Assembly (NCBI GenBank): GCA_903854475.1
Contig: CAINWP010000214.1
Span: 1-42,777, forward strand
Source of the DNA: an uncultured Verrucomicrobiota bacterium
GTDB taxonomy: Bacteria; Verrucomicrobiota; Verrucomicrobiia; Limisphaerales; UBA9464
Direction of reading: 5' to 3'
Length of the DNA: 42,777 bases
Shown: one piece after another, positions 1 to 42,777 of the stretch
How the letters are laid out: each line of letters starts with the position of its first letter
Numbering within the stretch: position 1 is the stretch's first letter
The notes under the pieces: model-generated
Seen by the model: the letters and a program-made list of their open reading frames with translations, nothing else
The model's database searches: none
Told to the model about the DNA's origin: nothing
Program-made: the position numbers and the translations under genes

Positions 1-7
1 CGCGTCC

Positions 8-205
8 GCAGACACGGAACACTACAGAAATCGGATCATCGCAGACATGGAACACCGCAGAGATCGGATCACTGCAGACACAGAACACCGCAGAAATCGG
101 ACCATCGCAGACACGGACCACTGCAGAAATCGGACCTTCGCAGACATGGACCACTGCAGAGATCGGCCCGCCGCAGACCGGACCGCTCGGAGATCGGTCC
201 CTACC
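8..205. repeat. 33-bp tandem repeat array, six units
   Basis: Six head-to-tail units start at 8, 41, 74, 107, 140 and 173. Each begins GCAGAC and has an internal AGATCGG or AAATCGG; units 1 to 5 are exactly 33 bp. They differ from each other at several positions, so the array is not freshly amplified. There is no spacer between units, which separates it from a CRISPR. The sixth unit is the most divergent and merges into a sequence found again at 16896-16921. The array sits upstream of guaA and continues to the window edge, so it may be longer. No gene is supported in it, although short reading frames run through because 33 is a multiple of three. Confidence 0.9.
180..205. repeat. Dispersed 26-bp repeat, copy 1
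   Basis: This 26-bp stretch is identical to 16896-16921. It carries an imperfect palindrome in which GGACCG and CGGTCC flank CTCGGAG, so it can fold into a short hairpin. It is the end of the 33-bp tandem array and may be the seed from which that array grew. Confidence 0.85.
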
Positions 206-349
206 CAGGAAATCTTCGGGCGACATACGGGGGGCCATAACCAAGTGTCAGTGACGGTGTGAAAACCGATGAAACCTGCCGGTTTAAAAACCACTGAAAA
301 TAGCGAGGAACCGCTTGAAGCTCCCGCGCTTCAGCAGTCACCGTTGCTT
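206..349. other. guaA upstream region, no gene seen
   Basis: No separate gene is supported here. A possible upstream in-frame start for guaA lies at 269. It sits inside a 6-bp hairpin formed by AAACCG (263-268) and CGGTTT (280-285). I see no guanine or xanthine riboswitch fold and no Shine-Dalgarno sequence before either start. Confidence 0.5.
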
Positions 350-1888
350 ATGGAGCAGATCGTCATCCTCGATTTCGGATCCCAGTATACTCAGGTTATC
401 GCACGCAGGGTCCGTGAACTGAACGTTTACTCGACCATTCTGCGCTTTGACACCCCGGCCCCGGAAATCCAGAAACTCGGCGTCAAAGGCATCATCCTCT
501 CCGGCGGCCCCTCGTCGGTCTACGCGCCGAAGGCTCCTCTGCCCGATCCGGCGATCTTTGACTTGGGAGTACCGGTGCTCGGAATTTGCTATGGCGTCCA
601 GTTGATGGGGCATTTCTTAGGCGGAAAAGTTGAGAAAGGCACGAAGCGGGAATACGGCAAAGGAACCCTCACCATCACGCGGAAGGACTGCCCGTTATTC
701 CGGAAACTGCCCAAGAGCCTCCAAGTTTGGAATTCCCATGGCGACAAGCTGACCCGCCTTCCGAAGGGTTTCACGTCGGTGGCCACTACCGACAATTCTG
801 AATACGCCGCCATCGAGAACACGGAGAAATCTTACTTCGGCATCCAGTTTCACCCCGAGGTTGTTCATTCGCCCCGGGGCAAAGAAATCTTGTCCAATTA
901 CGTGCGCGGCGTTTGCGGCTGCCGCCCTAACTGGACCATGCAGAATTATGTGGAACTGGCCTGCGAAGAAATTCGGGCGAAGGTCGGTAAAGAGAAGGTT
1001 ATTCTCGGACTCAGTGGTGGTGTGGATTCCAGCGTCGCAGCCGCGTTGATCCACAAAGCCATCGGCGATCAACTGACCTGCATCTTCGTCAACAACGGCC
1101 TTCTCCGCCACCGAGAGGCCGAGGTGGTTCAGGAAGTCTTCGGACGCAATTTCAACCTCAAGCTCCAGTACGAGAACGCCACCGCGTTGTTCCTGCGTAA
1201 GCTCAAGGGCGTCACAGATCCGGAGCAAAAACGAAAGGTCATCGGCAAGACATTCATCGATGTCTTCCAGACGGCCACCCGTCGAGCTGGAAAGGCTAAG
1301 TTCCTCGCGCAAGGCACCCTCTATCCGGACGTCATCGAGTCGGTCCCCATCGACGGAAACCCGGCCCACATGATTAAGAGTCACCACAACGTGGGCGGCC
1401 TCCCTGAGGGCATGAAGTTCCAATTGCTTGAACCACTTCGTAACCTCTTCAAGGATGAGGTCCGCCAATTGGGCCTCGAGTTAGGTCTACCTAAGGAAAT
1501 CGTGCATCGACAGCCCTTTCCTGGTCCGGGATTGGCCGTGCGCTGCCTCGGTGAACTGACCCCGGACAAGTTGGAAATCACTCGCAATGCAGACCGGATC
1601 GTCGTCGAAGAAATGAAGGCGGCCGATTGGTACTACAAAACCTGGCAATCCTTCGCCGTGCTGCTGCCGGTGCGCAGCGTCGGTGTCCAAGGTGATGAAC
1701 GAACGTACGCCTACACCATCGCTCTGCGGATTGTGGAATCGCAGGACGGCATGACCGCCGACTGGGTGAAGGTTCCCTACGAACTCCTCGAACGCATCAG
1801 CACCCGTATCACTAACGAGGTCAGCGGGGTGAACCGAGTGGTGCTCGACATCACCAGCAAACCGCCAGGTACGATCGAGTGGGAGTGA
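350..1888 (+). CDS. guaA: GMP synthase (glutamine-hydrolysing)
   Basis: GuaA converts XMP to GMP with glutamine and ATP, the last step of guanine nucleotide synthesis in the cytoplasm. The protein is 512 residues, close to the usual ~520. The N-terminal class I glutamine amidotransferase domain starts with [10 protein letters not shown], has its nucleophile in [11 protein letters not shown] (Cys near residue 80) and its His/Glu pair in FHPEVVHS. The ATP pyrophosphatase P-loop is [13 protein letters not shown], followed by the C-terminal dimerisation domain ending in [10 protein letters not shown] chose the ATG at 350 because the family begins only a few residues before the ILDFGSQ motif. An in-frame ATG at 269 would add 27 unconserved residues. 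Neither has a clear ribosome binding site. It stands alone, converging on the motility block. Confidence 0.97.
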
Positions 1889-1916
1889 TCGACAGACCGT
1901 GGAGTCGGCACCCGCG

Positions 1917-1939
1917 GCACTGCTGTGCCATGACAGTGC
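1917..1939. terminator. Possible terminator after guaA
   Basis: GCACTG (1917-1922) pairs perfectly with CAGTGC (1934-1939), followed by AAAAAGAGTTTT. An overlapping alternative hairpin is GGCAC-TGCT-GTGCC (1916-1929). It lies between the convergent guaA and the small minus-strand gene, where a terminator would be expected. The missing clean T-run keeps confidence low. Confidence 0.35.
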
Positions 1940-1952
1940 AAAAAGAGTTTTG

Positions 1953-2297
1953 TTACGCTCCGGTTATCGCGTAGCCGCATTCCAGTGTAATAATTTCGCC
2001 GCAACCGCATTGAATCTCAATGTGGGTAATCCGATCACCATCCCGGATCAACCGCGTGACCGCAGTAGAGATTCTCGGGGCGGACTCCGCCGCCACCGCG
2101 TGAGTCGAACCGACCGCGGGCCCTTGGTTCAGGTGAGATGCATGGGCCCCAACGCTCGTCGTCGGCCGAGTGTTGTCGCCGGACACACCGATCGGCTGAA
2201 ACCGGCTTTTGAGGTTTCGTTGGCCCGTCGCTTTTGCCGATGAATTGTTTGCGGAAGCGTTGGCTCCAGTGGTCAGTGGTTTGAAATTGGAGGACAT
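1953..2297 (-). CDS. Small Cys-containing protein at end of motility block
   Basis: I do not recognise this gene; it encodes about 114 residues of unknown function. The N-terminal two thirds are rich in Ser, Asn, Thr and Ala and look disordered. The C-terminal part (ITHIEIQCGCGEIITLEC) has three cysteines as CGC and C in a predicted beta hairpin, which could bind a metal or form a small ribbon. It begins 19 bp after the motB stop on the same strand, so it is probably co-transcribed with motA and motB. The reading frame stays open upstream into motB (possible Met codons at 2333 and 2336), so the start is uncertain. There is no Shine-Dalgarno sequence. Confidence 0.6.
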   Translation of the reverse strand: MSSNFKPLTTGANASANNSSAKATGQRNLKSRFQPIGVSGDNTRPTTSVGAHASHLNQGPAVGSTHAVAAESAPRISTAVTRLIRDGDRITHIEIQCGCGEIITLECGYAITGA

Positions 2298-2316
2298 GGA
2301 GAGCGGAGGAGAAACC

Positions 2317-3048
2317 TCAAAACTTATACACATCATCGTTGGCCCGGAGGATGAGCGCCACACGGCGATTGCGTTCGTCGTTAGGAGGAACACCTTCGAT
2401 GGGGGCAGTATCGGCGTACCCGGAGACCCTCCGGAACTGGGAGGAACGCACGGAGTGTTCCATCAGGAGTTTGCGGGTGCTATGAGCGCGTTGCGTGGAA
2501 AGGTCCCAGGCGTCTGGCTCTCCGTCCTTGGGTTTGTAGTCAGCCTCGGTGTGGCCTTCAACTTCTAGGGTGAAATGATTGGTAAATCGGGTGATCTGCC
2601 AGGCCATCGTGGTAAATATCCATCGGCCATATTCCGAAAGCTCCGGCGAACCTGGGGCGAACAGGGGCTTTTGATGCCGGTCGAACATCGTCATGCGAAT
2701 GCCATCAGAAAGCAGTTCCATGCGCAGCGACTGATCCTCAGGCATTTCGGGGTTGGTCGCCAAGGTCTTGAGCATGTCCTGGCTAATACGACGGAGAATT
2801 CCCAGCTCGATCGGCGCATTGGCCTCGAAATTTCCCTTGGAGTAGGTTTTGTCGTTTTCTTTGTTGGAATTGAAAATACCCGTCGAACGTTTTTCTGTGG
2901 CCGCAAAGGGATTTCGGAAAGTCCGGGAAACGGCGTCCTTTACCTTCGAGTCTTGAGACACCAGCCACAGAACCAGAAATAGCGCCATCATAGCGGTGAT
3001 GAAGTCCGCGTAAGCGACCTTCCATGCTCCTCCTCCTCCTCCAGCCAT
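2317..3048 (-). CDS. motB: Flagellar motor stator protein MotB
   Basis: MotB anchors the stator to peptidoglycan and, with MotA, forms the ion channel that drives flagellar rotation. The protein has 243 residues, shorter than the ~300 of enteric MotB. Near the N-terminus is the single transmembrane segment with the essential ion-binding aspartate (YADFITAMMALFLVLWLVS, Asp in YAD). The C-terminal OmpA-like peptidoglycan-binding domain is visible as LEVEGHTEADY and later DERNRRVALIL. It opens with MAGGGGGAWKVAYAD, a typical MotB start. It lies 31 bp downstream of motA on the same strand, an ordinary stator operon. The Asp with a Met-rich helix resembles proton-driven rather than sodium-driven types, which is inference. 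Confidence 0.96.
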   Translation of the reverse strand: MAGGGGGAWKVAYADFITAMMALFLVLWLVSQDSKVKDAVSRTFRNPFAATEKRSTGIFNSNKENDKTYSKGNFEANAPIELGILRRISQDMLKTLATNPEMPEDQSLRMELLSDGIRMTMFDRHQKPLFAPGSPELSEYGRWIFTTMAWQITRFTNHFTLEVEGHTEADYKPKDGEPDAWDLSTQRAHSTRKLLMEHSVRSSQFRRVSGYADTAPIEGVPPNDERNRRVALILRANDDVYKF

Positions 3049-3079
3049 GATTTGTACGGGTTTGGTGTTAGTGTTTAGA

Positions 3080-3937
3080 TTATTTGCTAGCGGCCTTAAG
3101 CATCGCCTCTAACTCTTCGGCACTCGGCTTCACATCCCCAGGCAGGCCGCGTCGCGCCATCTCCAAGGCCATCATGGGAGCAGTACCGGTGGCGAAGCTC
3201 GAAACGGCCTTGGCCAAAGTCCGATAGTAGCCGATCTCGGCGTCTCCATTGAAGACCATGGCTGCCGCCAGCGGGGCAAGGAACCCGTAAGAGACTAGAA
3301 TCCCCAAGAAAGTTCCGACCAGCGCCGCAGCCACGTGGTGACCAATCTCCTCAACCGGTCCATTGATAGCTCCCATGGTGATGACGATACCAAGCACCGC
3401 CGCCACGATCCCAAATCCAGGCATGGCGTCCGAGGTCCTGGAGAGCACATCGATGGGCTTGTGATGCTCCTTCTCCATGGCGCTAATCTCCGTTTCCATG
3501 AGGAGGCCGATATGATCCGGTTTCACCTTGCCGTCGATGAGAGGTCTCAGAGCTCCGGTCAGCAAAGCGATCGCATGATGGTCGTTCGAGAATGAGGTAT
3601 ACTTGGTGAAAATACTGCTGGTCGAAGGTTCTCCAATGTGAGGCTCCAAGGACACCATGCCATTGCGGCGCCCCAGCATGAACATCTCATAGAGCGCCTT
3701 GAACATGTCTTCGTAGGCCGCCTTATTGTATGGGGAACCTTTGATGCAACCGACGATCTGGGCGATGAGGTCTTTGTGAACCTTCATGGGTGCCATAGTG
3801 ATCATCGATCCGAAGGCCGAGCCAAGAATGATGATAAACTCGGACCACTGAAGAAGAACCGCCGGATGACCGCCCGCGATCATGAAGCCGCCCATGACAG
3901 AAACCATGACAATGACCGAACCTATGATTACGAGCAT
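3080..3937 (-). CDS. motA: Flagellar motor stator protein MotA
   Basis: MotA is the membrane subunit of the flagellar stator that transmits ion flow to the rotor. The 285 residues match the family length. Two N-terminal membrane segments (residues about 1-20 and 28-48, LLQWSEFIIILGSAFGS) are followed by a large cytoplasmic loop with the charged rotor-contact region. Two C-terminal membrane segments follow (FGIVAAVLGIVITMG and VAAALVGTFLGILVSYGFLAP). The conserved PGFGIVAAVLGI and GTFLGIL stretches are diagnostic. It lies between the sigma factor gene and motB, all on the minus strand. No Shine-Dalgarno sequence precedes the ATG. Confidence 0.97.
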   Translation of the reverse strand: MLVIIGSVIVMVSVMGGFMIAGGHPAVLLQWSEFIIILGSAFGSMITMAPMKVHKDLIAQIVGCIKGSPYNKAAYEDMFKALYEMFMLGRRNGMVSLEPHIGEPSTSSIFTKYTSFSNDHHAIALLTGALRPLIDGKVKPDHIGLLMETEISAMEKEHHKPIDVLSRTSDAMPGFGIVAAVLGIVITMGAINGPVEEIGHHVAAALVGTFLGILVSYGFLAPLAAAMVFNGDAEIGYYRTLAKAVSSFATGTAPMMALEMARRGLPGDVKPSAEELEAMLKAASK

Positions 3938-3994
3938 GTTTGAGAGGAATGAGTCTGAGGTATGTTCGACTTGGTGCCGATAGGAAGGCGGCTG

Positions 3995-4801
3995 TTATCG
4001 GTCATCGGCGACCATCCGCTGCATATAACCCCGAAGCGCAAGAATGGCTTGGGAGTGAATCTGGCAAATCCGGGACTCGGTAAGCCCAAAAACCTCGGCA
4101 ATCTCGCGCAAGCGAAGGTCTTCAAAATAGTAGAGCGCCAGCACCTTCCGCTGCATCTCGGGCAAGGTGGAAAGCCGCCTCTCGATCAGACGAGCCATTT
4201 CATTGCGGACAGTCGAATCCACCGGATCGAGCATCGTCTCGTCCGAGATGGTCTCATGTTGAGGCGTTTCGCCGCCGTCTTCATTTCCGCTGACGGCATC
4301 CAAACACACAAAGGTGGCCGGCCGGATCTGATTCATCAGATCGTCGTAATCATTCATGGACAGGCCCAGCGCCGCGGCGATTTCAACATCGGTCGGAGGC
4401 TGCCCCTTGGACTGCTCGATTTGTTGGATAACAGCCTGAACCTTCCGCGCCTTGTCATGAACGGACCTAGGCACCCAATCGAGGCGGCGTAATTCGTCAA
4501 AGATGGATCCACGGATGCGGACCCGTGCGTAGGACTCGAAGCTGGATCCGGCCATGGGGTCATAGTTACGAACTGCATTTAGGAGCCCCACCAAACCGGC
4601 GCTGTAAAGATCGTCCAGATCGACATGAGATGGCAGACTCAACGCCAATCGACCTACGACATTCTTGACGAATGGAAGGTATTGTTCGATGAGCTCCGCT
4701 TCCTTGGGTGTCCCGGGCCGGATCTTTTTATACTGGGAGAACTGAGATGGGGTCTTACGCAATGGCACGGCGTCTTCCGTGGTGGGAGAGGATGCAGGCA
4801 T
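3995..4801 (-). CDS. fliA: RNA polymerase sigma factor, FliA/WhiG type
   Basis: This is an alternative sigma-70 family factor of the FliA/WhiG group, which in motile bacteria directs late flagellar and stator genes. Its 268 residues include region 2 (YLPFVKNVVGRLA, then DLDDLYSAGLVGLLNAV and SFESYARVRIRGSIFDELR), region 3 (the stretch after WVPRSVHDKARKV) and region 4 with a helix-turn-helix (ALYYFEDLRLREIAEVFGL, TESRICQIHSQAI). The SAGLVGLL and RGSI-DELR motifs are typical of FliA rather than RpoD. It is sandwiched between a small membrane protein (16-bp gap) and motA, which supports a motility role. The start is the ATG at 4801. I see no convincing FliA-type promoter in front of motA. Confidence 0.93.
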   Translation of the reverse strand: MPASSPTTEDAVPLRKTPSQFSQYKKIRPGTPKEAELIEQYLPFVKNVVGRLALSLPSHVDLDDLYSAGLVGLLNAVRNYDPMAGSSFESYARVRIRGSIFDELRRLDWVPRSVHDKARKVQAVIQQIEQSKGQPPTDVEIAAALGLSMNDYDDLMNQIRPATFVCLDAVSGNEDGGETPQHETISDETMLDPVDSTVRNEMARLIERRLSTLPEMQRKVLALYYFEDLRLREIAEVFGLTESRICQIHSQAILALRGYMQRMVADDR

Positions 4802-4817
4802 AGGATTTGGCTAGTAC

Positions 4818-5069
4818 TTAATTGGACACTCGATCGACTTCTCCAGGGAGCTTGCTCATGGCCTCTGTGACCTGGCTGATCTGTTGCATCTGGGCTTCAT
4901 GAAGGGATCTCCTCCAGACGCCCCACCACCAACGCATCAACATGCCGAGCACGCCGGCCGAAACCGCCGCGCGCCAAAAAACCTCAGATCCTCCAGCGCC
5001 CTGGGACAGGCCTGAAAACCCGCCAATAGCAAAGCCACCTAAGGCACCTGTGATCATAAACTTTCGCAT
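4818..5069 (-). CDS. Small membrane protein in the motility block
   Basis: This 83-residue protein has no family I recognise. It begins MRKFMITGALGGFAIGGFSG, a Gly-rich hydrophobic segment. A second hydrophobic stretch follows (VFWRAAVSAGVLGMLMRWWWG), then a polar tail rich in Gln, Glu and Ser that could be helical. It is probably a two-span inner membrane protein. Its position between flhF and the fliA-type gene, with short gaps on both sides and the same strand, suggests a role in flagellar assembly or regulation; this is inference from context only. Confidence 0.7.
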   Translation of the reverse strand: MRKFMITGALGGFAIGGFSGLSQGAGGSEVFWRAAVSAGVLGMLMRWWWGVWRRSLHEAQMQQISQVTEAMSKLPGEVDRVSN

Positions 5070-5148
5070 AAAACAACGCCGCTACACCCCTTTAAGCAAA
5101 CCGAGTGCCATGAGCATCCAGGTACTTTTTTTGTTTTTACCCACCCAA

Positions 5149-6333
5149 TTACCGGTTGAATTGACGATTCAGGACCCTCGTTGGATCTGCCCGGTGAAAC
5201 ATGCCGGGAATATTCTGCCCAATCCCCATCCAACTCAGGGGGCAATTTGTGCCCATGATGCCATTCCAGAGTTTACCCCAGCGAGGTTCCTCATCGAGAT
5301 GTGTAGCCATCCAGTCGTCCGGTTGGAGCGGTGCAAAACCCCGGATCTGAGCCATCAGCAAGGGGGATTCGTAGGCAGCATTGAGCACTAGGTGAACCTG
5401 TGCGGGACGCATTTCCTTCAACTGTTCTTGAAGCTGATTCATTGAGGATCGATCGGTGTGGGAAATGCCGGGAAGATCGATAAAGACAATTTCAGCGACG
5501 GATCGCCAATCCGGGGTCAGGCATCGCTGGACCGGCACTCCCAACACTTCCGCATGCACACTCAGGAATTCGCCGGTGTTGGCCGTCCCGCCATCGAGCC
5601 GGAAAACCGCTACAGAACGCCCCTGGACCAAAACCAACTGAGCCAACCACTTGCAAAGCGCCGTCGTCTTTCCGGAACCTGCCGGACCGATGAGGACATG
5701 GGTTTCAGGGGTGCCGCTGGTTGACAGGGATGGAGGAACCAACCACTCCCCTTTCAACACCTTAGAGGCGAGAGCCAACCGCTCGCCCAGGGCCTCTGGA
5801 GCGGCCTCGCCATAGTCTTGGCACAACCGTTCCACTACTCGGAGGACATGGCGTGGCTGAAGTCCGGTCGCCTCCAGAATGGGGCCGAGCTGCCAGTCGC
5901 CGGGATAGGAAACCGCCTTGGTGGCAAACGGTTCGATAAGAACGGATTCTGCCGCCAATTCTGTGAAGCTACCCAGATCCGCCACCGCCGATTCACGCCC
6001 CTGGCCCGAATCGCGGTGTCTGAGTACTTCAGCGCGTATCTCGGACATCTCCCGACGCAAATCCGCCAACGGATCCGCAGCATCTGACAGCGGTGCGATC
6101 TTCTGAACCGGAGCACTAATGTCGGTAAAATTTAAAGCCGACTCGATGACCTCCTGAGCCGGCTTGGGCATCACCGCAGCCAGGACCTCCAGCTTGGGTT
6201 TCTTCCACAACTTCGACACGCCTTCGGCGGGAAGTTTACGGACATTGAGCACAACCGCGTCGGGGCCCAATTTGTTCCGGATGAGGCCGACCGCCTCGGT
6301 TGCTGATTCGACAATGAAGGTATGAACCAGCAT
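5149..6333 (-). CDS. flhF: Flagellar biosynthesis GTPase FlhF-like protein
   Basis: FlhF is an SRP-family GTPase that controls where and how many flagella form. This 394-residue protein starts with the FlhF N-terminal pattern (HTFIVESATEAVGLIRNKLGPDAVVLN) and has a long linker and a C-terminal NG domain with the P-loop GPAGSGKTT (near residue 215). The other G motifs are weaker than usual. The DTYR region reads FRLDGG, the DTAGR motif reads DLPGI, and TKLDE reads THLDE. The end LSWMGIGQNIPG matches the family LSY-TGQ-VP stretch. GTP hydrolysis may be altered. It heads the motility block; flhA, its usual neighbour, is not in the window. A 7-bp inverted repeat ends 4 bp before the start codon. 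Confidence 0.88.
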   Translation of the reverse strand: MLVHTFIVESATEAVGLIRNKLGPDAVVLNVRKLPAEGVSKLWKKPKLEVLAAVMPKPAQEVIESALNFTDISAPVQKIAPLSDAADPLADLRREMSEIRAEVLRHRDSGQGRESAVADLGSFTELAAESVLIEPFATKAVSYPGDWQLGPILEATGLQPRHVLRVVERLCQDYGEAAPEALGERLALASKVLKGEWLVPPSLSTSGTPETHVLIGPAGSGKTTALCKWLAQLVLVQGRSVAVFRLDGGTANTGEFLSVHAEVLGVPVQRCLTPDWRSVAEIVFIDLPGISHTDRSSMNQLQEQLKEMRPAQVHLVLNAAYESPLLMAQIRGFAPLQPDDWMATHLDEEPRWGKLWNGIMGTNCPLSWMGIGQNIPGMFHRADPTRVLNRQFNR

Positions 6334-6337
6334 GAAT

Positions 6338-6360
6338 GGAACGTCGGGTAAACACGTTCC
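6338..6360. promoter_or_regulatory. Inverted repeat next to the flhF start
   Basis: GGAACGT (6338-6344) and ACGTTCC (6354-6360) form a perfect 7-bp inverted repeat with a 9-bp loop. On the minus strand it ends 4 bp before the flhF ATG. It could be an operator in the divergent flhF / CPXCG gene region, or an mRNA hairpin that limits flhF translation. No function is proven. Confidence 0.4.
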
Positions 6361-6457
6361 GTGCCGAACCGCTGAGAATAGCGCTAATGAATTTCCTTAA
6401 ACCTTCCTGAGACTGATACCCACTTGGCAGACACCCAGAGCCAGACCAAGGTTGGTG

Positions 6458-6634
6458 ATGCAGGAAAGTGAAGAAGTTCAGTGCCCGTACTGCGGTCAGG
6501 TCATGGAACTAGTCATCGACACAACCATCGCCCAACAGCGGTTCACCACCGATTGCGAGGTGTGCTGTCGCCCGTTTGAGGTCTTCGCGGAGTGCGAGCC
6601 CGGCGAGATTCTCAGCCTAGAGGTACAGGCATAA
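6458..6634 (+). CDS. CPXCG motif cysteine-rich protein
   Basis: This 58-residue protein belongs to the CPXCG cysteine-rich family of small, presumably zinc-binding proteins of unknown function. The family pattern is clear: VQCPYCGQ near the start, then a second cysteine pair in DCEVCCRPFEV, separated by about 30 residues. No membrane segment or signal peptide is present. I chose the ATG at 6458 because AAGG lies 6 bp upstream; TTG (6452) and GTG (6455) are in-frame alternatives. It is divergent from flhF. Context gives no clue to its partner. Confidence 0.88.
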   Translation: MQESEEVQCPYCGQVMELVIDTTIAQQRFTTDCEVCCRPFEVFAECEPGEILSLEVQA

Positions 6635-6646
6635 TTGCCGAACTAA

Positions 6647-6674
6647 AGCTGTCGCACGGGAGCTGTCGCACGGG
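6647..6674. repeat. 14-bp tandem duplication
   Basis: AGCTGTCGCACGGG occurs twice without a gap just downstream of the CPXCG gene stop. It is a simple local duplication in intergenic DNA. Confidence 0.85.
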
Positions 6675-6824
6675 AGTCCGAATCGTATTTAAAGACCCGC
6701 TCCCGAGCAGTTAACAGCCATCGCCACAGTGCTGCCTATCAGGGTCAATGAGGCGGGTTGGAGAGGTCGCCAAAGCCATCCCCGAACCCAAAGGCAGTCC
6801 TGCTATTTTGGCCTGTAGGCCCCG

Positions 6825-6849
6825 TGGGTCGGCCTGTGAATCCGACCCA
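6825..6849 (-). terminator. Hairpin downstream of cysteine desulfurase gene
   Basis: TGGGTCGG (6825-6832) pairs perfectly with CCGACCCA (6842-6849) over a 9-nt loop, 12 bp past the stop of the minus-strand desulfurase gene. The stem is strong but no T-run follows, so it may stabilise or terminate the transcript without being a classical terminator. Confidence 0.45.
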
Positions 6850-6861
6850 TTACGACTGGGT

Positions 6862-8106
6862 TCAACCCTCGCCCTGAACCGACATCTCCAACTCGTGCTT
6901 CCGACGGGCCGCCTCGATGTCATACGTATCGTTGTCGGGATGTTCCGGACTCAGCGGGGAAATCTCGCGCAGGCGATGGACGATGGGTGTCAGCTTCTCG
7001 ATGAGGTAATCCACATCTTCATCGGTGTTGTAGATGCCGAAACTGAAGCGCACCGATCCGCGGGCCCGCATCGGCGGGAGCCCCATGGCCATGAGCACGT
7101 GGGACGGGTCCAGCGAACCGGTGGTGCAGGCCGATCCGGAACTGGCGCAAATACCGGCCTGATCGAGCAGCAGCAACACTGCTTCGGCCTCGATAAAATC
7201 AAAGGCGATATTGGACGTATTGGGCAGGCGAAGGTTGCGATTACCATTGCGAACCGTGTTCGGGATCCGAGTCAGCACGTGATTCTCGAAGCGGTCTCGC
7301 AGGCCTCGAATGCGGGTGTTCTCGTCGTCGATGCTGGCCATCGCCAATTCGGCTGCCCGGCCAAAGGCCACGATATTGGCCACGCTCTCGGTGCCGCCAC
7401 GGCGACCGCGCTCCTGATGACCACCGATGACATAGGGCTGAAACTTGGTCCGGCGCTTCACGTAAAGCATTCCGATGCCTTTGGGGGCATGCAGCTTGTG
7501 GGCGCTCAGCGACAGGAAATCCACACCCAATTGGCGAACATCCAACTTGAGTTTGCCGGGCACCTGAACGGCATCGGTGTGGCAGAGAACTCCCTTGCTG
7601 CGGCACAAGGCGGCAATCTCCTCAATGGGAAACAGCACGCCCGTCTCGTTATTGGCCATCATGGCCGAAACAATGGCCGTATCCGGACGAATGGACCGCT
7701 CCAAGAGGTGCAAATCCAGCGAACCATCGCTTTCCACCGGCAAATAGGTCACCTCGAACCCACGCTTCTCGAGGTAGGCACCGAAATTCATGTTGGCGCT
7801 GTGCTCGACGGCGGTGGTCACCACATGCCGGTTCCCGCTCGTCACCAACGCACTGTGGATGGCCGAGTTGTTGGACTCGGTGCCGCAACTGGTGAATGTC
7901 ACTTCCTTCGGATCCGCGTTGATCAGTGCCGCAACCGTTTCCCGGGCTTTCTCGACATGCCCGTGGACTTGCGAACCAAAGGCGTAGGCGCTGGAAGGAT
8001 TGGCCCACAGCTCACTCAGAAACGGCATCATCGCTGTCACCACCTCGGGGGCGACGCGGGTCGTGGCGTTGTTGTCGAAATAGTAGACCTTCTTGGGTGA
8101 CATCAT
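6862..8106 (-). CDS. iscS: Cysteine desulfurase, NifS/IscS type
   Basis: This PLP enzyme converts cysteine to alanine and delivers sulfur as a persulfide for Fe-S cluster or thio-cofactor assembly. Its 414 residues contain YFDNNATT at the start, CGTESNNSAI, the PLP-binding lysine in SAHKLHAPKGIGM (Lys near 204), RGGTESV, and the active-site cysteine in SSGSACTTGSLDPSHVL (near 327). SACTTGSL-PSHVL is closest to the class I NifS/IscS pattern. A polar tail of about 30 residues follows the family core. No iscU or nifU is nearby, so whether it serves Fe-S assembly or tRNA thiolation is open. The start may be either of two adjacent ATG codons. Confidence 0.94.
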   Translation of the reverse strand: MMSPKKVYYFDNNATTRVAPEVVTAMMPFLSELWANPSSAYAFGSQVHGHVEKARETVAALINADPKEVTFTSCGTESNNSAIHSALVTSGNRHVVTTAVEHSANMNFGAYLEKRGFEVTYLPVESDGSLDLHLLERSIRPDTAIVSAMMANNETGVLFPIEEIAALCRSKGVLCHTDAVQVPGKLKLDVRQLGVDFLSLSAHKLHAPKGIGMLYVKRRTKFQPYVIGGHQERGRRGGTESVANIVAFGRAAELAMASIDDENTRIRGLRDRFENHVLTRIPNTVRNGNRNLRLPNTSNIAFDFIEAEAVLLLLDQAGICASSGSACTTGSLDPSHVLMAMGLPPMRARGSVRFSFGIYNTDEDVDYLIEKLTPIVHRLREISPLSPEHPDNDTYDIEAARRKHELEMSVQGEG

Positions 8107-8209
8107 GCTGAGGCCCGAGGCTGAACCGCCCGGACCGCTGTAAAACTAAATCGGCCAGCCTCGCGTGCAAGGTGGTATTTCAGACAAAATTCGTCGGATT
8201 CCATTCAGC

Positions 8210-10492
8210 CTACTCGGGCTTCCCAATAAAACCGTGGTAGAGACCCAGATAATAAGGCAGGAGGAACACAGTGCCGCTGCCCAGAACATTGCCGCTCCCA
8301 CCGTAGTCCAAGGTCCACGGGTCGGTGTTCCAGTGCTCGAAATGGCGGTTCTCCACGGGCAAGACCTTGCCGTTCACCCGGTGGCCACGGCCTTCGTCCC
8401 GAGGGTCATACAAATCCCGCGCTTGCTGGCGGGAAAGCCGGACGATGTCCAACCGATGGGAGTTCTGATGCGGCCAATTCAAGCGGTCCAACGGGAAGCC
8501 TCTTAGGGTAGCCATCGCGTCTTCATGCCAACCGGCCCACGGATGCACGGAGAATTCCCCCCAGACATTGCGAATGGTTTTGCCCAGTGCCTCGGCGGCA
8601 AAGGCGAAATTAAAGAAGGGGTTTTGTTCCGGAGCCTCCATTGCCCAGTAGGCATAGGACGCGTAGCGCACCCGATCCTGGATCGCACGATCCTTGCCGT
8701 AGCGCAGCAAGTTGTAGAAACACATCACGGCCATTTCGTCGTCCGAATGGTTGCCGGATCCGGGACCGAACTGAACCTTAGGAAACATGAGGTTCTGTGC
8801 ATAGCCATGTCGGTTCACCAACTCACGCGAAGCCTCCGTGTACTTCGGATCGCCCGTGATATGGCCGGCGACAGCCAGATAGCTGAGAATGCTCAGTGAA
8901 TTGAGCCCTCGCTCGGCCGCCCATCGCTCGTCGCGATTCACCGATTCTGGCCCGAACTGTCCCCACCGGGTGGGTTTGCCATCGATATCCACCAGATTGA
9001 ACCCGTGGCTCACCAAATGGTCCGCCAAATCCCGAACCACCTCGCGGCACCGGTCTTTCTCTTCGGGTGTTTCCGCCACGTGCTCGAAGTAGGCGGCATG
9101 GAAGAAGAAATGCCCGTCGAGCTCATCGCTACTGGTGTCGCTCTTCCAATACCAGCGACCATCGGCACTTTTAGGCCAGCGGGGCTCGTAGACCTTCCAA
9201 AGTCCGTCGCGCTTGGCTTCTTCACGGTCGCCATTAATCCGACCCCCATTGGGATCGGGCCACTCCAAAGGTCGCACGGTTCGGGCCACATAGCCTTTGG
9301 GCGGCGCCGGGGTTCCACCTTGAGTTACCTTCTGGAGAAACCGCAGCGCCTCAAACGCGCGGGTGGCCCGGATCTTGGCCTTGGGGTCACGGGTAGCCGC
9401 ATAAGCAAAACACTCGCCGGCGCCGTACATCGCGGTCCAGAGGCCGTCGTTGTCGGAATCTTCCGGCGCGGCTGTCGACCGGTCCGCCGGAACCTTCAAC
9501 GGGGCCTCGGCCGTGAAGCCAAACGGGGTGCGGCGGATGTACTGATCAATCTCACGCTCATAGTGTTCGGCCTTCTGGGCGAGGGTCATGGGCTGCTGAT
9601 CGATGAAGCCCACACCGTTAGACGTGGCGAACCAGGCTCGGCCATCGGCTTGAATCCAGGCCTGGGACACCGCATCAGACGGCAGCCAACGCGGCCCCTG
9701 ACGGTATTGAAACTCGGTGCCATTCCAGCGAATGACTCCGCGGGACGTGGTGAACCAGACCTCACCCGCAAGACCCGCAGCGATCCCAGTGAACTCGTTC
9801 CACGGCAGTCCGTCTTTGCCCTCGAAAAACCGCCACCCTTTCGGCGTCCGGCACCCCACCCCGGCCTTGCCGGCAAACCAGAGTTGCCCGGAGGCATCGA
9901 CGGCGACGCCCCGGACCGACCGCACCGCCCAAGCCCGGTCACCTGCGTCGACAATGGACTCGGGCTCCCAGCCAGAAGCCGTGCGACGAACCAACCCATG
10001 GCTGGAGGCGGCCCACCAATTCCCATCACGAGTCACTGCCACTTGAGCGAGGGTCCACGACTCCGGCCAGAGTTCCCGAGTCCACTTCCCGGATTCCCAT
10101 CGATCTAATCGGTGGGTGGAGACCACCAGAAACCCCTGCCCTATCGGCAGCAGTTGGACCACCGAAGATCGTTCGACATCGACGGTGATCCACTTCCCCT
10201 CGGCATCCGGAACCGAAAACAAATCGCTCGGCACTTGTGCCCCCGCCGCGAAGGTTTGCCAGCGTCCTTTCTGGTACTGGTACCAAGTACCCTGACCATA
10301 GGCCCGAACCGATCCGTCGGGGCCGTCAACGATCAGCGACACCGGCCCTTGGGGTGCGCCCGAATCGGAGGTGAAATGCCTCGACAGCTCTTGGCGAAAC
10401 GCCTGCGGTGCGGGCGCCAAAACCTCCCTCATCGCGGCGCCCATAACGGATGCGCACCAAATCCAACCCAATGCCGACACAATGAACCTCAT
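8210..10492 (-). CDS. Secreted propeller plus helical-domain protein
   Basis: No exact family is recognised. The 760-residue product has an N-terminal signal peptide (MRFIVSALGWIWCASVMGA). Residues about 30-320 hold repeated motifs such as GQLWFAGKAGVG, GEVWFTTSRGVIRWNG and GRAWFATSNGVGF, the pattern of ligand-sensing seven-bladed propellers of two-component regulator type. After about residue 340 comes a helical part rich in aromatic residues (AMYGAGECFAYAATRD, DGRWYWKSDTSSDELDGHF, HAAYFEHVAETPEEKDRC). It resembles alpha/alpha toroids of the six-hairpin glycosidase type. A TTG start at 10540 would overlap the trpA stop, but the ATG at 10492 puts the signal peptide at the N-terminus. It is probably a periplasmic or exported protein acting on a carbohydrate; that is inference. 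Confidence 0.75.
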   Translation of the reverse strand: MRFIVSALGWIWCASVMGAAMREVLAPAPQAFRQELSRHFTSDSGAPQGPVSLIVDGPDGSVRAYGQGTWYQYQKGRWQTFAAGAQVPSDLFSVPDAEGKWITVDVERSSVVQLLPIGQGFLVVSTHRLDRWESGKWTRELWPESWTLAQVAVTRDGNWWAASSHGLVRRTASGWEPESIVDAGDRAWAVRSVRGVAVDASGQLWFAGKAGVGCRTPKGWRFFEGKDGLPWNEFTGIAAGLAGEVWFTTSRGVIRWNGTEFQYRQGPRWLPSDAVSQAWIQADGRAWFATSNGVGFIDQQPMTLAQKAEHYEREIDQYIRRTPFGFTAEAPLKVPADRSTAAPEDSDNDGLWTAMYGAGECFAYAATRDPKAKIRATRAFEALRFLQKVTQGGTPAPPKGYVARTVRPLEWPDPNGGRINGDREEAKRDGLWKVYEPRWPKSADGRWYWKSDTSSDELDGHFFFHAAYFEHVAETPEEKDRCREVVRDLADHLVSHGFNLVDIDGKPTRWGQFGPESVNRDERWAAERGLNSLSILSYLAVAGHITGDPKYTEASRELVNRHGYAQNLMFPKVQFGPGSGNHSDDEMAVMCFYNLLRYGKDRAIQDRVRYASYAYWAMEAPEQNPFFNFAFAAEALGKTIRNVWGEFSVHPWAGWHEDAMATLRGFPLDRLNWPHQNSHRLDIVRLSRQQARDLYDPRDEGRGHRVNGKVLPVENRHFEHWNTDPWTLDYGGSGNVLGSGTVFLLPYYLGLYHGFIGKPE

Positions 10493-10536
10493 GAGATAAT
10501 TTGTTCGACGTGCCGGAGGACTGAGCGATTCGATTG

Positions 10537-11340
10537 TCAACGGACCGAATGCACCGCTTCCGCCAACTCCCGGACAAATCCGCTCACCCGCTCCACCAGG
10601 TCCGCTGATTTCCCGTGCTCGGCGATCCGGTTGACGATGGCGCTGCCAACAACAATGGCCTCGGCATGCTGGGCCACTTGGCGGGCCTGTTCGGCATTGG
10701 AGATGCCGAAGCCGACCGCGATGGGCAATGGCGAGTGGGCGCGAATCTTGTCAGTCATCATCGCGATGGTATCGCTGACCTGGCTTTGCATGCCGGTCAC
10801 ACCTTCGCGGCTGACGTAATAAATGAACCCACGTGCCCGGGGTGCGATCAATGCGATGCGGGCATCCGGGGTGGTCGGAGCAATCAGATACACCGGGCTC
10901 AGGCCCGCCGAGGCCATGAGTGACTCGTAGGTCTCGGATTCCTCAGGCGGCAGATCCAGCACCAGCAATCCATCCACACCGGCAGCGGCCGCATCCCGAA
11001 TGAACCGCTCGACCCCGACGCGGTGCAGCAAGTTGAAATAAATGTAGAGGACAATGGGGATTTGCGATTCCTTGCGAATCTCGACGATGGTCGCGAGGAC
11101 TTTAGGAGGGGTAGTGCCGCTCTCCAAGCCGCGTTGAGCGGCCAACTGGTTGACAATGCCGTCAGCCAGCGGATCGCTGAAAGGAACCCCCAGTTCCAAC
11201 ACGTCGACCCCCGCCCCATCGAAGCTCAAAGCCAGTCGACGAGTGGCCTCCAAATTCGGATCACCGGCTCCGATGTAGACCACCAACCCCCGTTGACCGG
11301 CCGCCTTGAGGGCAGCGAAGCGTTGCTCGATGCGGTTCAT
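10537..11340 (-). CDS. trpA: Tryptophan synthase alpha subunit
   Basis: TrpA cleaves indole-3-glycerol phosphate to indole, which is channelled to TrpB for tryptophan synthesis. The 267-residue TIM-barrel protein has both catalytic acids: Glu49 in VLELGVPFSDPLADG and Asp60 in the same stretch. Other family motifs are YIGAGDP (usually F-TAGDP), YVSREGVTG (usually SLTGVTG) and GFGISNAEQ. The phosphate-binding end VVGSAIVNRI is intact. trpB is not adjacent as it is in most bacteria; upstream on the same strand is a giant secreted protein, 79 bp away. The changed SREGVTG loop, which is close to the active site, is shared with some deeper-branching TrpA proteins. Confidence 0.95.
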   Translation of the reverse strand: MNRIEQRFAALKAAGQRGLVVYIGAGDPNLEATRRLALSFDGAGVDVLELGVPFSDPLADGIVNQLAAQRGLESGTTPPKVLATIVEIRKESQIPIVLYIYFNLLHRVGVERFIRDAAAAGVDGLLVLDLPPEESETYESLMASAGLSPVYLIAPTTPDARIALIAPRARGFIYYVSREGVTGMQSQVSDTIAMMTDKIRAHSPLPIAVGFGISNAEQARQVAQHAEAIVVGSAIVNRIAEHGKSADLVERVSGFVRELAEAVHSVR

Positions 11341-11419
11341 GGCTCAGACGTTGGGACGGGCCCGGGAGGCGAGGCAAGGTGAACTTACCCGGCTCTCCCA
11401 GGACATCCATCGACTCGTC

Positions 11420-14400
11420 TCATCGGACCAGCACGCGAAAGAACCGGCTCCGATTGGACACAGGCACCGCAACCTGAATTGTGGAGGCCCTTGAAATGGC
11501 GGGAATCGCCTCAAACGTGTCCCAGGCTCCACCGATCAAATCGTCGCAGAACTGAACTGTGTGGGGGCGCCCTGCCGCGGCATTGAACTTCAATACCAAG
11601 CCCGAGGCTGAAGTCTCCATGGTGACAACGAGGCCAGACGGAGCCCCACCCACCCGAACCAGCACTTCATCCCGGGCCGACAAAAGACCGTCCTTGATTT
11701 GGAATCCGATCACGTAATCCCCGGGTTGGTCGAAGGTTACGGCGGTCCGGGAAGCTGTGGCATCGGCAAAGATCACCGCAGCCGGCCCACTCATCCCACT
11801 CCACTGGAACCACGGAACTCCAGGCGGCAGCGGCAACCCGTCGTCGCTGAACAAAGCGTCCAGCAACAGCGTTCCGGGAGCGGCCAGTTGACGATCGGCC
11901 CCCAGGTCCACGGTCGGCGCCTGGTTGGTCGGCAATACGGTGGCTTGCAGCGACAGGTCGAAGCTCACATCACTCGAAGAACCCGAGTTCTGGTGCACCT
12001 CCACGGCCAACGTGTTCTCTCCTGCCTTCAAGGCGCTGGGATCCAAATGGAAGTCGAAGTAAGTGGTTTCATCTATGCCACCAATGGCGTTGCTGGCCAG
12101 CGTTTGATTCACCACATCTCCCTCGGGCAAATTGTCCTTAGCCACCTGCACGTCGTTGAGCCAAACCACTATGCCGTCGTCGCGCAGGACCTTGCAAAGC
12201 AAGGCCGTGACCGAGGCCGGGTCGGTGACATCAAATTTTAAGCGGAAGTAGGTGGTGATGTACTTGCCGCTGGAATTGGGCCCGAACCCAAGAGTCGTGG
12301 CCTGATTCGGATCACCATAACCCAGGATCCCTTTGCCAGTTTTCCAACTAGAATCATCGAAGCCTGGAGCCCGCCAAGCCGTGCCTAGATCCACACCGGT
12401 ATCCAAATAGCGCCAACTGGAACCAGCCGTAATCCAAGTCACCTCGCTTCCGACCCGATCCGCGGTCAAGACCACTTCGTCGGCCGACGTCAAGGCGCCG
12501 TCGAAAACACTCAGGCGCAAACTGTAGGTGCCCTGCCCCGGCAAACGGACTCGTGTGAGGCGCTGGTCAGGGGATTCGATCACCACCGGGCCTGGGCCTC
12601 CGATCTGAGTCCAACGAAGGGTCAATGCATCCCCCGGTTTTCCGTCATCGGAAACGACGCCTTCCAAGGACGCGGATTGAGGAAACCGGGTCACCGCCGG
12701 AAACTCCTGATCCGAACCCGCATCCACCCGAGGCGGGCGATTGCTGTCGGAGGTTAGCCCCGGGAGCGGAGGCCCCGCACTGGCCACCCATTGAGCGGGA
12801 TCATCTCCAACGGTGGTGGGGATACGACGCTCCAAGGAACGACCTTTGCCTGCCGCCGCTTCAGGCCATGGCGATTGGGGGCTATAGCGGACCGTATCCA
12901 CCGTCAGGTAAGGGACTCGCACGCGAACTTGCCCCAGCTGATTGGTTTCCAGATCCGGAGAATCCGGGCGTTGAAGTTCGATGCGTTCCCCGTTGTCTTG
13001 CAAGCTGCCGGCCCAGGGACCCAGCACCGGCACGGAATCGGGAATGCCATGGCGTTGGCGAAACCACGCGGGATCCCCGGCCGACACCACCAACAGTCCA
13101 CCCGCAGGAATCGTCAACCCCGATGGAAATGCATAATCTACCCCCGACAAGCGCCAGGTGTTAGCGGGAAACAATGGATCGAACAGCGGCACGGGATTGT
13201 CGGTCAGGTTCTGGAGTTCGATAAATTCCACGGATCCCGCGCCGGGGTGATAATCGATCTCGCTCAAGATGACCGGCCCAACCGCCGGCCGGGCGTTGGG
13301 AGAACCCAAGGTCAGTGAACTCTGGAGCAACCACTGCAACTCACCCACCGAATTGGTGTGCCGCCCAAGACTCACCCCATTGGGTGTGGCCCCGAACGAA
13401 AGCCCGTCGCTGTAGCCCGTGAGGTTGCCGGCGGTGTCGGCCGAATACAACCAGAGCGAGTCCCCGTGGGAATCGAGCCGGAAGGCGTTTGCCCCCAGCG
13501 ACCACGCATTGAACAGCATCTCATCCACCACCCAATAGCCACCGGCCGGAATTCGAGTTCCCTCAGGAATCCGATATTTCTTCGGCTCGCTGCGCTCATC
13601 CGTCAGAAACCATCCACCCATTTCCACAGCCACAGTCCCCGGATTAAATAATTCCACCGCATCCCACTGGGGTGGATCAGTATGCGCCAAAACCTCGCTC
13701 ACTTGAATGGCGGGCACTGAGAGCACCGGATCATCCGCCCCGGGAGAACCGCCCATCCGCGCGCTCGTGCGCCACGCCGACGCCAGACTGGAGGCCGGGC
13801 CATTGGGTTCGATTGGAACCAGCGAGAAGCCTTGTCCATCCGCCGCCGGAGGCCAGGGAGACTCGACTCCATAAGTCACCTCCACCAACGAGGACCCCGT
13901 CGCATGGACCAGCGCCACCCGTTCACCGCCATTCGACAAACGCCCTTGGTAGACGCCGCCCACCGCCACGCCGGGATATTTCCGAGCAAAGGCCTCCGCA
14001 TCAGAAACCAGCACAACCAACCGTCCGGGTTCCAACCGCATCCCGAGCGGAAACGTGTAATCGATTCCATCCACACACCGGACACCACTGAGGTCCAAAG
14101 TGTCCGTGCCCACGTTTTTTAGTTCGATGAATTCGAAGGCGTCTCCATCAATGCTGCCCTCGGCAGCGGGATGGTAATGGATCTCCGTCACTCGAAGGGT
14201 ATTGAAGGTCTGGATGAGGGTGAATGCCCCCTCGATCAACGGACTCCAATTGCCCGCATTGAGCACCCGAGCCCGGACGGTAGTACTTTGGTTGAGGGTG
14301 ATTTCGCCCGAATAGGCTCGAGCCCCGGCGGCCACCGCTCCGCCGATTTCACGCGGATCCGATCCATCCAACGTGTAGCGGATGTCGCCGGCCGGGGCCG

Positions 14401-16624
14401 TGATCGCCAACCGGAATCCACCAACCACATTGCCGCCGTGCTGGGAGAAGGAGGGTGCCACCGTGGCGGGATACAAGTTTCGCGCCTTCAATTGAGCCAA
14501 GACCGTGGCGGTCCGTTGGGCCATGTAATTGGCCATGATGTCGTTGACCCGAGGCAGCCAGTGCTGATCCCGGTTCAGAGGGGCGGCCACCTTCGAATCA
14601 CCCCAGCGGGCCGACTCCGCCACCACGGCCGAGTAAATCTCGTTGGTTCGCACCGCAAAACGGGCTCGGGCGGCCACGGGCGTCAACGCGCCGTTGTTGA
14701 AGAAATGCTTCTGAATGTGGTCGGCCACTCGAAGGCGAAACTCCGCATTGGCGCTGAGTTGCTGCCACAAATACTGAGGGTTGCTCTTAGTAACACTCCA
14801 ACTGGTGGCTGTTCCGTAGGGTCCGGTCCGATTCTCGGCCACATTCAGCAAGGTGTGCTCGGAATCATGGGCCGAGAATCGGAACCCACCGTGACGCCCG
14901 GTCCGGTCGCGCTGCCCATACCAGTTGTTGGGAGACGTGTTCCCGAGGAAGTTGGAAATCGGCGCATCGAGATTACCGCCGTAAAGAATAACCAGCATGT
15001 AGTCGATGAGGTTGTCCACATCGAGCAAGTTCTCGTAAGCAGGGTTCGGGGTTCCGTCGGCATTGCGACCCTCGAGTTTAAAATAGGCCGCATTTTCCGC
15101 GAGGCCTGCTTTGGCGGCGTTGTAGAGACGGCTCCAGGCATCCATGTTCCCGTCCGTGGCGTTGATGGTGTAAGGCCCCGCCTCGACCTTGATGACGTCG
15201 TAGTCGTCTTTGTTGCCGCCGTAGTAAGTGGCCGCATAGGCCGCTTCGGGTCGCTCACAACTATTGTACAAGCCCCAGTACTGGCCATTGATATACAAAT
15301 GATAGTAGTTCCCGCGCTCCCCCTGTCGCCCCATGTCGAGCTGACTATCCCGGCTAAACTGATCGCGAATAAAGACCCCTTGGGAATCCCCCTGAAAACT
15401 CCACGAGTAGTTCTGGAAGGTGCGGAGGTCGAGGGCGTCGAACTCATCGGTGCCCGCATTGCCGAAGAGCGGAAACTTTAGCTTCGACTCGCCATAGGAC
15501 TCGCGAAAAAAGAAACGCAGCGCGTGCTTGGGGTTTCCGGTGCTGCGGGAAAATCCCCCACGGATTCGAATCCCGGCATCGATTTGAAAGCCCTTGGATC
15601 CATTCGGATACACCAATTCCAGAGAACAAGGCCGCTCCCAGTCCCGCCCATCCTGCCCGGGATTGGCATAAATTCCCGTGGTCGAATCGAAGAGGTGCTT
15701 CAGATCCGTAACCACTGAAAACGACGGCAGAGATTTGAGAGCAGGAAGGATTTGATCGCGGTAAGCGGCGGAATTCACGATTTCTGGATCCATGCCGTAA
15801 TCCCGGGTATTGGCTCCCCACGACGTCGGCCATCCCGGAGGCGCCACCCCGTTGGTGGACTGACGGATGACATCTTGCAGAAAGAGGTAAGTCTGTGTCT
15901 TCACCCGGCTGGATTGCAGTCCTTCCTTGAAGGCGGCCGCCCTCAAGATCGTCGTGCTCCGGATCGGCACCGGGTTCGAGTAAACCAATCCCGTCGTGGC
16001 GGTGGGCCACGTTCCGTTGGTGGTGTAACGCAAGACTGCACCCTCGGTTTGTGACGAGAGGGTCAAGTCGAAAGGGGTCTCGAAGAAGCCGCGGGTTTGA
16101 CTAAATTGCGGGGCATCGGCCCAGTCCCCGAAACCGCCGCTATTGGCAACCCCGGGCGAAGGCGGCTTAAAATACAGCGACTTGCCGGCCAGCAACCCGA
16201 ACGACACATCGGTTTTCTGGGGCGGATATTTTGGCGCAAACTCACTGAACGCTGTCTTCGCTTCGGGCGCGAACAACCCCAAGTACTCGCCATCGGCCGC
16301 GAGGCTAAAATTGGCATGCAATGGAGCCCCCGCCACGGCCCGATCCTTGCCCGAGGCGAAGATTATTAGAAAACTTCCAGCTGTAAGGTTCGTGGCCGGA
16401 AAACGCCACTTCGCCGCATTGCCAGGGTCATCGGACAACGTCCAACCCAGAAGATTCACCGACGCGTTACCGGTGTTATGAATCTCAATCCAATCCGAGA
16501 AATCCCCGTCCGCATCGGGCAAACCCTTAGAATTGCTGACCAAAAATTCACTGATCACCACCGTCGACTGGGCCCAGGCCAAGCTGGCCATCCAGAATCC
16601 CATAAAAACCATGCGCAGAAACAT
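11420..16624 (-). CDS. Giant secreted lamin-tail/CotH multidomain protein
   Basis: This protein of about 1734 residues starts with a signal peptide (FLRMVFMGFWMASLAWAQ). In order it appears to hold a lamin-tail-like domain (about 20-150), a chitobiase C-terminal-like Ig domain (176-248, VLRYTTNGTWPT), a CotH kinase-like domain (300-645, GIRIRGGFSRSTGNPKHAL), and a second chitobiase-type domain (728-800, IRYTLDGSDP). Three further lamin-tail domains (811-918, 975-1080, 1118-1240), a PKD-like domain, a jelly-roll module with DDGIVVWLN and NTLAVEVHQ (about 1390-1560), another PKD-like domain and a C-terminal GRPHTVQF module follow. CotH proteins are known as protein kinases in spore coats; activity here is unproven. 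An ATG at 16666 would add 14 residues. Probably cell-surface or secreted. Confidence 0.88.
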   Translation of the reverse strand: MFLRMVFMGFWMASLAWAQSTVVISEFLVSNSKGLPDADGDFSDWIEIHNTGNASVNLLGWTLSDDPGNAAKWRFPATNLTAGSFLIIFASGKDRAVAGAPLHANFSLAADGEYLGLFAPEAKTAFSEFAPKYPPQKTDVSFGLLAGKSLYFKPPSPGVANSGGFGDWADAPQFSQTRGFFETPFDLTLSSQTEGAVLRYTTNGTWPTATTGLVYSNPVPIRSTTILRAAAFKEGLQSSRVKTQTYLFLQDVIRQSTNGVAPPGWPTSWGANTRDYGMDPEIVNSAAYRDQILPALKSLPSFSVVTDLKHLFDSTTGIYANPGQDGRDWERPCSLELVYPNGSKGFQIDAGIRIRGGFSRSTGNPKHALRFFFRESYGESKLKFPLFGNAGTDEFDALDLRTFQNYSWSFQGDSQGVFIRDQFSRDSQLDMGRQGERGNYYHLYINGQYWGLYNSCERPEAAYAATYYGGNKDDYDVIKVEAGPYTINATDGNMDAWSRLYNAAKAGLAENAAYFKLEGRNADGTPNPAYENLLDVDNLIDYMLVILYGGNLDAPISNFLGNTSPNNWYGQRDRTGRHGGFRFSAHDSEHTLLNVAENRTGPYGTATSWSVTKSNPQYLWQQLSANAEFRLRVADHIQKHFFNNGALTPVAARARFAVRTNEIYSAVVAESARWGDSKVAAPLNRDQHWLPRVNDIMANYMAQRTATVLAQLKARNLYPATVAPSFSQHGGNVVGGFRLAITAPAGDIRYTLDGSDPREIGGAVAAGARAYSGEITLNQSTTVRARVLNAGNWSPLIEGAFTLIQTFNTLRVTEIHYHPAAEGSIDGDAFEFIELKNVGTDTLDLSGVRCVDGIDYTFPLGMRLEPGRLVVLVSDAEAFARKYPGVAVGGVYQGRLSNGGERVALVHATGSSLVEVTYGVESPWPPAADGQGFSLVPIEPNGPASSLASAWRTSARMGGSPGADDPVLSVPAIQVSEVLAHTDPPQWDAVELFNPGTVAVEMGGWFLTDERSEPKKYRIPEGTRIPAGGYWVVDEMLFNAWSLGANAFRLDSHGDSLWLYSADTAGNLTGYSDGLSFGATPNGVSLGRHTNSVGELQWLLQSSLTLGSPNARPAVGPVILSEIDYHPGAGSVEFIELQNLTDNPVPLFDPLFPANTWRLSGVDYAFPSGLTIPAGGLLVVSAGDPAWFRQRHGIPDSVPVLGPWAGSLQDNGERIELQRPDSPDLETNQLGQVRVRVPYLTVDTVRYSPQSPWPEAAAGKGRSLERRIPTTVGDDPAQWVASAGPPLPGLTSDSNRPPRVDAGSDQEFPAVTRFPQSASLEGVVSDDGKPGDALTLRWTQIGGPGPVVIESPDQRLTRVRLPGQGTYSLRLSVFDGALTSADEVVLTADRVGSEVTWITAGSSWRYLDTGVDLGTAWRAPGFDDSSWKTGKGILGYGDPNQATTLGFGPNSSGKYITTYFRLKFDVTDPASVTALLCKVLRDDGIVVWLNDVQVAKDNLPEGDVVNQTLASNAIGGIDETTYFDFHLDPSALKAGENTLAVEVHQNSGSSSDVSFDLSLQATVLPTNQAPTVDLGADRQLAAPGTLLLDALFSDDGLPLPPGVPWFQWSGMSGPAAVIFADATASRTAVTFDQPGDYVIGFQIKDGLLSARDEVLVRVGGAPSGLVVTMETSASGLVLKFNAAAGRPHTVQFCDDLIGGAWDTFEAIPAISRASTIQVAVPVSNRSRFFRVLVR

Positions 16625-16666
16625 GACCGACCCTGCGCCACTTCCCTGCCAAACCCAACCATCCAT

Positions 16667-17137
16667 TGGGTTCCAATTGAAGTCTCACTTGCAGCTCTCC
16701 TGTCCCCATCTAATACCGTTCTCAGATTTGTATTTATTCATTTGTTAGCTTCGTGCCAGTGCTCGCATTCGAGAAGAAATCGACCCCGTGAAGTCAGGAG
16801 AGGGATGACTGCTCTCAGAACACCTGTTCTTTGGTAAAATATCTCTTGAGGCAACTGGCTGGCAAAAATCGTCGCCGTCCAGAGTCTGCGGACACGGACC
16901 GCTCGGAGATCGGTCCCTACCTAGGAGCCTGATCGGACTCGGAGGCTCATTGGGCTACATCCTGGGTTCCTGCTGCAAACTCGGCCTCACCCGCGCACTT
17001 CCGAGGTAGGGCGATTTCGCCGAAAGCGCCGCGGCGGCGGGGCGGACCGCTCGCACACCCCAGTTCGTCGATAGTGAATGATTCAGATCCAACGTTTGCG
17101 AAAGATCGCGGTGACTGATACAGTTCACTCATAATTC
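16667..17137. other. Divergent intergenic region with repeat copies
   Basis: This 471-bp gap separates the minus-strand giant protein from ftsH. An AT-rich tract at about 16709-16750 probably contains the divergent promoters, although I see no clean -35/-10 pair. Positions 16896-16921 are identical to the end of the tandem array at 180-205. A partial copy (CGGACCGCTCG, 17043-17053) follows a GC-rich stretch, GCCGCGGCGGCGGGG. No gene is supported. Confidence 0.6.
16896..16921. repeat. Dispersed 26-bp repeat, copy 2
   Basis: It is a perfect 26-bp match to 180-205, including the GGACCG/CGGTCC palindrome. Only this core is shared; the 33-bp tandem units are absent here. It is a candidate REP-like element of the genome. 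Confidence 0.85.
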
Positions 17138-19147
17138 ATGTCTGAGGACCTTTCTCCGCAGGGCAACCGAGGTAACCGACCAGGGGAGCCCAAAATTCCC
17201 AACCAAAACTGGTTAATCTGGCCGGCTCTCATCTTATTGGGCCTAGCGCTCGTTTTCTGGAACCGTCAATCCCGTGGCCTGGGCGAGAAAATCATCGCTC
17301 CACAGGTGTTCTTCCAACTGGTCAATTCGAACCTCGTCAGGGATGGCGTCATCGAAAATAATCCCCAGCAAATTCTGGAAGTGGTTCGCGGTTCCTATCC
17401 TTCCGATTCGAGTGGGACTAACCTCGTCCCGTTTCGGGTAGAAATGCGGGTAACTCCTCAAAAATTAGACAATCTCTACGAGGTTCACGGTTTCCGCTCG
17501 GTTGAACGCTCCGGCAACTGGACCACGTTCTTAATGAGTGCCGCTCCGTTGATTCTAGGTGGCGTTCTCATCTGGTTCATTTTTCTGCGGCAGATTAAGG
17601 CGGCGGGCAAGGGAGCCCTCAGCTTCGGTAAATCTAAGGCCCGACTGCTCACCAAAGACCGCAATAAAACCACCTTTAAGGACGTGGCCGGTGTCGAAGA
17701 AGCCAAGGATGAAGTTTCTGAATTGGTGGAATTCCTCCGGGACCCTAAAAAGTTCCAGAAGCTGGGTGGTCGCATTCCAAAGGGTATTTTGATGGTGGGC
17801 CCGCCCGGAACTGGCAAAACCCTGCTCGCCAAAGCCATTGCCGGTGAGGCCGATGCCAGCTTCTTCAGCATCAGCGGATCCGACTTCGTGGAAATGTTTG
17901 TTGGCGTTGGTGCCAGCCGAGTCCGCGATATGTTCGAGCAGGCACGTAAGAATACCCCCTGCTTGATCTTCATCGACGAAATTGATGCGGTAGGACGCAG
18001 CCGTGGTCACGGCCTCGGCGGTGGCAACGACGAACGCGAACAAACACTCAATGCCCTCTTAGTGGAGATGGATGGATTCGATACCCAAGAAGGCATCATC
18101 ATCATCGCGGCCACCAACCGCCCCGATGTGCTGGATCCCGCCCTGCTCCGCCCTGGCCGTTTCGACCGTCAAGTGACCGTCAATCTTCCCGATGTTCGCG
18201 GGCGTGAGGCCATCCTCAAGGTGCATGCCAAGAATGTGAAGCTCGACGGTGCGGTAGACCTCTCGGTTATCGCTCGCGGCACTCCGGGTTTTTCAGGAGC
18301 TGAACTGGCCAACTTGCTCAATGAAGCGGCCTTGTTGGCGGCTCGGACCGGCAAGAAATCTATTGGAATGAACGAGTTGGAAGAGGCTCGAGACAAAGTG
18401 CGGTGGGGCCGTGAGCGTCGCAGCATGGCGATGTCTGAAGAGGAAAAGACCGGCACAGCCTGGCATGAGGCCGGCCACGCCGTCGTCAATGTAGTGCTCA
18501 AGCACACCCATCCCTTGCACAAGGTGACCATCATTCCTCGAGGTCAGGCTCTGGGCGCCACGATGTACCTGCCGAAGGAAGACATTCACAACCGCCGGTT
18601 CAAAGAGCTCAACGACATCATTGCCGTCACCATGGCCGGCCGCATCGCCGAGCAAATGTTCACGGACGATATTTCTAGCGGCGCCTCCGGAGACATCCAG
18701 CAGGCCACCTCAATGGCCAAAGCCATGGTCATGCACTGGGGCATGAGTGATCAATTGGGCATGGTCCTCTACGGAGAGTCCCAAGAGTACGTCTTCCTGG
18801 GGCGTGATATGATGCGTTCCAAGGAATACAGCGAACAAACTGCCCTGCGGATCGACGCCGAGGTGAAGCGTATTATCGATGTCGGATTCAAGACGGCCAA
18901 TGACATTTTGACCGAGTATCGGGACAAGGTGGAATTGGTCGCCCGAGCGCTCTTGGAGTACGAGACACTCGAAGGATCCCAAGTCGCAGACATCGTGCGT
19001 ACTGGCACTTTCACCCCTCACTCAACGGGTCCCGACAAGGTGGATCCTCCGAGCGGGGCTCAGGCCGCAACCCCGTTGCCTGAGGTGATCAAGCCCGTAC
19101 CCCCGAAGCTTCCGGGTTTCGGTAGCGCGACCCCTGCGGCCGCCTGA
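17138..19147 (+). CDS. ftsH: ATP-dependent zinc metalloprotease FtsH
   Basis: FtsH is the membrane-anchored AAA protease that degrades misfolded membrane proteins and short-lived regulators. The 669-residue protein has two membrane segments (about 24-41 and 128-151) enclosing a short periplasmic domain. The AAA module contains Walker A GPPGTGKT, Walker [12 protein letters not shown] and the second region of homology [21 protein letters not shown]. The zinc protease site is HEAGHAV (near 447), with a third ligand Asp in [11 protein letters not shown]. The tail is Pro/Ala-rich, as in many FtsH proteins. It is transcribed away from the giant CotH-type protein and converges on proA. No Shine-Dalgarno sequence precedes the ATG. 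Confidence 0.98.
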
Positions 19148-19178
19148 ACGGGCCTCTAAAAAACTTTAACTCCCTCCA

Positions 19179-19216
19179 TCGGCGCGGATCGAACCCTCGG
19201 GTTTGTTCCGCGCCGA
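19179..19216. terminator. Bidirectional nested hairpin between ftsH and proA
   Basis: TCGGCGCGGA (19179-19188) pairs perfectly with TCCGCGCCGA (19207-19216). Inside the loop AACCC and GGGTT form a second stem. The elements lie between the convergent ftsH and proA genes. On the minus strand a TTTTTT run follows shortly after the stem, so it should terminate proA, and the perfect symmetry allows use for ftsH too. Confidence 0.8.
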
Positions 19217-19223
19217 GTGTCTT

Positions 19224-20510
19224 TCAGGCCCTCACTTGGCCCGTGCCGAAGCCCTGCCACTTGTAACTGCAAAGTTCATCGAGACCCATCGGTCCCCGAG
19301 CTCCAATCTTGTCGGTACTAATACCGATCTCAGCCCCCATACCGTACTCCCCGCCATCGGTGAACCGTGTCGAGGCGTTCCAGTAGACGGCAGCCGAATC
19401 GACCTCGGCTAAGAAACGCTCTGCCACCGCTGAATCGGCGGTCACCACGGCTTCGCTGTGTCCTGAACCATGTCTATGAATGTGGTGAATGGCCGCATCC
19501 AAACCATCGATCACCGCCACGTTGAGGATGTAGTTGTTGTACTCCGTCTCCCAATCTTGAGGCTCCGCGGCCCGGGCCACGCTGGCTGTGCCGCAGATCG
19601 CGCCGGCAAGCAATGGAAGCGCTTCTGCGTCGGCATGGAACTCGACGGACTTCGTCGCCAACCGAGCCGCCATGCGTGGTAGGAAGTCCGCCGCCACCGC
19701 CCGGTCAACCAATACTGTTTCTGCGGAATTGCAGGTGGAGGGTCGCTGGCATTTGGCGTTGAAGACGATGTCTTCGGCCATGCCCAAATCGGCCGCCGCA
19801 TGCACATAGACGTGGCAGACGCCCTTGTAGTGCTTAATCACCGGCACCTTGCTGCATTCAGTCACTGCCCGAATTAATCCCTCGCCGCCCCGGGGCATGC
19901 AAAGGTCCACGTACTGGGTCAACGACAAGAGGGCTGGAATGGCCTCGCGATCAGCCGTCGGCACCACTTGGATGGCGTGCTCCGGAAAACTCGGCAGCAC
20001 GGACTTGGCCGACGTGATCAACGTCTCGGCGATTAACCGGTTGGAATTCAACGCCTCCTTGCCACCCCGAAGAATGGTGGCGTTGCCGGTCTTGAAACAC
20101 AGCGACGCCGCGTCGGCCGTCACATTGGGGCGAGATTCATAAATGATGACCACCACTCCAATCGGCGTCGTGATTTTGCGGAGGCGGAGTCCATTCGGGC
20201 GATCACGCGTGTCCAGCACACGTCCGACGGCGTCCGGAAGAGCCGCGACCTCGCGCAACCCCTGAGCCATGGCAGCAATGCGATCGGCATTCAGCGCCAG
20301 GCGATCCATCATGGCTCCGGTCAGTCCGAGGCTCTTGCCCACTTCCAAGTCGAGTGCATTGGCCTCCAGCAGGCGTGGCCCAGCCGCAACCAGACCGTCG
20401 GCCATCGCCCGGAGGCAGCGGTTCTTTTCATCGGCCGACAGCCGGGCCAATTCACGCGATGCGGCCTTGGCTCGTCGACCCAGTTCCGTCATTTCATCCA
20501 TCAGCGCCAT
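19224..20510 (-). CDS. proA: Glutamate-5-semialdehyde dehydrogenase
   Basis: ProA (gamma-glutamyl phosphate reductase) reduces glutamyl phosphate with NADPH to glutamate semialdehyde in proline synthesis. The 428-residue protein has the family length. Recognisable motifs are PIGVVVIIYESRPNVT, the nucleotide-binding NATILRGGKEAL, LCMPRGGEGLI, the catalytic cysteine in CQRPSTCNSAETVLV (Cys near 260), and the C-terminal GARGPMGLDELCSYKW. No proB is adjacent, so the pathway is split. The start is the ATG at 20510. Confidence 0.97.
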   Translation of the reverse strand: MALMDEMTELGRRAKAASRELARLSADEKNRCLRAMADGLVAAGPRLLEANALDLEVGKSLGLTGAMMDRLALNADRIAAMAQGLREVAALPDAVGRVLDTRDRPNGLRLRKITTPIGVVVIIYESRPNVTADAASLCFKTGNATILRGGKEALNSNRLIAETLITSAKSVLPSFPEHAIQVVPTADREAIPALLSLTQYVDLCMPRGGEGLIRAVTECSKVPVIKHYKGVCHVYVHAAADLGMAEDIVFNAKCQRPSTCNSAETVLVDRAVAADFLPRMAARLATKSVEFHADAEALPLLAGAICGTASVARAAEPQDWETEYNNYILNVAVIDGLDAAIHHIHRHGSGHSEAVVTADSAVAERFLAEVDSAAVYWNASTRFTDGGEYGMGAEIGISTDKIGARGPMGLDELCSYKWQGFGTGQVRA

Positions 20511-20631
20511 GCAGTCAGCGTAGCTCTGCGAGGCGGGCGACGGAAAACCAAAACACGGGTTCCCTGCCCGTTGATTCAGCCGTCGCTGCGATGGGAAAAA
20601 TTGATGGCGACGATGGCAACGGCGTTAGCAG

Positions 20632-21708
20632 CTACCAAGTCCCCAATGGACTGACCGGCACTGCACGCCCCTCGGGCCAAACCACATAGACGGTCTGATG
20701 CGATGCCGCCCATGCATCTCGGAACGAGGCTCTCGAGAAATCCCTTCGGACCCGGCTCAAACGAACTCCGGGGTCGTTGACGCTCACCGTCGATTCCGAT
20801 ACCGCGCAAACAACGACCAAATGACCGTCGCCCTTTTCTGGCTTTGAGGCCCCCTTCAACACCGCATACGAAACCGATGCCGCCACGGGAATCCCTGCGT
20901 TCAACAAGGCCTCCAGATCGGCGATTCCGCTCAAACGGACGGCCGCAGCCTGCAAACCCGGTCTGCTACCGGCATAGGCGGCATTGAAGGACCAATTGCC
21001 GGTGCCTGGCCACCCGGGATCGTGGACGCCGGCCGCCACCGGCCGCACATCCTGGTCCCATTCCGGATGGGCTGTTTGTTGCCCCCAATAAGCCATGAGC
21101 ATGGCGACGCTAGTTGGGCTGCACCACTGGGTCACACCCTCCGGGTAATCGGCCTGAGATTTTTTCGGGACTTCGAGAAGCCCTTGGGTGCCCCGATGAA
21201 CTGGGATCGACTGTGCGGCCTGTGCCGCCGGCGTAGGCTCCACGGGACCGGTGGAGGGCGACCATAAGGCGAGATCCATCCGCTTCAGAACAGCCAATGT
21301 CTGGTTGGGATCCGAGAACCGCACCCGGAGTCGAACTGCTTCTCCTCCCGTTGGCAGTACCAGCGTGTCCGTGTCTACCAAACCTGAGTCGTCGCGCTGA
21401 CCGCGAACACTGGTTCGTCGCGTGGGTGACTGCGAGGCCGACCAATATCCCAAGTGCCACCACCGACCCCAATGCCCTGCGGTCTGAACTTGGCACTCGA
21501 TCTCCAGATCGGTGTCTGTGCGGAGATTCCATGAGACCACCAATTCGCGGAACGGTATCGAAGACTTCCACTCCTGCGAGACCCACGCAGAACTATTGGA
21601 CGACTCCCGTTGGAACGCATGAAACTCCGTCACCGGAATCCATCGGGCGTCTGCCCAGGCCATCGCCGACGCACAAAAAAAGCACCACCCGCGGAACCGC
21701 AGCCACAT
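20632..21708 (-). CDS. Secreted C39-like cysteine peptidase
   Basis: This 358-residue exported protein starts with a signal peptide (MWLRFRGWCFFCASAMAWA). The N-terminal half has beta-rich, Trp-rich segments, probably a binding domain (VSWNLRTDTDLEIECQVQ). The C-terminal half is a papain-like C39-type peptidase: the nucleophile lies in QWCSPTSVAMLMAYWG, the His in GDGHLVVVCAV and the Asp in SVNDPGVRL. The family includes bacteriocin-processing and cell-wall-related hydrolases. No transporter or peptide gene is nearby, so a role in peptide processing is not supported. It is divergent from the prepilin-like gene at 21873. Confidence 0.85.
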   Translation of the reverse strand: MWLRFRGWCFFCASAMAWADARWIPVTEFHAFQRESSNSSAWVSQEWKSSIPFRELVVSWNLRTDTDLEIECQVQTAGHWGRWWHLGYWSASQSPTRRTSVRGQRDDSGLVDTDTLVLPTGGEAVRLRVRFSDPNQTLAVLKRMDLALWSPSTGPVEPTPAAQAAQSIPVHRGTQGLLEVPKKSQADYPEGVTQWCSPTSVAMLMAYWGQQTAHPEWDQDVRPVAAGVHDPGWPGTGNWSFNAAYAGSRPGLQAAAVRLSGIADLEALLNAGIPVAASVSYAVLKGASKPEKGDGHLVVVCAVSESTVSVNDPGVRLSRVRRDFSRASFRDAWAASHQTVYVVWPEGRAVPVSPLGTW

Positions 21709-21872
21709 GGCCCCAGTGTGAACTTTTGCCGCGGAATGTCGCCTCTGGAATTAACAGGCACCGAGTTGCGGGTGCCAAGATTGCCCTAGCTGTTTCAGGC
21801 CGATTCTTTTGCCGTTGCCTGCCGTGTTCTCGAGGAGTTGGATGGAAGGACTCTTCCGGATCCTCGCTCGCC

Positions 21873-22592
21873 ATGAAGCCTTCAACCTTGACTCGCACCT
21901 CCTCCCGGCTCGCCTTCACGCTCATCGAGCTGCTGGTGGTCGTGGCCATCATCGCCATCTTGGCCGGAATGCTCCTGCCCGCGCTGGCCAAGGGAAAGAC
22001 CAAGGCCTTGCAGGCGCGTTGCACGTCGAATCTCCGCCAAATCGGAATGACCTTCGCCATGTACACCGGCGACTCGAACGACCGGTTTCCTTACTCCGGT
22101 CGCGATTGGCCACAAATGGGGTTCATCGATTTCCTCAAGCTGATGGATCCCTACATTAGCACCAACGCACGATCCTTCTATTTTTGCCCGTCGGAAAAGG
22201 GTCGTGGATTCAACCTCGAATGGACGATTGCCAACAATTACCCCATCAAAACCAACGAGCTGCTCTTTCCCTGTTCGTATTACTACTACAATCAGTTCTA
22301 CCACAACAACGACAGCTCTGCTCTTCAAGTTCGCAAGGTCACCGAGGTCCTGTCTCCGACCAAGAAAGCCATCTCACCCTGCTTTTCCAGCAATCGGGGA
22401 AAGTGGAACGACATTTACAAGGGCACCGGAGCCGCCGCGCACGGACCGCGGGGCATGTCGTTGCTCTTCGTGGACGGGCATAGCGAATTCGCCCTTTACG
22501 ACCGGCTGAATGCGCCATTTAAAGACGGCGCCAAGCTCATTTACAACCTCGACTGGACCGTTGGCAGCCTCGGCGGCGAAGACCTGAAATAA
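21873..22592 (+). CDS. Prepilin-like pseudopilin with H-X9-DG end
   Basis: The product of 239 residues carries a type II/IV prepilin N-terminus: a short basic leader, then the cleavage region and hydrophobic helix FTLIELLVVVAIIAILAG, and LPALAKGKTKA with charged residues after it. The C-terminal half has the Verrucomicrobia/Planctomycete pseudopilin signature GMSLLFVDGHSEFALY (the DG-containing end). Such proteins are usually processed by prepilin peptidase and displayed on the envelope or in secretion pseudopili. I chose the ATG at 21873, directly before the leader; upstream in-frame codons are unlikely to be coding. It is not near secretion genes, which is common for this family. Confidence 0.9.
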   Translation: MKPSTLTRTSSRLAFTLIELLVVVAIIAILAGMLLPALAKGKTKALQARCTSNLRQIGMTFAMYTGDSNDRFPYSGRDWPQMGFIDFLKLMDPYISTNARSFYFCPSEKGRGFNLEWTIANNYPIKTNELLFPCSYYYYNQFYHNNDSSALQVRKVTEVLSPTKKAISPCFSSNRGKWNDIYKGTGAAAHGPRGMSLLFVDGHSEFALYDRLNAPFKDGAKLIYNLDWTVGSLGGEDLK

Positions 22593-22710
22593 CTGGGCCA
22601 ACACGGCAGGTTCATCCGATTGGCCGGGTTTCTTCGTAGCCTCCGACTAGCGAAACTCCAGGAAACAGTGAATGCTGTGGGTCCGGTGCGTCACCCGCCG
22701 TCCGGGGCCC

Positions 22711-24324
22711 ATGCCGATCACTGACCACATCCGAAACAAATTGTCCACGGTACCGCACCGTCCCGGTGTCTACCTGCACAAAGACCGATTCGGCACGGTC
22801 ATCTACATCGGCAAGGCTCGGGACCTTCGCAAGCGGGTCTCCCAGTACTTCCACCCCTCGCGGCGCATGGGGTGGGATCTCAAGTTCAACGCCTTGGTCG
22901 ATGCCATCCACGACTTCGATTGGCACATGGTCAAGAACGAGGCGGAGTCGTTGCTGTTAGAGAGCCGGCTCATTAAGGAATTTCAGCCGCGCTTCAATAT
23001 CGACCTTAAGGACGACAAGCAGTTTCTCCTCTTGAAGGTCAACCTCAACGATCCCATTCCCCGCTTCACGCTGACGCGCCTGCGGAAAGACGACGGCTGC
23101 CTCTACTTCGGTCCCTTCGCCCATTCGGGCAGCGTGCGTCGGGCGCTGACCCTCATGCGGCGAAAGTTCAAGCTACGGGGCTGCCGTCCGTTGCACCCCA
23201 ATGAGTCGGATTACCGCCACTGCCTGTACGGCAACCTCCAACACTGTACGGCTCCCTGCATCGCCAACGTCACCCGTGAGCAGTACTTGGAACAAGTCCG
23301 CGCCGGGATCGGGTTCCTCGAAGGGCACACCGAAGAGCTCCGCAGCGAATTGGAGATCGAGATGCGCAAGGCGGCTGCCAACCTCGACTTCGAGAAGGCG
23401 GCCCAGCTCCGAGATGCGCTGGAAGACCTCAAGCGCACCACGCTGAAGACCGAAAAATTCGAGCGGATTCCTTACACCTTGCCCGTGGCTGTCCACCCGG
23501 AATCCGACCTGCGCGAACTGGGCCGACTGCTAGGCTTGGCCGCACCCCCGGCCCGGATCGAGGGCTTCGACATCTCCAACATCAGCGGCACCTTCATCGT
23601 GTCATCGATGGTTAGTTTCTGGCATGGGCGTCCAGATCGTTCTAATTACCGACGCTTTCGGATGAAGACGGTTCACACTCAGGACGACTTTGCCTCAATG
23701 GCTGAGACGATCCAGCGGCGGTACACCCGCCTGAAACGGGAGGTTCAAGCATCGACCCAACCCGCAGGCGTTAGTTCCGCTCCCGAACAAGAAGATCTCG
23801 AGGACGATTCCCCCAGCCCGGAACCCATTGAAGCCGAATCCCCGGAACGTCCGTGGATCCCGAAGAGTTTGGCAGGCCCGCAGTTGCCGGACCTAATTCT
23901 CATCGATGGTGGCAAGGGCCAACTCAATATGGCCTGTGCCGAACTCGCAAAGCTTGGGCTCTCCCATATACCGATCTTGGGCTTGGCCAAGGAGTTCGAA
24001 GAAATCCATCTGCCGGGTGAGAAAGATCCTCTGCGGCCCGGGCTAGACAGCGCTGCGGTCAAACTGCTCCAGCGAGTCCGGGATGAAGCCCACCGGTTCG
24101 CCAACACCTACAATGCCCAGCTGCGTCTGAAGAAAATCAGCGAGAGCATACTGGACGAATTCCCGGGCATTGGCGACGCCCGCAAAAAGGCCCTGCTGAG
24201 GCGTTTTGGATCGATCCAACGCCTGCGCATCGCACCCATCCACGAAATTGAACAGGTGGATGGTTTTGGCGGCACCATGGCCCAGGCGCTCAAACGCTTC
24301 TTAGAGGCCCGCAAGGACTCTTGA
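22711..24324 (+). CDS. uvrC: UvrABC nucleotide excision repair subunit C
   Basis: UvrC makes the dual incisions around DNA lesions recognised by UvrAB. The 537-residue product is shorter than the usual ~600. The GIY-YIG nuclease domain starts at once (GVYLHKDRFGTVIYIGKARDLRKR). A four-cysteine cluster follows (C-x12-C-x7-C-x3-C, residues about 157-182), matching the iron-sulfur site reported for UvrC. Then come the UVR coiled coil (LDFEKAAQLRDALEDLK), the RNase H-like domain (EGFDISNISGT and LILIDGGKGQLN) and C-terminal HhH motifs (EFPGIGDARKKALL). An acidic insert of about 40 residues, rich in Pro, Glu and Ser, lies inside the RNase H-like part. The ATG at 22672, with AGGA upstream, is an in-frame alternative start. 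Confidence 0.95.
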   Translation: MPITDHIRNKLSTVPHRPGVYLHKDRFGTVIYIGKARDLRKRVSQYFHPSRRMGWDLKFNALVDAIHDFDWHMVKNEAESLLLESRLIKEFQPRFNIDLKDDKQFLLLKVNLNDPIPRFTLTRLRKDDGCLYFGPFAHSGSVRRALTLMRRKFKLRGCRPLHPNESDYRHCLYGNLQHCTAPCIANVTREQYLEQVRAGIGFLEGHTEELRSELEIEMRKAAANLDFEKAAQLRDALEDLKRTTLKTEKFERIPYTLPVAVHPESDLRELGRLLGLAAPPARIEGFDISNISGTFIVSSMVSFWHGRPDRSNYRRFRMKTVHTQDDFASMAETIQRRYTRLKREVQASTQPAGVSSAPEQEDLEDDSPSPEPIEAESPERPWIPKSLAGPQLPDLILIDGGKGQLNMACAELAKLGLSHIPILGLAKEFEEIHLPGEKDPLRPGLDSAAVKLLQRVRDEAHRFANTYNAQLRLKKISESILDEFPGIGDARKKALLRRFGSIQRLRIAPIHEIEQVDGFGGTMAQALKRFLEARKDS

Positions 24325-24327
24325 GGA

Positions 24328-24993
24328 TTACGATCCCGGGGGGCCATCGATGGTCATGCCGTCCATCTGATAAATCCCTACCAGGTAACCATTCTCGCGC
24401 ATGGCTCCAACCTTGAGTGTGCCATAGAGGGTCACGGCCTGATCCATCACCGGCTTGATTCCGGACGTGGTCATCTTCACGGCGATCCACTCATTGATCT
24501 TGGGCACGGTACCGAAGCAGCACATGGACTGGTCGCGCATGAGCAGCAGCTCGGTCACGAGGCCCCCTTCTACTTTCAAGGGTAACATGAAACCTTTCAC
24601 GGCGACCTTCTTGCCGCTGAAGGCCTTCACGTTGGCAGGAATCTGGGTATCGGGATCGACCGCCGGGGCATTGGTCTTCGAGGCCGGAGCGTCTTCGGGC
24701 ACCTCGTACTTGAAGGTGGCCAATACATCAAAGCCCACCGATGCAAACCCGTTCTTGGCAGCCGGTGTGTTGGTCGTCACGGACGCTTTGGAAGAGTCAG
24801 CCTTTGGTTCCGACGCCTTGGCCTCGCCTGCTAAAGGCTTGATTGGCTTGCCGCGGGGGACCACTGCAGGGGCGGCGGATTGTGCCATCAGCGGAAACCA
24901 GAAATCCGGGCTGGAGCCCAGCCAGGCTGTAGCCAGAAAAACGGTGAGAAGCCGAAGACCCCGTCGAACTCCCCTTTGGACCCCCTGCTTCAT
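24328..24993 (-). CDS. DUF3299 domain secreted protein
   Basis: This 221-residue protein belongs to the DUF3299 family of exported proteins, whose function is not established. A hydrophobic N-terminal segment (LLTVFLATAWLG) is followed by an Ala/Lys/Thr-rich linker to about residue 80. The DUF3299 domain then shows VAVKGFMLPLKVEGGLVTELLLMRD, a conserved Cys pair in SMCCFGTVP, and NEWIAVKM. The start is set by a GGAGG Shine-Dalgarno 5 bp before the ATG at 24993, one of the clearest in the window. It is convergent with uvrC, with 3 bp between the two stop codons, and divergent from the giant protein at 25148. Confidence 0.85.
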   Translation of the reverse strand: MKQGVQRGVRRGLRLLTVFLATAWLGSSPDFWFPLMAQSAAPAVVPRGKPIKPLAGEAKASEPKADSSKASVTTNTPAAKNGFASVGFDVLATFKYEVPEDAPASKTNAPAVDPDTQIPANVKAFSGKKVAVKGFMLPLKVEGGLVTELLLMRDQSMCCFGTVPKINEWIAVKMTTSGIKPVMDQAVTLYGTLKVGAMRENGYLVGIYQMDGMTIDGPPGS

Positions 24994-25073
24994 GGATACC
25001 TCCGCACGCATGGAGGAACCTTAATGGGTCAGCGCTCACAACGCCAGCGTGGCTCAAGGAGAGATTTCCACCC

Positions 25074-25103
25074 TTGACGCTGCCCAAAAGCGGGGCGGAT
25101 TTT
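25074..25103 (+). promoter_or_regulatory. Possible promoter of the giant CotH-type gene
   Basis: TTGACG (25074-25079) lies 18 bp before GATTTT (25098-25103), about 45 bp upstream of the chosen start. The -35 box is good, the -10 box weak. Divergent transcription of the DUF3299 gene places promoters in this gap. Confidence 0.3.
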
Positions 25104-25147
25104 GTCCTCACAACGCCTCCCTGTCTTTTTCCAGCAAACGTTCACTG

Positions 25148-28100
25148 ATGGCCCACCTCACCACTCAAATTCCATGGATACACCGTAGGGTGATGCTCTT
25201 CTGGAAACTGTGCTTTGCAATCCTGGTTGGCCACAGCCTGTGGATCACACGGGCCGACAGCACCGTCGTCTTCAACGAAGTGCACTACCACCCCGCAGAC
25301 CGGGAACCCCTTTACGAGTGGGTCGAACTGCACAACCAAATGGCGGTCAGCATGGACCTTTCCGGATGGCGACTCGCGGGAGGCATCACCTACTTGTTTC
25401 CCCGAGGGACGGTCCTGAAAGGCGGTGCTCAACTGGTGGTTGCCGCCAACCCAGCTGCGCTCTTAGACCTCGGCGTCACCAACGTGGTCGGTCCATTTCA
25501 AGGGCGCCTCTCTAATTCCGGTGAGACTCTGGAACTACGAAACAACAACCAGCGGCTGATGGACGTGCTCTCGTATGGCACGGACTCGGAATGGCCCGTC
25601 GCTCCCGATGGACACGGCCCCAGCTTGGCCAAGATGGAGGAATCGACCGCCACTGCAGTCGCGTCCCGCTGGCGACCGAGCTCTCAGCACGGCGGATCCC
25701 CAGGCAGCCGCAATTTTCCGAGCCAGGGTTCCGAAAGTCCGCCCGTTCTCGTTTCTGCTTCCCGCGGCTGGGAGCTCCTGGTTTCGGCGTCGACCCCGGG
25801 ACCGGATTGGTTTTCGTCCAACGGATTGGATCCTAACTGGAAGTCGGCAACAGCACCGTTTTTTGGTGGGGACGCCTCTCCTCCCACCGGAATTGAGACG
25901 GCCATCCCTACCTTGTTCTCCACCGGTGTGTCGGACTCTCGGAAGGCATTGACTGCGGGTACCCGGGATGCGCACTACACGGTGATGGCTTCCGCACAGG
26001 TCGTTTCTCCGCCACCGCCATCCCCGGCCCTGGTAATTGAGGGGCATCCGGCCTGGATGGCGAATGATTCTAGCTCCCAATGGCTGGGACCGGTCCACCC
26101 GGGAACCGCCAGCGTCGCGGCCGGTAATTACCGCTACCGGACCCAATTCGATCTCTCTGCGTTCGCGCCGGATTCCGCGCGACTCCAGGTCCGAGCGGCC
26201 GCCGACAATCGGATTACGTCCGTGCTACTCAACGGCCGGAACATCGGCCTGAGCTTCGAGGGATTTCAGTCGTTCAGCCCGGTGGTTAACGTCAGTTCCG
26301 GATTCACGACGGGGACCAACACGCTCGAGTTTCTCTGGACCAATGACTCCACCTCACCCAATCCGGCAGGTTTTCGGGCGCTGTTGCAAGGCACGGCCCG
26401 CAGTCGTTTTAATCCCGATAGCCGCCTGACCCCCTCGGTCACCCAGACCGCTTATTTTCGGACTCGGTTCGTGGTTCCACCCAACCTGGCTCGGGCGCGA
26501 CTGAAACTCCGAACCACTTACGATGATGGGGCAGCCTTCTACCTGAATGGCCGGGAGATCCACCGAGGTAACCTGCCGGCCGGCACACTGAAATCCGATA
26601 CGCCCGCTCTGGCTTCCCAGCCGGGAATCCCGTCACCCATCGAGATTTCTCTGCCACCCGGCAGCCTGCGAACGGGCACCAATATTTTAGCTGTGGAGCT
26701 GCATCAGGCCACCGATGGAATTACGGACCTATGGTTTGAGGCAGAACTCGCCGTGCTAGAGATGGTGGACTCCTCGCGGATCGGGCTCCAATTCAATGAG
26801 GTGAGCGCGCCTGGCCTCGGGTTTTTTGTCGAAATCGCCAATACCCGCCTGGAAGCCCTGAGCCTCGATGGCCTCCGGATCACCTCCACCGGACGCTCAG
26901 CGGGAGCCTACACCTTTCCGAACGGCACAATCCTGCCCTCCGGCGGAGTTCGTTCGGTGGCATCGTCCCAGTTGGGCTTCCGACCGGAGCGGGGCGACCA
27001 CCTCGTCTTGGAATCCACGAACGATGAGAGCGTGCTGGATGCCGTAGTGATCGGATCCCGAGCCCAGGCTCGCCATCCCGATGGCACTGGCCCCTGGCGA
27101 TTCCCATCGGCGCTGAGTCCGGGACAGACCAACGAGGTGCGTCTCCACCGCGAGGTCGTCCTCAACGAACTCCTCTATCACCCGCCCGACGGATCGGTTT
27201 CTGGCAGCTGGATGGAGCTCCTCAACCGCAGCGCCTCCGATATCGACCTGTCGGGTTGGACTTTCGCCGAAGGCATCAGCTTCCGATTCCCCGCCGGCAC
27301 GACATTGAAGGCCGGACAACTGTTGCTAGTCGCTGAAAACCCAGGCCTCCTTCGCTCTGAAAATCCGGGCATCCAGGTCCTCGGTCCCTTCGAAGGAAAA
27401 CTCTCCAACTCCGGAGAGCGACTGGTGCTGGTCGATGCGGACGGCAATCCCGCGGACACCGTGGAGTATTCCGATTCTGGCCGTTGGCCGGAGGAGGCCG
27501 AGGGAGCCGGCTCCAGCCTCGAATTGCGGGACGCCGAGGCTGACAACGCCTCGCCTGAGGCGTGGGCCGCGAGCGACGAATCTAGCCGCTCGGAATGGGT
27601 TCGCCATACCTACCGGGCACGGGCGGTTTCCGCACCTGGACCTACGCTCTGGAACGAATGGGTGATTGGCCTGCTCGATGCGGGCGAATGCCTCATTGAC
27701 GACTTGCAGGTCATCGAATCGCCGGGTACGGCCACGGCCATTTCATTGCTCAAGAATGGTGACTTTGAACTGGGAATCACTTCTTGGCGCTGCCTCGGAA
27801 CCCATCGTCTCAGCCGGGTCATCGAAGACCCCACTCTGCCAGGAAATCATGTGCTGCACCTGGTAGCAACCGGTCCCACCGAGCACATGCACAACCACAT
27901 CGAAACCACCCTGGCCAATAACAAATCGGTGGTGAATGGGCGCGAGTACGAAGTGTCGTTCCGTGCCCGCTTTCTGAAGGGATGCCCACGGCTCAACACT
28001 CGGCTCTACTTCAACCGCGTAGCCAAGACCACGGAGTTGCCCCGGCCCACTCGGGCTGGAACCCCCGGTTCACCTAATTCCCGGAAGGTGGCTAACCTCG

Positions 28101-30196
28101 GTCCCACCTTCGAATCCCTGAGTCACTCACCGGCCGTTCCTGCTGCTGGTCAGGCGGTGACGGTCACGGTTGTCGCCTCGGACCCGGATGGTGTCGCCAG
28201 CGGGCGCCTCTTCTGGGCGGTCAATGGGGCCGCCTGGCAGTCCAAGGCGGTCTCGTCGGACAGTACAGGCCGGCTCAGCGCCACGATTGCCGGGCAGCCT
28301 GCGGGTTCGACCCTGCAGTTTTACTTTGAGGCCACTGACGGCCGAGGAGTAACTGCCTGGTTCCCCGCATCCGGCCCCCAGTCGCGGGCCCTAGTGGGCG
28401 TGGCCGATGGGCGGGAGCGACTCGGATCCCTGCACAACCTCCGCCTGCTCATGACGCCCTCCGACCTGGCGCTTCTTCATGCGGAGACCAATGTCATGAG
28501 TAACGAGTTTCTGGGGGCCACGGTGATCCACGATGAGAAGGAAATCTTTTATGATGTGGGCGTCCACTTGCAGGGCAGCCAGCGAGGGCGACTGGAGGCC
28601 AGCCGAGTCGGATTTACCTTAAGATTCCCCCCAGACCACCTGTTCCGTGGAGTCCATTCCGGGATCTCTATCGACCGGTCCGGAGGCTATACCGGTGTGG
28701 GTGGAGACCAAGACGAGATCGTCCTCAAGCACGCCCTTCAGCACGCCGGTGGGCTCCCGGGAATGTATGATGACTTGGTCCATGTCATTCCGCCGCGGAC
28801 GGACCTGACCGGCACGGGCCTATTAATTTTGGCTAAATACGGCGACGTATTTCTGGACTCCCAATTTGAAAACGGATCTGACGGCAACGAGTTCAAACTG
28901 GAGCTGGTTTATTACCCCACCACCACGGTCACCGGCGGCCGAGAATCGATCAAACGCCCCCAACCTGACGAGGTGACAGGCGTGGACATCACCAACCTGG
29001 GCAACGATCCGGAGGTCTATCGATGGTTCTTCCTCCCAGAAAACAACCGCTCCACCAGCCGTCACGAACCCCTCATGGCCCTGGCCAAAGCGCTGTCCCT
29101 CAGCGGTTCCGCCTTGGAGCAGGAGTCGGAGCGTCTCATGGATGTGGACACTTGGCTGCGGGCCGTCGCCTTTCAATCGCTCTTTGGATTGGTGGACACC
29201 TACCCCTTCGACAATCCGCACAACTTCATGATTTATTTCAGACCCAGCGACGGGCGCGCCCTGCCCTTTCTCTGGGACATGGATTTCAACTTCGGCGCGG
29301 CGGTGAATTCCCCTCTCAATCGCACCACGGGCAACCTCGCACGCCTGTTTAACCTGCCCGCGAATCAGCGTCGCTATCAGGCTCATTTACTCGACATGGT
29401 CACCACGACCTACAACCTCCAGTATCTGGGCCCTTGGATCGATCATTTCGGAGCCTTGGCCGGTCAGAATTTCGGTGGTATTCGAGGCTATGTGGAGCAG
29501 CGCTCGGCCTACGTCCGCACCAAACTGCCGGCATCGGTTCCGTTCCGCGTGACCAACCCATCCACCAACGTGGCGCTGTTCACGACCTCCACCGGAGTCC
29601 TGCAAGGCAACGCCTGGATCGATCTCAAGGAACTCATCGTGGAAGGCCCTGAGGACACCAATCGCGTGCGCTGGATCAACTCCACCACCTGGCAGGCCAC
29701 CCCTACTTTGCGTCTGGGTCAAAACACGGTTCGGTTGCGGGGCTATGACTTCAGCGGGGCCCTGATTATCAACACCGAGTGGGTCCTCACGAGTACCGCC
29801 CCGGACGGAGGCCTGAATGTCGATCAGGACCAAATGCCTGACGCCTGGGAGCGCCGGTTCGGTCTGGACCCATCCAGTGATGATCGACTGTTGGATGCTG
29901 ATAATGACGGTCAAACGAACCGCGATGAATTCCTCGCCGGCACCGACCCCAGAGATCGTCAAAGCGTTCTACGCCTTCAATATGGCTGGGCCGGTGACCA
30001 ATTGAAGCTGCACTGGGATGCCAAGGCCGGGCGATCCTACACGCTCCTTGAAAGCTCCGAGATCAACCCTGCCTCCTGGAGGCGTCACTCCGACTTTTCG
30101 GCCGAAATAGGCGACCGCAACTCCCAGATCTTTGTTCCACTGGCACCGACGGGGGAACCTCATCTCTATCGCTTGGTGACGCCCTCTTCACCCTGA
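25148..30196 (+). CDS. Second giant lamin-tail/CotH multidomain protein
   Basis: About 1682 residues are encoded from the ATG at 25148; an ATG at 25193 would put a signal peptide (LFWKLCFAILVGHSLWIT) closer to the N-terminus. A lamin-tail-like domain starts near residue 37 (VVFNEVHYHPAD). Two jelly-roll modules follow at about 329 and 435; the second has YDDGAAFYLNG and NILAVELHQ. Further lamin-tail domains start near 544 and 670, then a CBM-like part (about 872), an Ig-like part (984) and a CotH kinase-like domain (about 1094-1450, with FLWDMDFNFG). Near 1558 a calcium-binding stretch (DADNDGQTNRDEF) resembles dockerin or thrombospondin type 3 motifs. The C-terminus holds the same GRSYT module as the protein at 11420. 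It is probably secreted and stays at the cell surface. Confidence 0.88.
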   Translation: MAHLTTQIPWIHRRVMLFWKLCFAILVGHSLWITRADSTVVFNEVHYHPADREPLYEWVELHNQMAVSMDLSGWRLAGGITYLFPRGTVLKGGAQLVVAANPAALLDLGVTNVVGPFQGRLSNSGETLELRNNNQRLMDVLSYGTDSEWPVAPDGHGPSLAKMEESTATAVASRWRPSSQHGGSPGSRNFPSQGSESPPVLVSASRGWELLVSASTPGPDWFSSNGLDPNWKSATAPFFGGDASPPTGIETAIPTLFSTGVSDSRKALTAGTRDAHYTVMASAQVVSPPPPSPALVIEGHPAWMANDSSSQWLGPVHPGTASVAAGNYRYRTQFDLSAFAPDSARLQVRAAADNRITSVLLNGRNIGLSFEGFQSFSPVVNVSSGFTTGTNTLEFLWTNDSTSPNPAGFRALLQGTARSRFNPDSRLTPSVTQTAYFRTRFVVPPNLARARLKLRTTYDDGAAFYLNGREIHRGNLPAGTLKSDTPALASQPGIPSPIEISLPPGSLRTGTNILAVELHQATDGITDLWFEAELAVLEMVDSSRIGLQFNEVSAPGLGFFVEIANTRLEALSLDGLRITSTGRSAGAYTFPNGTILPSGGVRSVASSQLGFRPERGDHLVLESTNDESVLDAVVIGSRAQARHPDGTGPWRFPSALSPGQTNEVRLHREVVLNELLYHPPDGSVSGSWMELLNRSASDIDLSGWTFAEGISFRFPAGTTLKAGQLLLVAENPGLLRSENPGIQVLGPFEGKLSNSGERLVLVDADGNPADTVEYSDSGRWPEEAEGAGSSLELRDAEADNASPEAWAASDESSRSEWVRHTYRARAVSAPGPTLWNEWVIGLLDAGECLIDDLQVIESPGTATAISLLKNGDFELGITSWRCLGTHRLSRVIEDPTLPGNHVLHLVATGPTEHMHNHIETTLANNKSVVNGREYEVSFRARFLKGCPRLNTRLYFNRVAKTTELPRPTRAGTPGSPNSRKVANLGPTFESLSHSPAVPAAGQAVTVTVVASDPDGVASGRLFWAVNGAAWQSKAVSSDSTGRLSATIAGQPAGSTLQFYFEATDGRGVTAWFPASGPQSRALVGVADGRERLGSLHNLRLLMTPSDLALLHAETNVMSNEFLGATVIHDEKEIFYDVGVHLQGSQRGRLEASRVGFTLRFPPDHLFRGVHSGISIDRSGGYTGVGGDQDEIVLKHALQHAGGLPGMYDDLVHVIPPRTDLTGTGLLILAKYGDVFLDSQFENGSDGNEFKLELVYYPTTTVTGGRESIKRPQPDEVTGVDITNLGNDPEVYRWFFLPENNRSTSRHEPLMALAKALSLSGSALEQESERLMDVDTWLRAVAFQSLFGLVDTYPFDNPHNFMIYFRPSDGRALPFLWDMDFNFGAAVNSPLNRTTGNLARLFNLPANQRRYQAHLLDMVTTTYNLQYLGPWIDHFGALAGQNFGGIRGYVEQRSAYVRTKLPASVPFRVTNPSTNVALFTTSTGVLQGNAWIDLKELIVEGPEDTNRVRWINSTTWQATPTLRLGQNTVRLRGYDFSGALIINTEWVLTSTAPDGGLNVDQDQMPDAWERRFGLDPSSDDRLLDADNDGQTNRDEFLAGTDPRDRQSVLRLQYGWAGDQLKLHWDAKAGRSYTLLESSEINPASWRRHSDFSAEIGDRNSQIFVPLAPTGEPHLYRLVTPSSP

Positions 30197-30354
30197 ATCT
30201 CCGCCCCGATTTGATGGCCCGATTGGGAGACGATCATCACCCGCTGCAGCGCTCACAAAGCCCGAGCCGATAATGTTGAATTCCTGAAGCATCATCGGGC
30301 GGATCACTGCCATTGAACGCTGCCGGCCAACCTATCATCCTCAAACCCTCGGCC

Positions 30355-31440
30355 ATGAGTTCCCAATCCTTCCTGCGTCAATGGAGCAGCATTCTGATCT
30401 CGGTTTGCCTTGGGTACGCTCCAGTTGGAGTGTCTCAATCCGTTGAGGTGCCAGCCCCGTTGAGCGTCCCCCGCCCTGGGCCCACCAACGCGGAGCCCTA
30501 TTCCCCACAACCCATCGTCCAAGGCGGAATTGTTATTCCACTGTACCCACCGGATTCTGCGCAACTCAACGCCAGCCGGGTTCGCGAGGCCGAGCACTAC
30601 AACTTGAGCAAGTCGGTGGCCGGGCGGATTAGCTGGATCACCAACATCCACAACCCTTCCATCGAGGTGCACACGGTCGAGGGGGGACTCAATACCGGTG
30701 CGGCCGTGATCCTGGCCGCGGGAGGAGGGCATCGGACGCTGAACGTGGGATCAGAAAGTGCAGACTTCGTGCCCTATTTTCACCAATACGGGGTCAGCAC
30801 CATTATCTTGCGCAACCGCCTGCGGGCCGACGGCTACGATGTCCAGAAGCACGCGGTGAATGACGCCCTTCAGGCGATTCGGTTGGTCCGAGCCCACGCG
30901 GCGCGTTGGAACATCGACCCCAAACGCATCGGTATCATGGGCTTCTCTGCAGGGGCCGAACTGTCGGCGCCCGCCGCCCTGTTCTACCCGGAATTCGATC
31001 GCACCCAGACCAATGGGGTGTTTGGCAACATCTCCGCGCGCCCCGACTTCACTGTACTGGTCTATCCCGGCCCTTCCCCCTTTGCCCGCGGGGCGCATCC
31101 CGAAATCCCCAGAAACGTTCCGCCCGCGTTTGTGACCTGCCCGGGCTCAGGAGACCGCGGCCACGCCATCTGGGCCCTAGAATACTACGAAGCCATGCTC
31201 AGGGCCGGTGTTCCCAATGTAGAGATGCACTTGTATGGCCATGGTCGTCATCCGGGCGAAGCCCTTCCGGACGGTTCCCGAATGTCGGCAGGCCTTGCTG
31301 ATCGCAATGGCATCCCTTTCGGCAAATGGCAGGACCGCTTCATCGAATGGTTCCGCGACTGCGGTTTTCTCCAGAAACCCGGATTGGAAACCCGCGCCGC
31401 CCGTGAATCGGCCGCCTTCGCCCAGCCGACGAGCAAATAG
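30355..31440 (+). CDS. Secreted alpha/beta hydrolase, acetylxylan esterase-like
   Basis: This 361-residue exported alpha/beta hydrolase has a signal peptide (QWSSILISVCLGYAPVGVSQS) and the nucleophile elbow in GIMGFSAGAELS. The catalytic His lies in YGHGRHPGE, and an acidic residue in CPGSGDRGHAIW is a plausible third member. The region around ILAAGGGHRTLN and the GHGRHPG pattern match BD-FAE/acetylxylan-esterase-like hydrolases, which act on acylated plant polysaccharides. That substrate is inference. The start at the ATG 30355 leaves the signal peptide near the N-terminus. It lies downstream of the giant CotH-type protein on the same strand, 158 bp away. Confidence 0.85.
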   Translation: MSSQSFLRQWSSILISVCLGYAPVGVSQSVEVPAPLSVPRPGPTNAEPYSPQPIVQGGIVIPLYPPDSAQLNASRVREAEHYNLSKSVAGRISWITNIHNPSIEVHTVEGGLNTGAAVILAAGGGHRTLNVGSESADFVPYFHQYGVSTIILRNRLRADGYDVQKHAVNDALQAIRLVRAHAARWNIDPKRIGIMGFSAGAELSAPAALFYPEFDRTQTNGVFGNISARPDFTVLVYPGPSPFARGAHPEIPRNVPPAFVTCPGSGDRGHAIWALEYYEAMLRAGVPNVEMHLYGHGRHPGEALPDGSRMSAGLADRNGIPFGKWQDRFIEWFRDCGFLQKPGLETRAARESAAFAQPTSK

Positions 31441-31558
31441 GCCTGCGACCATTTTCTTGGCATCGAGGGTTGCCTGAGACCAGCATTCACCCACGGCACG
31501 CCTCAGGGATTTCGGTCTCCGGGGTTCAGCCGAATGTGATCGTTTTATTTTCAACACC

Positions 31559-31873
31559 ATGAGCACACCTTCAAGCCAGTTTTCGCACGTCGTCATTTTC
31601 TGGACCGACCCCGCCAACCCCACAGCCGCCGATGAACTCATTGCCGGAGGCGAGAAGTACCTGAAGCCGATCCCGGGCGTGATCCAATTTCACATGGGCC
31701 GGATGGTGGGTAGCCCCCGTCCCGTGGTGGATCAATCTTATCAGGTGGCCTTGAACCTGATCTTCCCTAGCAAGCAGGCCCAGGATGAGTACCAGATTCA
31801 TCCGGAACATTTGAAGTTCGTCGAACATTGCCGCGCTCTGTGGCAGAAGGTCACGGTATACGACTTCGCCTAA
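31559..31873 (+). CDS. Dabb (stress-responsive alpha/beta barrel) protein
   Basis: This 104-residue single Dabb domain belongs to the dimeric alpha/beta-barrel superfamily of ferredoxin-like fold. The pattern is FSHVVIFWTDPA at the start, GVIQFHMGRM in the middle, YQVALNLIFPSKQAQDEYQIHPEHLKF (the typical Y-x-x-H-P-x-H stretch, here YQIHPEHLKF) and WQKVTVYDF at the end. Most members have no assigned substrate. It is likely cytoplasmic. A rho-independent terminator follows. Confidence 0.9.
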   Translation: MSTPSSQFSHVVIFWTDPANPTAADELIAGGEKYLKPIPGVIQFHMGRMVGSPRPVVDQSYQVALNLIFPSKQAQDEYQIHPEHLKFVEHCRALWQKVTVYDFA

Positions 31874-31902
31874 ATCGGTCTGACGATCTAAAGACGGAAT
31901 CC

Positions 31903-31946
31903 AAAGAAGGGGCGCAGCGACGGTTTTACGCTGCTGCCTCTTTTTT
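31903..31946 (+). terminator. Rho-independent terminator after the Dabb gene
   Basis: A GC-rich stem pairs GGGGCGCAGCG with CGCTGCTGCC, with one bulge, over an A/T-rich loop, followed at once by TCTTTTTT. It lies 30 bp after the Dabb stop codon and ends the plus-strand group. Confidence 0.85.
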
Positions 31947-32013
31947 GTGGGTCTACTTTGCTGCAAACGACCCGTCGCCAACAGCGGTATAGGCGCACCT
32001 ACTGAGCTGTGCC

Positions 32014-32483
32014 TTACTGAGGCTCAGGCAACAGCAAATCCATCACGCTATAGGCTGCAACTGTTGGTCGGTTGGGGATGACTTTCAGCCTCTGCTTGAT
32101 CACCACGGTGCTCGGGGCCGAAGCGCCGCTGAAGGCAAAGAACTGTACCTCACTGCTCTTCAACCAAGCAGCCGCCTTGGAACTGAGACCGCAGGCCGCA
32201 ATGAACTCATTCCGATCCAGCATGGGGTGCTGAGGATTGGCCAACCGGTAAGGGGTGTACTTGCGCTGAATTTCCTCCTGAAACGCAGGCGCTTCGATTT
32301 CGCCACTCAATTGGCGGGCCTTCTTCAAGGCTTTGAGGGCCGCCGGGGCCATCATCGACATCAGAATGCCGATGATCCCCATGACACACACAGCAACTCG
32401 ATGAGCGTTACGCCCAACGCCTGCCCGGAGCTTTGCCAAGACCCACCCCGTCTCTTTTGAGAAATCCGAGGTTGCACCTTCAT
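32014..32483 (-). pseudogene. Prepilin-like gene broken by a GT-repeat frameshift
   Basis: On the minus strand the ATG at 32481-32483 starts a protein with a typical prepilin signal: a basic leader, then GVTLIELLCV, cleaved by family analogy after the Gly. At TGTGTGTGT (plus 32384-32392) the frame is lost and a stop follows within 8 codons. The sequence beyond it reads, in another frame, MGIIGILMSMMAPAALKAL and a ~140-residue mature domain to the stop at 32014. Removing two bases (one GT) from the repeat restores a perfect prepilin helix. It is a single-domain pseudopilin, 15 bp downstream of lepA on the same strand. It may be a real pseudogene, a phase-variable gene or a sequence error. Confidence 0.85.
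32384..32392. repeat. Short AC/GT dinucleotide tract at the frameshift
   Basis: The tract is ACACACACA on the plus strand (TGTGTGTGT on the coding strand). It lies within the hydrophobic prepilin signal and is the exact place where the reading frame is lost. Dinucleotide tracts slip in 2-bp steps, which fits the 2-base surplus seen. Confidence 0.85.
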
Positions 32484-32498
32484 GGGATCCGAACCGCC

Positions 32499-34292
32499 TT
32501 AGTTGGTCTTGAGCACCTCGATAAAGGCCTCCTGCGGGATGTCCACTGAACCCACGGACTTCATGCGCTTCTTGCCCTCGCGCTGCTTCTCCAGAAGCTT
32601 ACGCTTACGGCTGATGTCGCCGCCATAGCACTTGGCCGTCACGTCCTTGCGCATGGCGCTAATGGACTCACGAGAAACGATTTTGCTGCCAATGGCTGCC
32701 TGGATGGCGATCTGGAACTGCTGCCTAGGAATGACGTCCTTGAGCTTGGCCGCCAAATTGCGCCCCCGGGCCTCGGCCTTGGATCGATGAACCAGACTGG
32801 AGAAGGCTTCCATCACCTCGCCGTTAACCATCATGTCCAGTTTCACCATGTCGCTGGCTTCCAATCCATCCGGTTCATAATCCATTGACCCGTAGCCTCG
32901 GGTGATGGATTTGATGCGGTCGTGGAAGTCGATGAGGATTTCGTTCATCGGGATCCGGCAGGTCAGCATCACCCGCCGCGTGTCGAGGGTTTCGGTGTTC
33001 TTGATGAACCCACGCTTCTCGGAAATCAGCCCCATGATGTCGCCTAGGTTCTCACCCGGAGTGATCACAAACGCCTTCACGATGGGCTCCATGACGGTCT
33101 CGATGTAAGTGACGTCGGGCATGAAGGCGGGATTGTCCACCTGCTTAACCGTCCCATCGGTCATGTGGACCTGATACACCACGCTCGGGTAGGTCGCGAT
33201 GATATCCATGTCGAACTCGCGGCGGAGGCGTTCTTGCACGATCTCCATGTGGAGAAGTCCGAGGAAACCGCACCGAAGTCCGAAACCCAACGCCGCCGAG
33301 CTCTCAGTCTGGTAGGTCAGGGCTGAGTCGTTCAACTGCAGCTTGGCGATGCTGACCTTGAGCCCCTCGTAGTCGGCCGTGTTAATCGGGTAAATGCCCG
33401 AGAAGACCATCGGATGAATCTCCTGGAAGCCGGGGAGTTCGGTCGACGGATTGCGCGGATCGGTGATGGTATCACCCACCTTCACTTCGCGCGGGGTCTT
33501 AATATTGGCCGTGATGTAGCCTGTCTCGCCCACCGTCAATTCATCGCGGGTGTAAGGCTTGGGATTGAAGGATCCGACCTCCTTGATCTCCACTGTCCGC
33601 CCCGAGTGCAGCAACTTGACCATCATGCCCGGCTTCAGGGTCCCGTTGGTCACTCGGACCAGAATCACCACACCTTTGTAAGTGTCGAAGTAGCTGTCGA
33701 AAATCAACGCCTGGAACGATTTTGCCTCGGTTGCCTTCGGAGCAGGCAAACGATGAACGATTGCTTCCAGAATGTCTAAAATACCAATGCCTTCCTTGGC
33801 ACTGGCTAAGATGGCGTCCTCAGCAGGAATGGCCAAAATCTCCTCCAACTGCTGCTTGGCCATCGGAATATTCGCATGCGGCAGATCGATCTTGTTAATG
33901 ATCGGGATGATCGTCAGGCCCTGCTTCATGGCCAGATGCACATTGGCCACAGTCTGAGCTTCCACGCCTTGGGCCGCATCGATGATGACCAGAGCTCCTT
34001 CGCAGGCACTCAGGGAACGGCTGACCTCGTAGGCAAAGTCGACATGTCCAGGAGTGTCGATCAGATTCAACTCATAGCGTTCTCCATTTTTGGCCACGTA
34101 GTACATCGTAACCGGATGTGCCTTGATGGTGATGCCCCGCTCCTTCTCCAAGTCCATCGCATCCAAGTGCTGTGCTTGGAGCGTCCGATCTTCGACAGTC
34201 CCCGTCGTCTGGAGCAATCGGTCCGACAGGGTGGTCTTCCCGTGGTCGATGTGGGCGATGATACTGAAATTTCGAATGTGTGCGGGGTCCAT
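32499..34292 (-). CDS. lepA: Elongation factor 4 (LepA)
   Basis: LepA is a ribosome-bound translational GTPase that affects translation elongation and initiation under stress. The 597-residue protein matches the usual ~600 residues. The G domain has AHIDHGKTTL, the switch I RGITIKAH, DTPGHVDF and NKIDLP; domain II and the C-terminal LepA-specific part (KRKLLEKQREGKKRMK) are intact. I chose the ATG at 34292 because the family begins with a short segment before IRNFSIIAHIDHGKT; the frame stays open 28 codons further upstream. It precedes the broken prepilin gene on the same strand. Confidence 0.97.
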   Translation of the reverse strand: MDPAHIRNFSIIAHIDHGKTTLSDRLLQTTGTVEDRTLQAQHLDAMDLEKERGITIKAHPVTMYYVAKNGERYELNLIDTPGHVDFAYEVSRSLSACEGALVIIDAAQGVEAQTVANVHLAMKQGLTIIPIINKIDLPHANIPMAKQQLEEILAIPAEDAILASAKEGIGILDILEAIVHRLPAPKATEAKSFQALIFDSYFDTYKGVVILVRVTNGTLKPGMMVKLLHSGRTVEIKEVGSFNPKPYTRDELTVGETGYITANIKTPREVKVGDTITDPRNPSTELPGFQEIHPMVFSGIYPINTADYEGLKVSIAKLQLNDSALTYQTESSAALGFGLRCGFLGLLHMEIVQERLRREFDMDIIATYPSVVYQVHMTDGTVKQVDNPAFMPDVTYIETVMEPIVKAFVITPGENLGDIMGLISEKRGFIKNTETLDTRRVMLTCRIPMNEILIDFHDRIKSITRGYGSMDYEPDGLEASDMVKLDMMVNGEVMEAFSSLVHRSKAEARGRNLAAKLKDVIPRQQFQIAIQAAIGSKIVSRESISAMRKDVTAKCYGGDISRKRKLLEKQREGKKRMKSVGSVDIPQEAFIEVLKTN

Positions 34293-34449
34293 CGTGGTGC
34301 AGAACCGAAGGGAAGCGGTCGAACCTTTTTGAGTCCGATCCTTCTCCGCTACGGGAGCGGGCAACATACCGGGCAAGCTCTATTTGGAAAGCCCAACATT
34401 GGCCCAAGACGGACTGGGCCCGATGGACTAGATCCCCCTAACAAAGCTG

Positions 34450-34475
34450 ACTCAGGCACTCTGACTGAGTTTTTT
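34450..34475 (+). terminator. Hairpin with T-run upstream of lepA
   Basis: ACTCAG (34450-34455) pairs with CTGAGT (34465-34470), and T-rich DNA follows to 34475. The flanking lepA and DUF1415 genes are both on the minus strand, so the T-run is on the non-coding side. Terminator function for the minus transcript is uncertain. Confidence 0.4.
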
Positions 34476-34484
34476 CATCCGTAG

Positions 34485-35111
34485 TCAGTGGCCGTCCGAA
34501 GTATTGGCCAATCCGAGTCGTTTCCACCCCTCTGAACCAAGGCCGCGCACGGTCTCCAAGTTCCGGGCCACGATGGTCGCAGCGTCCTCGCCACTGCTCA
34601 CGGCCCGTTCGACGGAGGCCTCTCGCAAAAGGTGAAGCATCGGAAAGGGTGAGCGGTTGGTGAAATGACTCATGTCGCTAGGATCTTCACCGGCGAATTG
34701 ATATCGGGGGTGGAAGCTGGCGATTTGAAAGACTCCCTCCAGGTTCATTCGGGAGAGCAGCGCATCGGCCTCACCCAGAAACTCGTTGTAGTCGAGAAAC
34801 TCCTGAAGCACGCGCGGGTGAATGAGCAAGGTGGTCTCTATCTTCGAAGGCTCGGTGGCCAGCAACTCGAGTAGGGCTGCCTCCAATTCACCCAAGAGGG
34901 CTTCCGGCGTCACCGCCTCTGTGACTCGAAAGGCGATCCGATTCCGAACGTATTCTGCCCGGGCGAACGGACAAAGATTCAAGCCGATCACGGCCCGTTC
35001 TAACCAGAGACGGGTGTCGGCGATGACCTTAGCCTGGCCTGAGGGTTGGACCTTGGAACATTGGCCGTCTGATGGGCCACCCGAGTGTCCTGAGGGTTCC
35101 ATCGGATTCAT
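34485..35111 (-). CDS. DUF1415 family protein
   Basis: The 208-residue protein belongs to DUF1415, a family of unknown function. The pattern ERAVIGLNLCPFARAEYVR near residue 40, ETTLLIHPRVLQEFLDYNEFL, ASFHPRYQFAGE and NRSPFPMLHLLREASVERAV is characteristic. The Cys in LCPFA and the His residues in IHP and FHP could form a metal or active site; this is a guess. The ATG at 35111 overlaps the stop of the upstream PQQ-propeller gene as ATGA, so translation is likely coupled. A second in-frame ATG is at 35102. Confidence 0.9.
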   Translation of the reverse strand: MNPMEPSGHSGGPSDGQCSKVQPSGQAKVIADTRLWLERAVIGLNLCPFARAEYVRNRIAFRVTEAVTPEALLGELEAALLELLATEPSKIETTLLIHPRVLQEFLDYNEFLGEADALLSRMNLEGVFQIASFHPRYQFAGEDPSDMSHFTNRSPFPMLHLLREASVERAVSSGEDAATIVARNLETVRGLGSEGWKRLGLANTSDGH

Positions 35112-36436
35112 CGGTTGGCGGATTCGATCCGGTACAGAGAATGGTCGGTCCGAATGAAGATCGACCGCCCAACCACCGCGGGTGTGGCCATGATCTTGCC
35201 AGCCACTGTGTTCGTAGCGACGGGATGAAATTGTCGCCCAGGCTCGATAACCATCACGCTGCCTTCTCGACTGGGCAGATAGATTTGACCTCCAGCATAC
35301 AGCGGCGAGGCGTTGTGATTGCCGCCCAAGCGTTCCCGAAACTGCTCGGCCCCGGTGCGAGCATCGAGGCAGGTGAAGAAGCCTCCGGAGTCCGACACAA
35401 AGTACAATTCCTCTCCCACCAGCAAGAGCGAGGGCATGGTCGGAGCTCCCTTCGAATACTTCCACCGGTGAACCGGCTGGGGCTGGGCGTCCAGTTGGAT
35501 GGCGTGAATCTCCGGCTTCATGAAGCCCGTGCTGAGGTACATCGTGCCGCCGCCAAAGACGGCCCGTGACGAGAGAGAGAAACCCAATTGCCCATAGCGG
35601 ACCTTCCAGAGTTCGCGCCCCGTCGCTGGATCGTAGCCATACAGCCAATCGGCTCCCTGGGAGATGAATTGATCACGTCCTCCCAGCTTTACGATGGCCG
35701 GCGTAGCGTAGGATTTCTTGAGTTGCGGATTGTCGGCCAATTCCCCGGAACGAGGCGTCTGCCAGACCAACCGACCGGTTGCCGTGTCTAGCGCCACGAC
35801 CGATTGGCTGTCGCTGCCATCGAGGTGAAAGATCAACCGGTTCTTCCACAAAATTGGAGAACTGCCGGGCCCGTTCTCGTGCATGATATGAAGGCTGGTG
35901 TTGGTCCAGAGAATCTTTCCGGAGCGGGTGTCCAAACAGGCCGTACCGAAGGTGCCGAAGTGAAAATAGGCGCGGCCCGATTCCAAGACCGGAGTGGGCG
36001 AAGCATAACTGTTGAGCTCGTGAACCCATTGAGGCTCCTGCACGGAAAACAGGCGGACATCCCTCAAAAGTTTACCCGTGTTGCGGTCCACGCAAAGGGC
36101 ATGCAAATCAACTTTTTGCAGAAGGACTAACGGTTGGTCTGCGGTGTTGGCGCTCAGGCGCCGCTTTACGTCCTCGGCTTTGGCCGCCGTCTCGTGAGCC
36201 GTCGTGAGCCAAATTTGGTTCCCATCAATCACCGGGGAGGACCAACCGCGACCTGGAATCGCGGTCTTCCAAACGACGCCTTCGGTCTCGCTCCATCGGG
36301 TCGGCGGATGGGCTTTCATAGCGGCATGCCCCTGCCCGCCTGGCCCACGCCATTCGGGCCATTCTGGAGTGGCTGCCCATGCGGCGACGGCTCCGAGCAA
36401 GACTATCAGGCCGTTGACCTTAAAAAGAGGGTTCAT
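35108..36436 (-). CDS. Exported PQQ-binding-like beta-propeller protein
   Basis: This exported 442-residue protein has a signal peptide (MNPLFKVNGLIVLLGAVAAWA) followed by WPEWRGPGGQGH. Repeated blades with PQQ-propeller signatures are visible, such as GWSSPVIDGNQIWLTTA, GTACLDTRSGKILWTN, SQSVVALDTATGRLVWQT, WLYGYDPATGRELWKV and FFTCLDARTGAEQF. The family is common in Planctomycetes and Verrucomicrobia and usually of unknown function; real PQQ binding is doubtful without a dehydrogenase active site, which I do not see. The start at 36436 puts the signal peptide at the N-terminus. The stop codon overlaps the DUF1415 start. Confidence 0.88.
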   Translation of the reverse strand: MNPLFKVNGLIVLLGAVAAWAATPEWPEWRGPGGQGHAAMKAHPPTRWSETEGVVWKTAIPGRGWSSPVIDGNQIWLTTAHETAAKAEDVKRRLSANTADQPLVLLQKVDLHALCVDRNTGKLLRDVRLFSVQEPQWVHELNSYASPTPVLESGRAYFHFGTFGTACLDTRSGKILWTNTSLHIMHENGPGSSPILWKNRLIFHLDGSDSQSVVALDTATGRLVWQTPRSGELADNPQLKKSYATPAIVKLGGRDQFISQGADWLYGYDPATGRELWKVRYGQLGFSLSSRAVFGGGTMYLSTGFMKPEIHAIQLDAQPQPVHRWKYSKGAPTMPSLLLVGEELYFVSDSGGFFTCLDARTGAEQFRERLGGNHNASPLYAGGQIYLPSREGSVMVIEPGRQFHPVATNTVAGKIMATPAVVGRSIFIRTDHSLYRIESANR

Positions 36437-36572
36437 CAATGGATGGCAGCCATGGTTTTTCGAACACTCCCCCACGACCGCTACCGGAACGATAAGGCCG
36501 ATGGTCGCTCCAAATAAATACGTGACCTCAGAAAAATACGGCAGCCACCCTCGCCCAGGGACTCGAAGGCGC

Positions 36573-36600
36573 CGTGTAAGTCGGCCCCGGGTCTTACACG
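36573..36600. promoter_or_regulatory. Perfect inverted repeat upstream of accD
   Basis: CGTGTAAG (36573-36580) and CTTACACG (36593-36600) form an 8-bp perfect inverted repeat, 12 bp apart. It lies in the 281-bp divergent gap between the PQQ-propeller gene and accD, 117 bp before the accD start. It could be an operator for a dimeric regulator or an attenuator-like hairpin. No known motif is recognised. Confidence 0.45.
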
Positions 36601-36717
36601 AGCGCGCTGAAGTTTCGCCCCCCCATCAGTCGGGTGTTACTCGCGCTGGCTTTCCACACAAGTCGGTGATAGGAAATCCCCCGAAGTAACGCCTCCCTGA
36701 GGAGCGTTTCCCCGTTC

Positions 36718-37659
36718 ATGGCCACCAAAGTCATCCGCAAAAAGGCGATCGGCGTCGATCCCGTCGAGCCCGCAGTCACCCCGCCGACCCACGATGCTGC
36801 TGACACCGCATTCCTCACCAAGCCCAAGCTGACCTCCAAGTCCAAGAAACGGGATATTCCCGAGGGTTTGTGGAGCAAGTGCCCTAAATGTGAGGGTTTG
36901 ATTTACGACAAGGATCTAGACGACAATCTTAAGGTCTGTCCGAAGTGCAGCTACCACTTCAAGATCGGTTCCCGAGAGCGCATCCATTCCATGGTGGAAA
37001 CGTGTTCCTTCGAGGAAATGGACGCTTCAATGGAAAGCGTGGACATCCTCAAGTTCACGGGAGCAGCCAGTTACGAGGCCAAGCTGGCCGCCTATCGAAA
37101 AAAGATGTCCATGCTTAAAGACGCCGTGGTCACCGGTGTCGGCATGCTCGGCACGCACCGGGTGGCTCTGGGGGTTATGGATTTTCAATTCCTCGGCGGC
37201 TCTATGGGCTCGGTGGTGGGAGAAAAGCTCACCCGACTGATCGAGACCGCGACCGATCGAGGTATTCCCCTGATCATCGTTTCCACCAGCGGTGGAGCTC
37301 GCATGTATGAGGGCATGTTCAGTCTGATGCAGATGGCCAAGACCTGCGGAGCCCTCGCCTACCTCGCTAAACAGCGGTTGCCTTACATTAGTGTTCTGAC
37401 GGATCCCACCACCGCCGGCGTCATGGCCAGCTACGCCAGTGTTGGAGACCTCATCGTAGCAGAACCGGGAGCTACTATTGGTTTTGCCGGCCGACGCGTG
37501 GTCGAGGCCACTACCCAGTCAGAACTGCCTCCGGACTTCCAGACGGCCGAGTTCCTCATGAAACACGGCATGATCGACGCGATTATCTCCCGCCTCGAAA
37601 TGAAGTCCCGCCTGAGCACTTACCTCGACTTTATGATGTCGGGCCGTCGGGCCGCCTGA
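36718..37659 (+). CDS. accD: Acetyl-CoA carboxylase carboxyltransferase beta subunit
   Basis: AccD joins AccA in the carboxyltransferase step that makes malonyl-CoA for fatty acid synthesis. The 313-residue protein has the N-terminal zinc ribbon WSKCPKCEGLIYD with a second pair, VCPKCSYHF. The crotonase-like core shows GTHRVALGVMDFQFLGGSMGSVVGEK, STSGGARMYEGMFSLMQMAKT, TTAGVMASYASVGD and EPGATIGFAGRRVVE. An N-terminal extension of about 35 residues precedes the zinc ribbon. GAGGAG lies upstream of the ATG but about 12 bp away. accA is not in the window. Confidence 0.97.
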   Translation: MATKVIRKKAIGVDPVEPAVTPPTHDAADTAFLTKPKLTSKSKKRDIPEGLWSKCPKCEGLIYDKDLDDNLKVCPKCSYHFKIGSRERIHSMVETCSFEEMDASMESVDILKFTGAASYEAKLAAYRKKMSMLKDAVVTGVGMLGTHRVALGVMDFQFLGGSMGSVVGEKLTRLIETATDRGIPLIIVSTSGGARMYEGMFSLMQMAKTCGALAYLAKQRLPYISVLTDPTTAGVMASYASVGDLIVAEPGATIGFAGRRVVEATTQSELPPDFQTAEFLMKHGMIDAIISRLEMKSRLSTYLDFMMSGRRAA

Positions 37660-37739
37660 GGGGCTGGTCTGAGCGATCCCGCATTAGGAATCAGTCAAGG
37701 ATCGATCAGAAAAGGGGGGGGGCTTTAACGGGGTCTACC

Positions 37740-37793
37740 CCCCTGTTTGGCCCAGTCGAATGGCCGCTCCCCCTGTTGGCCCAGCCGAATGGC
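37740..37793. repeat. Imperfect 25-bp tandem pair after accD
   Basis: The core CCCTGTT(T)GGCCCAG followed by CGAATGGC appears twice (about 37740-37764 and 37770-37793) with two differences. A run of nine G lies upstream (about 37714-37722). No gene or function is evident in the accD-der gap (37660-37923) apart from the terminator at 37835. Confidence 0.7.
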
Positions 37794-37834
37794 ACTAGTG
37801 CATTGGCCCAAACTTCAGCTCTAAAATATCCGGA

Positions 37835-37853
37835 CCGAGACCTTTCGGCTCGG
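37835..37853 (-). terminator. Rho-independent terminator of der
   Basis: On the minus strand CCGAG-CC pairs with GG-CTCGG around a GAAA tetraloop, with one bulged base. The stem is followed by TCCGGATATTTTA. It starts about 70 bp after the der stop codon. The T-run is modest. Confidence 0.65.
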
Positions 37854-37923
37854 CATTCGGCACCGTACCGCTCAGCCAGAGGCATATTCTAAGCCCTTGG
37901 CTGAGCGACATGCAGTTTCCCGT

Positions 37924-40137
37924 TTACCGCCGCGATGTGCGCCCTCGACCCGCGGGCTTTCGATCCGCGGTGTCTCGTCCTGTCGGTTTCCGCACACCTG
38001 TTTTCCGCTCAGTGGGCTTACGGCCCGCGGTGGGCGCTCGGCCTTCGGTAGGTGTACGACTCTCGGCGGACCGACGGCCCGCGGTGGGAGCCCGACCTTC
38101 GGCGGACTTACGACGCTCGGCTGATGGACGGCCCTCGGCGGACTTACGACCGGTAGGCTTAAGCCCCCCGGTGGGAGCTCGACCTTCGCCGGACCTACGA
38201 CCTCCGGTAGGAGCCCGACCTTCGGCGGACCTACGACCCTCGGTGGGAGCCCGACCTTCGGCAGACTTACGACGCTCGGCTGAGGGACGGCCCTCGGCGG
38301 GCTTACGACCGGTAGGCTTAAGGCTCTCGCTCTTCCAGCCCTCACTCTTGAGCGGGCGAGCGCCGGGTGCCTTGTCGAAACGGCTCGATGAGCTCTCGGC
38401 CCTTGTGTTCACGGCCGTTGACTCCGGCCTTCCGGGTTTTGCTGTCTTGAAACTCGAAGACGCTGGTTTAGTTCCTGGCCGGCTGGACGACCTTGGCCCA
38501 CCCCTGCCAGCGGCTGGGTTCTCCGACCGGGCCGCCTTGCGGGCCACCGCACGTTCTGCCAGCGGCGACAACTGCCGCTCACCGCCCTCGCGTTTGTGAG
38601 CAAAGGGCTGTTTGCGGAATCTCCGGACCGAATCGATGGTTTTCGGACGCGGCTTGGGCACTAACACGATGGGGCAGCCCTCGAAACCAAAGGCCTTCCG
38701 CATCTCGCCCGTGAGGTACTTCATGTACTGAGAACTGAACAATTCGTTCCGGTTCACGAAGAGCAGGAAGGTCGGAGGTGCCTGCCGCACCTGAGTCGCG
38801 TAGTAGAATTTTAGCCGATGTCCCATGTCGCTGACCGGTTGTCGGCGTTCAATGGAGTCATTGAGAGTACGGTTCAGAATGGCCGTGGGGACCTTCTGCT
38901 TCAACTGGCTGGCGACGTATCGTACAGCCTCCAACAGACGGTCCAGTTGGAACCCATCCTTGGCGGAGGTAAAGATCACTGGAGCGTAATCGAGGAAGAA
39001 GAGTCGATCCTGAACCCACTGACCGAACTCCGATAGGGTGGTCAACCGCTTCTTCCGATCGTCGCGGTCTCGGTTATTACCCTGACGAACCTCGATCTCT
39101 TGTTCGCGCGCTTTCCGCACGTCCTCGGCCACAAGATCCCACTTATTGACCACCACGATGCAGGCGCGTCGCTGCTCGACAATCACGTCGGCAATCTTTT
39201 TGTCCTGTTCGGTAATTCCGCTCATCGCGTCGATCACCAGCACGGCGATATCGCAGCGAGCGATGGCGCCCTTGGTTCGTTCAACAGAAAAGTATTCGAT
39301 GCTGTTGTCGATGCGTCGTGCTTTTCGGACACCGGCAGTGTCCACAAGGACGTACTGTTCGCGACCGGCCTCGGTCACCACCTCGAAGGGAACATCCACC
39401 GCATCGCGGGTAGTCCCGGGAATTTCGCTGACGATAACCCGATCGGATCCGGTCACCCGGTTGATGATGGAAGACTTGCCGACATTCGGGCGGCCAACGA
39501 TAGCCAAGCGCTTCGGACCGTCGGGCCGGCGACGCGGCAAGGCTTCGCCCTCCTCTCCTTCCTCAGGTGTCACGGCATCCCCGTCCGCATTGACCTCATC
39601 GGTTTCAGCCGGTTTTGTGGCCGCGCTCCACTGGGGCAGAAAACCGACGGCCGCATCCATCAGGTCCTCGATACCATTCCCATGAATCGCGGTGACCGCA
39701 TAGATTCGCTCGAAACCCAGCGCTGAAAACTCTGTTGCGCCCGCGGTTGCCTGATAGTTGTCCGACTTGTTCACCACCACCAAGACAGGCTTCTGGATCG
39801 TTCGCAGCTTCTTGGCCACCTCCTGGTCCAAAGGAACGATGCCCTCCTGAACATTGACCACCAACAGAATCACGTCTGCTGCATCGATGGCCAAGTCGAC
39901 CTGCTGCAATGCGGCAGCGGTGATCACATCAGCGGCTTTTTCACGGCGCAACAACCCGATACCGCCCGTGTCCACCAGCGTGTAAGGGCGACCGTGCCAT
40001 TCGGCCTCGGCCATCACACGGTCACGAGTGACACCGGGTTGATCATGAACAATGGCGATGCGGCGACCGACGATTCGATTGAAGAGCGCGGACTTGCCGA
40101 CGTTGGGACGGCCCACGATGGCGATGAGACCTGACAT
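37924..40137 (-). CDS. der: Ribosome biogenesis GTPase Der with long repetitive tail
   Basis: Der (EngA) is a double-GTPase that acts in 50S ribosome assembly. Both G domains are present: AIVGRPNVGKSALFNRI, DTGGIGLL and NKSDN, then AIVGRPNVGKSSIINRV, DTAGVRKARR and NKWDL. A KH-like domain ends around FEGCPIVLVPKPRPK. The normal family length is about 440-490; this one is 737. After residue about 500 a roughly 235-residue tail follows, rich in Arg, Lys, Ser, Gly, Pro and Ala. It carries repeats such as RRSAEGRAPTGG and RRKSAEGRAPT. It is highly basic and predicted to be disordered, so it may bind RNA. I chose the ATG at 40137 because the family begins at GLIAIVGRPNVG. An upstream in-frame ATG at 40200 is possible. 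Confidence 0.95.
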   Translation of the reverse strand: MSGLIAIVGRPNVGKSALFNRIVGRRIAIVHDQPGVTRDRVMAEAEWHGRPYTLVDTGGIGLLRREKAADVITAAALQQVDLAIDAADVILLVVNVQEGIVPLDQEVAKKLRTIQKPVLVVVNKSDNYQATAGATEFSALGFERIYAVTAIHGNGIEDLMDAAVGFLPQWSAATKPAETDEVNADGDAVTPEEGEEGEALPRRRPDGPKRLAIVGRPNVGKSSIINRVTGSDRVIVSEIPGTTRDAVDVPFEVVTEAGREQYVLVDTAGVRKARRIDNSIEYFSVERTKGAIARCDIAVLVIDAMSGITEQDKKIADVIVEQRRACIVVVNKWDLVAEDVRKAREQEIEVRQGNNRDRDDRKKRLTTLSEFGQWVQDRLFFLDYAPVIFTSAKDGFQLDRLLEAVRYVASQLKQKVPTAILNRTLNDSIERRQPVSDMGHRLKFYYATQVRQAPPTFLLFVNRNELFSSQYMKYLTGEMRKAFGFEGCPIVLVPKPRPKTIDSVRRFRKQPFAHKREGGERQLSPLAERAVARKAARSENPAAGRGGPRSSSRPGTKPASSSFKTAKPGRPESTAVNTRAESSSSRFDKAPGARPLKSEGWKSESLKPTGRKPAEGRPSAERRKSAEGRAPTEGRRSAEGRAPTGGRRSGEGRAPTGGLKPTGRKSAEGRPSAERRKSAEGRAPTAGRRSAESRTPTEGRAPTAGRKPTERKTGVRKPTGRDTADRKPAGRGRTSRR
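38082..38163. repeat. 82-bp coding repeat in the der tail, copy A
   Basis: It matches 38241-38322 at 79 of 82 positions, offset by 159 bp (53 codons), so the reading frame is kept. It encodes the R-S-A-E-G-R and K-P-T-G-R repeats of the Der tail. The tail also contains shorter 12-residue repeats. Confidence 0.9.
38241..38322. repeat. 82-bp coding repeat in the der tail, copy B
   Basis: This is the partner of 38082-38163, with three mismatches. It indicates a recent in-frame duplication inside the tail-coding part of der. Confidence 0.9.
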
Positions 40138-40160
40138 GCCCGAAATCATGGCCGACACAG

Positions 40161-40208
40161 CTAATGGGAAAAAGCTCTTTGTGGGATCTCTGTATTGCAA
40201 CCCATTAG
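40161..40208. promoter_or_regulatory. Perfect 8-bp inverted repeat in the der leader
   Basis: CTAATGGG (40161-40168) and CCCATTAG (40201-40208) are perfect inverted repeats separated by 32 bp, just upstream of the chosen der start. The region lies between the divergent der and transketolase genes. It could be a regulatory hairpin in the der leader or an operator pair. A start at 40200 for der would lie inside it, which argues for the later start. Confidence 0.4.
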
Positions 40209-40323
40209 GCTACCAAAGGTCAGAAGGACAAAAAGTGCCTTCCCATTTCAGTTTCCCCCCGTAGCCTTTTCAAATGTTTGCGGGACTCCCCCCGCCCACT
40301 GATATCGATTTTCAACCGAATTT

Positions 40324-42408
40324 ATGGCCGCTGATACGTCCGTTGTCGCTCAAGTTGAGCTGCCTTCACTCCGCCCTCAGATCCTGAAATCCCGTCTGGC
40401 ACCAACTCCGGGACTACCCCGTTACACTGCTCAGGTCCAGGATCGATCCGGAAAAACTGTCACCCTTGCCGATCCTCGAGCGACACGGGCTTTGGTCGCA
40501 CTCATGGATGTTCATGCCGTTGTGGGCGGTGCAGCCTGCCACTGGGGTGGACCGGCGGCGTTCGCAGAGGTCAGCTCAGCCGTCCATGGTGTGCTCTTTG
40601 CGGCCTCAGATCGCCCCTGGCACGAATCCTACAACTTCGTCAACGACGCCGGGCATGCGGAGAACGGTATTTATGCCATCCGGGCCAATTATGGTTTTGA
40701 CGGAATGACTCCCGAGACCCTGAAGGGTTTCCGGAGCATTCAATCCAAGCTGACCGGCCACGGCGAATCGCATATCAACCCCGAGGGGGTTCTCTTGTCC
40801 AACGGACCGTTGGGTTCCTCCATTGGTCAGGCCCAAGGTTTGGCCATCGGAGACAAGCTCGCTGGAAACAAGCGAATCACTGTGCTCCTAATGTCCGACG
40901 GAGCCTCCATGGAGGGTGAAGCCAAAGAGGCCTTTGCGGCCATCCCGGGTTTGGCGGCCAAAGGGCGAGTCAATCCCTTCGTGATGATCATTTCCGACAA
41001 CGACACCAAGCTGTCGGGACGCATCACGGCCGATTCGTTTTCCATGCAACCCTCCTTCGAAGCCATGGCTCCGCTGGGTTGGGATGTTCGAAAAATTGAG
41101 AAGGGGCATGACCTCCAGCTGGTCTACACCGCCATTGAGCAGGCGATCGCGGACGCGGACGCACACCCGGAGAAGCCGGTATGCATCTGGCTTAAAACCA
41201 TCAAAGGATACGGCATCAAAGCCACCGAGCAGAATGCCGCCGGTGGACACGGATTCCCCCTAGTCAGTGGCGAGAAAATCCTCGACTGGCTCACCGAGAT
41301 TTACCAAGGCGACACGGCTCCGTCTGATTTGCTGGCCTGGGGGCAGGCACTCCGCAGCGACTGGGAAAAGAAGGAATCTGAGAAGACCGCCAAAGCCGCA
41401 GCTGCCGCGGCGGCCCCTGCTCCGGCCACAGCGGCCCCGGCCGTCAAAAAAGACAAAGTTCAGGCGGGTTTAGCGGCCGGAGCCATTCTGGCGGCTCAGG
41501 CCGGCTATCCGGTCTATTCGGTGAGTTCTGATGTCCAAGGATCCACAGGTATCAGCAACTTTCAGAAGGCCACCGGACGTTTCATTGAGGTCGGCATCGC
41601 CGAGTCCAACATGATTAGCGTTGCGGCGGGTCTTTCAAAGGTGGGCTTCATCCCCATTGTAGACACGTTTGGACAGTTTGGAGTCACCAAAGGAAACCTT
41701 CCTTTGACCATGGCGGCCCTTTCCCAAGCCCCGGTCATCGCCATGTTTTCCCACATTGGCTTTCAGGATGCAGCCGACGGTGCGAGTCATCAGGCAACCA
41801 CCTATTTGGCAGCCGTCAGCTCAATCCCGCACACCACCGTGGTTGCACCCAGCTGCGCCAAGGAAGCCGAAGCGTTCATGGACGCCGCCATCCGCCGCAT
41901 CGGAGACGAGCGCGTAGCCGGCCGTGATGGAGAGAGCGTGATATTCTTTGTTGGACGCGAAAACTACCCGGTCGAATGGGTCCCTGGAGCCACCTATACC
42001 TGGGGCAAGGCGCAGGTTATCGAGGATGGGTCAGACGTCGTGCTCGTCGGCAGTGGCGTGCTGTTCAGCAAGTGCCTGGAGGCCGCCAAGTTGCTCCGCG
42101 CCCAGGGCAAAACGGCCACGGTCATCAACAACCCCTTCATCAACCAAGTGGACATCGAAACCATCGGTGCAGCGGTCCTCCGGTGCGGTGGTCGCCTGGT
42201 CACCATTGAAGACCATCAGATTGTCGGCGGTATGGGGGCACAAGTGAGTCACGCCCTAAGCCGCACGGGCATTAGCCATCGGGTCACGAGTCTGGGCATC
42301 CACGGTGAATTCGGCCAAAGCGCTTACTTGGCAGAAGAACTCTACATCAAACACGGCATGACAGGGCCCAAGATGGCCGAAGCTGCTTTGGCGTTGATTG
42401 CCACCTGA
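40324..42408 (+). CDS. tkt: Transketolase
   Basis: Transketolase moves two-carbon units between sugar phosphates in the pentose phosphate pathway with thiamine diphosphate. The 694 residues match the usual ~660-700. Counterparts of known transketolase active-site residues can be lined up: the histidines in ACHWGGP, NDAGHAEN and TGHGESH, the ThDP motif MSDGASMEGEAKEAF with the later SDN, the catalytic Glu in VGIAESNM, and the D/H pair in FQDAADGASHQAT. Unusual are SDG instead of GDG and a long Lys/Ala/Pro-rich linker (residues 355-380) between the two halves. The protein is divergent from the canonical family, but the active site looks complete. It is transcribed away from der and followed by a terminator. 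Confidence 0.9.
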   Translation: MAADTSVVAQVELPSLRPQILKSRLAPTPGLPRYTAQVQDRSGKTVTLADPRATRALVALMDVHAVVGGAACHWGGPAAFAEVSSAVHGVLFAASDRPWHESYNFVNDAGHAENGIYAIRANYGFDGMTPETLKGFRSIQSKLTGHGESHINPEGVLLSNGPLGSSIGQAQGLAIGDKLAGNKRITVLLMSDGASMEGEAKEAFAAIPGLAAKGRVNPFVMIISDNDTKLSGRITADSFSMQPSFEAMAPLGWDVRKIEKGHDLQLVYTAIEQAIADADAHPEKPVCIWLKTIKGYGIKATEQNAAGGHGFPLVSGEKILDWLTEIYQGDTAPSDLLAWGQALRSDWEKKESEKTAKAAAAAAAPAPATAAPAVKKDKVQAGLAAGAILAAQAGYPVYSVSSDVQGSTGISNFQKATGRFIEVGIAESNMISVAAGLSKVGFIPIVDTFGQFGVTKGNLPLTMAALSQAPVIAMFSHIGFQDAADGASHQATTYLAAVSSIPHTTVVAPSCAKEAEAFMDAAIRRIGDERVAGRDGESVIFFVGRENYPVEWVPGATYTWGKAQVIEDGSDVVLVGSGVLFSKCLEAAKLLRAQGKTATVINNPFINQVDIETIGAAVLRCGGRLVTIEDHQIVGGMGAQVSHALSRTGISHRVTSLGIHGEFGQSAYLAEELYIKHGMTGPKMAEAALALIAT

Positions 42409-42510
42409 CGCGACGGATCAGTTGGCGTGGAGTTATGCAGTTCCCCCTGTTAGGACTGCTCAGGACTTCAACACAATGGAGAGTGCGCTCTGCCGGGCGT
42501 ACCCAGCAGA

Positions 42511-42539
42511 CGGGGAGTGAAAATCCCACTCCTCGTTTT
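42511..42539 (+). terminator. Rho-independent terminator after tkt
   Basis: CGGGGAGTG pairs with CACTCCTCG, with one G-T pair, around the loop AAAATCC, followed by TTTT. It lies about 100 bp after the transketolase stop. Confidence 0.85.
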
Positions 42540-42777
42540 AGCATACTAGTCTAGAGAAATTAATAAAAACGGCGATTCCCGCGGGGTAACAGGATGTTCC
42601 AGTGAGTCATGGTCCGCCGCGTTCCTTGGTTTGCCGAACGCCTCTCAAGTCTCCGCATTCCTTTTGAAGGAGAGGTTTATCCGACGACATCGACGCGGAG
42701 GTCGCGCAGAGACATGAGACCTGGCAGAGGCACTGCACGGATCGGACGAGCCCCGCTACGGCGGCGGGGACCAAATC
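42540..42777. other. Intergenic DNA at the window end
   Basis: No gene is supported in the last 238 bp. CCCCGC (42751-42756) and GCGGGG (42764-42769) form a perfect 6-bp hairpin next to a GGCGGCGGGG tract resembling the GC-rich stretch near 17030. This may be another dispersed repeat of the genome. Confidence 0.45.

Follow-up and report, generated by a model that had tools for sequence, protein, structure and literature searches.

A GT tract marks a frame change in a lepA-adjacent prepilin-like gene of an uncultured Verrucomicrobiota bacterium

In the deposited sequence of a 42,777-nucleotide stretch of DNA, analysed as a whole and hereafter called the window, a prepilin-like gene on the minus strand changes reading frame at a short GT tract. 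The frame change itself is certain, and its position was established with intact homologues, one of which carried the same tract minus one GT. We consider the observation real and its cause ordinary. The chances are about even that it reflects a recent true mutation, a private gain of one GT that is either fixed in the lineage or present at strain level. The features concerned were as follows.

32014..32483, minus strand: broken prepilin-like gene, based on a two-frame match to intact homologues and the prepilin-type N-terminal signal in relatives
32361..32483, minus strand: N-terminal frame with the leader and GVTLIELLCV, the off-frame SWGSSAF and a stop; 40 aa
32384..32392, minus strand: TGTGTGTGT tract, one GT longer than that of the relative G017; site of the frame change
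32014..32391, minus strand: C-terminal frame, VMGIIGILMSMMAPAALKALKKARQ...LLLPEPQ, then a stop
32499..34376, minus strand: lepA (elongation factor 4, EF4), directly upstream of the prepilin gene; linkage kept in 11 relatives
31559..31873, plus strand: Dabb-domain protein (PF07876), the convergent neighbour downstream

The first-pass annotation had assigned the leader with GVTLIELLCV and the rest of the protein to separate minus-strand frames, and both the coordinates and the frames agreed with this. The ATG at 32483 opened the frame MKVQPRISQKRRGGSWQSSGQALGVTLIELLCVSWGSSAF, which ran for 40 codons to a stop; its leader began with MKVQ, and MKVQPRISQKRRGGSWQSSGQALGVTLIELLCV was followed by SWGSSAF and the stop ending at 32361. 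The downstream part of the prepilin (VMGIIGILMSMM...) was located in a different frame reaching 32014, where a TAA ended the frame containing VMGIIGILMSMMAPAALKALKKAR.... The nearest unbroken relatives of the gene had an intact length of 155 codons. Residues 1–34 of the intact 155-aa homologue of G017 matched the first frame (94%, 32483–32382), and residues 30–155 matched the second (87%, 32394–32017). Since this homologue split into two frame pieces, the break was placed within 32382–32394, in accordance with its earlier attribution to the GT tract. The identification as a prepilin gene was likewise upheld by the two-frame match to intact relatives with a prepilin-type signal.

The tract comprised 4.5 GT units. 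At the same place, G017 read GAGTTGCTGTGTGTCATGGGG and the window read GAGTTGCTGTGTGTGTCATGGGG; the surroundings were identical, with one GT fewer in G017 (3.5 units). This difference, together with the intact relatives, supported the earlier proposal that one surplus GT causes the break. The tract sequence occurred once in the window, with 0.18 occurrences expected by shuffling and at least one occurrence in 17 of 100 shuffles; a tract of such length is only mildly unusual. Of the 18 GT/AC runs of at least 7 nt in the 323 kb sampled from the window's genome, it was the longest. G011 and G005 read CTGTGCGTGATGGG at the tract position, so the GT repeat itself is not conserved. Most other relatives lacked a GT tract and had TGC GTG there, and a 3.5-unit run was found in G017 only. 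The repeat is a by-product of the Leu-Cys-Val codons of the prepilin signal. A search of viral contigs for a second copy of the locus, using a flexible-length pattern across the tract, gave no match.

The prepilin gene was located 15 nt downstream of lepA on the same strand. This order was kept in G017, G005, G011, G016 (both contigs), G015, G003, G014, G004, G006 and G013, and additionally in G021, a member of another genus. The arrangement of lepA followed by a small prepilin-like gene (window 32014–34376, L026–L036 and L012) was thus present in 11 related genomes from two genera; none of the more distant homologues was within 1.5 kb of lepA. Elsewhere in the window, an ORF at 37924–40200 encoded a GTPase with two GTP-binding domains, Der/EngA-like by sequence, whose tail (37924–38600) was a long low-complexity C-terminus of repeated R/K-S-A-E-G-R-A-P-T units.

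Intact relatives of the prepilin gene scored 18.5, 24.8 and 26.2 bits against TIGR02532 (cut-off 16.3). Two were tested against PF07963 (cut-off 21.2 bits), with G016 above the cut-off (23.7) and G017 below it (17.5). The PF07963 scan did not list the window's own gene; because its prepilin signal is split, motif-based annotation misses this copy. The same family had 83 matches in the window's genome, 77 of them above the cut-off, including one at window 21909–21977. No Pfam family matched the C-terminal ~100 residues, and the scores of intact relatives against GspG, GspH and ComGC profiles were far under the cut-offs (26 bits against 88.85 for TIGR01710, the type II secretion major pseudopilin GspG). 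A structural model of the G017 protein contained a helix at residues 27–58 followed by an alpha/beta part, at low confidence (mean pLDDT 59). Foldseek with this low-confidence model returned nothing under E 0.5, and its matches to winged-helix folds were dismissed as chance level. A profile search of PDB sequences gave weak pilin matches, mainly over the N-terminal helix. The N-terminal signal, the absence of a C-terminal family match and the low GspG, GspH and ComGC scores suggest an orphan prepilin-like protein, and on sequence grounds the locus is best read as a conserved lepA-adjacent orphan prepilin gene. A literature search on Verrucomicrobia pseudopilins found nothing useful.

The relatives were compared as one genome per species; those named were metagenome-assembled genomes of Verrucomicrobia, and their isolate names hint at lakes as the source. 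Counting matches that span the site, the frame was unbroken in 24 of 24 comparable loci from 23 related genomes. The comparison of the tract among relatives, as proposed in the first-pass annotation, therefore revealed no relative out of frame, and a repeat shared with G017 alone. The dN/dS was approximately 0.07–0.31 among the close four prepilin genes and 0.13–0.31 between the window's gene and its three closest relatives; judged from these alignments, selection on the gene among its relatives is purifying. Private changes (derived or ambiguous) on the window's branch amounted to approximately two nonsynonymous and three synonymous; with such small numbers, the branch appears to carry few changes and no signs of long decay. 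No further stop or indel was present in the 155 codons, so the break is either recent or not real, and this lack of other damage, combined with the few private changes, indicates a young event. An old pseudogene would account for the broken frame. It is contradicted by a reading frame that is intact elsewhere in the gene, by the few private changes and by the intact state of all relatives, and was excluded on account of that frame; it is the least probable explanation considered here.

A recent private gain of one GT, our preferred explanation, would start with replication slippage that adds one GT to the short GT run of the Leu-Cys-Val codons. Translation would then shift frame midway through the membrane helix and end at a stop eight codons on, so that no pilin would be made. 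The mutation may be fixed in the lineage or carried by the strain that dominates the metagenome. In this reading, the presence of the extra GT in the real DNA, its origin by slippage and the loss of function are inferred. As the longest GT/AC run sampled, the tract makes a slippage gain plausible and a natural route if the extra GT is real. The window's genome contained approximately 80 other prepilin-like genes, and the loss of one may therefore be tolerated. The unbroken frames of the relatives and the identity with G017 around the tract speak for this explanation. Against it, a true loss should be disfavoured under purifying selection and in a conserved place beside lepA, and the window's genome contained no second close copy of the gene.

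The main rival is a sequencing or assembly error, in which the true genome is one GT shorter and the prepilin gene intact. We regard such an error as quite possible, though short of probable. In its favour, every relative was in frame, the gene was under purifying selection and its remainder was undamaged; moreover, the window's genome is a draft assembly of 340 contigs. In the draft of G005, accD (L027 4083–4990) was broken by a 52-base gap, whereas the window's accD (36718–37659) was intact. This gene is expected to be essential, and the gap is probably a fault of the draft assembly, which suggests that drafts from this group are not free of errors. Short-read data are seldom wrong at a 9-base dinucleotide run, which counts against an error if the genome was assembled from short reads.

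The background rate of coding breaks was estimated by comparing the 323 kb sample with the available syntenic regions of G011 and G017. Among ORFs with a match in G011, 149 (183 kb) matched in a single frame and a further 10 in two frames. Five of the two-frame matches, all on contig C76, were non-coding on alignment (upstream of likely starts, intergenic, an antisense ORF and a tRNA-looking stretch), and one on C80 was at or past a gene end. One on C142 came down to a single base, with the longer open frame in the window's genome and the broken one in G011. The remaining two-frame matches were on C207, on C142 at 32.5 kb and in the prepilin gene. A gene of ~1071 aa on C80 (L104 ~15650; G000:C80 ~35650) was intact in G017 and in two frames in the window's genome after the loss of 10 bases; at this position G011 carried a stop codon. 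The prepilin gene and this C80 gene were the clear breaks in the window's genome among ~150 genes compared, roughly one per 90 kb. Such coding breaks therefore form part of the background in these genomes or in their assemblies. With only one other clear case, breaks at this level fit normal gene loss rather than an error-rich assembly.

We also considered that a product is still made, through a programmed −1 slip or a restart at the ATG in TGATG. A −1 shift would bring the two frames back together at the cost of one additional residue, and the upstream-frame stop does overlap the downstream-frame ATG. However, the site has no canonical slippery heptamer, no relative needs a shift, and a protein begun at that ATG would have neither the leader nor the pilin-helix Glu5; such recoding is very improbable. 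The remaining weight is divided among programmed shifting, old decay and explanations beyond those considered.

The first-pass annotation had raised the possibility of a phase-variable pseudopilin. In this reading, frequent gain and loss of units in a GT run of unusual shortness, inside the signal peptide, would turn expression of the lepA-adjacent Verrucomicrobia prepilin on and off. A frame break at a simple repeat would fit such a switch, as would the in-frame G017 run that is shorter by one unit. However, scans for dinucleotide phase variation demand at least 6 units (PMC6321876) or count tracts from at least 8 units (PMC5953494), above the 4.5 units seen here, and dinucleotide tracts in Neisseria showed unchanged repeat numbers (PMC5953494). 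Most relatives have TGC GTG in place of the run, which is therefore not kept by selection, and 0 of the 24 other loci were out of frame at the tract. Phase variation is accordingly unlikely, with only a slim chance of being correct, and the comparison of relatives ruled out a conserved contingency locus. Of the alternatives that had been named alongside it, recent decay and sequence error both stand as likelier than phase variation, whereas the old pseudogene does not.

The break is minor in itself, as a single broken gene in a draft genome rich in prepilin-like genes. Of some use is the description of a family of short prepilin-like proteins encoded immediately after lepA in one genus of Verrucomicrobia and in at least one other genus. 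Like prepilins of the TIGR02532/PF07963 type and GspG/GspH-like pseudopilins, the family has a short leader and a G-V-T-L-I-E-L-L hydrophobic helix; unlike them, it matches in the N-terminal part only. The frame change in a simple repeat within a surface-type protein gene resembles the repeat-driven phase-variable surface genes of Neisseria and Campylobacter, whereas the window's repeat is under the accepted cut-offs and is not conserved in relatives, with no variation observed. With lineage-specific frameshifted genes and draft-genome frameshifts, the break shares a single small indel, uniformly intact relatives and a background frequency. It differs from ordinary draft-genome frameshifts in falling within the longest GT run sampled in the genome.
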